From: Scytonema tolypothrichoides VB-61278
GTDB lineage: Bacteria > Cyanobacteriota > Cyanobacteriia > Cyanobacteriales > Nostocaceae
DNA length: 46,632 nucleotides
Reading direction: 5' to 3'
Assembly (NCBI RefSeq): GCF_000828085.3
Contig: NZ_JXCA02000003.1
Span: forward strand, 100,524-147,155
The notes under the pieces were generated by a model. That model made no database searches and was not told the DNA's origin. It saw only the letters and a list, made by a program, of their open reading frames with translations. Below are positions 1 to 46,632 of this stretch, piece by piece (position 1 is the stretch's first letter; every line of letters begins with the position of its first letter). The translations under genes and the position numbers were made by a program.

Positions 1-894
1 TGGAGAGTACGGTGGCAAGAAGAATACAAATAACCCTTGTTGCTGCCAACGCTGCCAATGTTGTTTTACTACCAAGCTTTTATGAAAAGAAGCTCCATCT
101 TGAACAATCACTGTAATCTGCCCAGTCTTTTCCAAATGAATAGCAGCTTTTTGAGCTTGCCAATCCAAAACTTTGAGGTAACGTTGACTATTAAAACCAC
201 CCACTACCAATCCATACTCAAAACTACTCTTGGGTTGCCAAAAACCTATTGCACTAATGCGCCGACCACGTTTACGCGATTGATGAATTCTCTGTTGTTG
301 ACCACGACGAACATAACTATAACCAATACCACTGTTACATTCAAACCCGCTTTCATCTAAATATTTTAGACAAATTATTTCTGATTCTGCACATAATTTC
401 AGTGTTAATAAATCCGCTTGTTTGAAGCATTGATAGTTGTCTGATTTTTGGGGAGGAGGACTTTTTCGTAATCTCTTCCAAACCCACCCCTTTTTTTGAG
501 TACCCGTCGCACTCGGTCAGGACTCAGTTTCAATGCATGTTTGTTGGGCAAGTATTGCTGCTAATTGTCTAGAGTTGTAAGAACGTGGATTTTTTTCTAT
601 GTAAGTTTCTAGAGCTACCATATCTGAGTCCGAGTACCGTGGCTTTCCCCCTCTTCCTAGAGCATCCCATAATCCTACTAAACCTCTAGTTTGCCAACGA
701 TAAATTGTTTGACGTACTGTTTTTACTGACCACTTCAAGCCTAGGGCTATTTGTTCGTTTTTTAACCCGCGTGCATTTAGCAGTAACACTTGGGCGCGGT
801 CTTTAGTCCGCTGTGAAATTTTGGACGCTCTTCTCAACTCCTCTAGTGTCCGTTTTTCTTCTCTACTTAGAAATATTCTTAGTCGGCATCCCAT
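1..894 (-). pseudogene. IS630-family transposase, broken and cut by the window edge
   Basis: The gene reads leftwards from an ATG at 894. The first 125 residues form the helix-turn-helix DNA-binding part (ARGLKNEQIALGLKWSVKTV) and end at a TGA at 517-519. In the same frame past that stop the DDE part continues to the window edge, with KKGWVWKRLRKSPPP, the catalytic-region DESGF (around 335-350), VQDGASFHKS and finally FFLPPYSP at bases 1-25. Between about 485 and 525 the expected family sequence (IELSPDRVRRVLKKRGW) appears only in a second frame. A one-base insertion near 527 and a one-base loss near 490 compensate each other but leave the stop between them. The element is therefore probably inactive, unless frameshifting is programmed. 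The C-terminal NPIE region lies outside the window. Confidence 0.85.
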
Positions 895-1018
895 TGGCGT
901 TAAGCGTAGCTCTCCGTAGGAATCGCCTGCATTATAATTTTTCCTTTACATATTTTTACATAGATCCTTTTATTCATGTCTACCTACTTAGTATTGAAAA
1001 TAGAAAGGATTAAAAAAT

Positions 1019-1540
1019 ATGAGTTTATCCGGTGAGCAGCGTAAACAATTACAGTCAGCTTTAATTGATGCTTTTCCTAATATCCCATCTCTAGAGCAAA
1101 TGTTATCATATGAATTAGATATAAATCTTAGAGCTATTACAGGTGAAGGAAGTTTACAAGAGATTGTCTTTAAATTAATACAGACAGCAAATTCACAGGG
1201 ATGGCTTTAAAATTTAGTTAATGCTGCATGTGATTCAAATCAGGGAAATTTGCGACTAAAGACTATTGCTGCAGAACTATTGGCAAATCAGGCTTCAGAA
1301 ACAGAGAAACTTTCCTCATCTAACATTACCCACAAACAAAGTAATCAGCCGCTAAAAATCTTAGTTTTGGCAGCAATCCCCCAAGGTTTGCGAGTGGATA
1401 AAGAAATTCGGGAAATAGAAGAAGCTATTAGACGAGCCACTAATCGAGATTTATTTGAAATTAAAATTAGAACTGCTGTACGTCCTCAAGATATTCGCCG
1501 GGCGATCGCGGAAGAACAACCATCTATTGTTCATTTTTAA
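1019..1540 (+). pseudogene. EAD1-CHAT conflict-system gene, interrupted by a stop and cut by an IS
   Basis: A good ribosome site (AAAGGA, about 9 bases upstream) precedes an ATG at 1019. Residues 1-63 match the effector-associated domain EAD1 pattern (SGEQRKQLQSALIDAFP, LEQMLSYELDINL, LQEIVFKLIQTANSQGWL). A TAA at 1208-1210 follows, yet the same frame stays open on the far side (NLVNAACDSNQGNLRLKTIAAELL) into the N-terminal part of a CHAT protease-like domain (ILVLAAIPQGLRVDKEIREIEEAIRR, AVRPQDIRRAIAEEQPSIVHF). It stops exactly where the catalytic histidine motif (HFxGHG) should come, because an IS5-family element begins at 1542. EAD1 domains link sensors and effectors in bacterial NTP-dependent conflict and self-killing systems; CHAT is a caspase-like peptidase. 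The TAA most simply replaces a GAA or CAA codon. A short EAD1-only peptide could still be made. Confidence 0.75.
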
Positions 1541-1605
1541 TGAACCTATCCCACTAATGTCAAAAGATGATAATCTATTTTTGTACAAGAATAGTGTATC
1601 GATTG

Positions 1606-2607
1606 ATGGCTGGGCGTTTTGAAGGATTAACTGACCTGGAATGGAAGCTTTTTGATGACGTATTTCCTCAAGGGCCATCCAAGCGTGGAAAAGGAATGCC
1701 TCATGCTCCGTATCGTCATGTATTAAATAGTCTGTTGTACATCTTAATTACTGGGTGTCGATGGTGTGATTTACCAAAGGGAGATATGTGGGCATCCAAA
1801 AGCTCGTCTCACCGGTGGTTAAAGCGGTGGCGTACAGATGGAACATTTGAACATCTAAAAGCACGTGTATTAGCGATACGCGTAGCGTCAAGCCTCCGGC
1901 TTATCGCTGATGAGAGAGGCTTGATAAATTGGGATTTTGGAGCCGTAGATGGCTCTTTTTCCCCCTGGCAAGGGAGGAGGTGACGCATTGTCCCCTAAAA
2001 ATTGGGCAGCACGCCATATGCCTCAACGGGGGGAACCCCCGCACGGCAATGGCTCCTTTATACAACGAGTACCCGACTACGCCGACAGATCAATAAAACT
2101 AAGGCTGCCCAATTTTTTACGTGTTAGACCCCGTGAGGATGTTGCTTACGGTGGGAAGGGTAAAGGTGTTTTAATTCATACACTAACCGAGGGAAATGGA
2201 ATGCCTTTAGCTAATTGTACAACCCCAGCCAACGGCAGCGAGAGAGAGCAAGTATTGCCACTATTAGATAAAGTAAAACTTAAAACTTTAAAACCAGGCA
2301 GACCACGTAAAAGACTAAAGGTGTTGGCCGCCGATAAAGGCTACGATTCAAAGCAGAAACGTGCTGCTTTACGCAAACGAGGAATTAGACCCCAAATACC
2401 TAAACGGTCTTGGAAAACCAAGAAAAACAGAGGCAGACCAATTAAAATCTCAGTTCCAAGGTTCCAATTGTTCGTTGTTTTGCCTGGTATCAACGTAAAT
2501 ATCGCCGCCTAAGTGTCCGATGGGAACGTCAAAAAGTATATTTTGATTCCTTTATCGACCTTGCAACTATCCACATATGGATTCAAAGAATTTTATTAGT
2601 GGGATAG
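1606..2607 (+). pseudogene. IS5-family transposase, frameshifted and carrying an insertion
   Basis: I start the protein at the ATG at 1606 (MAGRFEGLTDLEWKLFDDVF), as an upstream ATG at 1567 adds only IS-end sequence. Frame 1 gives the N-terminal domain up to INWDFGAVDGSFSPWQGRR and a stop at 1981-1983. The true continuation GKGGG...EDVAYGGKGKGVLIHT lies in the next frame, so an extra C in the C-run near 1960 broke the frame. Within that second frame a 153-base palindromic element is read through as 51 foreign codons between GGG and EDVAYGG. A further frameshift near 2470 separates RGRPIKISVPRFQ from the proper end (RCFAWYQRKYRRLSVRWERQ), which runs to a TAG at 2605-2607. The gene is dead unless frameshifting rescues it. 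Confidence 0.82.
1982..2134 (+). repeat. Palindromic mobile element, copy 1 (inside the IS5 transposase)
   Basis: The unit begins GACGCATTGTCCCC and ends GTGTTAGACCCC. It contains a long stem formed by AAAAATTGGGCAGC (1997-2010) and GCTGCCCAATTTTTT (2104-2118). It interrupts the transposase codons GGT|GAG. The exact ends are uncertain by one to three bases. Two more copies occur at 20947-21187. Its loop contains CGAGTACCCGACT, which appears inverted in copy 3. The insertion length is a multiple of three and carries no stop in the transposase frame. Confidence 0.75.
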
Positions 2608-2611
2608 GTTC

Positions 2612-2893
2612 CTGTAAGAATGGTCTACGTCCTTGACCAGATTCAGATAAAGTTTTTAAAACAGCCTCCAATACTTGGTTACGAACAATACGAAGGATTT
2701 TGCGTGTTGACCAAGGGTTGATGTTTAAAAACCGACTTAATGCACTTGGAGATTTAGTTTTAGAGTGTTGGGGTAAAGGATGTCCTTGTCCCTCCAAGAA
2801 TAATCCCAGCATTGCTTCTAGGTTATCTTTTTGGTACTGCGTGGGTATCAACTCCGATAAGTTATAAACTAGCTCTTGGGCATGGGCAAGCAT
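2612..2893 (-). pseudogene. Transposase N-terminal fragment (IS4/IS701-like)
   Basis: It reads leftwards from an ATG at 2893 (MLAHAQELVYNLSELIPTQY). The pattern EAMLGLFLEGQGHPLPQHS, SPSALSRFLNINPWSTRK and GRRPFLQ matches the N-terminus of a common cyanobacterial DDE transposase of the IS4/IS701 type. I am unsure of the exact family. Homology stops at 2612, where the right terminal repeat of the IS5 element begins; the 15 residues beyond (EPIPLIKFFESICG) come from the IS5 element. The catalytic domain is absent. Confidence 0.65.
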
Positions 2894-3509
2894 TGTTCTT
2901 GCTTTAAAAGATTTCGATATTTCACGCCCTTTCTCTCATATTTTCTGCTATCTAAGCAAATTCAGACTTTGGAATTAGCGATGGCGCGGAGCGCCCGCCG
3001 TAGGCGATCGCACTACGGGATGAGGCTTTAGCTGATCCCTGCATCCTGTCGGTTTGGGAAATCTTTCTATGTAATATCATGGTGTATTTTTATTATATTG
3101 TTACTCTTTTGTATTTCATACTTCCCCTATAGACCTGTTACACTTTTATACTCTTTCTTTGCATTTTACGGAGTTATACGGTGAGGTGCAAGATGTGAGT
3201 CTACCTGATTTTCGATGGATGAATGTTTGTTTTTGTAGCGTAAACTACAACTCATCTGCCTCACATCTCCCGGAAATTATGTGGTGCTAGCTCATGGGAC
3301 ATCGTCATTACTTTGGTATAAAGATGTCGTTTAATAATGAAACAGCCGTAATCAAAATTTTTATACTTTGGGAGATGATAATAAATCATATTTTCTTTGT
3401 ATTTAGGCTGTTTTTTTACATATCATGTCATCAAAGGTAGTGTTCACCCTATTAGGTAACGAGGAAACGATAGAATAAACCTAATTTTCCAAGCTTCAAA
3501 AGACGAAAA
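2894..3509. other. Gene-free stretch with REP-like palindromes
   Basis: No convincing coding sequence is seen. At 2977-3011 a short GC-rich unit (GATGGCGCGGAGCGCCCGCC then GCGATCGC) resembles the mobile REP/HIP-type repeats found elsewhere in the window. The reading frame at about 3239-3330 (KLQLICLTSPGNYVVLAHG) is too short and too isolated to call. An AACAGCC / GGCTGTTTTTTT pair (about 3341 and 3406) could form a long-loop hairpin. TAGAAT at about 3472 is a possible -10 box for ycf23. Confidence 0.4.
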
Positions 3510-4274
3510 ATGACAATGCATCCTACCCTCCAACTTGCATTTGCCAGCCGCCATGCGCTCAAAGTGATCACCGGCTTGAATAACTTTGATCGCGATACAG
3601 TGCGAGCAACTGTCAAAGCAGCCCATCACGGTGGGGCAACTTTTGTTGATATCGCCGCCGATCCTGCTTTGGTACAAATGGCAAAAATTTTGACAAATAT
3701 TCCAATTTGTGTGTCGGCTGTCGAGCCTGAGAAATTTGTCCAAGCTGTTGCAGCAGGTGCAGATTTGATTGAAATTGGTAATTTCGATTCTTTTTATGCT
3801 CAAGGACGAAGATTTGAGGCTGAAGAAGTTTTAGCGCTGACTCACCAAACTCGCGTTCTCCTTCCTGAAATCACCCTTTCTGTCACTGTTCCCCATATTC
3901 TCACTCTAGATCAACAGGTACAGTTGGCAGAGGAACTGGTAAAAGCTGGTGCAGATATCATCCAAACTGAAGGTGGAACCAGTAGTAACCCAACTCACCC
4001 CGGAACCTTGGGACTCATAGAAAAAGCTGCTCCTACTTTAGCAGCAGCTTTTGAAATTTCTCGTGCGGTGTCAGTTCCAGTGTTGTGTGCTTCTGGTATT
4101 TCCAGTGTCACAGCACCTCTGGCTGTTGCTGCTGGTGCAGCGGGTGTTGGTGTCGGTTCTGCTATCAACCAACTCAACAGCGAAGTGGCGATGATTGCTG
4201 CTGTACGTGGTTTGGTGGAAGCGTTGGAAACTGTTAGCACTTCTGGTGCGATTGCGCTCCGCGCAGACGCCTAA
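3510..4274 (+). CDS. ycf23: Ycf23/DUF561 family protein
   Basis: This 254-aa protein has a TIM-barrel layout with repeated glycine-rich turns: VKAAHHGGATFVDIAADP, AVAAGADLIEIGNFDSFY, LVKAGADIIQTEGG and AAGAAGVGVGSAINQL. It matches the DUF561/Ycf23 family, which is conserved in cyanobacteria and red-algal plastids; its biochemical role is not established. The phosphate-binding-like AGAAGVGVGSA loop near the C-terminus suggests a phosphorylated ligand, by analogy with other TIM barrels. The start is the ATG at 3510; a second ATG two codons later is an alternative. The last residues (SGAIALRADA) and the stop fall in a REP-like palindrome (GCGCTCCGCGCAGACGCC), so the natural C-terminus may have been altered. 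Confidence 0.85.
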   Translation: MTMHPTLQLAFASRHALKVITGLNNFDRDTVRATVKAAHHGGATFVDIAADPALVQMAKILTNIPICVSAVEPEKFVQAVAAGADLIEIGNFDSFYAQGRRFEAEEVLALTHQTRVLLPEITLSVTVPHILTLDQQVQLAEELVKAGADIIQTEGGTSSNPTHPGTLGLIEKAAPTLAAAFEISRAVSVPVLCASGISSVTAPLAVAAGAAGVGVGSAINQLNSEVAMIAAVRGLVEALETVSTSGAIALRADA

Positions 4275-4441
4275 AGGCGTATCGCCAATTTAGGTGATTA
4301 GAAATCGCGCGCAAGCCATTGTTTGACTAAAGTTTCACAAGCTTAGACGCCCGCCAGAAGGCCAACTGTAGACCCCCTAGGGGGCTTCCCTCGGAAAGTG
4401 CCACCTGGCGTTCAGACTTCTAGTCTCAAGGGCATATAGCC
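4253..4441. repeat. REP-like palindromes between ycf23 and the aminotransferase gene
   Basis: The end of ycf23 runs into GCGCTCCGCGCAGACGCC and GGCGTATCGCC. A second cluster follows at about 4345-4415: GACGCCCGCCAG, then CCCCCTAGGGGG (4373-4384), then CTGGCGTTC. CCCCCTAGGGGG is a perfect palindrome. The two genes converge here, so these hairpins could also slow transcription, but no clear T-run is present. Confidence 0.5.
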
Positions 4442-5569
4442 TCAAGTCAAACAATCCTTGAGGCTATAAATCACGTGGTTTTGCTGTTCTTCTGACAATT
4501 CTGGGAACATAGGCAAGGATAAAACTTCCTGACTGGCTTGCTCAGCTACTGGTAATTGTCCCTCTTTGTAGCCCAGATTTTCATAAACTGGCTGTAAGTG
4601 TAAAGGACGGGGGTAGTAAATCATTGTGTTTACACCCCGTTCTTGCAATAAACTCTGAATTGAGTCCCTTTTATTGTCTCTTACGCGAATGGTATATTGA
4701 TTCCAGACTCCCATACCTCCAGCCAATTCTTGGGGTACAATCACACTCTTGATTTGATTGAGGAACTGGTGATAACGAGCAGCAACTATTCGTCGTTGAT
4801 TATTCCAAATATCTAGATATCGCAGCTTAATTTGAAGAATAGTTGCTTGGATAGCATCCAAACGGCTGTTGACACCAATTTCTTCATAATGATATCGATT
4901 TTTCTGACCATGCTCTTTTAAGACTCGTAACTTTGCTGCAATTTCGGGATCGTTTGTTGTGATTGCCCCACCGTCACCGCACCCACCAAGATTTTTGGTA
5001 GGGTAAAAACTAAAGCAACCGATGTGTCCAATACTTCCTACTTTTTGCCCTGCCCAGTTTGATCCTGTAGACTGAGCACAATCTTCTATCACAACTAAAT
5101 TGTGTGCTTTTGCTACATCCATCAATGCAGTCATATCCACAGGTTGACCGAACAAGTGAACTGGGATAACTGCTTTGGTATGGCGCGTGATTGCAGCTGC
5201 GACTTGCTCTACATCTAGATTAAACGTAGTCGCATCAATATCAACAAATACTGGCTTGGCACCCACAGCACTGATAACCTCAGCAGTGGCGATAAAAGTA
5301 AATGGTGTCGTAATAACTTCATCGCCTGCACCAATGTTTAGAGCTCTGAGTGCTAAGAAAAGAGCATCAGTACCCGAGTTACATGCAACACATTCCGTGA
5401 CACCAATATATGCGGCGAGCTGTTGCTCAAAGCCTGCTACTAAAGGACCCCCAATATAACGACCAGAAGCAAGAACCTCTAAAACGGCTGCGCTGACTTC
5501 TGCTTCTATAATGGTGTATTGTTGCTTATTATCAAAAGCTGGTACAGAATGATTTAGACTTTGAACCAT
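4442..5569 (-). CDS. DegT/DnrJ/EryC1/StrS-family PLP-dependent aminotransferase
   Basis: The 375-aa protein is full length for this family of sugar aminotransferases, which use pyridoxal phosphate to aminate keto-sugars for O-antigen, glycan or antibiotic sugars. Visible motifs are CNSGTDALFLALRAL (cofactor phosphate region, about 63-76), the conserved acidic residue in VIEDCAQS (D163), and SFYPTKNLGGCGDGGA, where K192 is the expected Schiff-base lysine. The C-terminal part ends with YPRPLHLQPVYENLGYKEG, usual for the family. The start is the ATG at 5569. No other sugar-modifying genes sit beside it, so its sugar substrate cannot be inferred. Confidence 0.9.
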   Translation of the reverse strand: MVQSLNHSVPAFDNKQQYTIIEAEVSAAVLEVLASGRYIGGPLVAGFEQQLAAYIGVTECVACNSGTDALFLALRALNIGAGDEVITTPFTFIATAEVISAVGAKPVFVDIDATTFNLDVEQVAAAITRHTKAVIPVHLFGQPVDMTALMDVAKAHNLVVIEDCAQSTGSNWAGQKVGSIGHIGCFSFYPTKNLGGCGDGGAITTNDPEIAAKLRVLKEHGQKNRYHYEEIGVNSRLDAIQATILQIKLRYLDIWNNQRRIVAARYHQFLNQIKSVIVPQELAGGMGVWNQYTIRVRDNKRDSIQSLLQERGVNTMIYYPRPLHLQPVYENLGYKEGQLPVAEQASQEVLSLPMFPELSEEQQNHVIYSLKDCLT

Positions 5570-5954
5570 GAGATTTTATCTTAACTTCAAGATAGATACT
5601 GACGTTAGATTTGGTGCCCCTGATCGTTGTGAATCAAAAAGCTCGTGAAAGTCTTCTTCCTCAAATTTCTATTATTCAAGAGTTTTCACGGAGGTTGTTT
5701 TTCAAAAAGGCTACTATCTTCTAGGGTGCAAGGAATTGTATATCCACCAAGAACCAATACCGAATGTGAAAGTTCCCGATGAGTACTTTTAGAAAAACAG
5801 GGATTAAAACAGTGAACAGTGAACAGTGGTAACTGATAACTGGTAACTGGTAACTGTAAAACATAAAGGACAGAGCACGCATAGTGCAACCTATTACCTG
5901 TAACCTGTAATCTATACCTTATAATCCATATGTACAAGAGGTAGAAAACCCAAA
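5570..5954. other. Intergenic region with short tandem repeats
   Basis: No gene is supported. The only structured part is the tandem repeat tract at 5811-5857 and a looser run (ACCTATTACCTGTAACCTGTAATC) at about 5890-5915. The reading frame on the minus strand through 5686-5937 is made by these repeats and is not believable. Confidence 0.5.
5811..5857. repeat. Short tandem repeats (AACAGTG and GTAACTG units)
   Basis: Seven-base units AACAGTG (two to three copies) pass into GTAACTG/ATAACTG units (four copies). Such heptamer repeats are typical of filamentous cyanobacterial genomes and have no known function. Confidence 0.8.
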
Positions 5955-6728
5955 ATGGAGCTGATCAAGCTAGATTTCGTCGATTTGGCTTTAGCTGTTG
6001 GATTAATGGGCGCAGCCATAGGTTTATCGGCTTGGGAACGAATAGGATTAGAGTTCAATTTAGCCCTCGCAACAGGCAGAACCTTTCTACAACTAGCTAT
6101 ATTGGGATATGTTTTGGAGTTCATCTTTGCTTTAGATAATCCTTGGGCAGTTTTGGCGATATTAGCAGTCATGCTGACGATTTCAGCAATTGTCGCACGA
6201 AATCGTATAACTCAAAAAATACCGCAGATGTTGCCCTTAGTGTGGGGATCAATTTTGCTCAGTACAACCATAACACTGGTTTATACTAATATATTGATCA
6301 TTCAACCAGACCGATGGTTTGAGCCACAGTATGTGATTTCTCTGGGAGGAATAGTATTAGGTAATGCAATGAACGCCGCCGCCCTGGCTGGAGAACGTTT
6401 TGTTAGTATTATGAATGCGAGTCAGTTAGAAATAGAAACTCACTTAAGCTTGGGCGCAAGTCCACAACAGGCGATCGCACAATACCGTAAAGACGCTGTG
6501 CGCGCTGGATTGATTCCTACTCTCAATCAAATGATGGTTATCGCTATGGTGACCCTACCAGGAATCATCACTGGTCAATTGCTCAGTGGCATTAATGCTC
6601 GTGAAGCTGCATCTTATCAAATTTTGATTATGTTTATGATTGCCTTCGCCAATTTGCTGACAGTACTGTTAGTTACTCGGGGAATATCTCGTCAATTTTT
6701 TAATCCCACCGCCCAGCTGGTGAGATAA
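5955..6728 (+). CDS. fetB: UPF0014 family ABC transporter permease (FetB/YbbM-like)
   Basis: This 257-aa integral membrane protein has about six to seven hydrophobic segments. The family-defining stretch VLGNAMNAAALAGERFVSIM (about 134-153) is followed by LGASPQQAIAQYRKDAVRAGLIPTLNQM and VTLPGIITGQLLSGI. In E. coli FetAB is an iron-related exporter. The usual ATPase partner FetA is not adjacent here; neither neighbour is an ABC ATPase, so the partner must be encoded elsewhere. The ATG start is preceded by a weak AGAGGTAG-type ribosome site. Confidence 0.87.
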   Translation: MELIKLDFVDLALAVGLMGAAIGLSAWERIGLEFNLALATGRTFLQLAILGYVLEFIFALDNPWAVLAILAVMLTISAIVARNRITQKIPQMLPLVWGSILLSTTITLVYTNILIIQPDRWFEPQYVISLGGIVLGNAMNAAALAGERFVSIMNASQLEIETHLSLGASPQQAIAQYRKDAVRAGLIPTLNQMMVIAMVTLPGIITGQLLSGINAREAASYQILIMFMIAFANLLTVLLVTRGISRQFFNPTAQLVR

Positions 6729-6942
6729 AAGCGTAAGCTGTTTGATATCAATGCACTATAACTTATACCAAATTGCAGTTTGGGCAGTACTTCAGGTTAG
6801 TTCATTTACTTATGTGTATCCAGCGATGTATGTTCTAGTCAATCATAAGAAAGAGAGCGTTATTTATTTTTTATCGGTAGGATAATTTTAATCGTGTATT
6901 CACACACCTTGGCTCATCTACATAATATAATCGGTAAAAGCA

Positions 6943-7200
6943 ATGCAACCTTTGATTGTTGAAAAAAAGATTGATTCTCAACCCTCTTCTCATAATCACC
7001 TGTATATCGCTAAATATGCCGTAGCCTTGACGGTGGTACTAGCATTAGTATTGCAAGTCATAACGCAAGAAATTAGTTCAGGAATCACGGAATGGCTAGC
7101 CAAGGAACTTGCGGTATCCTCTTTACTCGTGCAACAATACTCAGTAGCTACTTTGCGCAAGATTTTATTATTCGGAGTAGACTTATTTCTAGGTATTTAG
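6943..7200 (+). CDS. Small membrane protein of unknown function
   Basis: The 85-residue frame starts with an ATG at 6943. It has a polar N-terminus, one clear hydrophobic segment (YAVALTVVLALVLQVIT, about 26-42), an amphipathic part (ITEWLAKELAVSSLL) and a second hydrophobic end (LRKILLFGVDLFLGI). I recognise no family. It lies on the same strand as the sucC-like gene but 260 bases away, across two AT-rich hairpins, so the two are probably transcribed separately. It could be a spurious reading frame, though its composition looks coding. Confidence 0.45.
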   Translation: MQPLIVEKKIDSQPSSHNHLYIAKYAVALTVVLALVLQVITQEISSGITEWLAKELAVSSLLVQQYSVATLRKILLFGVDLFLGI

Positions 7201-7284
7201 CTTATCGAATGCATACTATTCAAAATAGCAAAAATCCCCCTCTAGGATGTCCTAGACAAGGTCTATCTTTGTATTCAAGGAAAA

Positions 7285-7349
7285 ATTAATTTATTCCCAA
7301 AATAAATTAATAGATCTTATCAATTTAATAAATCAAATAAAATTGATAA
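7285..7349. promoter_or_regulatory. Two tandem AT-rich hairpins upstream of the sucC-like gene
   Basis: The first hairpin has perfect 11-base arms ATTAATTTATT (7285-7295) and AATAAATTAAT (7301-7311) with a 5-base loop. The second has perfect 10-base arms TTATCAATTT (7317-7326) and AAATTGATAA (7340-7349). They lie between the small membrane gene and the sucC-like gene. They could act as weak terminators for the former or as protein-binding palindromes; the function is unknown. Confidence 0.45.
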
Positions 7350-7467
7350 AAAAAGAGAAATATTAATAGCCGAAAAAAGCTTTATCCTGCAAGTAGGGGG
7401 GGCAGTATGAATGTTTTCGTGATTCACCGCAGCAACCCTTATAACGTGGCAAAAAAGGTGTGTGTCA

Positions 7468-8703
7468 ATGGATTTATTAGAATACCAGGTGAAAGAATGG
7501 TTTGCGAACATAGGCATTCCTGTATTGCCTTCGCAACGAATTGACCATCCCACGGATTTAAAACGTTTAAAAATTGACTACCCAATTGTTCTGAAATCTC
7601 AGGTGAATGCGGCGGAACGAGCAAAAGTAGGTGGAGTCAGATTTGTAGAAACGACTATCGATGCGATCGCCGCTGCACGAAGTATCTTTAATTTGCCAAT
7701 TTTAGGACAATTGCCAGAAGTGTTACTGGCAGAAACTAAGTACGAAACGGAACAAGAATTTTATCTTGCTGTGGTCTTGGATACAGCTGTCTGTCGTCCT
7801 ATACTTTTAGGGTGTACAGAAGCTATGGACATAGATTGGGACTCAGCAGACGAAAAAATGCACTACGTTGTCGTTGAACAAGAGTTTTCCCCATTTTATG
7901 CTCGACAACTGGCGTTGAAAATGGGCTTGCAAGGTGCCTTAATGCAGTCAGTTAGCAATGTTGTGGAGAAGATGTACCAGTTATTTGTGGAAAAAGACTT
8001 GGACTTAGTGGAAATCAATCCCTTAGGTGTGAGTCCCTCTGGTCAAGTTATGGCACTTAATGGTAACGTCAGCATTAACGAACGGGCAATTGGTCGCCAT
8101 CCAAATATGGCTGACATAGCAAAAGCAATGGTCAACCCTTATACTAGTAGTCATACAATCCGGAACTTGGGCGACTGGGATGTCGTAGAAATGCACGGTA
8201 AAATTGCCATATTGGGCAACGGTGCTGGATTGGTCATGGCAACTTTAGACTTAGTCGTTAATAGTGGTGGAAAGCCTGGGGTGTGTCTAAACCTGCGTCA
8301 TGCCTCTGTTACCGAAACCTCACCAACCACTTTCAAGAGTCGGTTAGAACAAGCTTTAAAAAACCTGGCTACGGATAAAAGTATTCAGGTAATACTCATT
8401 AATTTCCTAGGTAGCATTTCCCAAGGTACTGAAGTTTCTGAAGTCATTGGCGACTTTGTAGAAAGTAGTATGACTGAAGCTCAACTATTTATGGCTAAAT
8501 CTAATGGAGGTAAAAACCGTCGAGAGAACAGTTTTCCGCGCTTAGTCGTTCGTCTTGCTGGTTCTGAGTTCGATACAGCAAGAATTGATATAGCAGCACT
8601 GAAAACTCCAACTGATACGTCGATAACGGTAGTGGAAAATTTAGATGAAGGCGTAGCAGAAGCAATTCGTTTGGCTAAGTCAACAGTATATAGAAGATTT
8701 TAA
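7468..8703 (+). CDS. Succinyl-CoA ligase beta-subunit-like protein, divergent (sucC paralog)
   Basis: I place the start at the ATG at 7468, since AAGGTG at 7455-7460 is well spaced; a GTG two codons upstream is also possible. The 411-aa protein has the ATP-grasp and ligase domains of SucC: MDLLEYQVKEWFANIGIPVLPSQ, VEKMYQLFVEKDLDLVEINPLGV and GNGAGLVMATLDLV. Several conserved sites are changed. The glycine-rich nucleotide loop (GGRGKAGG in E. coli SucC) reads AAERAKVGG. The metal-binding LDGK reads LNGN (the equivalent of Asp213 is Asn). The GGGA loop of the ligase domain reads RHASV, and a low-complexity insertion (KSNGGKNRRENS) appears near residue 350. It pairs with the sucD-like gene 167 bases downstream. 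Catalysis as a normal succinyl-CoA synthetase looks doubtful. Confidence 0.85.
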   Translation: MDLLEYQVKEWFANIGIPVLPSQRIDHPTDLKRLKIDYPIVLKSQVNAAERAKVGGVRFVETTIDAIAAARSIFNLPILGQLPEVLLAETKYETEQEFYLAVVLDTAVCRPILLGCTEAMDIDWDSADEKMHYVVVEQEFSPFYARQLALKMGLQGALMQSVSNVVEKMYQLFVEKDLDLVEINPLGVSPSGQVMALNGNVSINERAIGRHPNMADIAKAMVNPYTSSHTIRNLGDWDVVEMHGKIAILGNGAGLVMATLDLVVNSGGKPGVCLNLRHASVTETSPTTFKSRLEQALKNLATDKSIQVILINFLGSISQGTEVSEVIGDFVESSMTEAQLFMAKSNGGKNRRENSFPRLVVRLAGSEFDTARIDIAALKTPTDTSITVVENLDEGVAEAIRLAKSTVYRRF

Positions 8704-8771
8704 CTAATTCACCTCGTGGACTACTATTTGATTTTTGCGAAGCTTCGTACACCTCAAATAACCTTTCTTTT

Positions 8772-8837
8772 TTCCTGTTCCCTGTTAAGCGTTCCCTGTT
8801 CCCTGTTAAGCGTTCCCTGTTCCCTATTGCCTGTTCG
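8772..8837. repeat. Short tandem repeats (TTCCCTG and TTAAGCG units)
   Basis: Units TTCCCTG and TTAAGCG alternate several times, ending in TTCCCTATTGCCTGTTCG. They fill much of the 167-base gap between the sucC-like and sucD-like genes. The repeats match the heptamer repeats common in filamentous cyanobacteria. Confidence 0.8.
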
Positions 8838-8870
8838 TGCCAACACAACTAATTTCACCAATTTTATATT

Positions 8871-9752
8871 ATGAATTTAACACCATATAGCAAAGTGTTA
8901 ATCCAAGGCTTTTCTGAGTACATTACAGCAAATCATGTTGCTCAAATGAAAGCCAATGGTACAAATTTGGTGGCTGGGGTTAATCCTGGATCTGGCGGAC
9001 AACAGATGTATAGTCTACCAGTCTTCGATCTCGTAGAGGAAGTCGTAGAAAAATTTGGAGTGATTGATACTACAATTATCTGCGTCCATCCTTACCAAGT
9101 TTTAGATGCAGCACTAGAAGCGCTGGAATCTGATATCCGCCAAATCATCATCATCTCCCCTGGTGTACCACCCTTGGATATGGTACAACTACTTCGTAAA
9201 GCCGAAGCTAAAGAAACTCTCATAGTAGGACCAAATAGTCCTGGGATTATCATACCGGGAAAAATCCTCTTAGGAACTCAACCTAGTGAATTTTATACAG
9301 CAGGTTCAGTAGGAATTTTGAGTCGGAGTACGACTCTAACTTACGAAATTGCTAGAGAATTAACTGATGCTGGCTTGGGACAGTCGATGAGTGTTAGCAT
9401 TGGGAGTGATGCGATCGTTGGTTCGTCTTTTCTGCAATGGCTACAAATATTAGATGAAGATGAAGCCACAAAGACAATTGTTTTGGTTGGTCAACCCGGT
9501 GGCGATCGCGAAGAAGCCGCAGCACGATATATTGCAGAAGCAATTGATAAACCAGTTGTTGCCTATATTGCAGGTACACAAGCACCATCCGCAAGACATT
9601 GGCGTCAGACAGGTACTTTGGCGGCTGTGATCGGACGCGATCCTGATTTTGGCACAGCAAAAAACAAATTAGCCGCTTTTTCCTTTGCCAGAGTTCCAGT
9701 TGCAGAACGTCCTTCTCAGATTCCAGAATTGGTGAAGAAGGCGCTGAGATAG
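8871..9752 (+). CDS. Succinyl-CoA ligase alpha-subunit-like protein lacking the catalytic histidine (sucD paralog)
   Basis: The 293-aa protein aligns along its whole length with SucD, which binds CoA and carries the phosphohistidine of succinyl-CoA synthetase. The fold is kept (VNPGSGGQQMYSLPVFDLVEE, GPNSPGIIIPGKILLGTQP, DPDFGTAKNKLAAF). The catalytic residues are not. The motif GHAGAI, whose His is phosphorylated (His246 in E. coli), reads RQTGTL, with Gln at 246. The GEIGG glutamate that supports it (Glu208) is Gln208 (GQPGG). GPNCPG is GPNSPG, SRSGTLTYE is SRSTTLTYE, and the CoA loop GFTGSQG is GFSEYIT. The C-terminal half still ends with PVAERPSQIPELVKKAL, typical of cyanobacterial SucD. 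It ends five bases before a convergent gene. Confidence 0.87.
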   Translation: MNLTPYSKVLIQGFSEYITANHVAQMKANGTNLVAGVNPGSGGQQMYSLPVFDLVEEVVEKFGVIDTTIICVHPYQVLDAALEALESDIRQIIIISPGVPPLDMVQLLRKAEAKETLIVGPNSPGIIIPGKILLGTQPSEFYTAGSVGILSRSTTLTYEIARELTDAGLGQSMSVSIGSDAIVGSSFLQWLQILDEDEATKTIVLVGQPGGDREEAAARYIAEAIDKPVVAYIAGTQAPSARHWRQTGTLAAVIGRDPDFGTAKNKLAAFSFARVPVAERPSQIPELVKKALR

Positions 9753-9757
9753 CAAAA

Positions 9758-11437
9758 TTACTTGCCTGATTTAAACAGTGCTTTGGAAGTAGAATCGCCT
9801 GCTAGCCGCAATTGTCGTGTTAGTTGCAGGTTGAGCAATACTAGCACAAGTAGCTGAGCCACTACTATCACCCAAACGGCTGTTACAGTGTTGCCCAGCA
9901 ATAAAACAAAGGGATAAATAAACAGTTCCAAGGGGCTGAAACCGTTAATCCCCAGTAACCTAGAAATGACCGACGGCAATAAAATTGTTGCACCCAGCGC
10001 ACTAGCTGTCCAAAGTGCCCGTTGCTGAATTCGCATGAACAACACTAATTGAGCAAAGCTTGCGTAAATCATTAGTAAGATACTATTAAGAGCTAGACCG
10101 AAAAACGCCCAGGTTCTGTTCTCATCTACTCGGTAGGGTATCTCTCCTTTTTGTTGGGCAGGCGAGAGTAAAATAAAGAAAGCTAGAAAAATTATGACGA
10201 TGATCAGATTGATAGCGATCGCTACCACTGCCGGATTTTTTTCACCCCAAATTAAATCCTGTACTAACGAGTTATAACCGAGTTTCTTGCTACTAGAAAC
10301 TCTCTGGTGTCGGTAGCGTGCCCAATCTTGTAGTGCTTGGCGGTGAGGTGTGATAGCAGCAATTAGATATAGGAACAGCAAAAAATTCAATAACGATAGC
10401 GCAAAGAGGTTTTCAGTCAGCGGCAAAGCGTATGGGCTACGATTTGCTGGTGCTGCGTAGTTGGCGCATCCTATAGTTAAAACTGTAAAGCAAACAGTCA
10501 GCAAATAACTCTGCTGCTTACTTAACATAGTCGCGTTCTGATCACGAAAGCAACGCTGCAAAGATTGCCAAATAAACCCGGTTAAAATGCCGTAATTTAA
10601 CAGAACAAAACCGACGATAGTTAAGACATTACCACTTAGTACAAAGTGAAACCACTTAAAACGTTCTAACCCTGTCGCAAAGCCTTCAAAAAAAGAAGTT
10701 GTAGACAAATTTGGGATTAGACAAAAAGGATTAAGCAGCTTCAGCCAAGTCGTTGAATTAAAATAACTAGTCGTGCTTATTCCTTTAGTTAACATCAAGA
10801 AAATTAAAACTGCCCCACTACCTAACCAAGCTTGAAAACTGCCAAGCCAAGAACCAACCAAGCCAAATAGCATAGCAGCACTGTAGTAAAAAACAGAAGC
10901 TACAGCGACAACTGCGTAGAAGCTCAAAATTAGACTTAGAGGAATTTTGGCAGCAAGCCCAGAGTACAAATGCAAAGGAAGTGCTAATGCGGTAAACAAA
11001 TAAATCAAAATCGGCACTCCTAGCAACTTGCCGATGAAAATACTTTTTTCTGATTGGGGGCTGAGGCGAGTCAAATTAAATGTGCCGCGACGTTCTTCAG
11101 TTGCCAAATCGTTAATTAGCATATAAGTTCCTGCAACTAACAGGATGACAATGCCAATTAAACCTAAACCTACGAATATGTCTCGCCACCAGGATTGCCA
11201 GTATTCATCCGGCAGGCATTTCAACTGATATCTCTTGTCAAGATTTTCACCGAAAGTTGGTGCACAATATTTGTCGAATATATCAGAAGTTACACGGGTC
11301 AGTAGCTGGGTTTGGAAAGATATCAATACTATAATAAATTGACCCACCAAGGAAAGAGCAATTGTAAGTAGTATGTTGCGGGGTTTGAGGCGTCCTTTGA
11401 GTTCTCGTAACAGCTGAGGATTCCAGTTAAGTTTCAT
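9758..11437 (-). CDS. ABC-2-type transporter permease (second of two)
   Basis: The 559-aa protein begins WNPQLLRELKGRLKPRNILLTIALSLVGQ, closely matching the start of the gene just upstream. It has a first membrane helix, a periplasmic loop with two cysteines (CAPTF and KCLPD), then LINDLATEERRGTFNLTRLSPQSEKSIFIGKLLGVP. That segment, an amphipathic stretch with ATEERRGT, is the typical coupling region of ABC-2 permeases. About ten further hydrophobic segments follow. It is the last gene of a three-gene minus-strand operon (ATPase, permease, permease), 95 bases from its paralog. The substrate cannot be told. Confidence 0.82.
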   Translation of the reverse strand: MKLNWNPQLLRELKGRLKPRNILLTIALSLVGQFIIVLISFQTQLLTRVTSDIFDKYCAPTFGENLDKRYQLKCLPDEYWQSWWRDIFVGLGLIGIVILLVAGTYMLINDLATEERRGTFNLTRLSPQSEKSIFIGKLLGVPILIYLFTALALPLHLYSGLAAKIPLSLILSFYAVVAVASVFYYSAAMLFGLVGSWLGSFQAWLGSGAVLIFLMLTKGISTTSYFNSTTWLKLLNPFCLIPNLSTTSFFEGFATGLERFKWFHFVLSGNVLTIVGFVLLNYGILTGFIWQSLQRCFRDQNATMLSKQQSYLLTVCFTVLTIGCANYAAPANRSPYALPLTENLFALSLLNFLLFLYLIAAITPHRQALQDWARYRHQRVSSSKKLGYNSLVQDLIWGEKNPAVVAIAINLIIVIIFLAFFILLSPAQQKGEIPYRVDENRTWAFFGLALNSILLMIYASFAQLVLFMRIQQRALWTASALGATILLPSVISRLLGINGFSPLELFIYPFVLLLGNTVTAVWVIVVAQLLVLVLLNLQLTRQLRLAGDSTSKALFKSGK

Positions 11438-11532
11438 AAAAAAAGTCTTTCCAATTCGCAGTTAGTTATAGAACAGACACACCCCAAACCAGAAACAAAT
11501 TTGTTGCTATTTCAGCTTCTGAAAATTCTTCC

Positions 11533-13464
11533 CTAGCGTCCTGTCAACAATGCTTTTGTCGCAGAGTCTCCTGCAAGTCTCACCTGTTTTATCAGATGCA
11601 AGTTTAACAATACCAAAACACTCAACTCTCCCAACCAAGCCAGAAAAATTGTTGGCGTCGAGGCATACTCCAAACTAGCCCAAGGAAAAGTCGAAAACAG
11701 CCACACAGTAGGATATTTAGAATAATCAACAGAAAGCATTCCTAGAATGACTGGTGGTAAGAAAACCGCTGCGCCAATAGTGCCAACTGCCCAGAAAGAA
11801 CGCTTAGTTGTTTTCATCAACAGCATCCTCTGGGCTATGGTGGCGTAAATTATCATCAACGTGATAAACATGGCTACACCTAAGATGGTCTTTAGCCTAC
11901 CAACATGATTAATTTGCCAATCTATATTAGAGGTGTTGTGAATATTCAAAACAGGTGCCAGTAAAATCCAAACAAGTAATGGGACTGTCACTATCACAAG
12001 ATTAATTGCTATTGCCACAAATGAAGGGCTTTTTTCACCTAAAATCAAATCCAGCAACAAAGATTTTCTCCAAACACTTTGATGACCAGAAAGATTCTGG
12101 TGTCGATACCTTGCCCAATCTTGTATCGTTTGACGGTGAGGTGAGAGAATTGCAATTAAACTGAACAACAGCACTAAGTTGAAGAAAACTAACCAAAACA
12201 AACTCTGTTGTATTTGAGAATTCACATCGTAAATGCAACAAGAAACATTACTTTGAGATTCATACTCACAAGCAGAATTACAAAATCCTTCTCTGTATTG
12301 TAAAGCAAATCCCCAAAAAATAAATTGGAAGCAAGCAACAAATAAATAACTTTGATCCTTGCTAAAAATAGTAGCATTTTGATTACGGAAACAACGCTTT
12401 AGTGCTTGCCAAATCCAGTAAGTCAACAAGCCATAATTCAACAAGTGCAAAGCCATTAAACTGCCAATATTTGTTCCCACAGGAATATAGAAAAACTGGA
12501 CTTTTTGCATGAATACCCAGTTGTATCCGTTCTTAAAGATATTTGGGAAGAAATGCTGGGTCATGTCAAAGGGGCTTAACAGCCTAAACCAAGCAAATGA
12601 AGAATTTAATGAGTATGATTCAGACGACGCCAATTGCATCGTAAGTACCAAAAATAGTAAAACAGCACCACTACCGAACCAAGCTTGAAAACCATTCAAC
12701 CAACGACAACATAAACCAAAAAGCAGTGCCACAGTGTAAAAGAAAATGCAGGAACCCGCTAGAACAACCCAAAAACTTAAGATGTAACTTGTGGCAATAT
12801 TGGCACCGTGTCCAGCAATGAAATGTAGAGGGACTGCTGTGAAGACAAGCAAATAAATTAAAATTGGAACACCCAGTATTTTGCCAATTAAAATACTAGT
12901 TTCTGATTGAGGAGTGAGGCGAATAAAATTGAGTGTGCCGCGCCGTTCTTCAGTCGCTAAATTATTGATGAGTAAATAGGTGCCAGCAACTAATAGTGTG
13001 AAAATAAAAATGATACTCAGGGAGAAAAATATGTATCCCCAGTGTTCACGCCACCACATTTGCATGTCAAGTTGGTCAGCTGGGCAGAAATTCTTGGATA
13101 AATAGTTATTGGACTCAGTTATTTTTGTTTGAATTTGTGCAATTTCTGCTTTAAGTTCTTGGATTTTATCTGGTAATCTTGGTTGAGTATTTAGATAACT
13201 ATCTAATTGTCTCTGAAGGTTATTAGATTGTTCAGACAACTGGTTAGTCTTGTAATCATAAGCTGGACGGAGACGACAATACTCTCCAACGAGTGAATAT
13301 TCGTCACCAGGTAAGTTTGCCAATTGACAAAGAAATAGTACCAGTTGACCAACTAGCGATATGACAACTGCGATCGCTACATTAAACCCTTTAAAGCGTC
13401 CTTTAATTTCTCGGAATAGTTGGGGATTCCAATCACCTAGTTTGTCTATCAAGTTGATTATCAT
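11533..13464 (-). CDS. ABC-2-type transporter permease with periplasmic coiled coil (first of two)
   Basis: The 643-aa protein is a paralog of the next gene (DWNPQLFREIKGRFKGFN, LINNLATEERRGTLNFIRLTPQSETSILIGKILGVP). It differs by a longer loop between membrane helices 1 and 2. At about residues 66-130 this loop carries a predicted coiled coil (LSEQSNNLQRQLDSYLN, KIQELKAEIAQIQTKITES) that should lie outside the membrane, perhaps a contact for a partner. Another cysteine-rich loop (CNSACEYESQSNVSCCIY) appears near residue 400. A tandem gene duplication followed by divergence is the simplest history. The two permeases could form a heterodimer with the upstream ATPase. Confidence 0.82.
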   Translation of the reverse strand: MIINLIDKLGDWNPQLFREIKGRFKGFNVAIAVVISLVGQLVLFLCQLANLPGDEYSLVGEYCRLRPAYDYKTNQLSEQSNNLQRQLDSYLNTQPRLPDKIQELKAEIAQIQTKITESNNYLSKNFCPADQLDMQMWWREHWGYIFFSLSIIFIFTLLVAGTYLLINNLATEERRGTLNFIRLTPQSETSILIGKILGVPILIYLLVFTAVPLHFIAGHGANIATSYILSFWVVLAGSCIFFYTVALLFGLCCRWLNGFQAWFGSGAVLLFLVLTMQLASSESYSLNSSFAWFRLLSPFDMTQHFFPNIFKNGYNWVFMQKVQFFYIPVGTNIGSLMALHLLNYGLLTYWIWQALKRCFRNQNATIFSKDQSYLFVACFQFIFWGFALQYREGFCNSACEYESQSNVSCCIYDVNSQIQQSLFWLVFFNLVLLFSLIAILSPHRQTIQDWARYRHQNLSGHQSVWRKSLLLDLILGEKSPSFVAIAINLVIVTVPLLVWILLAPVLNIHNTSNIDWQINHVGRLKTILGVAMFITLMIIYATIAQRMLLMKTTKRSFWAVGTIGAAVFLPPVILGMLSVDYSKYPTVWLFSTFPWASLEYASTPTIFLAWLGELSVLVLLNLHLIKQVRLAGDSATKALLTGR

Positions 13465-13678
13465 TTAACAAAACTCCAGAATTAAGTTAACTACTTTGTA
13501 GAGTCCAAGTCCGCCATTGAGTAACTAATGACGTAAGAATTCAGCACGAATTGGGTCATTTGTCAGAATTTGTAAGGAGTCTAGTATGATTGGTACATTC
13601 ATTCATCAAATGTTCTCCTGATTTTGTAACTATTCTGACTCCTGGATTCTGACTCCTGAATTCTTACTTAATGACTAA
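13465..13678. other. Gap between ABC ATPase and first permease
   Basis: No gene is visible in these 214 bases. A GACTCCTG/ATTCTGAC-type repeat (CTGACTCCTGGATTCTGACTCC at about 13635-13657) is the only pattern. The gap is long for one operon, so a second promoter for the permeases is possible. Confidence 0.3.
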
Positions 13679-14629
13679 TCAAGATGCTTGCTTATGACCT
13701 AATTTGAGGAAAATTGTTTCGAGGTCTTCTTGAGTGCAGTGAAAATCAGTCAGAGGAATATTAGCTGTAACAAGCGATCGCAACAAATTTGCACAATCTT
13801 CCTGTTTACCAGAAAAATTGACTCGCACGCTATTTTTTGTAGGCATGATCTCCCACTCTTGTACGTGAGGATTATTTTTGAGTTCTCCTAAAAGTTCGTC
13901 TAATTTGCCTAAAGTCGATATGATAATTTGCTGGCGGGCAAGACGTTGGTAAAGTTGTTGTAGCGATGCACTTTCGACCAAAAAGCCAAGTTCCATAATT
14001 CCCACACTTGTACACAGTTCCGCTAAGTCGCTGAGAACGTGGGAGGAGATCAATATTGTCATCCCTGCTTCTTGCAACACCTTGATGATTTCGCGAAACT
14101 GCACCCTCGCAATTGGATCTAATCCTGAAACTGGTTCATCTAGCAACAAGACAATAGGTTCGTGGATAATGGTTCGGGCTAAACACAAACGCTGTTTCAT
14201 TCCTCGTGATAGTGTCGAAATCAAGCTATTGCGTTTATTGCCCAGTTGTATCAGTTCTATAACTTCGTACAGGCGTTGAGTGCGGCGTGGTTCCCGCAAC
14301 TGATACAAACGCGCAAAATAATCTAGGTAGTCCCAGACTGTCAGTTCCTCGTACAGTGGATAGTCGTCAGGTAAATAGCCTAAGCGACGCTTGAGGGTGG
14401 GGTTGCTTTTGTCGCGTAGTAGGCGATCGCCATTAATATAAATCTCACCCGTCGTTGGTTCCTCCGCAGCAGCCAACATCCGGATGAGAGTCGTTTTCCC
14501 TGCACCATTAGGACCAATCAGTCCGTAAACTTCTCCTGATTCTATTTCTAAATCAATATCATTTACAGCAACGTGTCTGTCAAATTGCTTAGTCAGTTCA
14601 CAAGTCCGGATTGCCAGTTCTTTTGTCAT
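13679..14629 (-). CDS. ABC transporter ATP-binding protein
   Basis: The 316-aa protein has all ABC ATPase motifs: Walker A GLIGPNGAGKTT (about 36-47), Q-loop region LGYLPDDYPLYEELTV, signature LSRGMKQRLCLARTI, Walker B VLLLDEPVSGLDP and the H-loop SSHV. A C-terminal region of about 100 residues (VESASLQQLYQRL onward) is the usual extra domain of CcmA/NatA-type exporters. It is the first gene of the operon with the two ABC-2 permeases and should power them. The start is the ATG at 14629. It faces the glycoside-hydrolase-like gene across 240 bases. Confidence 0.92.
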   Translation of the reverse strand: MTKELAIRTCELTKQFDRHVAVNDIDLEIESGEVYGLIGPNGAGKTTLIRMLAAAEEPTTGEIYINGDRLLRDKSNPTLKRRLGYLPDDYPLYEELTVWDYLDYFARLYQLREPRRTQRLYEVIELIQLGNKRNSLISTLSRGMKQRLCLARTIIHEPIVLLLDEPVSGLDPIARVQFREIIKVLQEAGMTILISSHVLSDLAELCTSVGIMELGFLVESASLQQLYQRLARQQIIISTLGKLDELLGELKNNPHVQEWEIMPTKNSVRVNFSGKQEDCANLLRSLVTANIPLTDFHCTQEDLETIFLKLGHKQAS

Positions 14630-14870
14630 ATTTACTGAAGTGCGGCTTTAAATTATACTAAATTGCATTCAGCGAGAGACGCGCATAACACTCTGATACG
14701 GAAAACTATCTGAATCTAGCGCGTTTGGTAATCCACCACGTTTGGCTGCGATTGTTTAATAGACAACAGTCAGCCTACCTTTTGACTACAGTATTTTTAG
14801 GTTTGTTTCGGAAATTGAAACTAGTTGTTATCAAAACTTAAAATTTAAATTCAAAACATTATTGAAACTT

Positions 14871-17174
14871 ATGACACATAATTTATCTAGGGGCATACAT
14901 CAATACTTAAACATTAACCGCCGTGGGTTCTTACTTGGGACCCTTTCAGGGGGTTTTGGTGGTGCAATAGGAATTTGGCATAAGTTGTTACCTACAGCAG
15001 CGCTACCTAAGCGATCGCAACAGAATATATCGAGTCAATCTGATATTAGGGTAATCAAGTTTACCAATGGTATCTCTTTAGAACTAGTGACACGAAACAA
15101 TGAATTTCTGGGCTTTGGTGAGATTACAGCTAGTGATTTTCCATTACGTAGTGCAAGAAGACCAATGTTTGTGGAAATTCGTAATCCCAACGCAGTCACT
15201 TTTTGCAAGTACACCATCACGAAACAGCAGATTACAAATCAATCAGCGATACTTGAATTCTCGATGCATTATCGCGAAGGGGGTGTCATGGATTGGATGC
15301 TTCATACCGTTCGCAATCGTTACAACACAGTTGATTGGACTGCTGAATCTCAACCAGCCACTGATACGACTTTGCGGTTGGAAATTCGTCCAGTGACACG
15401 CAACCTTGGCAATCAAAAATATCTTGGCTTTACCTATCAGTACCACTATAAAAGTCAAAGTTTTCCAATTTACAAGATTCTTGATCGTAGTACTTGGGAA
15501 CCTGCTGGACGCGCTGTGGGTAGTGAATTTTGGTTACGTAACTCTTTTGTGCCATCAATTGTACGCATTAATACCGTAGAACAACCTTACTCAAGTGAAG
15601 GGTATCTGCCTTCTGCAACGAACCCTAGCGCCTTTCAATTTCTGCCACTACAAACTGCACTGCAGGGTTTCACATTCACTGCAACAAAAGCGGGTACCTT
15701 AGTAACTTGGGCGACAAAAGTGAGTCACATCCGATCGCTGTTTGAGAAACCATCTGGTGTTGATGAATTTGTACACTTACATGAACATTGTGATGATTTA
15801 GGCAACGAACTGATCACCTCTCCTATAGAGGTTCTGTGGACATCAGGCGACTTAGACCACATTGGACGAGCAAACGCCTATGAGACAGTGCGCGAACTGG
15901 TACATGAAACCTTGCATAAAGATATAGGTATGCGTCGCGAACGGATAACCACTTACGGGCAAATTGAGGAATGGGGCAACCCTGATTTTAAACGCTACAC
16001 CGAACTTGGGTTGCCGAAACTACTTGCTGCTGGCATAAAAACCGTGGGATTGGCAAATCACTTCCAAAACAACATGAACACTTTTGGGGTTGCCAACATG
16101 GCTTGTACCATTGACCTTAAGGTTGCAGATTCAGTCGGTGAGGAAAATTTACAAGCTTTCTGCAAAAAAGCCAAAGCGAGTGGAACCAAAGTGGAAATGT
16201 GGGGTAACACAGCCCTATCAACTTTTGGTCTGAAACAATGGGAACGTAATGGAACATCTAGTCGCATTGACTACTTACCAAAAGAAGGGTCAATCATGGA
16301 AGTCATAGAACGTTCAAGTGATCCGTTTGTACGCAATCCTTCCAACGCTATTGAAGCTGATCACTATACTCCAGTATTTGCTGTCCTGAACCTGCGAGAT
16401 TCGGGTATACGGAAGTACTGGCTTGAGCGTTGGAAACACGCCCATGATAACATCGGTCTTGAGGGTATCTTCCTTGATAGTTCATCAAATCTGTCCAGTG
16501 ATAAATTCCACTTTATTCCACTAGCTGATCCTAAGTTTAGAAGTTCGCCAGCTAACCAACTATTCGGCAAGTATCGTCCTGTGAAAGAACCACAGTCTGC
16601 AATTCTCTCACAATATAAAGCACATCTAGAGCTAGTAACTCAAATGCAGAAGATGGGGTATCAGTATTGCACTGAAGATATTGGCGTGTTTGGTATTCAC
16701 CGTTCAGGTCCTAGCGTTGAAACTCGGATCGACAGTTTACCAATTTGGGTGGAATGCATTGCTAGCTTTGATATACCAGCTATTAAGAAAACAGGTAGCA
16801 ATCTTGATGATATATTTTTCCGTGGTTTAGCTTACCGGATGATGTGGGATATTTATTGGGATATTCAGCGCAACGAATTGAGCTTTAATTACCTCAGCAT
16901 ACGTGGTGATTACGACCAACCGACTCCTTGGCATTTGTCACTACTGAAGGTCTTTAATCAAGTCAACGATTTCATGGTTAACCGAGAAATCCTACCTGAT
17001 GAGAAAGGTGTTGTGTATCGTAAAGAAAATCACCAAATTCTTTGGGCTTTTCAAAATTTTGAGTTGAAACTTCCTGGTAATTCAGTGGTTTTGAATGTCA
17101 ACACAGGAGAAAATTTACAAACTCGTCTCCTGCAAGCTGTTAAGAATCATGTTTATCATGTGAAGTCAATTTGA
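14871..17174 (+). CDS. Tat-exported glycoside-hydrolase-like protein of unknown specificity
   Basis: I use the ATG at 14871 (MTHNLSRGIHQYLNINRRGF); a TTG three codons upstream is less likely. Residues 15-40 form a twin-arginine signal (NRRGFLLGTLSGGFGGAIGIW), so the folded protein should be exported. About 300 residues of beta-rich sequence follow (ISLELVTRNNEFLGFGEI). Then comes a barrel-like region with RERITTYGQIEEWGNPDFKRY, KVEMWGNTALSTFG and EGIFLDSSSN (near residue 533). The pattern of a beta domain followed by a barrel with an Asp at the end of a hydrophobic strand resembles GH-D clan enzymes such as alpha-galactosidases, where such an Asp is the nucleophile. I do not recognise the exact family, so the activity is inference. 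It stands alone, with no sugar transporter nearby. Confidence 0.55.
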   Translation: MTHNLSRGIHQYLNINRRGFLLGTLSGGFGGAIGIWHKLLPTAALPKRSQQNISSQSDIRVIKFTNGISLELVTRNNEFLGFGEITASDFPLRSARRPMFVEIRNPNAVTFCKYTITKQQITNQSAILEFSMHYREGGVMDWMLHTVRNRYNTVDWTAESQPATDTTLRLEIRPVTRNLGNQKYLGFTYQYHYKSQSFPIYKILDRSTWEPAGRAVGSEFWLRNSFVPSIVRINTVEQPYSSEGYLPSATNPSAFQFLPLQTALQGFTFTATKAGTLVTWATKVSHIRSLFEKPSGVDEFVHLHEHCDDLGNELITSPIEVLWTSGDLDHIGRANAYETVRELVHETLHKDIGMRRERITTYGQIEEWGNPDFKRYTELGLPKLLAAGIKTVGLANHFQNNMNTFGVANMACTIDLKVADSVGEENLQAFCKKAKASGTKVEMWGNTALSTFGLKQWERNGTSSRIDYLPKEGSIMEVIERSSDPFVRNPSNAIEADHYTPVFAVLNLRDSGIRKYWLERWKHAHDNIGLEGIFLDSSSNLSSDKFHFIPLADPKFRSSPANQLFGKYRPVKEPQSAILSQYKAHLELVTQMQKMGYQYCTEDIGVFGIHRSGPSVETRIDSLPIWVECIASFDIPAIKKTGSNLDDIFFRGLAYRMMWDIYWDIQRNELSFNYLSIRGDYDQPTPWHLSLLKVFNQVNDFMVNREILPDEKGVVYRKENHQILWAFQNFELKLPGNSVVLNVNTGENLQTRLLQAVKNHVYHVKSI

Positions 17175-17405
17175 GTTATGGTTCAGTTATTGTTGGCTTG
17201 CAACTGCTCTACGCCAACATACCTTATCATTAGACATCTCCGAAAAAGGATATACAAGCCTTGTGCAGTCAGGGTCGATACCTTATTTCTGGAGAGGTCT
17301 ATTACAACAAGCAAAAAATAATCCCCTTCGCTACTGAGTATGGAAGGAGAGTCTCTCAAAAAAGTATTTAAAAACTACTTAAATCTTAATTTGATGACCG
17401 CAGTA
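17175..17405. other. Convergent gap after the glycoside-hydrolase-like gene
   Basis: No gene or clear terminator is visible. The sequence is AT-rich with no long repeat. Confidence 0.3.
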
Positions 17406-18260
17406 TCAATATGCCAGAGGCGGCGTTGAAATAGCAGCATTCGCCCCAGCTAATGGTGAACTACTGACCGCATATCGGTGTTCGGGAACTGGATATCCTG
17501 CTTCACCAAAAGTCTTGCGGATAGTTTTATTTGTGTCGAAATACACCTGCCAGTAGTATTCATTATTAGTGTAAGGACGTACTGCTAGTACAGGTCCCGC
17601 TAAGTTGAACTCCAGAATGTCTATCTCTGGTGCTGGATTTGTGAGAACGTTAGGAATGCGGCTGATTCTAGTTTTCAGAAGGTTAATAGCATCGTTGTGA
17701 TCGACATCGTTGTGAAGTTGAGCAACTAAGTCAACGCGACGGTAAGGATTAGCTGAAAAGTTTTGGATATTATCTGCAAAGATTTTGTTATTGCCGACAA
17801 TCGTCATGACATTATCGAGCGTATTAATGGAAGTTGTGAACAGTCCAATTTCAGTGACTGTACCTGTTACGCCAGCAGCTGTGATGAAATCACCCACTTT
17901 GAAGGGTCGAAAGATAATTAAAAACGCACCTGCTGCAAAGTTTGCCAGTAATCCACCCCATGCTGCACCAATAGCAACACCAACAGCTGCTAATAATGCT
18001 GCAAAGGAGGTTGTCTCAACCCCGAAAAAGCCGAGAATTGCAACAATTAGAACAATTCTTAGCGTAACGCTAATAATATTGAGAAGATAGTTAACGATTG
18101 TCGGATCAATTTGCTGGTTTCTAAAACCACGTCGCACCAGCTTTAATGCAAAGTCAATCAACTTTTGAGCAACGATCCATAAGATGATCGCACCTAGAAT
18201 TTTGAGTCCAAACTCAGTTAAGAGTTGGACAGCAACCTGACTAATCTGATTGAAATTCAT
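17406..18260 (-). CDS. mscS: MscS-family mechanosensitive ion channel
   Basis: The 284-aa protein has three N-terminal hydrophobic segments. The pore-lining third one reads AAVGVAIGAAWGGLLANFAAGAFLIIFRPFKVGDFI (about 90-127), with the glycine/alanine packing typical of MscS. The beta domain follows with VTEIGLFTTSINTLDNVMTIVGNNKIF and a C-terminal alpha/beta part. MscS channels open under membrane tension and release solutes during hypo-osmotic shock. The length and order match the classical small MscS. The start is the ATG at 18260 (MNFNQISQVAVQL). Confidence 0.92.
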   Translation of the reverse strand: MNFNQISQVAVQLLTEFGLKILGAIILWIVAQKLIDFALKLVRRGFRNQQIDPTIVNYLLNIISVTLRIVLIVAILGFFGVETTSFAALLAAVGVAIGAAWGGLLANFAAGAFLIIFRPFKVGDFITAAGVTGTVTEIGLFTTSINTLDNVMTIVGNNKIFADNIQNFSANPYRRVDLVAQLHNDVDHNDAINLLKTRISRIPNVLTNPAPEIDILEFNLAGPVLAVRPYTNNEYYWQVYFDTNKTIRKTFGEAGYPVPEHRYAVSSSPLAGANAAISTPPLAY

Positions 18261-18416
18261 AAACTTTTCTCAATTTATGGACTCACAATCACAATACAGG
18301 AAGTTATCTATAAGTACGTAAAAATAACTTTTTTTTAATGGTACATTTGCCAGGTATGATATTTAATCTGCAAGATATTCTGCGCGATTAAACATTTATT
18401 TACCAGAAAACGAACT

Positions 18417-19505
18417 ATGACCCAGAACTACCGCATTACCCTACTCCCTGGCGATGGCATCGGACCTGAAATTATGGCAGTAGCGGTAAACGTGCTGAAA
18501 GTCGTAGGGAAAAAGCATAATATTCAATTTGAATTCACTGAAGCACTCATCGGTGGTGCAGCCATTGACGCTACGGGTGAACCCCTTCCAGCGTCCAGCT
18601 TAGATACGTGTCGCAATAGCGATGCTGTCTTACTAGCAGCTATTGGCGGTTACAAGTGGGACTCCCTACCATCCAATTTACGTCCAGAAGCAGGTTTGTT
18701 AGGATTGCGTGCAGGGTTGGGATTATTTGCCAATTTGCGCCCTGCAAAAATATTGCCTCAGTTAATTGATGCTTCTTCCTTAAAACGGGAGGTTGTCGAA
18801 GGCGTTGATATTTTGGTAGTCCGCGAACTCACCGGAGGAATTTATTTTGGCAAGCCCAAAGGGATTTTTGAAACAGAAACCGGTGAAAAACGCGGCGTGA
18901 ATACGATGGCTTACACTGAATCAGAAATTGAGCGCATTGGGCGAGTGGCGTTTGAAGCTGCACGAAAACGCGGAGGGAAACTCTGTTCGGTGGATAAGTC
19001 GAATGTGTTGGAAGTTTCTCAGTTGTGGCGCGATCGCATCACCAAACTTGCCCAAGAGTATCCGGATGTAGAACTCTCTCATATGTATGTAGATAATGCA
19101 GCCATGCAGTTGTTACGCGCTCCCAAGCAGTTCGACACTATTGTCACAGGTAACTTGTTTGGTGATATCCTTTCGGATGCAGCGGCTATGTTGACTGGCA
19201 GTATTGGAATGTTACCCTCTGCAAGTTTGGGTGCTTCTGGTGCAGGAGTGTTTGAACCCGTCCACGGTTCAGCCCCAGATATCGCTGGTCAAGATAAGGC
19301 AAATCCTTTAGCACAGGTTTTAAGTGCTGCTATGATGCTTCGTTATGGTTTGAATGAACCAACCCCAGCTGATGAAATTGAACAAGGAGTGTTAAAAGTT
19401 TTACAAAAAGGCGATCGCACAGGAGATATAATGTCCTCTGGTATGAACCTTTTGGGTTGTCGCGCTATGGGCGAAGCACTTATCCAAGTTCTCGAAGCAA
19501 AATGA
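18417..19505 (+). CDS. leuB: 3-isopropylmalate dehydrogenase
   Basis: The 362-aa enzyme oxidises and decarboxylates 3-isopropylmalate with NAD in leucine synthesis. It has the family motifs [16 protein letters not shown] (8-23), [56 protein letters not shown], the metal-binding [33 protein letters not shown], and [15 protein letters not shown] for NAD binding. The length is normal. It stands as a single gene, as usual in cyanobacteria where leu genes are scattered. Confidence 0.96.
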
Positions 19506-19593
19506 GTGCATATGCTCAAAGTGGAAATTTTGGCAACTTTAAAGAAAATTTTCGGATAAACTATTAACACAAACCTACAACAATACTTCGCGA

Positions 19594-19857
19594 GTGGTGT
19601 ACGCTTTAAAAAAAGGACAAGAAAACTATACCAATCAGAAGAGCCAGTCAGCTTTGATTGATCCTGCCGTCATTAGAGCTGCTGGGCAAATCTACCACAC
19701 TTACTGTGAGGTACATCCTGAAATGACTGGGCAAGCTTCAGGAGTTGCAATTAATCGGTCTAATCACCGAGGTAAGGTGATTTTTACTCACCAACCAATT
19801 CTCTTGCCTGAAGAATGCTTCGTGCCTCTGAATCAGATTGAGTCGTATATGTATTAA
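19594..19857 (+). CDS. Small conserved-looking protein of unknown function
   Basis: The 87-residue frame begins with GTG at 19594 (a second GTG follows at once). It has no signal peptide or membrane segment. The sequence SALIDPAVIRAAGQIYHTYCEVHPEMTGQASG and HRGKVIFTHQPILLPEECFVPLNQIE looks like a genuine soluble protein. I do not recognise a named family. It lies 88 bases after leuB and 136 bases before the prepilin peptidase gene on the same strand. Confidence 0.6.
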   Translation: MVYALKKGQENYTNQKSQSALIDPAVIRAAGQIYHTYCEVHPEMTGQASGVAINRSNHRGKVIFTHQPILLPEECFVPLNQIESYMY

Positions 19858-19993
19858 GCCATAAGTTACTGGTCATGAGTCATCAGTCATGAGTTAAGGT
19901 TATAACTTTTGAGCAAATGGCAAAAAATCCTCTGGGTTAGCCAGTTGTTCATGGGGGAAACCCCAATACCCTACTGACTCACAATTGACTTGA

Positions 19994-20839
19994 ATGTTCA
20001 TCTTGATAATAGTCCAGACAAGTTTAATCGTCTTTGCTTTAGGCACATCTATTGGCAGCTTTATTAATGTAATAGTCTATCGACTACCGATTGGACTGTC
20101 GATTATTTTTCCACCGTCTTATTGTCCCCATTGCTTAAACCAACTCAAACCCTACGATAATGTACCACTGTTGGGATGGCTATGGTTAAGAGGACACTGT
20201 CGTTATTGCAAAAGAAAAATTTCTATCCGTTACCCTGTGGTAGAGGGGGTGACGGGTTTTATTTTTTTGTTCGTTTTTTGGATGTTCAAATTTTCGCCCT
20301 ATACAGTAGGCTACTGGGCGTTTTGCAGTTGGTTATTAGCCCTATCGCTGATTGATTTAGATACAATGACACTACCGAATTCACTGACTAAGTCGGGTTT
20401 GGTAGTGGGAATTATTTTTCACATGGTTTGTGGTTTTCTACCAGAAGCAAGTTGGATCGGATTGATACATCATCTGAAAATGGCGATAGGAGGAGGAGTG
20501 CTGGGCTTATGGCTATTTGATGCGATCGCCATAATTGGTTCAATTGTCTTTGGCAAAACTGCTATGGGTACAGGAGACACCAAATTAGCAGCCATGATGG
20601 GAGCATGGCTAGGATGGAAGTATTTACTGCTTGCTAGTTTTTTTGCAAGTCTTTTAGGAGTGGTAGTCAGTGGTGGCAAAATTATATTATCACAGCACAG
20701 CAGTCGCACACCACTGTCTGAAAAATGGGGAGAAAAGATTCCTTTTGGTCCTTTTCTTGCTTGCGGGGCAGTCATTTCTCTATTTGGTGGTGAGGCGATT
20801 TTGTCTTTTTATTTACAATTATTTTTTCCGATCAATTGA
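19994..20839 (+). CDS. pilD: Prepilin peptidase / N-methyltransferase
   Basis: The 281-aa membrane aspartic protease (family A24) cuts and methylates type IV pilins. SFINVIVYRLP (22-32) starts the methyltransferase domain. A four-cysteine zinc-type site is formed by CPHC (44-47) and CRYC (69-72). The peptidase aspartates lie in LIDLDTMTLPN (D121/D123) and in GTGDTKLAAMMGAWLG (D195). The C-terminal IPFGPFLACGA is also conserved. The start is the ATG at 19994. In cyanobacteria this enzyme serves motility, DNA uptake and minor pilins. Confidence 0.94.
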   Translation: MFILIIVQTSLIVFALGTSIGSFINVIVYRLPIGLSIIFPPSYCPHCLNQLKPYDNVPLLGWLWLRGHCRYCKRKISIRYPVVEGVTGFIFLFVFWMFKFSPYTVGYWAFCSWLLALSLIDLDTMTLPNSLTKSGLVVGIIFHMVCGFLPEASWIGLIHHLKMAIGGGVLGLWLFDAIAIIGSIVFGKTAMGTGDTKLAAMMGAWLGWKYLLLASFFASLLGVVVSGGKIILSQHSSRTPLSEKWGEKIPFGPFLACGAVISLFGGEAILSFYLQLFFPIN

Positions 20840-20849
20840 GGAACACAAG

Positions 20850-20946
20850 ATAGCCCTTACGGTGATTCGCACGGGAGACTGAAAGCCCCCCAGGAGGAGG
20901 CACTATGTGCCGAACTCCGTTCTTTAGACCGGGGATGAAAGACGAC
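20850..20946 (+). ncRNA. Possible TnpB-type right-end relic (omegaRNA-like), copy 1
   Basis: The segment contains GAGGCACTATGTGCC and then ACTCCGTTCTTTAGACCGGGGATGAA (in two parts around 20905-20935). CCGTTCTTTAGACCGG can form a hairpin with a TTTAG loop, the layout of right ends of IS200/IS605- or IS1341-type elements, where the TnpB guide RNA ends. No tnpB gene lies upstream: the sequence begins directly after pilD. I rate it as a relic by pattern only. Confidence 0.4.
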
Positions 20947-21187
20947 GACGCATTGTCCCCTAAAAAATTGGGCAGCCTTTGTCTGTTGATCTGTCAAGCA
21001 AGACGCGTACTCGTTGCAATAAGGCTGCCGACGCATTGTCCCCTAAAAATCTGGCAGCCTATGCCTAACGGCAGGCTTCGCTGAACGTCTTGTTTATTAG
21101 TGGTCGAAGTCGGGTACTCGTTCTTATTAAGGCTGCCAGATTTTTTCGTGTTAGACCCCCGACCCAATTTTTTTACGTAAGACCCCC
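20947..21187 (+). repeat. Palindromic mobile element, copy 2, interrupted by copy 3
   Basis: The left half (20947-21029) begins GACGCATTGTCCCC and carries AAATTGGGCAGCC (20965-20977). It ends at GGCTGCC (21023-21029). The right half resumes at about 21161 with CCCAATTTTTTT and ends ACGTAAGACCCCC at 21187. Removing the 131-base insert restores the stem partner GGCTGCCCAATTT. So copy 3 inserted into the stem of copy 2. Confidence 0.8.
21030..21160 (+). repeat. Palindromic mobile element, copy 3 (nested in copy 2)
   Basis: This copy begins GACGCATTGTCCCC and ends GTGTTAGACCCCC. Its stem pairs AAAAATCTGGCAGCC (21045-21059) with GGCTGCCAGATTTTTT (21131-21146). Compared with copies 1 and 2, both arms have changed together (TTGGG/CCCAA to TCTGG/CCAGA), so base pairing is kept. 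Its inner loop carries AGTCGGGTACTCG. Confidence 0.8.
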
Positions 21188-21198
21188 GTTGGGGAAAT

Positions 21199-21348
21199 TC
21201 ATTTCCCGCCAAGCTTTTTCTTTAGTGAACGCACTAGCTCTGTTAGTACGTCAGATTGAGTTCTGTCTTCTTGCTCACAGTACTCAAGCAAGATATCTTT
21301 TTCGTGTTCCGGGATTTGGAAAGTTATATAGCTCTTGGGTTTAGGCAT
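21199..21348 (-). CDS. Ribbon-helix-helix (CopG-like) small protein
   Basis: A 49-codon gene reads leftwards from an ATG at 21346-21348 to a TGA at 21199-21201. The protein begins MPKPKSYITFQIPEHEKDIL and ends DVLTELVRSLKKKLGGK. The short beta strand YITFQIP followed by two helices, the second starting at the RTQSDVLTELVR turn, is the ribbon-helix-helix pattern of CopG-like DNA-binding proteins and antitoxins. No toxin gene is next to it. TATATTGTAA just upstream of the start could be a promoter. Two tandem hairpins lie about 36 bases upstream and could be its operator. Similar proteins often accompany IS200/IS605 elements in cyanobacteria, and an omegaRNA-like end lies nearby. Confidence 0.65.
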   Translation of the reverse strand: MPKPKSYITFQIPEHEKDILLEYCEQEDRTQSDVLTELVRSLKKKLGGK

Positions 21349-21383
21349 TTACAATATACCAGAATAGCGGGTATAGTAATATG

Positions 21384-21425
21384 ATCAGGATGTTCCTGAT
21401 AACTCAACTGGATGTTCTAGTTGAG
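21384..21425. promoter_or_regulatory. Two tandem hairpins sharing the loop GGATGTTC
   Basis: Hairpin 1 is ATCAGGATGTTCCTGAT (21384-21400). Hairpin 2 spans 21403-21425 with arms CTCAACT and AGTTGAG. Both carry GGATGTTC, at 21388 and 21410, that is 22 bases or about two helical turns apart. They lie upstream of the ribbon-helix-helix gene, so they may be its operator; alternatively they are the hairpin end of an IS200/IS605 element. Confidence 0.5.
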
Positions 21426-21509
21426 GCTTAAAAACAAGTTGCTAATAGCGAGAAAAAAGCAACCACTGAAGTTCTATCTATCTATACAAAGCTACGCGAA
21501 ATCTTGCCA

Positions 21510-21699
21510 GAGGTAAAGACTGTAATGGTCGTAGCTGATAGATAGTATGGGGTATTGGCAGTCCCCAGAGTTTCGACTCTCCCCTAACACTACCGTGAGG
21601 TAGTTCCAGAAACGGTAGGGGGCAACTCCATGAATACAGTTCCACGGGGGATTGGGCTAGATGGGAGAATCTCCGTGGCTTTAGCCCGGAGAGTGTCAA
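21510..21699 (+). ncRNA. Orphan omegaRNA-like right end of an IS200/IS605 (TnpB) element
   Basis: The segment has the layout of a TnpB right end. ACTACCG..CGGTAG arms (about 21588-21620) and CCATGAATACAGTTCCACGG precede a terminal hairpin, CTCCGTGGCTTTAGCCCGGAG (21671-21691), followed by AGTGTCAA, after which the guide part would begin (about 21700). This matches the general form of cyanobacterial IS605-type right ends. No tnpB or tnpA is left upstream; only a short frame (KQVANSEKKATTEVLSIY) is present at 21431-21543 and I cannot assign it. The guide-like bases after 21699 are GTGTCTATCTCTCG. Confidence 0.6.
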
Positions 21700-22467
21700 A
21701 GTGTCTATCTCTCGTTGCAGATACATTAGAATTGTAGATTTAATCACCACTACTATCTTTAAGCTTTTGATAACATCGTCTTGTGAATCTAGTCTGCTAG
21801 GCTAGATGATTACACTTTGTGGACTGGTGTCAGCCCAAGCGCAGGCAATTATGCGAACACCATTCAAAGCAGCGAGTACGGGATCTCTTTTTGAAGACGT
21901 TGCTTCGTTTGCGCAAGCCTCCGCAGAACTTGGGGGGCGATAACTGTGGCATTAGTCACAGATGTATCGTATCTCCTGTAAACAGGCTGCGCGTGCGCTG
22001 GCGCAAAAGCCGTAGCGTTAGGCACCCGAGACTACCCGCAGGGGGAGTTGGATGATCCTCTTAATAACGTGTACCCAATAACCAGCAAAATTAATGCAAC
22101 GACTGCTTGCCTTTCGTAACATAGCAACAAATATTATGGATTTAGGGGGTGAAATGCTACTTGGGGGCAGGGACTTGGTGCAGCTTTGCAGGTACATTTA
22201 CAAGAGGAATGGACTGCTTTGCTACTTTTTAAGTTTCCCAAAAGGCGAGCAAGAGACTTGAATTGGTTTACGTATTTTCGTTAAGCTGACAACCAAAGAT
22301 CTAAAATATGGTCTCCTACAGCTTACAAGACAATTTTGAATATGTTGTCATTAGTTATGAATCATTCATCCTTAGTATGGACAAAGGAGTCATGATAAAA
22401 AACTAAGACTTTGACGGCATCAGTTTGATCTATTTTCAACATACTATCCACGTAAGATAAAATACAA
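21700..22467. other. Degenerate, gene-free stretch before accD
   Basis: Open stretches exist in changing frames, for example SAQAQAIMRTPFKAASTGSL (about 21829-21888), GTRDYPQGELDDPLNNVYP (about 22020-22076) and LQVHLQEEWTALLLFKFPK (about 22187-22245). They may be pieces of one or more decayed genes, but I cannot assign any family. A REP-like unit (GCGCGTGCGCTGGCGC) lies at about 21990-22005. The last 150 bases should hold the accD promoter; I see no strong consensus boxes. Confidence 0.35.
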
Positions 22468-23427
22468 ATGGCAAACAACGAAGAATCACGCGGTTTAAAG
22501 TCTTTATTAGATTGGTTTGCAAATCGACGCAAGTCAGGATCTACCATCCCGGAACCCCAAGAACGTGAGATTGCCGATGGGCTGTGGCATAAATGTTCTA
22601 ACTGTGGTGTGTTGACATATACTAAAGACTTGAGAGCAAACCAGATGGTTTGTGTTGAGTGTGGACATCATAATCGAGTTGATAGCGATGAGCGCATCCG
22701 TCAATTGATTGATATGAACAGTTGGAGATCGATAGATGAACATTTGCGTCCTACCGATCCACTGCAGTTTCGTGATCGCAAACCTTATATTGATCGCCTG
22801 CGGGAAACCCAAGACAAACTGAACTTAGTAGACGCTGTTAAAACTGGTTTTGGTCAAATAAATGGTTTATCCGTTGGTCTTGGCGTTATGGACTTCCGGT
22901 TCATGGGAGGAAGTATGGGTTCTGTCGTCGGAGAAAAACTGACGCGCCTGATTGAACAAGCCACTCAACGACGATATCCTGTAGTTATTGTTTGTACCTC
23001 TGGTGGCGCTAGGATGCAAGAAGGAATGCTGTCGCTGATGCAGATGGCGAAAATCTCTGCAGCTTTGCAGCGTCATCAAGAAGCACGCCTGCTGTACATT
23101 CCCGTTTTGACAAATCCTACCACAGGTGGTGTAACTGCTAGTTTTGCCATGTTGGGGGATATTATCATAGCAGAGCCAAAGGCTACTATTGGTTTTGCTG
23201 GGCGGCGAGTCATAGAGCAAACCTTACGGGAAAAACTTCCAGAAGAGTTTCAAACTGCGGAAGATTTACTCAAGCACGGCTTTGTCGATGAGATTGTTCC
23301 TCGTACTCAGCTAAAACAATCATTAGCACAATTGATTGCCTTACACCAGCCACCTGCACCAACGACAACTCATAATAATATGGTGGTTTGGGAGACAAGA
23401 ACTTTGAGTTCTACCAGTGTTGAATAA
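22468..23427 (+). CDS. accD: Acetyl-CoA carboxylase carboxyltransferase subunit beta
   Basis: The 319-aa protein carries the N-terminal zinc ribbon (C43, C46, C62, C65: HKCSNCG and [11 protein letters not shown]), then the crotonase-like carboxyltransferase fold ([77 protein letters not shown]). With AccA it moves the carboxyl group from biotin to acetyl-CoA to make malonyl-CoA for fatty acids. The length is typical. As in other cyanobacteria it is separate from accA. The ATG start at 22468 gives the normal short leader before the zinc ribbon. Confidence 0.96.
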
Positions 23428-23446
23428 CCATTGCTGTTCAAACATT

Positions 23447-23787
23447 AGACTTCTTGCAAAAATCGAAAAGTTGTGAGATATTAGTCACCTAATTACTTAC
23501 AATATGTCCACAGCGAGTTAAATAAAGTGAAAAAGCCCCCGCACGGGGGTGGCTTGCCTATACAGACAAAGCCTCCCACAGTAAGCTACTCCCTTCCTCC
23601 TGCAAGATTACCTATCTTCTTTTTGATTTTCTTAGCGTCCTATGCGCTAAGGCGCACGCTACGCTAAGGCGTCTTGGCGGTACCCTGCGGGAAGCCGCTG
23701 CGCGTCTACGTTAAACTAGGTATTCTTCTGAGGGGAAGGGAGTAATTAAGCGATTACTTCATGCTGAAGCATTTTTGCAAGAGGTCT
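23447..23787. mobile_element. MITE-like element with terminal inverted repeats
   Basis: The ends AGACTTCTTGCAAAAAT (23447-23463) and, inverted, AGACCTCTTGCAAAAAT (23771-23787) match at 16 of 17 positions. Inside are partly complementary arms (TCCCTTCC near 23590 and GGAAGGGA near 23735; TAATTACTT and AGTAATTAAG) and a GCCCCCGCACGGGGGTGGC hairpin (about 23536-23554). A REP-like cluster lies at 23632-23710. ATT flanks both ends, possibly a 3-base target duplication. It has no gene, so it is probably non-autonomous. It sits 20 bases after accD. Confidence 0.65.
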
Positions 23788-24215
23788 ATTCAAAAGTCAA
23801 AATATCCTGAAATAGCATATTCCTAATTTTGGATTTCCTTAGAGGGTATGTTCTGCATTTTTCTTAAAGAAAGATAAAACCCACATTCCGGATCTGGCAC
23901 TGTCATAATCGGTTTTTTCTGAATTATGGAACTCTTGTATGTCATTTTTTAATACTCACATTTATGTAGATTCTTCGTTCTGTTAAAAGTTCCCTAAAAA
24001 TCTGTAGCTGATACTTGAGGGTGCCAAAGGTGGGATAAAAATATAAAGTGCAATTAAAAAGTTGAATAGCTAAAATGTTCTGTAATAGGTAGCTGCAAAA
24101 GACTTTAGTGAGATAGATCACTTTAGGTGTATTGAAAAATAGGAAAGCACCCTGTTTGCATATGAAATGCAAATAAATTGTGAAGCAGTTAATTATGCTT
24201 CCAACTTGCTGTTAG
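23788..24215. other. AT-rich gene-free region
   Basis: I see no supported gene or clear signal. The minus-strand frame at 23942-24172 has a biased, lysine- and leucine-rich composition and no recognisable motif. Confidence 0.35.
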
Positions 24216-25631
24216 TTAAGTAATCAGTGTTCTATCCGGTGGTGATTGAACATTTTCTGGCAGGCGATTTTTAAGATCGCCCTCTATCAATGTAATTTGA
24301 TGCAGTTTCAGGTTTTTAGCTCCTGTTAAGATTGCCCCTTCCAGTTTGACATGACTTAGGTTTGTCATGTTAAAGTTAGCTCCCATGAGGTTTGCCCCAC
24401 ATAGGTTTGCTTCATAGAGAATTGCCATTTGTAAGTTGCTTCCCATAAGATTTGCTCCACATAGGTCAGTTTCTCTGAGGCTTGCTTCAGAAAAGTTGGC
24501 AAAAAACACTTCTGTGTGTTGTAGTTTGGCTGCATTGAGGTTTGCTTGTTGCAGATTGGCTCCATTAAGGTTTGCTTGTTGCAAATTGGCTCCAATCAAA
24601 CCTGTTCCTTGCAAGTTGGCTTTACCCAACTTTGCTCCTTGCAAATTAGCTAAAAACAGCTTTGCCTCTTGTAAGTTCGCAGCTTTTAAATTAGACCATT
24701 GCAAATTGGCTTTATATAAATTGGCTCTTTGTAGATTAGCTCCACGCAAACTTGCTCCTGTAAGATTTGCGCTACGTAAGTTTGCCCCACAAGCTTGAGC
24801 ACAATTGAGGTTTGCCCCACAGAGGTTAGCATCAGTTAAATTTGTTGATTGTAAGTTGGCTTCATACAGAATTGACCCAGAGAGTTTAGCACCATCCAAA
24901 TTTGCCTCACACAAGTTAGCTCCCTGTAGATTGGCTTCACAGAGGTTAGCTCCTCGTAAGTCTGCTTGTTGCAAGTTGGCTTTATGCAAGTCTGCTCCAC
25001 TCATATCAGCATAGCGCAAATCAATTTTCTGATTTGGTTGATCTTTTTGGGCATCACGTCTGACGATGACACTCAAAGCTGCTTGAATATCTGTAGCAAT
25101 TCTTGCTGTCTGTTGAATTTGCTCATTTTGGGGTTTTCCAGCAGCATTCTCTCGCACAAAAGCTGTGAGAATTTCCATGATTGTCCAGTATTGTTGAGGA
25201 AAATCCTGAGCAATTTTTTCCAAGGCATAAATTGCACCCGTCCGTGTCGCAACACTTTGATGCCCAAGAGTCGTAATTGCAGCCATAAAACGTTCTGTCA
25301 TCAGCCTTTCTTGAGCTATATGAAGATTGTTTATGGCAATCTCATTGCTCTTTTGTGCAGCGATACGTTCTGCGTCAAGCCTTTGGCTTATCGCACTTTC
25401 TTGAAGAGCCTGTGCTCGTTTTGCTGCCACATATGCATGAATCATCACTGCTAATCCTAAGAAAAGGGTAGCAGTCGTTGATAAGGCTTGAGTTCTATTT
25501 TCGCTTTTTTGTTGATTTGATAACTCTTCCATTGTGGAAGATGTAATGAAAAATACTACTGGTGATAATATAAACATTGCTGCTACTACTATCAACCAAT
25601 TTCTGAGTACGTCTGTCTTTTTAGCAGACAT
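24216..25631 (-). CDS. Membrane-anchored pentapeptide-repeat protein
   Basis: I start at the ATG at 25631 (MSAKKTDVLRNWLIV), with GAGGG upstream; a TTG six codons earlier is less likely. Of 471 residues, two hydrophobic segments (NWLIVVAAMFILSPVVFFITS, about 11-31; TTATLFLGLAVMIHAYVAA, about 52-70) anchor it in a membrane. A helical, charged region follows (AERIAAQKSNEIAINNLHIAQERLMTERFMAAITTLG). From about residue 200 to 450 the protein is built of A(D/N)LxX repeats (ADLHKANLQQADLRGANLCE), which fold as a right-handed square helix. The middle part (ALEKIAQDFPQQYWTIMEILTAFVRE) recurs in other cyanobacterial pentapeptide proteins. The function is unknown; the repeats probably form a protein-binding surface on the cytoplasmic side. 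Confidence 0.85.
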   Translation of the reverse strand: MSAKKTDVLRNWLIVVAAMFILSPVVFFITSSTMEELSNQQKSENRTQALSTTATLFLGLAVMIHAYVAAKRAQALQESAISQRLDAERIAAQKSNEIAINNLHIAQERLMTERFMAAITTLGHQSVATRTGAIYALEKIAQDFPQQYWTIMEILTAFVRENAAGKPQNEQIQQTARIATDIQAALSVIVRRDAQKDQPNQKIDLRYADMSGADLHKANLQQADLRGANLCEANLQGANLCEANLDGAKLSGSILYEANLQSTNLTDANLCGANLNCAQACGANLRSANLTGASLRGANLQRANLYKANLQWSNLKAANLQEAKLFLANLQGAKLGKANLQGTGLIGANLQQANLNGANLQQANLNAAKLQHTEVFFANFSEASLRETDLCGANLMGSNLQMAILYEANLCGANLMGANFNMTNLSHVKLEGAILTGAKNLKLHQITLIEGDLKNRLPENVQSPPDRTLIT

Positions 25632-26153
25632 AATGTTTGTGTCCCTCAAAACACAGAAATTTTAGGTAGATTACAGGAAAAAAGGTTATAGCATTTGTTT
25701 GGTAAATTTCAACATCTCACGAGATAATGGTAGATGTAGCAACTTGTTATTAAAAATCAATGGCAGCCTAAAGTGGTTCCATTTTTTACAAAAAGTTGTC
25801 CGATGACTATCCCTGAAATTGGTTTAAAATACTTATTATTAATTTAGTTCGATAAAAAATGCAACCCTCTCAAGAGAGATTTTTTGTATCCTTATTCTCA
25901 TCTATTTTAATGTTTCTCCATACTCCATAAGTAAAGTGAGAATTACAAATCAGATCTTTAAGAATTAAACAGTAATACTTAATACTTTTATCTAAGTATA
26001 AGCTTTGATATTGATGTTTATAATGATAAAGATTGTGTAAAGATAGTAATTGTCTGTCATTTTTAAACTTGACTTTTTTGCCAAAAAAGAAATAAGACAA
26101 AGTATAGAGACGGCTAGAAACTGATTGAGGAGTATTTTATTCAAGTTTAGGAC
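25632..26153. other. AT-rich gene-free region
   Basis: A frame at 25870-26100 on the minus strand (MSYFFFGKKVKFKNDRQLL) has no recognisable motif and a tyrosine/lysine-rich bias from AT-rich DNA. I do not call it. No repeats are visible. Confidence 0.35.
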
Positions 26154-26768
26154 TCACACTTCAAAGAAATCCCGGTTACAAGAACCTTCAAAAGTCATGG
26201 GCGCAAAAACTTTCCCTTCTTTTAGAGCGGCAATCCAACTCACTCGTTGGGTACGCTTTCCTGATTTAAGACTATGAAAGCGCTGCCCAATTTCACAATA
26301 ACCATAAGGATATTCCTCAAGGGTTATCTATACCTGCTTCATCTACATACACAATTTGATGTGACTGTTTATTTTTCAGTCTCTGCTGAAATTCTTGGCG
26401 TTTGATTTCGTCTGTTTGTTGGTAGCCGTAAGTTTTTTTTACGACTGATGCCCATCTTTTGAAGGGCATCACGCTCTGTTTTGCTGTGTCACATTGTCTC
26501 CCCACAACTGAGCCATTTGCCCTTGAGTTTTGTCCCCATACTGTTGAACAAATTTACTAAATCTTTCCCAGTCAACGATTTTATGACCATTACCTTTCTG
26601 GAAATTAACGCTCGCCTGACAGTCGCCTGTTTCTTCTTCTGGTTTCAGCAAAAGGTCTAAGCTGTTCCGGCTAATGTGAAACATCCGACACACATCTATT
26701 TTTCGTTCTCCTCGTTTCACTGCTAAGATCGCTTTTTTACCCAGGTCACAACTGTAGGGTGCTGGCAT
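26154..26768 (-). pseudogene. IS630-family transposase relic, frameshifted and truncated
   Basis: It reads leftwards from an ATG at 26768 (MPAPYSCDLGKKAILAVKRGERKIDVCRMF). The helix-turn-helix and linker (GHKIVDWERFSKFVQQYGDKTQGQMAQLWGDNV) are followed by a frame change near 26480, then KTYGYQQTDEIKRQEFQQRL and the first catalytic region VYVDEAGID. A second frame change near 26320 precedes EEYPYGYCEIGQRFHSLKSGKRTQRVSWIAALKEG and FAPMTFEGSCNRDFFEV, then a stop at 26154-26156. The second half of the DDE domain is missing. Confidence 0.85.
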
Positions 26769-26823
26769 AGATCATTTATGTGCTTTCTTCCCTATAATTA
26801 TATGTCTTAACATGCCTTCGTAG

Positions 26824-27000
26824 TGCTACGATTTTATTGTTTCAACCGCCGCATACACCGGAAGTTAATCCAATTGAACGCTTCTGGGAAGAAATTAAAA
26901 AACCTTTGATTTGGGAATGCTTTGAGACGTTGAATGAGTTGCGAAAAGCTGTCTGGAAACAGCTAGATAAATTCACTCCATTTACCCTATTAATTATTGT
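26824..27000 (+). pseudogene. C-terminal scrap of an IS630-type transposase
   Basis: The plus-strand frame reads LLFQPPHTPEVNPIERFWEE, then IKKPLIWECFETLNELRKAV, then WKQLDKFTPFTLL: the last catalytic glutamate (NPIE) and C-terminal helices of an IS630-family transposase. The match ends after FTLL. The frame runs on, without a stop, into the glutamine-rich gene starting at 27035, making an accidental 177-codon chimeric frame. It is on the opposite strand from the IS630 relic at 26154-26768, so it comes from another element. Confidence 0.75.
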
Positions 27001-27034
27001 ACGTTCTTACAAACTTAGACTAGGAAAAAATCAG

Positions 27035-27370
27035 ATGTTAAATCAACGTCTTTTGGGTGCTCTTTTTGCTGTAACAACTGTTACGACTACTGTTGCGGGT
27101 AATGTTTCTCCATCATATGGAGAAACATATCGTAGAACTCCACTAGAGCAATATCGACAAGAGAAATTTTTTCAGGAACTAGGGCAAAAGGAACAACAGC
27201 GACAGGAACAACAGCGACATCGGCAACGGGTACAACAACAGCTACAGCAACTGGAACTATGGATACAGGAACAACAGCGACAACAGCAATATCCATTCGG
27301 AGAGCAATCTCAACAACAACGACAGCAACCACAACAACAGCAACTACAACAATTGCCGATTCCAAAGTAA
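27035..27370 (+). CDS. Small exported glutamine-rich protein of unknown function
   Basis: I start at the ATG at 27035, preceded by AGGAAA at a good distance, rather than at the transposase-derived ATG at 26837. The 111-aa product has a signal-peptide-like N-terminus (MLNQRLLGALFAVTTVTTTV, about 1-23, possible cut after AGN). A short region follows (SYGETYRRTPLEQYRQEKFF) and then a tail made mainly of Gln, Arg and Glu (QEQQRHRQRVQQQLQQLE, QQQRQQPQQQQLQQLPIPK) that may be a coiled coil or disordered. The CAA/CAG repeats could vary in number by slippage. No family is recognised. The position between transposon pieces makes expression uncertain. Confidence 0.5.
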   Translation: MLNQRLLGALFAVTTVTTTVAGNVSPSYGETYRRTPLEQYRQEKFFQELGQKEQQRQEQQRHRQRVQQQLQQLELWIQEQQRQQQYPFGEQSQQQRQQPQQQQLQQLPIPK

Positions 27371-27377
27371 ATGTAAT

Positions 27378-27573
27378 ACTCAGATCTTGCACCTTGACTT
27401 TAGTACGCCTTGAACTTAAGTTCAAGGCTCATAGCCAAAGTTCGTTAAAACTGATATCTTGCACCATTCTCAACAAGCTCTAAAAAACCAGGTTTCTGAA
27501 CGAAAAATCAAGGGTTCAGTGGTTGTACGATTTGTAAGAAACCCGGTTTTTGATATTGGTGCAAGATCTGAGT
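27378..27573. mobile_element. MITE-like element with terminal inverted repeats
   Basis: The ends ACTCAGATCTTGCACC (27378-27393) and GGTGCAAGATCTGAGT (27558-27573) are perfect inverted repeats. An inner near-copy of the end (TGATATCTTGCACCA, about 27450-27464) pairs with TGATATTGGTGCAAGA. A central hairpin pairs AAAACCAGGTTTCT (about 27484) with AGAAACCCGGTTTTT (about 27537), a motif common in cyanobacterial small mobile repeats. It lies between the glutamine-rich gene and an IS630 relic. No target duplication is clear. Confidence 0.7.
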
Positions 27574-27898
27574 TAAAACGGACTGAAAGACTTACCTACA
27601 ACTTGTTGTTCCAGCGTAAATTTTAACGGTGCACCAGGACGCTCATTATCTTGCAATCGCTCCATTACTACTTTAGATTGCTTGTTGGTATCAACCCAAC
27701 GCCGTCTCCACTGCCGTACCATCTTGATACTAACATTGAGCGTCCGAGCAATTTCGGCATTGTTTTTAGCTTCAGATGCTTTTAGTACAATCCGGGCACG
27801 TTGTGCAATTTGCTGTGGTGACTGGGTCGATTTGCTAATTTTTCAAGGGCTTGCTGGTCTACATCACTCAAGCTAATTTTTAGCGGTTGGCTGGGCAT
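27574..27898 (-). pseudogene. IS630-type transposase N-terminal relic
   Basis: It reads leftwards from an ATG at 27896-27898 (MPSQPLKISLSDVDQQALEKLANR). A frameshift near 27830 precedes TQSPQQIAQRARIVLKASEA, KNNAEIARTLNVSIKMVRQW and ERPGAPLKFTLEQQVVG. These are the N-terminal helix-turn-helix domains of an IS630-family transposase. The match ends at the right end of the MITE-like element (27573), and the DDE domain is absent. Confidence 0.8.
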
Positions 27899-28147
27899 AA
27901 GTTTTTAGCTTATCTCTACATTTATACCCTAACCGAATTTACGCCATGTTGTACTAGTGATCGCCAGCACCCCAACAAGCGAAGAATGTTCAGTCGCAGA
28001 GGATTTGAGAAACAAACCTATTTTTCACAAAAAAGTCTTGCTAGACTTAACAGGATGTGCATAAATTTTACCTTAAGATTCCACAAAAAACGCTTTTTTG
28101 ATAAAATCACCGTAGTATAAACAAAAAAAAGTATCGGTTTAAAAAAT

Positions 28148-28714
28148 ATGGCTTCTATAGTAGCAATTGCTGGCAGTCCATCTCATCCTTCCAGAACCTA
28201 CACCATTCTGGAACACTCTACTAAAATTTTGCAACAAGAGGGCTTTCAAACAGATATTATCTCTGTTCGTGATATCCCTGCTGAAGTTCTGGCTTATGGA
28301 CGTTACGATAGCCCAGATCTAGAACAACCAAAAGCACTGATAGAAAAGGCAGATGGTATTATTATTGCCACTCCAATTTACAAGGCAGCTTACACGGGAG
28401 TTCTCAAAGCGTTTTTAGACTTGTTACCTCAAAGAGCGTTCTCAGGGAAAGTCGTGTTACCTATTGCCACTGGTGGGACTCTCGCTCATTTATTGGCAAT
28501 TGATTATGCCCTCAAACCTGTGTTGTCCGAGTTAAAAGCACGATTCATTTTGGGCGGTGTTTATGCAGTAGATAAACAACTGCAAATACAACAAGATGGC
28601 AGCCTTCAATTTGATGAGGAAATTGACCAAAGATTGAAAGAAGCTCTCAATGAGTTTGCACAATCTGTGAAGAGTTTGCAACCCAATGTCAAAGAATTGG
28701 CTTCCGCAAATTAA
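28148..28714 (+). CDS. ssuE: NADPH-dependent FMN reductase (SsuE-like)
   Basis: The 188-aa protein has a flavodoxin-like fold. GSPSHPSRT (9-17) binds the FMN phosphate, and ADGIIIATPIYKAAYTGVLKAFLDLLPQRAFSGKVVLPIATGG is the family core. It ends with FILGGVYAVDKQLQIQQDGSLQFDEEIDQRL, typical of SsuE, which supplies reduced FMN to alkanesulfonate monooxygenase. No ssuD or sulfonate transporter is nearby, so the exact partner is not shown; a general NAD(P)H:FMN reductase is the safer reading. Confidence 0.87.
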   Translation: MASIVAIAGSPSHPSRTYTILEHSTKILQQEGFQTDIISVRDIPAEVLAYGRYDSPDLEQPKALIEKADGIIIATPIYKAAYTGVLKAFLDLLPQRAFSGKVVLPIATGGTLAHLLAIDYALKPVLSELKARFILGGVYAVDKQLQIQQDGSLQFDEEIDQRLKEALNEFAQSVKSLQPNVKELASAN

Positions 28715-28746
28715 TTGATCACTAGTAGCAGGACCACAATGTATCA

Positions 28747-28889
28747 TGTAGAGACGTAGCCCTCCGGGTTCGCCCTTCGGGTTCGGCAGTTCCTCATGGG
28801 GGAAACCCCCAAGACCGGACTGCCTCACCAGTCGCCTGGCTGTCGGGAAACCCTCCCGCAGCGCTGGACTCACATGCTACGTCTCTACA
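28747..28889. repeat. Inverted-repeat-bounded palindromic element
   Basis: TGTAGAGACGTAGC (28747-28760) and GCTACGTCTCTACA (28876-28889) are perfect inverted repeats. The interior contains CTCCGGGTTCGCCCTTCGGG and GGGGGAAACCCCC, themselves palindromic. GTAGAGACGTAGC-type repeats are widespread in filamentous cyanobacteria and behave as small non-coding repeats. It lies between two convergent genes. Confidence 0.75.
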
Positions 28890-28956
28890 CCCGTGTATTC
28901 CACGCAATCAAGAAGCACTATATTAGCGGAAGTTTTGGCAAAGACTATATCATGTC

Positions 28957-29991
28957 CTAATAATTTTTAGACTTTGGCAGGATGGCATAAAGTTTGCTCA
29001 GCTTCTCTACATCGTGCTCAAACCAATTATAAATCCACTGGCAATAGTGCTGAATTGCTTGTGCGGGGCTAAGACCACCCAAGAGTTCAGCTGTTATTAA
29101 ATGTCCTGCCATGATCCCAGACATGATTGCTTTGAGCACCCCATGACTGGATGCGGGATCAAGAACCATCGCCGCATCTCCAACCATGAAGTAACCAGAA
29201 CCCGCAGGTTGCGAAACAATGCGCCAAGTGACATCAGCCGCCTGCATTTTCTGATGAATCTTAAGTCCGTGAAATTCATCCGGAAGCCAGTCTTTTGGGA
29301 TTTTCTGCTCAACTAACCATAGGCGCGTCCACTGGTAAAGTTGAGGTTGCACTCTAGCAGTCCATGTCCAGCCACCAGAGTCAGCAACTATAGCTGGAGC
29401 ATCATCCCGGACAGGACATTCCCCACAAGCGTAGCCATAGTATACAATTCTACGCGGAGAATGATAGTTGATTTGCAGTTCTAATTGTCGAGCTAACCAA
29501 TGATGACTTCCTGTAGCATCAACGACTTTAGATGCCGTCAAAGTTCCAAGGCTTGTCTCAACACCGACCACTCTATCCCCCTCCACAAGCAAACGCAAAG
29601 CTTGACATGGCTGCAAAACTTCAACACCTAAAGCTTTTGCTTGATTAAGCAAAATAGTATCAAAATCGGCTCTCCAGGCTTGAAATCCCAGCCATGCGCC
29701 GGAATCGTCTTCTCCAAAGGGGACAAAATGCCTCTCGGCTTCCCACTGCACCCAGTTTCCAGTGTGGCGTAGGAAGCCAGCGGCTAAGACTGGCTTGATG
29801 ATACCTAACTGCTTCAAAAGCGGCTCTACACCTGGGTGTAGAGTTTCACCAGGGTGAGAACGTGGAAATTGCTCACGCTCAATGAGGATAACTCGTAAAC
29901 CTCTTTGAGCGGAGGCGATCGCAGCAGCAGATCCCGCAGGTCCACTACCTATAATTAGCACATCAGAATTAGACACGTCTCCAAGCAGCAT
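28957..29991 (-). CDS. LodB-like FAD-dependent oxidoreductase
   Basis: The 344-aa flavoprotein has an N-terminal FAD-binding motif (VLIIGSGPAGSAAAIASAQRG, about 11-31), an acidic partner LIERE, and the later FAD motif GYFMVGDAAMVLDPASSHGVLKAI. It belongs to the group of halogenase/geranylgeranyl-reductase-like monooxygenases. Its start overlaps the end of the LodA-like gene by 23 bases, so the two are probably translationally coupled. In Marinomonas, LodB is the flavoprotein that builds the cysteine tryptophylquinone cofactor of LodA. By position and fold I infer the same maturation role here. Confidence 0.8.
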   Translation of the reverse strand: MLLGDVSNSDVLIIGSGPAGSAAAIASAQRGLRVILIEREQFPRSHPGETLHPGVEPLLKQLGIIKPVLAAGFLRHTGNWVQWEAERHFVPFGEDDSGAWLGFQAWRADFDTILLNQAKALGVEVLQPCQALRLLVEGDRVVGVETSLGTLTASKVVDATGSHHWLARQLELQINYHSPRRIVYYGYACGECPVRDDAPAIVADSGGWTWTARVQPQLYQWTRLWLVEQKIPKDWLPDEFHGLKIHQKMQAADVTWRIVSQPAGSGYFMVGDAAMVLDPASSHGVLKAIMSGIMAGHLITAELLGGLSPAQAIQHYCQWIYNWFEHDVEKLSKLYAILPKSKNY

Positions 29992-32155
29992 TGTTACGTT
30001 TCAACAAAACGTTGAGGGGTGTGACAAAAAGCGTTGCGGTTTCTTGAATCTCAACCAGTTGTTTGCGAAAATCATCTGGATTTGGCGATGAATTTCCAAA
30101 ACGATACAGCTCAAACCGATAGATGATACCAGCTAGTCTAGTTGTTGTTTGAGTTTGTGCCTGTTGCAATTCTGAATCAGTTGGCTGCACTTGACGGAAG
30201 GAAAATACACTCCATTGATCTCTTGCTTCAGGTATGACGCGGTAAACATTTGCCATCGCCAAAACTCTGGCTTGATATTCACGCACATCAACTTTACCAG
30301 TTAGCGACAACGAGAATTTTTTCTGCAAAGAACTATCTACATAATCTGCATGATCATAACCTGCATACTCAATAAAGTTTTTGCCGTTCCTTGTGACTCG
30401 ACGCGGACCAGGGATACCGTCCCAGGGGAAGTTACCAACTTGACCAATTTCTTCATCTGTCAAAGGGCTGACGGTGGGCCATGAGGGATTAGGCGCAAAT
30501 GTCCGTGTCGCATCGGGAGCGACTGCGGGCCAAAATGTACTGAGTGCTGCACACAGTTTGGAATCTTCTGGGAAAGGACTGCCTAACCCATAAGCTGCGA
30601 AATGATCTACTCCGTTGGTGCGATCAAAACTGATATCCCAACCAGGGGCAAACACCCCAGATGCTCCATCTGGAAGATAGGCATTTCGCATTGTTGAAGA
30701 ACCGTCCAACGGCATTTGTCTTACTGAACCACTTAGGGGTAAACAGACAATTGCAGTTACGGTTTTATCTTCTGGACGGAAATTAGCGTTCTTTAACTGA
30801 AGGTTAGGAGCGAGGCGATTGTCAGATAGCGTTTCTGGGGAAATTCGCCAGAGATTTTCTCTAAGTGCGGTAGGTACCGACTGCTCAGTCCATTCCAATA
30901 GCTCTCGCTGATCGCAATTGGGAAAGAAATCTGGTGCTGTTACAAGGGAATAAGCAGGAACACGGCGCGGAATTGCCACTGCTAACTGTGGACAGACTGC
31001 TTCAATCGATCCATCACCTGTGAAGTCAAGGTAGTGAAGGGCATTGTAATTACCTTTCTGGACAACCTCTGTGACATTTGCGAGATTATTGAGATTTTCG
31101 ATTTGACCATTGGAGAATTTGTGACGGGCGTGAACATATTCTGGTGCACGTCTTGCCCCTGTAGTTGCAGGAATCATTAAGCTGGAAGATAGAGTTTCAC
31201 TGTTTGGTGGAACTTTAAAAGTGAGTGGTTTTCCTTGATAAGTCGCAGCTTCAATTAGATTCTTATGAACGATTGGAACTAGAAGTCCTATACCAAATTC
31301 TGGCTTTGTTGTCAATTCAGCAATGCCATCTGAAAAAATGAATGGCGGATTGCTAATGTCTGGTTCACCCCATCCTGCGTTTTTCAACACTAGATGAACC
31401 CGCCGCAGTTTTTCATTGATATGGCGAGCATTAAGTGTCACCTGTAAATCTAAATTGCGAATACATTCTTTGCCGTTGAACAGCTTGTGCAGAGGAACCC
31501 AGAAAAGTCTGCTATCATCTCCAGTTTGAAAGCGCAACGGACCGAAGGTCGTTGAATTCCCTCTACGTTGAACAGCGATATAGGCAGAATAGCGAGCTGG
31601 TAAAACGCGAAAAAGTTGTGAGTCTTCCTTAACGAAGGGTAAAAATCCACGAAGTTTCGTATCATACAGTGCTTGGGCTGTTCCTGCACGCGCCACACCG
31701 GTACGCGAAAAACACAAGTCAGCATGCTTGCGCTGAACAGTTTCAGATGCAGGACGATACTCATTAGCAAATACAACAATCGCTAAAAGTTGTCCCTGTG
31801 CCCGAACTCGCAAATCTTCCAAGGAAGGGGGCTGCACGCCGTAAACATAATTTTCAATAACTTCAATTTCCGCTAGCGTCGGATATTCCCTCAGGTTTTG
31901 ACTGACAACATTGGGTGAAGCAAAAGCATGAAACAGTAAACTCCGAGCCGGATTTCCTGATTCTATTGCCCTTTTTCCTTCAAAAGCAAAATCTTCAAAT
32001 CCTTTAATAGTTCTGTTGATATTTGGCAGTTCCTTTGTTAATTCTTGCTTAAGATTAGCTGCAGTGATATCAACTCCATGAGCGAGAAGTAAGTCGCGCC
32101 AGCCAAGAGGAGCTAGGCGATCGCACACTCTTTTGACATCATCAATTAAGGGCAT
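29969..32155 (-). CDS. LodA-like amine/amino-acid oxidase (cysteine tryptophylquinone type)
   Basis: The 728-aa protein resembles the LodA/GoxA family, which oxidise amino acids such as lysine or glycine and release hydrogen peroxide. Expected features are VFAPGWDISFDRTNG (501-515), a Cys in DSKLCAALSTFWPAVAPDATR (C535) and a Trp in GNFPWDGIPGPRR (W578). These are my candidates for the Cys-Trp crosslink, 43 residues apart. FHAFASPNV and NEYRPASETVQRKHADLCFSRTG near the N-terminus are also family-like. There is no signal peptide. The LodB-like gene follows with an overlap. Substrate cannot be predicted; hydrogen peroxide production would make it toxic to competitors or useful in nitrogen scavenging. 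Confidence 0.75.
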   Translation of the reverse strand: MPLIDDVKRVCDRLAPLGWRDLLLAHGVDITAANLKQELTKELPNINRTIKGFEDFAFEGKRAIESGNPARSLLFHAFASPNVVSQNLREYPTLAEIEVIENYVYGVQPPSLEDLRVRAQGQLLAIVVFANEYRPASETVQRKHADLCFSRTGVARAGTAQALYDTKLRGFLPFVKEDSQLFRVLPARYSAYIAVQRRGNSTTFGPLRFQTGDDSRLFWVPLHKLFNGKECIRNLDLQVTLNARHINEKLRRVHLVLKNAGWGEPDISNPPFIFSDGIAELTTKPEFGIGLLVPIVHKNLIEAATYQGKPLTFKVPPNSETLSSSLMIPATTGARRAPEYVHARHKFSNGQIENLNNLANVTEVVQKGNYNALHYLDFTGDGSIEAVCPQLAVAIPRRVPAYSLVTAPDFFPNCDQRELLEWTEQSVPTALRENLWRISPETLSDNRLAPNLQLKNANFRPEDKTVTAIVCLPLSGSVRQMPLDGSSTMRNAYLPDGASGVFAPGWDISFDRTNGVDHFAAYGLGSPFPEDSKLCAALSTFWPAVAPDATRTFAPNPSWPTVSPLTDEEIGQVGNFPWDGIPGPRRVTRNGKNFIEYAGYDHADYVDSSLQKKFSLSLTGKVDVREYQARVLAMANVYRVIPEARDQWSVFSFRQVQPTDSELQQAQTQTTTRLAGIIYRFELYRFGNSSPNPDDFRKQLVEIQETATLFVTPLNVLLKRNNAAWRRV

Positions 32156-32578
32156 AACTTAAATAAACTCCTTGTTTTCAGATATGACGAGGACTTAGGT
32201 ATTGGCAAAATAGATGAACTACCTGTCTAAGTCCCACTTGATTTGTAGAAGGAAAGTTAAGCAGGGAAAACTTTGCTTAGACTTATTAGATGTAAACAGA
32301 ATCAACTTATGCACTTTCGGATAAAAATAAGAAAAATACTAGAAAATTGCCAATATAAGTGATTCTTAGACGTTTTCATCGTGAAACTACAACTTTGATA
32401 GATAAACCATCTTGGTAAGACAGTGAAATACCAATTCAACTGTATTCGCGATCGCCTTGTTCGCCTAGAGGGTTTTCTAGAGAAAAACTCTCTCCCCAAA
32501 TCGGAGATTTGCGGCAAACGCACGCGCCGCGTCGCTCATAAGATACTGTAGGATATATATCTTTGCGCGAGGTGAGAT
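32156..32578. other. Divergent intergenic region before mtnD
   Basis: The 423 bases hold no supported gene. A possible hairpin (GAGGGTTTT...AAAACTCTC, about 32468-32491) and a GC-rich stretch (CGCACGCGCCGCG) lie in the last 120 bases upstream of mtnD. TATATAT at about 32555 may be part of its promoter. I see no fold that clearly matches a known riboswitch. Confidence 0.35.
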
Positions 32579-33136
32579 ATGGCGATTCTACAATTGGAAG
32601 ATGGGACACTATACACTAATTTGCAAGATATTTCCCGCGAACTAGCACCTCTAAATATTCAACTTAATCGCTGGGCTGTCGGAGAGAGTCAACAGTTGCG
32701 TGAACTAGTATCACAAGATAGCCTCAATGAAGATGATAAAGAACAAGTCTTAACATTTCTGGATGGATATTTTGAGCAACTGCAACAAACAGCAGGGTAT
32801 CAAACCCGCGACTTAATTGTCCTACATCCAGGAATCCCGAACCTTGATGCCATGATGACAAAGTTTGACAAAATCCATACCCATTCAGAAGACGAAGTTC
32901 GTTACATCATTGATGGAGAAGCCATTTTTGGTTTTGTCCGACCTGATGGTAGCCAAGTAGAACTTACACTACAGCCCGAAGAATACATCAATGTGCCTGC
33001 GGGGACTGAACACTGGTTTTATTTAACTCCAGCGCGGCGAGTTAAAGCAGTACGTTATTTCACTGGAGGCGAGGGTTGGACTCCGGAATATACGGGTAGA
33101 GAAATTCATACTCGTCAGGTTATGACTCAAGTATAG
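32579..33136 (+). CDS. mtnD: Acireductone dioxygenase
   Basis: The 185-aa cupin converts acireductone to the keto precursor of methionine and formate in the methionine salvage pathway. The metal-binding motif HTHSEDEVRYI (about 100-110) supplies two His and a Glu; EHWFYLTP gives the third His. The N-terminus (MAILQLEDGTLYTN) and the LELTLQPEEYINVPAGT beta strand fit the family. A GAGGTGA ribosome site lies just before the ATG. It leads a tight operon with mtnB (11-base gap) and the ABM gene. Confidence 0.93.
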   Translation: MAILQLEDGTLYTNLQDISRELAPLNIQLNRWAVGESQQLRELVSQDSLNEDDKEQVLTFLDGYFEQLQQTAGYQTRDLIVLHPGIPNLDAMMTKFDKIHTHSEDEVRYIIDGEAIFGFVRPDGSQVELTLQPEEYINVPAGTEHWFYLTPARRVKAVRYFTGGEGWTPEYTGREIHTRQVMTQV

Positions 33137-33147
33137 ATGAGGACATA

Positions 33148-33831
33148 ATGAATAGCCCAAACCTCATTGAGCCTCGCCTTGAACTCATCTGTGCTGCCCG
33201 TCATTTCTACCAACAAGGATGGATGGTGGGGACTGCTGGAAATCTCTCAGTTCGTCTACCTGATGATAGCTTTTGGATTACAGCTAGTGGTAGATCTAAA
33301 GGAGAATTAGAACTTGATGATTTTGTACGTATCTATCCAAATGGCACGGCTTGCCCTAAGCGTAGTCAAAGGGTAGAAAAACCTTCGCCGGATGTGAAGC
33401 CTTCAGCTGAAACTGCTATTCACCAGGTTCTCTATGCTCTATTCCCTGAAGCTAGAAGCTGCTATCATGTTCACTCAGTAGAAGCAAATTTGGTTTCTCG
33501 TTTTGTAAAAGGAGATACCTTGCCCCTACCACCGTTGGAGATGCTCAAAGGACTGGGAGTCTGGGAAGAGAATCCTGATTGCGCTATGTCCATCTTTGCA
33601 AACCATTCACAGGTTTCCTGTATTGCAGATGAGATTAAAGAGCGTTTTACAACAATTCCTCCACAACTAAGCGCTTTACTTATCCGCGACCACGGTGTTA
33701 CCATTTGGGCACCTTCTGCTAAAACTGCCCGTAATTACATTGAGTTAGTGGAATACATTTTCCGCTACATGGTTGCAGCCAGAGGTGTGGGTGTTTGGGG
33801 TGTAGGTGAGAACATAGAGTGGGCAAAGTAG
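33148..33831 (+). CDS. mtnB: Methylthioribulose-1-phosphate dehydratase
   Basis: The 227-aa class II aldolase-type enzyme dehydrates 5-methylthioribulose 1-phosphate in methionine salvage. It shows GTAGNLSVRLPDDSFWITASGRSKGEL (28-54), the zinc-binding CYHVHSVEAN and the later His in LLIRDHGVTIW. A stretch near residues 65-80 (ACPKRSQRVEKPSPDV) looks foreign. It is encoded by GCCCTAAGCGTAGTCAAAGGG, which resembles the window's REP-like repeats, so a repeat may have inserted in frame without destroying the protein. A GAGGA ribosome site lies before the ATG. mtnC is not adjacent. Confidence 0.9.
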   Translation: MNSPNLIEPRLELICAARHFYQQGWMVGTAGNLSVRLPDDSFWITASGRSKGELELDDFVRIYPNGTACPKRSQRVEKPSPDVKPSAETAIHQVLYALFPEARSCYHVHSVEANLVSRFVKGDTLPLPPLEMLKGLGVWEENPDCAMSIFANHSQVSCIADEIKERFTTIPPQLSALLIRDHGVTIWAPSAKTARNYIELVEYIFRYMVAARGVGVWGVGENIEWAK

Positions 33832-33844
33832 AGGAAGAAAACAA

Positions 33845-34144
33845 ATGACCAATCAAACTATTCGCGTTGTTGCACGGATTATTGCTTTACCTGAAAAAGT
33901 GGAAGCTGTGAAAGCTGTGCTGCTGGATATTATTGAGCCAACTCGACAGGAAGCAGGTTCTATCAAGTATGAATTGCTACAAAATCACTCTGATCCAACA
34001 GACTTCACTTTTGTAGAAGAATGGGCTTCTGATGATGCTCTTGATACGCATTTAGCGACACCCCATCTTAAGGAAGCAGTCGCTAAACTGGCGAGTTTGC
34101 TAGCTGCAGAACCTGATATCCGCCGCTATAGCCTTTTAGCTTAG
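33845..34144 (+). CDS. ABM-domain putative quinol monooxygenase (YgiN-like)
   Basis: The 99-aa protein has one antibiotic-biosynthesis-monooxygenase fold: VARIIALPEKVEAVKAVLLDIIEPTRQEAGSIKYELLQN, FTFVEEWASDDALDTHLATPHLKEAV. Such small dimeric proteins oxidise quinols or other phenolic substrates without a cofactor. It starts 13 bases after mtnB with GAGGAA as ribosome site, so it is in the same operon. A link to methionine salvage is not known and may be only positional. Confidence 0.87.
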   Translation: MTNQTIRVVARIIALPEKVEAVKAVLLDIIEPTRQEAGSIKYELLQNHSDPTDFTFVEEWASDDALDTHLATPHLKEAVAKLASLLAAEPDIRRYSLLA

Positions 34145-34282
34145 CGGACTACAAGGTGCGGAATGTGGGTTTGAAAGTTGGAAAAGATAATTCTTGACAA
34201 GTGACATTTCTTGCACTTAGTGCAACCACTGTAGATTTCTTTTCCTTCTTCTTGCTCAATTCTCAACTTCTACTAGAGGTTT

Positions 34283-35965
34283 TTAAAAATTTAAAATATC
34301 TAAGGATTCTTCTATTTCTAAATCTAAAATTCTTTCCCGTGTATTTTTATGCTCTTCTAACTTACCTTCTTTCCGATAAAGATCTGCTGCTTTTTGAAAA
34401 TCATCAACAACTCCCTGCCTATCTCCCAAGTTATAACGAGCATGACCTCGATGGTAATATGCGTCAGCATCGTTGGTATTTCTCTTTATAATCTGGGTGT
34501 AATCCTCAATTGCTCCCTGATAATCTCCTAAGTTACAACGAGCCTGACCACGATTATAATATGCATCAATGTCATGAGAATTCATCTTAAGAATTTGTGT
34601 GTAATCTTCAATTGCTCCTTGATAATCTCCTAAATCAAAACGATAATTTCCACGATTTTTGTAACCACTAACATCATTAGGTTTAAGATCTATTGACTGA
34701 CTAAAAAACTCAATTGCTCTCTTTGAATCTCCCAATTGAGATCTATTTGGATTAATCTTGACTGCCTGATTATAATCTTCAATTGCTCCCTGATAATCTC
34801 CTAAGTGATAACGAATATCAGCACGACTTCTGTAAGCTACTGCATCATTAGGATTGATTCTAATTGCCTGAGTATAATCAGCAATTGCTCCTTCGTAATC
34901 TCCTAAATGATATCGACTTAAACCAATTTTATTGTAAACTTTGCCGTAATAGGGATTAATTTCTATTGCTTGAATGTAATCGGCAATTGCTCCCTCGTAA
35001 TCCCCTAGATGATAATGAGCTAAACCACGTTTATAATATGTCTCAAAATCTTTACTGTTCAGTTTTAAAGCTTGATTGTAGTTATTAATTGCAGCGTTGT
35101 ACTGTTCTTTTTCAAAGCATTCATCACCTATCTTGACAAAAAGCAAATTCATATCTCCATTATGGAAGCGGAGATAATTATTTTGCTCATGAGAAAAGTT
35201 TGTTTTGACAGATTGTTGCTTTTGTTGCTGATAGCTGGGTTGTTGTTCCGGAGAAAAGTTTGTTTTAGTAAAGTGTTGCTTGTGTTGCTGATAGCTGAAT
35301 TTCTGCTTAGAGTCAGATTTGTCAATTTGATATTTTTGATTCTGAGAATTTACTGGTGTTAAGGATTCTAACTGTTCTAAATAGCAGCGTAAACCACTTC
35401 CATATAGTAATTGTTCTATCCCAAATGAAATCTTTCCGGTCTTCAGCTTAATCATTTGGGTAGGAAGAAAACCAGCGAAGAAAAGGTGATATTCAGGTTG
35501 TGCCTCATTGACTTCCTCTTGAATGAATATGCAGACAACAACGGCATTTTTTTGGACTTCTTCTGAATTAATTGACCATCTAACTTTATTAAGACTGCCA
35601 TGACGAGATTTAACTGCAATACCAACTGATGGATCAAAAGTCAGTGTAAAATCAACTTTTCCATCGCCGACACCAAATCGTTTTTCATAATCTACTTCAG
35701 TCACGAAAGCAGCCAAACGTTCTTTGACAACTTCTTCACCTAATTTGCCTTTCAAATTACTGATAAAAACATCCCGGACTGGTGAAGTGCGCTTATATTT
35801 CTCAGCCATCTGCCAGCAAAATTCCCGTAGTGCTTTTAACCTCTCGCCTGAGATGACTGTTAACTCGCTATATTGCCCTTCTGTTTCACAATGCAGTAGA
35901 CAACCAGATGTTAACCTCTTGATGAAATCAGATTGTAGCGATCGCAGTAAGGTAATCCAGTCCAT
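34283..35965 (-). CDS. Nuclease-like N-terminal domain fused to TPR repeats
   Basis: The 560-aa protein has three parts. Residues 1-200 carry LKGKLGEEVVKERLAAF (71-87) and GDGKVDFTLTFDPSVGIAVKSRHG (100-123). This is the layout of a PD-(D/E)XK nuclease fold (GE helix, D105, K119), but the position expected to be the second acid is Ala117. Residues about 205-270 are Gln/Lys-rich and repetitive (SYQQHKQHFTKTNFSPEQQ). Residues about 275-540 are seven or so TPR units (AINNYNQALKLNSKDFETYYKRGLAHYHLGDYEGAIADY). One repeat is shortened (INPNRSQLGDSKRAIEF). The domain may bind nucleic acid without cutting it; the TPRs suggest a partner protein. It is one gene with no operon mates. Confidence 0.75.
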   Translation of the reverse strand: MDWITLLRSLQSDFIKRLTSGCLLHCETEGQYSELTVISGERLKALREFCWQMAEKYKRTSPVRDVFISNLKGKLGEEVVKERLAAFVTEVDYEKRFGVGDGKVDFTLTFDPSVGIAVKSRHGSLNKVRWSINSEEVQKNAVVVCIFIQEEVNEAQPEYHLFFAGFLPTQMIKLKTGKISFGIEQLLYGSGLRCYLEQLESLTPVNSQNQKYQIDKSDSKQKFSYQQHKQHFTKTNFSPEQQPSYQQQKQQSVKTNFSHEQNNYLRFHNGDMNLLFVKIGDECFEKEQYNAAINNYNQALKLNSKDFETYYKRGLAHYHLGDYEGAIADYIQAIEINPYYGKVYNKIGLSRYHLGDYEGAIADYTQAIRINPNDAVAYRSRADIRYHLGDYQGAIEDYNQAVKINPNRSQLGDSKRAIEFFSQSIDLKPNDVSGYKNRGNYRFDLGDYQGAIEDYTQILKMNSHDIDAYYNRGQARCNLGDYQGAIEDYTQIIKRNTNDADAYYHRGHARYNLGDRQGVVDDFQKAADLYRKEGKLEEHKNTRERILDLEIEESLDILNF

Positions 35966-36047
35966 TTATAGTTCTGCGAATCTTTTTGTTTATTGTATTA
36001 AAATAACAAATCAGCGAAAAGTTGTCTAAATAAAACCCCGCCCCCAA

Positions 36048-36073
36048 CCCCCTCTTCGCAAGCGAGGAGGGGG
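36048..36073. repeat. GC-rich hairpin between the TPR gene and ubiD
   Basis: CCCCCTCTTCGC and GCGAGGAGGGGG (about 36048-36073) form a near-perfect hairpin. No T-run follows directly. Such CCCCCTC...GAGGGGG hairpins are repetitive in cyanobacteria; here it lies in a 180-base gap downstream of ubiD and may help end its transcript. Confidence 0.55.
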
Positions 36074-36145
36074 CTAATAATAATGTGCTAATTTTACAGT
36101 TGAAAAATACAACCCTCTCCCCGGAAGCAAGGAAGCAGTGGAATA

Positions 36146-37654
36146 CTACCTGACATCGTAACCAAACAAATTCGGATCCACTTCCCCCAACTGCAAATCA
36201 CCTAAACCATACTCCGCCCAACGCCTCTCAACCATCGCTGCGACTTCTGGATCTGACTCCAAAGGTGCACCCCACTCATGTTCAGTTTCTGGGGGAATCT
36301 TCGTTGTTGCATCAATTCCCATTCTTCCGCCCAAACCAATTTTCTCGCTGGCAAAATCCAAACTGTCAAATGGTGTGTTTGGCAAAATAAACACGTCTCG
36401 TGTGGGGTCAACTTTGGAACTTATCGCCCATACCACCTGACGCGGATCTCTGATATTAATGTCTTTGTCTACGACAATCACAAATTTAGTGTAGGTGAAC
36501 TGTGGCAAAGCACTCCAAAAAGCAAGAGCTGCCCGTCGCGCTTGTCCTGGATATGATTTATCTATAGATATAATCGCCGCTTTGTAACTCAAAGCTTCCA
36601 TTGGCAAGAAGAAATCGACAATTTCTGAAACTTGTTGTCGCAAAATGGGGGTGTAGATGCGGTTGAGTGCGATCGCCATCATCGCCTCTTCCTTCGGTGG
36701 ACGTCCGCTAAATGTCGTTAAATAAATCGGGTCTTTGCGATGCGTCATACACCCGAAGCGAATCAGGGGCGAATCTTCCACGCCGCCATAATAACCCATG
36801 TGGTCACCAAAGGGACCATCTGGCAGAACTTCTCCTGGTGTAATTGTCCCTTCTAAAACAAATTCTGAATCTGCTGGGACTTCCAAATCTACCGTTTTAC
36901 ACTTTGCTAACTGTACGCCTGAACCGCCGTAAAGTCCAGCAAATAACCATTCTGATAAGTCTACAGGTATCGGTGTAGCTGCTGCCATGATAATAAGGGG
37001 ATCTACGCCGAGGGCGATCGCCACCTCTAATTTCTTCCCACGTTCTGCTGCTTTGCGTAAATGTTTTGCCCCACCCCGCACCGACAACCAGTGAACAGTC
37101 ATCGTATTTTTTGACTGTAGTTGCAGCCGATACACACCTACATTCGGTGTTCCTGTTTCACAATCCTTAGTTATAACAAGCCCCAGCGTGATAATCTTGC
37201 CTGCATCACCTGGATAAGGACGTATCAAAGGTAACTTATTCAAATCCAACTCATCACCTTGAATCACCACCTGCTGACAAGCGGGGAAAAAATCTCGTCC
37301 TGGTTTCGCCTTCAGCACATCGAACAGTACCTTACCAAACTCCACCGCCTGTGAAATCTTCTTGGGTGGTTTCGGTTGTTGCAGCATTGCCAACTTTTTC
37401 CCTAATTCCTCCAACTCCTGTGGATGCTGCATATTCATTGCCCAGCATATCCGTTCTACTGTGCCCAGCAAGTTAACCGCCACTGGGAAAGAAGCGCCTT
37501 TGACGTTTTCAAATAATAGTCCTGGACCACCTTTTTGCAGCATTCGGTTAGAAATTTCAGCAATTTCTAAATCTGAGTCAATCAAGGCTGAAATTCGCCG
37601 TAATTGTCCTTTTTCTTCCAGAAGTTTAATAAATCCCCGCAAATCTCTTGCCAT
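36146..37654 (-). CDS. ubiD: UbiD-family decarboxylase
   Basis: The 502-aa protein begins ARDLRGFIKLLEEKGQLRRI and carries the UbiD core: NVGVYRLQLQSKNTMTVHWL, EGTITPGEVLPDGPFGDHMGYYG and SYPGQARRAALAFWSALPQFTYTKFVIVVDKDINIRD. UbiD enzymes use prenylated FMN to decarboxylate aromatic acids. In cyanobacteria the likely job is 4-hydroxybenzoate-derivative decarboxylation in plastoquinone synthesis. The GIDATTK and EHEWG motifs near the C-terminus are also typical. The length is normal. The prFMN-making partner UbiX is not in the window. Confidence 0.95.
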   Translation of the reverse strand: MARDLRGFIKLLEEKGQLRRISALIDSDLEIAEISNRMLQKGGPGLLFENVKGASFPVAVNLLGTVERICWAMNMQHPQELEELGKKLAMLQQPKPPKKISQAVEFGKVLFDVLKAKPGRDFFPACQQVVIQGDELDLNKLPLIRPYPGDAGKIITLGLVITKDCETGTPNVGVYRLQLQSKNTMTVHWLSVRGGAKHLRKAAERGKKLEVAIALGVDPLIIMAAATPIPVDLSEWLFAGLYGGSGVQLAKCKTVDLEVPADSEFVLEGTITPGEVLPDGPFGDHMGYYGGVEDSPLIRFGCMTHRKDPIYLTTFSGRPPKEEAMMAIALNRIYTPILRQQVSEIVDFFLPMEALSYKAAIISIDKSYPGQARRAALAFWSALPQFTYTKFVIVVDKDINIRDPRQVVWAISSKVDPTRDVFILPNTPFDSLDFASEKIGLGGRMGIDATTKIPPETEHEWGAPLESDPEVAAMVERRWAEYGLGDLQLGEVDPNLFGYDVR

Positions 37655-37815
37655 TGTTCCAAAAAATTAATATTTAAGAAATGTGAAGCGCTCTCTTACT
37701 ATATTAGTCGTATGTAAAATTTGAGAAAATCCGACTATTAACAAAAATAATGAATTCCGATATCCTAAGCAAGATATGCATTAATTTTTACTAGTGAGCA
37801 CTTATCTGATTGAAT

Positions 37816-38481
37816 ATGACCCAAGCATACGACACCTTCCTAGCAGGCGGTCTTGTCATGTGGCCTCTTTTAGGTTTATCTATCATAACTTTAGTATGTA
37901 TCTTAAAACGCAGTTGGTTCTGGTTTAAGCTAGTCATTCAAGAAAAACAGGTCGTGCGTGAGGTTTTAACAACAGCTAAAGTCGATTTGAAAAAAGCAGA
38001 ACAAATTGCAGAAAGTGCTCAAACTTTAGCCATTGGTCGCTTTTTGGTAGAACCTCTGAGATTGAAAAAACCCTCTGCTGAAACCTTTCATTTGGCAATC
38101 AAAGCCGCTTGTGATAAAGAATTTGTAGAGATGGGTAAGGGCGATATCCTGCTGAAGAGTGTGGTTGCGATCGCCCCCTTACTTGGTATATTAGGTACAG
38201 CTGAGGGTCTAGTCACCACTTTCACTAACTTCAAAACGAACTCTTTCAATATTACTGATTTCTCTAGAGTTACGCCTGGTCTTACTCAGGCAGTCATTAC
38301 CTCGACAACAGCACTCACTTTAGCAGTTTTTGCTTTTATCTTTTTCCGAATTTTTCTCTCTTTGCGATTGCAGCAAATGGGCTTTTTTTCTCAAGTTGGC
38401 AACGATCTAGAACTCATTTACTTGCAATGCTGGCACGAACCTTCTACCAAAGCAAGCGCCCCGACCAATAATGATCAGTAA
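37816..38481 (+). CDS. MotA/TolQ/ExbB-type proton channel protein
   Basis: I place the start at the ATG at 37816 (MTQAYDTFLAGG); a TTG two codons earlier is possible. The 221-aa protein has an N-terminal membrane helix (GGLVMWPLLGLSIITLVCIL). The ExbB/TolQ core follows: LLKSVVAIAPLLGILGTAEGLVTTFTNF and VTPGLTQAVITSTTALTLAVFAFIFFRIFL. These form the membrane proton path that energises TonB- or Tol-type systems. The partner ExbD/TolR is absent downstream, since the next gene is a convergent NRPS, so it must be elsewhere. Confidence 0.87.
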   Translation: MTQAYDTFLAGGLVMWPLLGLSIITLVCILKRSWFWFKLVIQEKQVVREVLTTAKVDLKKAEQIAESAQTLAIGRFLVEPLRLKKPSAETFHLAIKAACDKEFVEMGKGDILLKSVVAIAPLLGILGTAEGLVTTFTNFKTNSFNITDFSRVTPGLTQAVITSTTALTLAVFAFIFFRIFLSLRLQQMGFFSQVGNDLELIYLQCWHEPSTKASAPTNNDQ

Positions 38482-38550
38482 ACAGTTAACAGTTATTCAT
38501 GATTAGAAGCAACAGGCATATGATAATCTTTGTTTACTTTCAAGAAACAC

Positions 38551-38579
38551 AGGGGTGTAGGGGTGTAAGGGTGTAGTAG
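38551..38579. repeat. Short tandem repeats (GGGTGTA units)
   Basis: Three to four copies of GGGGTGTAG / GGGTGTAA occur in the gap between the ExbB-like gene and the NRPS. They belong to the same class of short cyanobacterial tandem repeats as those at 5811 and 8772. Confidence 0.75.
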
Positions 38580-38672
38580 TTCACACCACAAGCTCTGCAT
38601 AAAAACGAGCAAAGCAATGTTTTTATAGCCGTGGGATGAGTGAAGTAGATAGGTGGAAATAAACATCAGCTA

Positions 38673-41600
38673 TTACAGCGTCCTATTAGCCTTCTCCAAG
38701 CAATCCTTCAATTTCTCTGCCACCACCCTTACATGGGGTTCCCCTAGCATGGTAGAGTGAGCGCCGGGAATGTTATGGAGGTCTATTCCTCCAGTAATTA
38801 GATTGCCCCAACCTAATAGCGGATCCGTTTGAAAGCCAACTACTCCCTCTTGTGTGTCTCGAGAGTTATCGTCAGTACGCAAGAGGGTGATTCGACCAGG
38901 GTAAGGTTGGAAACTATATGTTTCCCAAGCCTGCTTATGAACGATAAACATGTAGTTGTCAGTCTCTGTTAAAGGTTGGGTTCTTCCCAAAAAAGTGGTG
39001 TATTTCTCTGTAATATAGGACTTGCTCCACTTACTCCAGCGGACAAGTTTTTTAATAAGGTAGTCGGGTCCAAATTGGAAAATATTTTTTATGTGTATAA
39101 AAATACGCTTCCTAAATGGCGATCGCTTTGTAAAACCTGGAACACTGCTATCCAACATTGCTATAAGACCCACTTCCTGACCTTGCTTACGAAGTTGTTG
39201 CGCCATTTCATAAGCAATAATACCTCCTATGGAGAACCCACCAAGAAAATAAGGGCCATTCGGTTGAATCGTCTGGATTTCTTTGATGTAAAGCGCTGCC
39301 ATGTCTTCAATCCGGGTTAAAGCAGGCTGCGTTTCATCAAGCCCTTGTGATTTTAGCCCGTAAAATGGTTGATCGGTTCCTAGATGCAGTACTAAAGGTC
39401 TGTAACATAAAACATCTCCATTAGCTGGATGAATGCAGAAGAAAGGTGGCTTAGAACCGAGAGGCTGAATGGGTACGAGACACAAACAAGTGTCTTGCTT
39501 CTCGTGGTCTGATGCTGCTAAAATTTGCTTATGAGTTATTTTCTCCTGCATAGAAAGCATTTGGGCAAGAGCTTCCACCGTACCTGAAGTGAAAAGGGTA
39601 GCAAGAGGTAATTTTTGGCCTAATTTCTGCTTGATTTGGGCGAACAACCTCACCGCAAGCAAGGAGTGACCTCCTAAGTCAAAGAAGTTATCCGTAACAC
39701 TAATAGGTTTGACAGTTAAAATATCTTCCCAAATTTCTGTTAGCTGGCGTTCTAACTCATTGCGGGGAGCGACAAAAGTTGCTTCTAACTCTCGTCTTAC
39801 TTCCTCGGGTGCTGGTAAAGCTTGACGATCTACTTTGCCGTTGGGAGTCAAAGGCAACGCCTCAAGCATTACAAACGCTGCAGGAATCATATAGTTAGGC
39901 AACTTTTGCTTCAAGAAGTGACGCAAGTCACTGACTGTAGTTGCTTGGTTTCGATTTGGAACAACGTAAGCTACTAAACGTTTGTCGTCATTCGTATCTT
40001 GACGAACAATAACTGCGGCATATTGTATGCCAGGATGTTGGCTGAGTACTGCCTCTATTTCTCCCAACTCTATACGAAAACCCCTGATTTTGACTTGATT
40101 ATCGATACGTCCAACAAACTCAATGTTCCCATCTGGCAAATAACGCGCTAAATCCCCGGTTTTATACAGACGCGCTTGGTCTTCACGACTAAAAGGATTG
40201 CGAATGAATCTTTCCGCCGTCAATTCTGGACGATTGAGGTAGCCTTTAGCTAAACCAGAACCACCAATGTACAATTCACCCACAACACCAATGGGTACGG
40301 GTTGCAGATAGTGGTCAAGAATGTAAGTTTGCGTATTGGCAATCGGGCGACCAATCGGGATTGTTGCTCCTTCCGGGAGGTCTTGAATTAAGTACCAAGT
40401 CGAAAAGGTTGTACACTCTGTCGGTCCATAGACGTGCAGTAGTCGTTGGGGTGAACTGTTTTTCAGAATCGCTTTGACGCTGCTAGGATCGACCGCTTCG
40501 CCACCAAATAAAAGGTGGCGTATATTTTTGAAAGCATCAGGGACAACGCTTGCTAACTGATTAAATAAGGCCGTTGTCAGGAAAATTGTACTAATTTCTT
40601 GCTGTTGAAGTTTTGCGGCAAATTCCTCAGGTGAGAGAGTGATATCTTTAGTAATGCCAATGAGCTGTGCTCCATGAACAAGTGCTCCCCAAATCTCGAA
40701 AGTGGCAGCGTCAAAAGATGTATTTGAAACTTGAGCAATGCGATCACAACTTTGTATATTAATGTAGTTGGTATTGAACAAGAGTCGGCTAATTGCTTGA
40801 TGTGAAACAGCAACTCCCTTTGGTTTACCTGTAGAACCAGAGGTATAAATCACGTATGCCAAATCATCAGCGTTGATCTGACAAGCAAGGTTTGTCGCGT
40901 TTTCTCTCCCGTTCGGGGAAGCCGTGCCGTAGGCATTCGCCTCCCAGTCTGAGTCGATACAAACCACTTTTCTCCCATCACAAGGTAATTGTTCGAGCAA
41001 GTGCTGTTGGGTTAACAGCAGTTGTGGTTGTGCATCTTCTAGCATCAAGCACAGACGTTCTTTTGGGTAAGTTGGATCTAAGGGGACATATGCGCCACCT
41101 GCCTTAAGAATAGCTACCAATCCGACTACCAACTCTACAGAACGCTGGATGCTAATACCTACTAGCATCTCTGGTTTCACTCCCAGGTTTTGCAGGTGGT
41201 GAGCTAATTTGTTTGCACGTGCATTCAACTCCCGGTAAGTCAGCTTTTGGTCTTCATAGACCACTGCAACGGCATCGGGTGTTTGGTCTACCTGTTTTTC
41301 AAATAATTGATGAATGCACTTTTGGGGATAGTCAGCTTGACTCTTGTTCCACTCAAAGAGCAACTGATGTCTCTCAGTGGCTGTGAGTAGTGGCAATTCA
41401 CAAATGTGCTGTTGTGGGTTAGCAACAATTCCCTCTAACAATGTCTGGAAATGTCTGCTCATGCGGTTGATAGTGCCAGCATCAAACAAATCAGTGCTAT
41501 ATTCCCATGTTCCACGCAATCCCTGTTCTGTATGTGTAAGTGATAAACTCAAATCAAATTTGGATGTCACAGCATTCACATCCATCGGCGTGATGCTTAA

Positions 41601-44600
41601 TCCTGGTAACTCCAATGTTTGTGGTAATAAATTCTCCAACACAAACATCACTTGAAACAGAGGATGATAAGATAAAGAACGCTCAGGTTGCAGTTCTTCC
41701 ACAAGCTTTTCAAACGGCAAGTCTTGGTGAGCGTAAGCCGACAGTGCTACAGAGCGGACTCGTTGCAAAAGTTCTCGGAAGCTGGGATTGCCCGACAAAT
41801 CTCCACGGAGTACCAAAGTATTGACAAACAACCCAATTAACCCTTCGATTTCAACGCGATTTCTGCCTGCAATAGGCGAACCAATTAAAATATCATTTTG
41901 TCCGCTATAGCGGTAGAGTAGGATTTCAAACGCTGCGAGCAATGTCATGAACAAAGTCACACTTTCTTGCTGTGAGAGCGCAGAAAGTGCTTGCGATAAG
42001 CTTTGGGGAATGATAAAATTAGATACTGCACCTCGATAAGACTGCACCAAAGGTCGAGGTCTATCTGTAGGTAACTCCAGCAAAAGGCTTGCACCTATCA
42101 ACTGTTGCTTCCAATAGTTGAGTTGGTTTTCAAGTATCTGACCAGAAAACCACTGGCGTTGCCAAACTGCATAATCAGCATACTGAATGGGTAACTTTGG
42201 CAGAGGATTAGGCAAACCATTGGTGAATGCTTGATAGAGATTTATCAACTGCTCGGCTAAAATTTTGATAGACCAACCATCCGAAGCAATATGGTGCATG
42301 ACCAGTACTAGGACATGCTCTTGTGCAGAGAGTTGCAGTAAGCACCCACGCAGCATCAAATCCTCAACTAGGTTGAAATGGCGTTGCACCTCCTGATGGA
42401 GATGATGTTGTAAAAGGTTGTGTTGTTCGGTTTCTGGATAAGTTTGTAAATCGATGAGCTGGAGTTCTACTGGGCGAGGTTCACGAATCATCTGCACGTT
42501 CGTGTTATCGCATACAATCAAGTTAGTTCGCAAAATTTCATGGTGAGCGACAATTGTATCCAATGACTGTTGCAGAAAATCTACCTTGAGATGACCTTGC
42601 AACCGCAACAACAGAGGAATATGATAAGCCGCACTATTTGACTCAAGTTGCTCCAAAAACCACAATCGCTGCTGGGCAAACGATAGAGGTGCTGAGTCTC
42701 GGTTGGCAAATCGGGGAATAATCTTTAGTTCTTCCACACCCTGATTTGTACTGAATGCGTAAGCGTTGCTTAACGAAGTTATTGCACTTGCGAAATCAGC
42801 AAAAGTCGGTGTCTCAAACAGCAGCTGTAGCGGAATTTCTACACCGAAAGCTTGGCGCATCCGAGAAATCACTTGCGTTGCTAGCAAGGAATGCCCTCCA
42901 AGGTCAAAGAAGTTATCGTGAATGCCTATATGTTCAGTACCTAGAACTTTTGCCCAGATAGCGGCTAAGACCTCTTCTGTAGGGTTACGGGGTGCGACAA
43001 AAGTCTTAGAACGACTGAAACTAGATGTATCTGGTGCGGGCAAAGCGCGACGATCTATCTTGCCACTGGGTGTTAATGGCATGGTATCCAAAAAAACAAA
43101 GGTAGCAGGAACCATATACTCCGGCAACTTCTGCTTAAGGTAGTGGCGCAGGTCACTGATTGTCGGGGAAGGCTGTTGTTTCACAACCAAGTAAGCCACT
43201 AAGCATTTATCTTGTGAAACATCAACTCCTACGGTGACAACGGTTTCTCGCACATTTGGGTGTTGGCTTAGCACCGCCTCAATTTCTCCCAGTTCAATCC
43301 GGAAACCGCGTATTTTCACTTGTTCGTCAATTCGTCCCAAGTATTCCAAATTGCCATCGCTTCTGTAGCGAACCAAGTCCCCAGTTTTATACAAGCGTTC
43401 CCCAGCGTTGTTGTTAAAAGGGTTGAGAATGAACTTTTCAGATGTAAGTTCTGGTCGATTGAGATAACCACGGGCTAAACCCACACCACCGATATGTAGT
43501 TCTCCAGGAACTCCCATAGGAACTGGCTTTTCGTTTTTGTCTAAAATGTAAAATTGCGTGTTGGCAATTGGGCGACCGATAGAGACGATGCCATCACCAC
43601 AAGAAGCGCTGTTGAGATTCTCTACTTTGTGGGCAGCTGACCAAATAGTGGTTTCTGTAGGTCCGTATAAATTCCAAACTTCAGTACACCGTTCAAGCAA
43701 CTGATTGGCGAGTTCGCGCTTAAGTGCTTCACCACCGCAGAGAATTTTCAATTGCCTACTGCCCTGCCATCCTGATTGTAGAAGCAACCGCCAAGTTGCT
43801 GGAGTGGCTTGCATAATTGTAGCACCAGAGGATGACAGATGCTTTAACAATTTTGTTCCATCAGTCGCAACTTCGCGGCTGACTACGACTACACTTGCGC
43901 CCACAATTAGGGGTAAGTACAATTCCAGTGCAGCAATATCAAAAGATAATGTGGTGACTGATAAAAGAATATCTTTTTGGGTCAGCCCTAAAGTCAGGTG
44001 CATAGCATTTAAGAAGTTAACCAAAGCACCATGCAGAATTTTAACTCCTTTTGGTTTGCCAGTAGATCCCGAAGTGTAAATGACATAAGCCAAGTGTTCG
44101 GATGTTATTTTGCTGTGGAAATTGCTTTGGCTTTCTTGAGCAATCTCTTGCCAGTCGGCATCCAAGCATACTACCTTAGCTTTATGTTCCGGCAATGTTG
44201 CCATTAACTGCTCTTGGGTAAGCAGCACTGACACAGAAGCATCTTTTAGCATAAATGCCAAGCGATCGCAGGGGTAAGCTGGGTCTAACGGCATATATGC
44301 TCCACCCGCCTTGAGAATGCCTAGTAGTCCCACTACCATTTCTAACGAGCGTTCTACGCACAGACCGACTAATACTTCTGGTCTGACACCTAATCTCTGT
44401 AGGTTGTGCGCTAGTTGATTTGCCTTTGTGTTAAGCTCACGGTAGGTGAGTTGCTTCTCTTCAAATACCACTGCTACCGCATCCGGCGTTTTCTGGACTT
44501 GTAGCTCAAATAACTGATGGATGCACAGTTGTTTCGGATAATCTGTTTGGGTTTTGTTCCATTCTACCAGCAGTTGATATTGTTCGGCGGCAGTCAGTAG

Positions 44601-45929
44601 TGGTATCTCTGATAGCTGTTGATGGCGATTGGCAATAATCCCTTGTAATAGGATTTGAAAATGATCCGCCATGCGAGCGATCGCACCAGCGTCAAAGCGC
44701 TGAGTATCGTAGATAAAGCGCAACGACAATTGCACACCCGGCTGGGCGATGACTGTAAGTGGATAGTTGGTCTGCTCTATGGTACGAACATCACTGATGT
44801 GCAACTTTTGGGAGTTCTGTTGTAAAGCCGCATCTACCGGGTAATTCTCAAATACTACAATGCTTTCAAACAATGGTAGCCCTCGCGGCACATCACTCAT
44901 CTGCTGAATCTGTACCAGTGGAGTGTACTCGTAAGTACTGATTTCCACCTGTTGCTTGTGTATTTGCTTGAGAATCGTTAGAACTGTGTCCTCACTCAAG
45001 AGTGTTACCCGCATCGGCAAGGTATTGATAAATAACCCAACTATCGACTCCACACCTGTGATGGCAGCTGTACGACCTGAGACAGTCACGCCGAAAACCA
45101 CGTCGGTTTCGCTACTATAACGTGAGAGTAGTATTGCCCAAGCTGCTTGCACTAAGGTGTTCAACGTCAGTTGATGCACTCGTGCTGCCATCAGCAGTTC
45201 TGTTGTTGCTTGAGTTGATAGCGAAACAATCTGCTCGCTATAGCTGCTTGAGCTTTGTTGCAGTCGATCGCTTTGGTGCGCTCGATCAACGACCAACGGC
45301 GTTGGGGAAGTCACACCCTGTAGTGTTTGCCGCCAAAATTGCTCAGCAGTTTCCAATTTCTGCTTTTGTAACCAGGCAATGTAGTGGCGGTAGGAATGAG
45401 TTGGTGGCAGTTGTAAATTTTGCCCCAAAAACTTTGCTTCGTAACAGTTTAGCACTTCCTTGAATACTAATGGTAGTGACCACCCATCTAGAAGTATGTG
45501 GTGATAACTCCAGACAAAATGGTAGACATCATCCGACATTTGAATAAGGGTTAGGCGCATCAGTGGTGCTTTGGACAGTTGAAAGCCACTTTGGCGATCG
45601 CACTCAAGAAACGCTTGTAGTTGCTGTTGCTGCTCATCCGCAGATAGCCCAATCCAAGAAGAAATCTCTAATGGTAGTTTCACCTGTCGGTACACCACCT
45701 GTAGCGGCACATCTTGGCGTTTCCAAATGAAAGCAGTTCGCAAGACCACATGCCGTGCTACGACTTGCTGCCATGCTGCACTAAAAGCCTCTACATCCAG
45801 AGATCCTGTAAAAGTACAATTAAATTGCTGACAATACACCCCAGAATCAGGAGCATAAAGGGTGTGGAATAGCATCCCCTGCTGCATTGGGGATAGTTGA
45901 TAAATGTCTTCTATATTATTCTTTTTCAT
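38673..45929 (-). CDS. Two-module nonribosomal peptide synthetase with terminal thioesterase
   Basis: The 2418-aa protein reads C-A-PCP-C-A-PCP-TE. C1 has HHILLDG (about 145). A1 has YTSGSTGKPKG (about 622) and a carrier with FDLGGHSLLATQ (about 1010). C2 has HHIASDG (about 1215). A2 has its YTSGSTGKPKG near 1695, and PCP2 has FDLGGHSLLAV (about 2087). The thioesterase has Ser in GFSIGG (about 2234) and His in GAHSTM (about 2391). By alignment to GrsA the pockets read DILQLGLIW (A1) and DAFFLGVTF (A2). These correspond to glycine and isoleucine/valine codes known from other NRPSs. No epimerase or methyltransferase is present. The protein opens with a full C domain, so it probably receives an acyl or peptidyl group from another protein. 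No transport or tailoring genes adjoin it. Confidence 0.9.
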   Translation of the reverse strand: MKKNNIEDIYQLSPMQQGMLFHTLYAPDSGVYCQQFNCTFTGSLDVEAFSAAWQQVVARHVVLRTAFIWKRQDVPLQVVYRQVKLPLEISSWIGLSADEQQQQLQAFLECDRQSGFQLSKAPLMRLTLIQMSDDVYHFVWSYHHILLDGWSLPLVFKEVLNCYEAKFLGQNLQLPPTHSYRHYIAWLQKQKLETAEQFWRQTLQGVTSPTPLVVDRAHQSDRLQQSSSSYSEQIVSLSTQATTELLMAARVHQLTLNTLVQAAWAILLSRYSSETDVVFGVTVSGRTAAITGVESIVGLFINTLPMRVTLLSEDTVLTILKQIHKQQVEISTYEYTPLVQIQQMSDVPRGLPLFESIVVFENYPVDAALQQNSQKLHISDVRTIEQTNYPLTVIAQPGVQLSLRFIYDTQRFDAGAIARMADHFQILLQGIIANRHQQLSEIPLLTAAEQYQLLVEWNKTQTDYPKQLCIHQLFELQVQKTPDAVAVVFEEKQLTYRELNTKANQLAHNLQRLGVRPEVLVGLCVERSLEMVVGLLGILKAGGAYMPLDPAYPCDRLAFMLKDASVSVLLTQEQLMATLPEHKAKVVCLDADWQEIAQESQSNFHSKITSEHLAYVIYTSGSTGKPKGVKILHGALVNFLNAMHLTLGLTQKDILLSVTTLSFDIAALELYLPLIVGASVVVVSREVATDGTKLLKHLSSSGATIMQATPATWRLLLQSGWQGSRQLKILCGGEALKRELANQLLERCTEVWNLYGPTETTIWSAAHKVENLNSASCGDGIVSIGRPIANTQFYILDKNEKPVPMGVPGELHIGGVGLARGYLNRPELTSEKFILNPFNNNAGERLYKTGDLVRYRSDGNLEYLGRIDEQVKIRGFRIELGEIEAVLSQHPNVRETVVTVGVDVSQDKCLVAYLVVKQQPSPTISDLRHYLKQKLPEYMVPATFVFLDTMPLTPSGKIDRRALPAPDTSSFSRSKTFVAPRNPTEEVLAAIWAKVLGTEHIGIHDNFFDLGGHSLLATQVISRMRQAFGVEIPLQLLFETPTFADFASAITSLSNAYAFSTNQGVEELKIIPRFANRDSAPLSFAQQRLWFLEQLESNSAAYHIPLLLRLQGHLKVDFLQQSLDTIVAHHEILRTNLIVCDNTNVQMIREPRPVELQLIDLQTYPETEQHNLLQHHLHQEVQRHFNLVEDLMLRGCLLQLSAQEHVLVLVMHHIASDGWSIKILAEQLINLYQAFTNGLPNPLPKLPIQYADYAVWQRQWFSGQILENQLNYWKQQLIGASLLLELPTDRPRPLVQSYRGAVSNFIIPQSLSQALSALSQQESVTLFMTLLAAFEILLYRYSGQNDILIGSPIAGRNRVEIEGLIGLFVNTLVLRGDLSGNPSFRELLQRVRSVALSAYAHQDLPFEKLVEELQPERSLSYHPLFQVMFVLENLLPQTLELPGLSITPMDVNAVTSKFDLSLSLTHTEQGLRGTWEYSTDLFDAGTINRMSRHFQTLLEGIVANPQQHICELPLLTATERHQLLFEWNKSQADYPQKCIHQLFEKQVDQTPDAVAVVYEDQKLTYRELNARANKLAHHLQNLGVKPEMLVGISIQRSVELVVGLVAILKAGGAYVPLDPTYPKERLCLMLEDAQPQLLLTQQHLLEQLPCDGRKVVCIDSDWEANAYGTASPNGRENATNLACQINADDLAYVIYTSGSTGKPKGVAVSHQAISRLLFNTNYINIQSCDRIAQVSNTSFDAATFEIWGALVHGAQLIGITKDITLSPEEFAAKLQQQEISTIFLTTALFNQLASVVPDAFKNIRHLLFGGEAVDPSSVKAILKNSSPQRLLHVYGPTECTTFSTWYLIQDLPEGATIPIGRPIANTQTYILDHYLQPVPIGVVGELYIGGSGLAKGYLNRPELTAERFIRNPFSREDQARLYKTGDLARYLPDGNIEFVGRIDNQVKIRGFRIELGEIEAVLSQHPGIQYAAVIVRQDTNDDKRLVAYVVPNRNQATTVSDLRHFLKQKLPNYMIPAAFVMLEALPLTPNGKVDRQALPAPEEVRRELEATFVAPRNELERQLTEIWEDILTVKPISVTDNFFDLGGHSLLAVRLFAQIKQKLGQKLPLATLFTSGTVEALAQMLSMQEKITHKQILAASDHEKQDTCLCLVPIQPLGSKPPFFCIHPANGDVLCYRPLVLHLGTDQPFYGLKSQGLDETQPALTRIEDMAALYIKEIQTIQPNGPYFLGGFSIGGIIAYEMAQQLRKQGQEVGLIAMLDSSVPGFTKRSPFRKRIFIHIKNIFQFGPDYLIKKLVRWSKWSKSYITEKYTTFLGRTQPLTETDNYMFIVHKQAWETYSFQPYPGRITLLRTDDNSRDTQEGVVGFQTDPLLGWGNLITGGIDLHNIPGAHSTMLGEPHVRVVAEKLKDCLEKANRTL

Positions 45930-46097
45930 TTTTTCATCTCAAGTTAAATTTAATACTTAGCTTGATGGCGCTGATTTTTCTATTTGTAGATACAAGCTGA
46001 GTGGTCTTATATCAGTCAACACTTCCTTTATCTAATATCATGTCCGGTTGATTACTTATAATAAAGATGGAATCGTTGCAGTGCGTCTACTTACACT
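45930..46097. other. Divergent region between the NRPS and the right-edge transposase
   Basis: It should hold the NRPS promoter and the left end of the insertion element. TCATGTCCGGTTGATTACTT (about 46038-46057) looks like a transposon end, but the partner end lies outside the window. An out-of-frame ATG eight bases upstream of the NRPS start is present. Confidence 0.4.
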
Positions 46098-46632
46098 ATG
46101 CCGAAACGGATTGCGATCGCCAACTACTTAAGTCCGGAAGAACTGTTTTCCCGTTACCGTAAAGCAACACAAACAACGGAACGTAGTCATTACCAAATAA
46201 TTTGGTTATTGGTAACAGGAAAGACCGTGCTGGAGGTATCTCAAGTAACAGGTTACACGAGAATTTGGATTTATCAACTCGTCAAACGTTACAACCAAGA
46301 TGGTCCAATGGTCTTGGGAGACCAACGGCATCAGAATCGAGGCAAAGAATCATTATTAACAGATGTACAACAAGCCCAACTGTGGCAAGTGCTTTCACAC
46401 AAGGCACCAGATGGGGGATTGTGGAATGGTCGTAAGGTGGCAGATTGGTTAAGCGAACTAACAGGACAAAGTATTGATCGTCGGCGTGGATGGGAATACA
46501 TAAAACAAATGACTTTCCGCTTACGTGTGACTCGACCGGAGCATGGCGCTTGCGACCCAATCGAACAAGAAAACTGGAAAAAAAACTCGATTTACGGCTC
46601 CAATTCCTTCAATCCCGATATCCAGATGCCGA
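46098..46632 (+). CDS. IS630-type transposase, first part, running off the window
   Basis: The frame opens at an ATG at 46098 (MPKRIAIANYLSPEELFSRY). The helix-turn-helix region SHYQIIWLLVTGKTVLEVSQ, VTGYTRIWIYQLVKRYNQDG and the winged-helix part QAQLWQVLSHKAPDGGLWNG, KVADWLSELTG match IS630-type transposases of cyanobacteria. Near 46578-46585 eight A residues follow TGG. The zero frame then reads NSIYGSNSFNPD, while the -1 frame reads KKLDLRLQFLQSRYPDA, as expected for the family. So a programmed -1 frameshift or a one-base loss joins the two parts. The DDE domain is outside the window. Except at this A-run the gene looks intact, unlike most other IS copies here. Confidence 0.75.
   Translation, partial: MPKRIAIANYLSPEELFSRYRKATQTTERSHYQIIWLLVTGKTVLEVSQVTGYTRIWIYQLVKRYNQDGPMVLGDQRHQNRGKESLLTDVQQAQLWQVLSHKAPDGGLWNGRKVADWLSELTGQSIDRRRGWEYIKQMTFRLRVTRPEHGACDPIEQENWKKNSIYGSNSFNPDIQMP

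Follow-up and report, generated by a model that had tools for sequence, protein, structure and literature searches.

The sucC-like and sucD-like genes of Scytonema tolypothrichoides VB-61278 encode a beta and an alpha subunit in which the phosphohistidine, the glutamate that supports it and the metal-ligand aspartate of the ATP-grasp site have all been replaced. Their catalytic residues are gone and the genes are maintained by selection, as expected of a pseudoenzyme. On balance, from comparison of sequences, we favour the explanation that the pair is a pseudo-succinyl-CoA synthetase (SCS) which has kept its fold and the partnership of its subunits and has taken on a ligand-binding, regulatory or structural role. 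The usual succinyl-CoA synthetase label is probably wrong for this pair, which would have another job instead.

The gene pair and its altered sites

The window, a stretch of 46,632 nucleotides from this genome, carries the following features.

7468..8703, + strand: SucC-like beta subunit (ATP-grasp_2 and Ligase_CoA), 411 amino acids, from profile match and predicted fold
7609..7635, + strand: former nucleotide loop of beta, residues 48-56, AAERAKVGG against the canonical (A)GGRGKAGG, with Arg51, Lys53 and GG55-56 kept
8059-8061, + strand: AAT codon of beta Asn198 (counted from the ATG), replacing the Asp of LDGK in the motif LNGN, from alignment
8290..8301, + strand: NLRH, beta residues 275-278, replacing DVGG of betas from other classes, from alignment
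8482..8535, + strand: insertion around SNGGKNRRENSFP that carries basic residues, within the C-terminal domain of beta, in columns that are mostly gaps in betas of other classes
8704..8870, + strand: intergenic spacer holding a 21-nt repeat in three tandem copies (8771-8833)
8871..9752, + strand: SucD-like alpha subunit (CoA_binding and Ligase_CoA / Succ_CoA_lig), 293 amino acids, from profile match and predicted fold
8907..8936, + strand: GFSEYITANH, alpha residues 13-22, replacing G[IF]TGxxGxxH of SCS from other classes, from alignment
9492-9494, + strand: CAA codon of alpha Gln208, replacing the canonical Glu208 (GEIGG to GQPGG), from alignment
9591..9638, + strand: remnant of the phosphohistidine loop, alpha residues 241-256 (GHAGAI to RQTGTL; Gln246 is CAG at 9606-9608), with pLDDT below 50 over 241-256

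Both reading frames are open and full length. For beta, the ATG at 7468 is the preferred start; the listed open reading frame begins two codons upstream, at a GTG (7462). Scans for promoters and terminators at the pair gave no signal higher than in shuffled sequences. In a Pfam profile search the pair scored above the gathering cut-offs of PF00549, PF08442 and PF02629, and the predicted folds agree with SCS (pLDDT 88.6 for alpha and 84.7 for beta), although the beta model (TM about 0.6, pTM 0.62) has an uncertain domain orientation that was left uninterpreted. The curated NCBIfam cut-offs were missed by both subunits, with alpha at 274.6 bits against 336 for PRK05678 and beta at 192.3 against 370 for PRK00696. 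The PRK00696 cut-off alone decides little, as the beta of a control locus from another class also fell just short of it (360.2 against 370), its alpha passing PRK05678 at 426.2 bits. The acetate--CoA ligase alpha family TIGR02717 was not reached (62.8 bits against a cut-off of 567.15), and no enzyme family matching the pair better was found in the Pfam and NCBIfam searches.

The alpha subunit has Gln246 in place of the phosphohistidine and Gln208 in place of its supporting glutamate, as the sequence-only reading had numbered them, and the structure model predicts that the former histidine loop is disordered. The G-x-T-G-x-x-G loop of SCS is absent. In the CoA-binding Rossmann domain, residues that never vary in the phylum's other classes have been replaced in the window's family (G16E and C123S in 43/43 alphas, F71C in 39/43), as has the Lys of PGKGG; we take these residues to be CoA contacts. 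Glu16 is also present in 34/51 His-intact cyanobacterial alphas, and several of the Rossmann-domain changes, G16E among them, are common in these relatives and so predate loss of the histidine. An earlier proposal that the pair senses CoA or acyl-CoA is weakened by the four replacements, though several are older than the histidine loss.

In the beta subunit, Asn at the metal-ligand position (Asn198) was read correctly from the start; this position is Asp in 10/10 betas of other classes in the phylum. The nucleotide loop, in which GGRGKAGG aligns with AERAKVGG, had been described as lost and is better called altered, since Arg51, Lys53 and GG55-56 remain, as do Lys43 and EINPL outside it. As several ATP-site residues are kept, the pair may still carry out nucleotide chemistry.

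Conservation, selection and history

The window's family, which includes Brasilonema, Nostoc and Dolichospermum, was counted in 43 alphas and 41 betas of the phylum sample plus 25 further genomes. Gln208 is found in 68/68 alphas (43/43 and 25/25) and Gln246 in 65/68 (40/43, the rest being T, E and N, and 25/25), with His in none; Asn198 is found in 66/66 betas (41/41 and 25/25). Each residue of NLRH is present in 41/41 aligned betas of the family and the motif recurs in 25/25 of the further genomes. Beta Arg277 is encoded by five codons across the family, and the family-specific alpha Pro209 by four among the first 43 alphas. The change of catalytic residues in both subunits of full-length genes, as first noticed, therefore stands and is not private to this genome: both alpha sites are replaced throughout the family, and close homologues do not keep GHAGAI.

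Across the family omega was 0.088 for alpha and 0.143 for beta, and within the genus 0.112 and 0.187, where omega = 1 was rejected (2dlnL of 291 and 245). These values, well below 1, and the family-wide changes bear out the suggestion of selection for a role as opposed to decay, and they rule out a private decaying duplicate. His-intact relatives have similar omega values (0.123 and 0.135), so that low omega indicates function but not which one.

A strong alpha match was found in 211/217 genomes of the family. Three of the six genomes lacking one are incomplete and three are at least 93% complete (G423, G433 and G557), so alpha is not indispensable everywhere. There were no internal stops among the alpha matches listed. 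Beta lies upstream of alpha on the same strand in 143/144 located pairs, and in the genomes checked with an unlinked alpha, 12 of which lack His246, beta was still present (16/16). The window's genome contains a single pair of SucC/SucD type; the PF00549 search found no match outside it and no canonical SCS. A role as regulator of the genome's own normal enzyme, for which a second pair was sought, is thereby ruled out.

None of the neighbouring genes at the compared loci names a role for the pair. The upstream order of the window (DegT-type gene, UPF0014, beta, alpha) recurs at four loci (L046, L073, L080 and L084), with UPF0014 also in L053. Because His246 is present in some of these genomes and missing from others, the arrangement cannot account for the site changes. 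A gene for a protein of 320-715 amino acids diverges from beta at 20/110 loci, 76 of the 110 extending 3.5 kb upstream; the one such protein tested had no Pfam match, and the gene is absent beside the window pair.

The sister family (f3, two genomes read) has intact GE[IT]GG, GHTGT, GGRGRAGG and LDGK motifs, so the site changes in the window's family are derived. The tree places a second, separate loss of the phosphohistidine in a large clade that includes Crocosphaera, Synechocystis, the endosymbionts of Epithemia/Rhopalodia diatoms and Picosynechococcus, in which residue 246 is mostly Asp (40 alphas) and the beta ATP-grasp motif is mostly kept; the tree is a quick build with SH-aLRT support only and carries a long-branch warning. 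Six changes were counted at residue 246, including two with doubtful loop alignment (L060 and L071); the conclusions here draw on the two large losses alone. Tentatively, the sole SCS of cyanobacteria may at least twice have become an alpha-beta complex that no longer catalyses and has acquired a regulatory function in carbon metabolism, one branch still binding ATP and the Nostoc family having its ATP site rebuilt too.

Metabolic context and competing explanations

No match to 2-oxoglutarate dehydrogenase E1, HTS/MetA or DapD, three usual producers or users of succinyl-CoA, was found in the window's genome. According to PMC5160925, cyanobacterial succinate arises through the 2-oxoglutarate decarboxylase/SSADH bypass. 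The same paper describes a sucCD deletion in Synechococcus 7002 that could not grow under 2% CO2 sparging, a result in which the effect of CO2 as such is not isolated because the change of condition also altered bubbling; succinate and malate stood at about 60%, and its authors took the lower succinate as evidence of SCS activity. Synechococcus 7002 and Synechocystis 6803 were placed in the Asp246 clade, with its ATP-grasp intact, from the sequences of congeners and not their own.

In the model we favour, an alpha-beta complex descended from SCS would have preserved its fold, and probably the pairing of its subunits, with the phosphohistidine reaction now impossible. Supply of succinate through the bypass (PMC5160925) would make SCS catalysis dispensable, and central carbon metabolism would have retained the complex for a structural purpose or for regulation through ligand binding. 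The motifs of the rebuilt site, GQPGG, W-x-Q-x-G, NLRH and LNG, may form a new binding or contact surface, at which an adenylate or small carboxylate could change the shape or the partner of the complex.

Among the other explanations, it is unlikely, though worth weighing, that the pair is still an enzyme with other chemistry. It would then act as an acyl transferase or ATP-grasp ligase that works without phosphohistidine, either by way of Asp246 (in the other clade) or by phosphorylating its substrate directly. In each of the three groups compared, conservation reaches 95% or more at beta Lys43, Arg51, EI(N)PL and GG55-56, Asn excepted, and in the other clade residue 246 is Asp in 40 alphas and the ATP-grasp motif is kept; however, in the window's family Asn198 is present in 66/66 betas and the Gly-rich loop altered, eight other betas have His for the Asn of EINPL, and no enzyme family scored better. 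We give less weight again to a pure scaffold or assembly factor, free of ligand and maintained for protein contact. Fold and co-retention do persist despite the change of catalytic residues, and the PDB library lists an integrative model (9a6e) in which SucD is combined with GatB, so other partners of SucD may exist, but the family-specific Gln208, Arg277 and Asn198 lie at the old active-site loops, which suggests a pocket.

That the pair remains a working SCS with an unusual mechanism appears improbable. The fall in succinate and malate in the 7002 deletion would fit it, as would the measurement of succinyl-CoA in Synechocystis described by another group (PMC9855186), so that a source of succinyl-CoA may exist there, and a review gives interconversion of succinate and succinyl-CoA as the probable role of SucC/SucD in Synechocystis (PMC7133116). 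Against this, the phospho-acceptor and its glutamate are replaced, alpha falls under the PRK05678 cut-off, and the three usual producers or users of succinyl-CoA named above were not found in the window's genome. A functionless, decaying remnant is very improbable and already largely refuted: the catalytic residues are gone and six family genomes, three of them incomplete, lack a strong alpha match, but omega lies at 0.09-0.19, omega = 1 is rejected, no internal stops occur among the matches listed, and both genes are co-retained.

In the literature SucCD is assigned to the succinyl-CoA step in cyanobacteria, and the open-licence PMC papers, in the portions retrieved, contained no statement of a cyanobacterial SucD without its histidine. 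Should SCS activity be absent from the pair in both the Nostoc family and the Synechocystis/Picosynechococcus clade, this step is misassigned there, and the published deletion phenotype offers a handle on a new function. On the tentative reading of two conversions to a regulator, succinyl-CoA would be neither made nor used by the SucCD of Synechocystis, Synechococcus 7002, Crocosphaera and Nostoc, and that regulatory role is what the impaired growth of the 7002 deletion would reflect.

Comparison with known systems

ATP-citrate lyase and citryl-CoA synthetase belong to one superfamily with the window pair, at much lower similarity. They presumably use the same catalytic histidine, with Glu208 matched by Glu599 in the human enzyme (E599Q entry 6uuw). 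SucCD of E. coli (1jkj) and Thermus (3ufx) have both subunits, the domain order, the beta-alpha gene order and the fold in common with the window pair, which differs from them in His246 to Gln, Glu208 to Gln, the beta Asp to Asn198 and in its nucleotide and CoA loops. The His246-intact cyanobacterial SucCD (f2, f3, f4, f6, f17-f20 and f22) have the same pair and gene order and share several CoA-domain changes with the window pair but, unlike its family, retain Glu208 and His246 as well as the Asp of the ATP-grasp site; the three His-intact alphas tested also fall under the PRK05678 cut-off (304-323 against 336 bits). One f6 genome has Pro at 246, in a doubtful alignment. The Asp246 SucCD of Crocosphaera, Synechocystis, the Epithemia/Rhopalodia endosymbionts and Picosynechococcus resemble the window pair in having lost the phosphohistidine and Glu208 while retaining both subunits; alpha Thr155 is changed in them too and, in contrast to the window pair, the beta ATP-grasp motif is kept, except in L165 (Gly for Asp) and L079 (Asp for Arg). 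These intact, mixed and remodelled forms would provide a natural series from central enzyme to pseudoenzyme.

The pair and its altered sites

The beta and alpha genes are adjacent on the plus strand, and the features that bear on them are as follows.

7468 (ATG) to 8703, plus strand: SucC-like beta subunit, with Pfam ATP-grasp_2 and Ligase_CoA domains above cut-offs
8871 to 9752, plus strand: SucD-like alpha subunit, with Pfam CoA_binding, Ligase_CoA and Succ_CoA_lig domains above cut-offs
9758 to 14629, minus strand: an ABC ATPase and two membrane proteins related to each other (559 and 643 amino acids, the 559-residue one without a Pfam match)

The NCBIfam succinyl-CoA synthetase (SCS) models matched both proteins below their curated cut-offs, at 274.6 bits against 336 for alpha and 192.3 bits against 370 for beta. 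The sequence-only reading had proposed that catalytic residues were changed in both subunits, and the window does encode Gln at alpha 208, Gln at alpha 246 in place of the phosphohistidine, and Asn in place of the metal-binding Asp of the beta LDGK motif. Its description of the beta nucleotide loop as lost was too strong, because the loop, although altered, retains its Arg, its Lys and the terminal GG. The AlphaFold2 model of alpha (pLDDT 88.6, pTM 0.85; residues 241–256 below 50) had SCS alpha (3ufx) as its top Foldseek match, with a TM-score of 0.91, and that of beta (pLDDT 84.7, pTM 0.62) had SCS beta, with a TM-score of about 0.6.

Between the two genes (8771–8833) a 21-nt TTCCCTGTTCCCTGTTAAGCG-like repeat occurs three times in tandem. 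Upstream (4442–6728) the order is a DegT-type aminotransferase gene on the opposite strand, a UPF0014 gene, beta and alpha, as also at loci L046, L073, L080 and L084; L053 has the UPF0014 gene, and the aminotransferase gene was not seen there. This order spans families with and without His246. Genes like the 9758–14629 set lie downstream of alpha at L048, L064, L078 and L080. A gene for a protein of 320–715 amino acids diverges from beta at 20 of 110 loci (L033–L043, L053, L072, L079, L081, L083, L084, L089, L098 and L107); the L084 product has no Pfam match and, by eye, one likely membrane stretch.

Conservation and origin of the changes

We term the window's family the Nostoc family and take it to be GTDB Nostocaceae. 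G409, a genome of the window's genus, has a plasmid stretch with 100% identity to Brasilonema octagenarum UFV-E1; elsewhere in the family, G125 matches Nostoc sp. 'Lobaria pulmonaria (5183) cyanobiont', G103 matches Dolichospermum flos-aquae CCAP 1403/13F, and G251 gave no decisive match. When cyanobacterial homologues were searched for the same Gln/Gln changes, family alphas carried Gln208 in 43/43 cases in the phylum sample and in 25/25 further family genomes, and Gln246 in 40/43 and 25/25; beta Asn198 was found in 41/41 and 25/25. The alpha motif in the further genomes was GQPGG (23), GQLGG (1) or GQSGG (1), and beta residues 275–278 read NLRH, replacing the DVGG of other classes, in 41/41 and 25/25. 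Family-specific losses were defined as residues that do not vary in the 12 alphas and 10 betas from other classes of the phylum, are present in 80% or more of cyanobacteria with His246 and are replaced in 90% or more of the family; they were A58, E208, G245, H246 and A247 in alpha and A8, G52, G119, G121, D198, L255 and G277 in beta, the last becoming Arg in 41/41 family betas. Other changes, alpha G16E, L91Q and F194L among them, are fixed in the family yet already common among relatives that retain His246, and are therefore older. Codon use at fixed positions varies, with four codons for alpha Pro209 and five for beta Arg277.

Loss of the histidine extends beyond this family. In the window's class 111 genomes were read and 83 have no His246, the Nostoc family accounting for 43 of these; 13 of the 22 families have it in no genome read. 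Asp occupies position 246 in 40 alphas. Among 166 alphas, 60 retain both Glu208 and His246, 95 have neither and 11 are mixed. A quick tree of 118 pairs, built without the catalytic stretches of alpha or the Asp column of beta, grouped the Nostoc family with a sister family whose sites are intact (SH-aLRT 100). On this tree another clade lost the histidine independently; its members are Crocosphaera, the Epithemia and Rhopalodia endosymbionts, Hydrococcus and the families that include Synechocystis and Picosynechococcus. The tree requires no fewer than six state changes for residue 246, four for residue 208 and two for the Asp of beta. Cyanosarcina radialis (L134) has Gln at 208 and retains His246, which may make it an intermediate close to the base of the clade with Asp246. 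Both genes, with Asp246, persist on chromosomes of 2.5–3.1 Mb in the endosymbionts of Epithemia and Rhopalodia and in a relative (L113–L115, L117).

Retention in the genome

The sequence-only reading had suggested looking for a second, canonical sucC/sucD pair; PF00549 matches in the window genome (7.89 Mb, 99.97% complete) were limited to these two genes. The alpha protein had some match, many of them weak, in 328 of 386 genomes of the phylum sample; among matches listed better than E 1e-12 each genome appeared only once, and the weaker second matches listed were long proteins of about 720–980 amino acids. Within the family at least 214 of 217 genomes matched, 211 strongly. G423, G433 and G557 (each at least 93% complete) had a weak match only, and three genomes with none were 54–89% complete; among the matches listed, two genomes with two copies had contamination of 6% and 38%. 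Of 144 located pairs, 143 had both genes on one strand, with beta first and alpha within 1.5 kb of it. In 16 genomes alpha had no beta beside it; a search of each found a beta elsewhere, with EINPL and LDGK in 16/16, and His246 was absent from alpha in 12 of the 16. The unlinked beta matches L227 and L228 each contain one TAA, which is probably near the end, since each has one open frame, of 396 or 402 amino acids, in which the motifs lie. In family f8 (L111, L112, L185–L188) alpha has diverged extremely (29–37% to the window's alpha), lacks the SCS motifs and is not linked to beta, which is retained elsewhere with EINPL and LDGK.

Function of the altered pair

The altered pair is real, conserved and derived. 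Judged from its residues, it is very probably not a phosphohistidine SCS. The account with most support is that of a pseudoenzyme complex whose pocket has been rebuilt and which may have a binding or regulatory role. The strongest alternative is an enzyme that works without a phosphohistidine, followed in turn by a role purely as scaffold, a working SCS of an unusual kind and decay. The sequence-only reading had tied decay to a dN/dS near 1 and favoured selection for another role; omega was 0.112 for alpha and 0.187 for beta in the genus (seven genomes), where fixing omega at 1 cost at least 245 in 2dlnL (291 for alpha, 245 for beta) and more in the family sets. Family values were 0.088 (alpha, n = 22) and 0.143 (beta, n = 18), from trees whose length, about 11 codon changes per site, means that synonymous change is probably saturated; the genus values are therefore safer. 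A family with His246 intact (f6) gave similar values (0.123, 0.135).

His246 is absent in 6/6 genomes of the genus of G058 (Asp 5, Asn 1) and in 5/5 of Synechocystis (Asp 3, Asn 2); these are congeners of Synechococcus sp. PCC 7002 and of PCC 6803 respectively. G058 shares an identical plasmid with Picosynechococcus sp. PCC 7117, and this plasmid aligns to NC_010476 of PCC 7002 at 91.5% identity over 81%; G387 matches [Synechococcus] sp. NIES-970, and G389 and G076 match Synechocystis sp. PCC 6714 and PCC 7338. The 6803 sucD primers given in a passage of PMC4295605 have matching sites in Synechocystis salina (L132) that flank residue 246, the forward primer being compared from its second base onward. 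According to passages of PMC5160925, 7002 sucCD mutants did not grow under 2% CO2 sparging and were grown with 1% CO2 and slow bubbling; both succinate and malate fell to about 60% of the wild-type level in light and to about 40% in the dark, which its authors read as supporting SCS activity, although succinate in the quadruple mutant was no lower than in wild type. In the window genome, 2-oxoglutarate dehydrogenase E1, HTS/MetA and DapD were searched for with no match, each being detected in control genomes. Succinyl-CoA has been assayed in Synechocystis, its level reported unchanged in a passage of PMC9855186, which is evidence against a complete lack of a source.

Passages of several papers report changes with conditions: sucC and sucD transcripts drop on nitrogen depletion (PMC4295605), sucD rises in early light (PMC4959675), and SucC/D show a clear reduction only in light-activated heterotrophy in one passage of PMC9175036 and strong downregulation with glucose, less at high CO2, in another. 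Passages of PMC8385029, PMC5464585 and PMC7871529 use the SucCD annotation. The literature searches made found no earlier description of the altered pair, which we regard as a variant form in an established enzyme family, not as a novel type of system.
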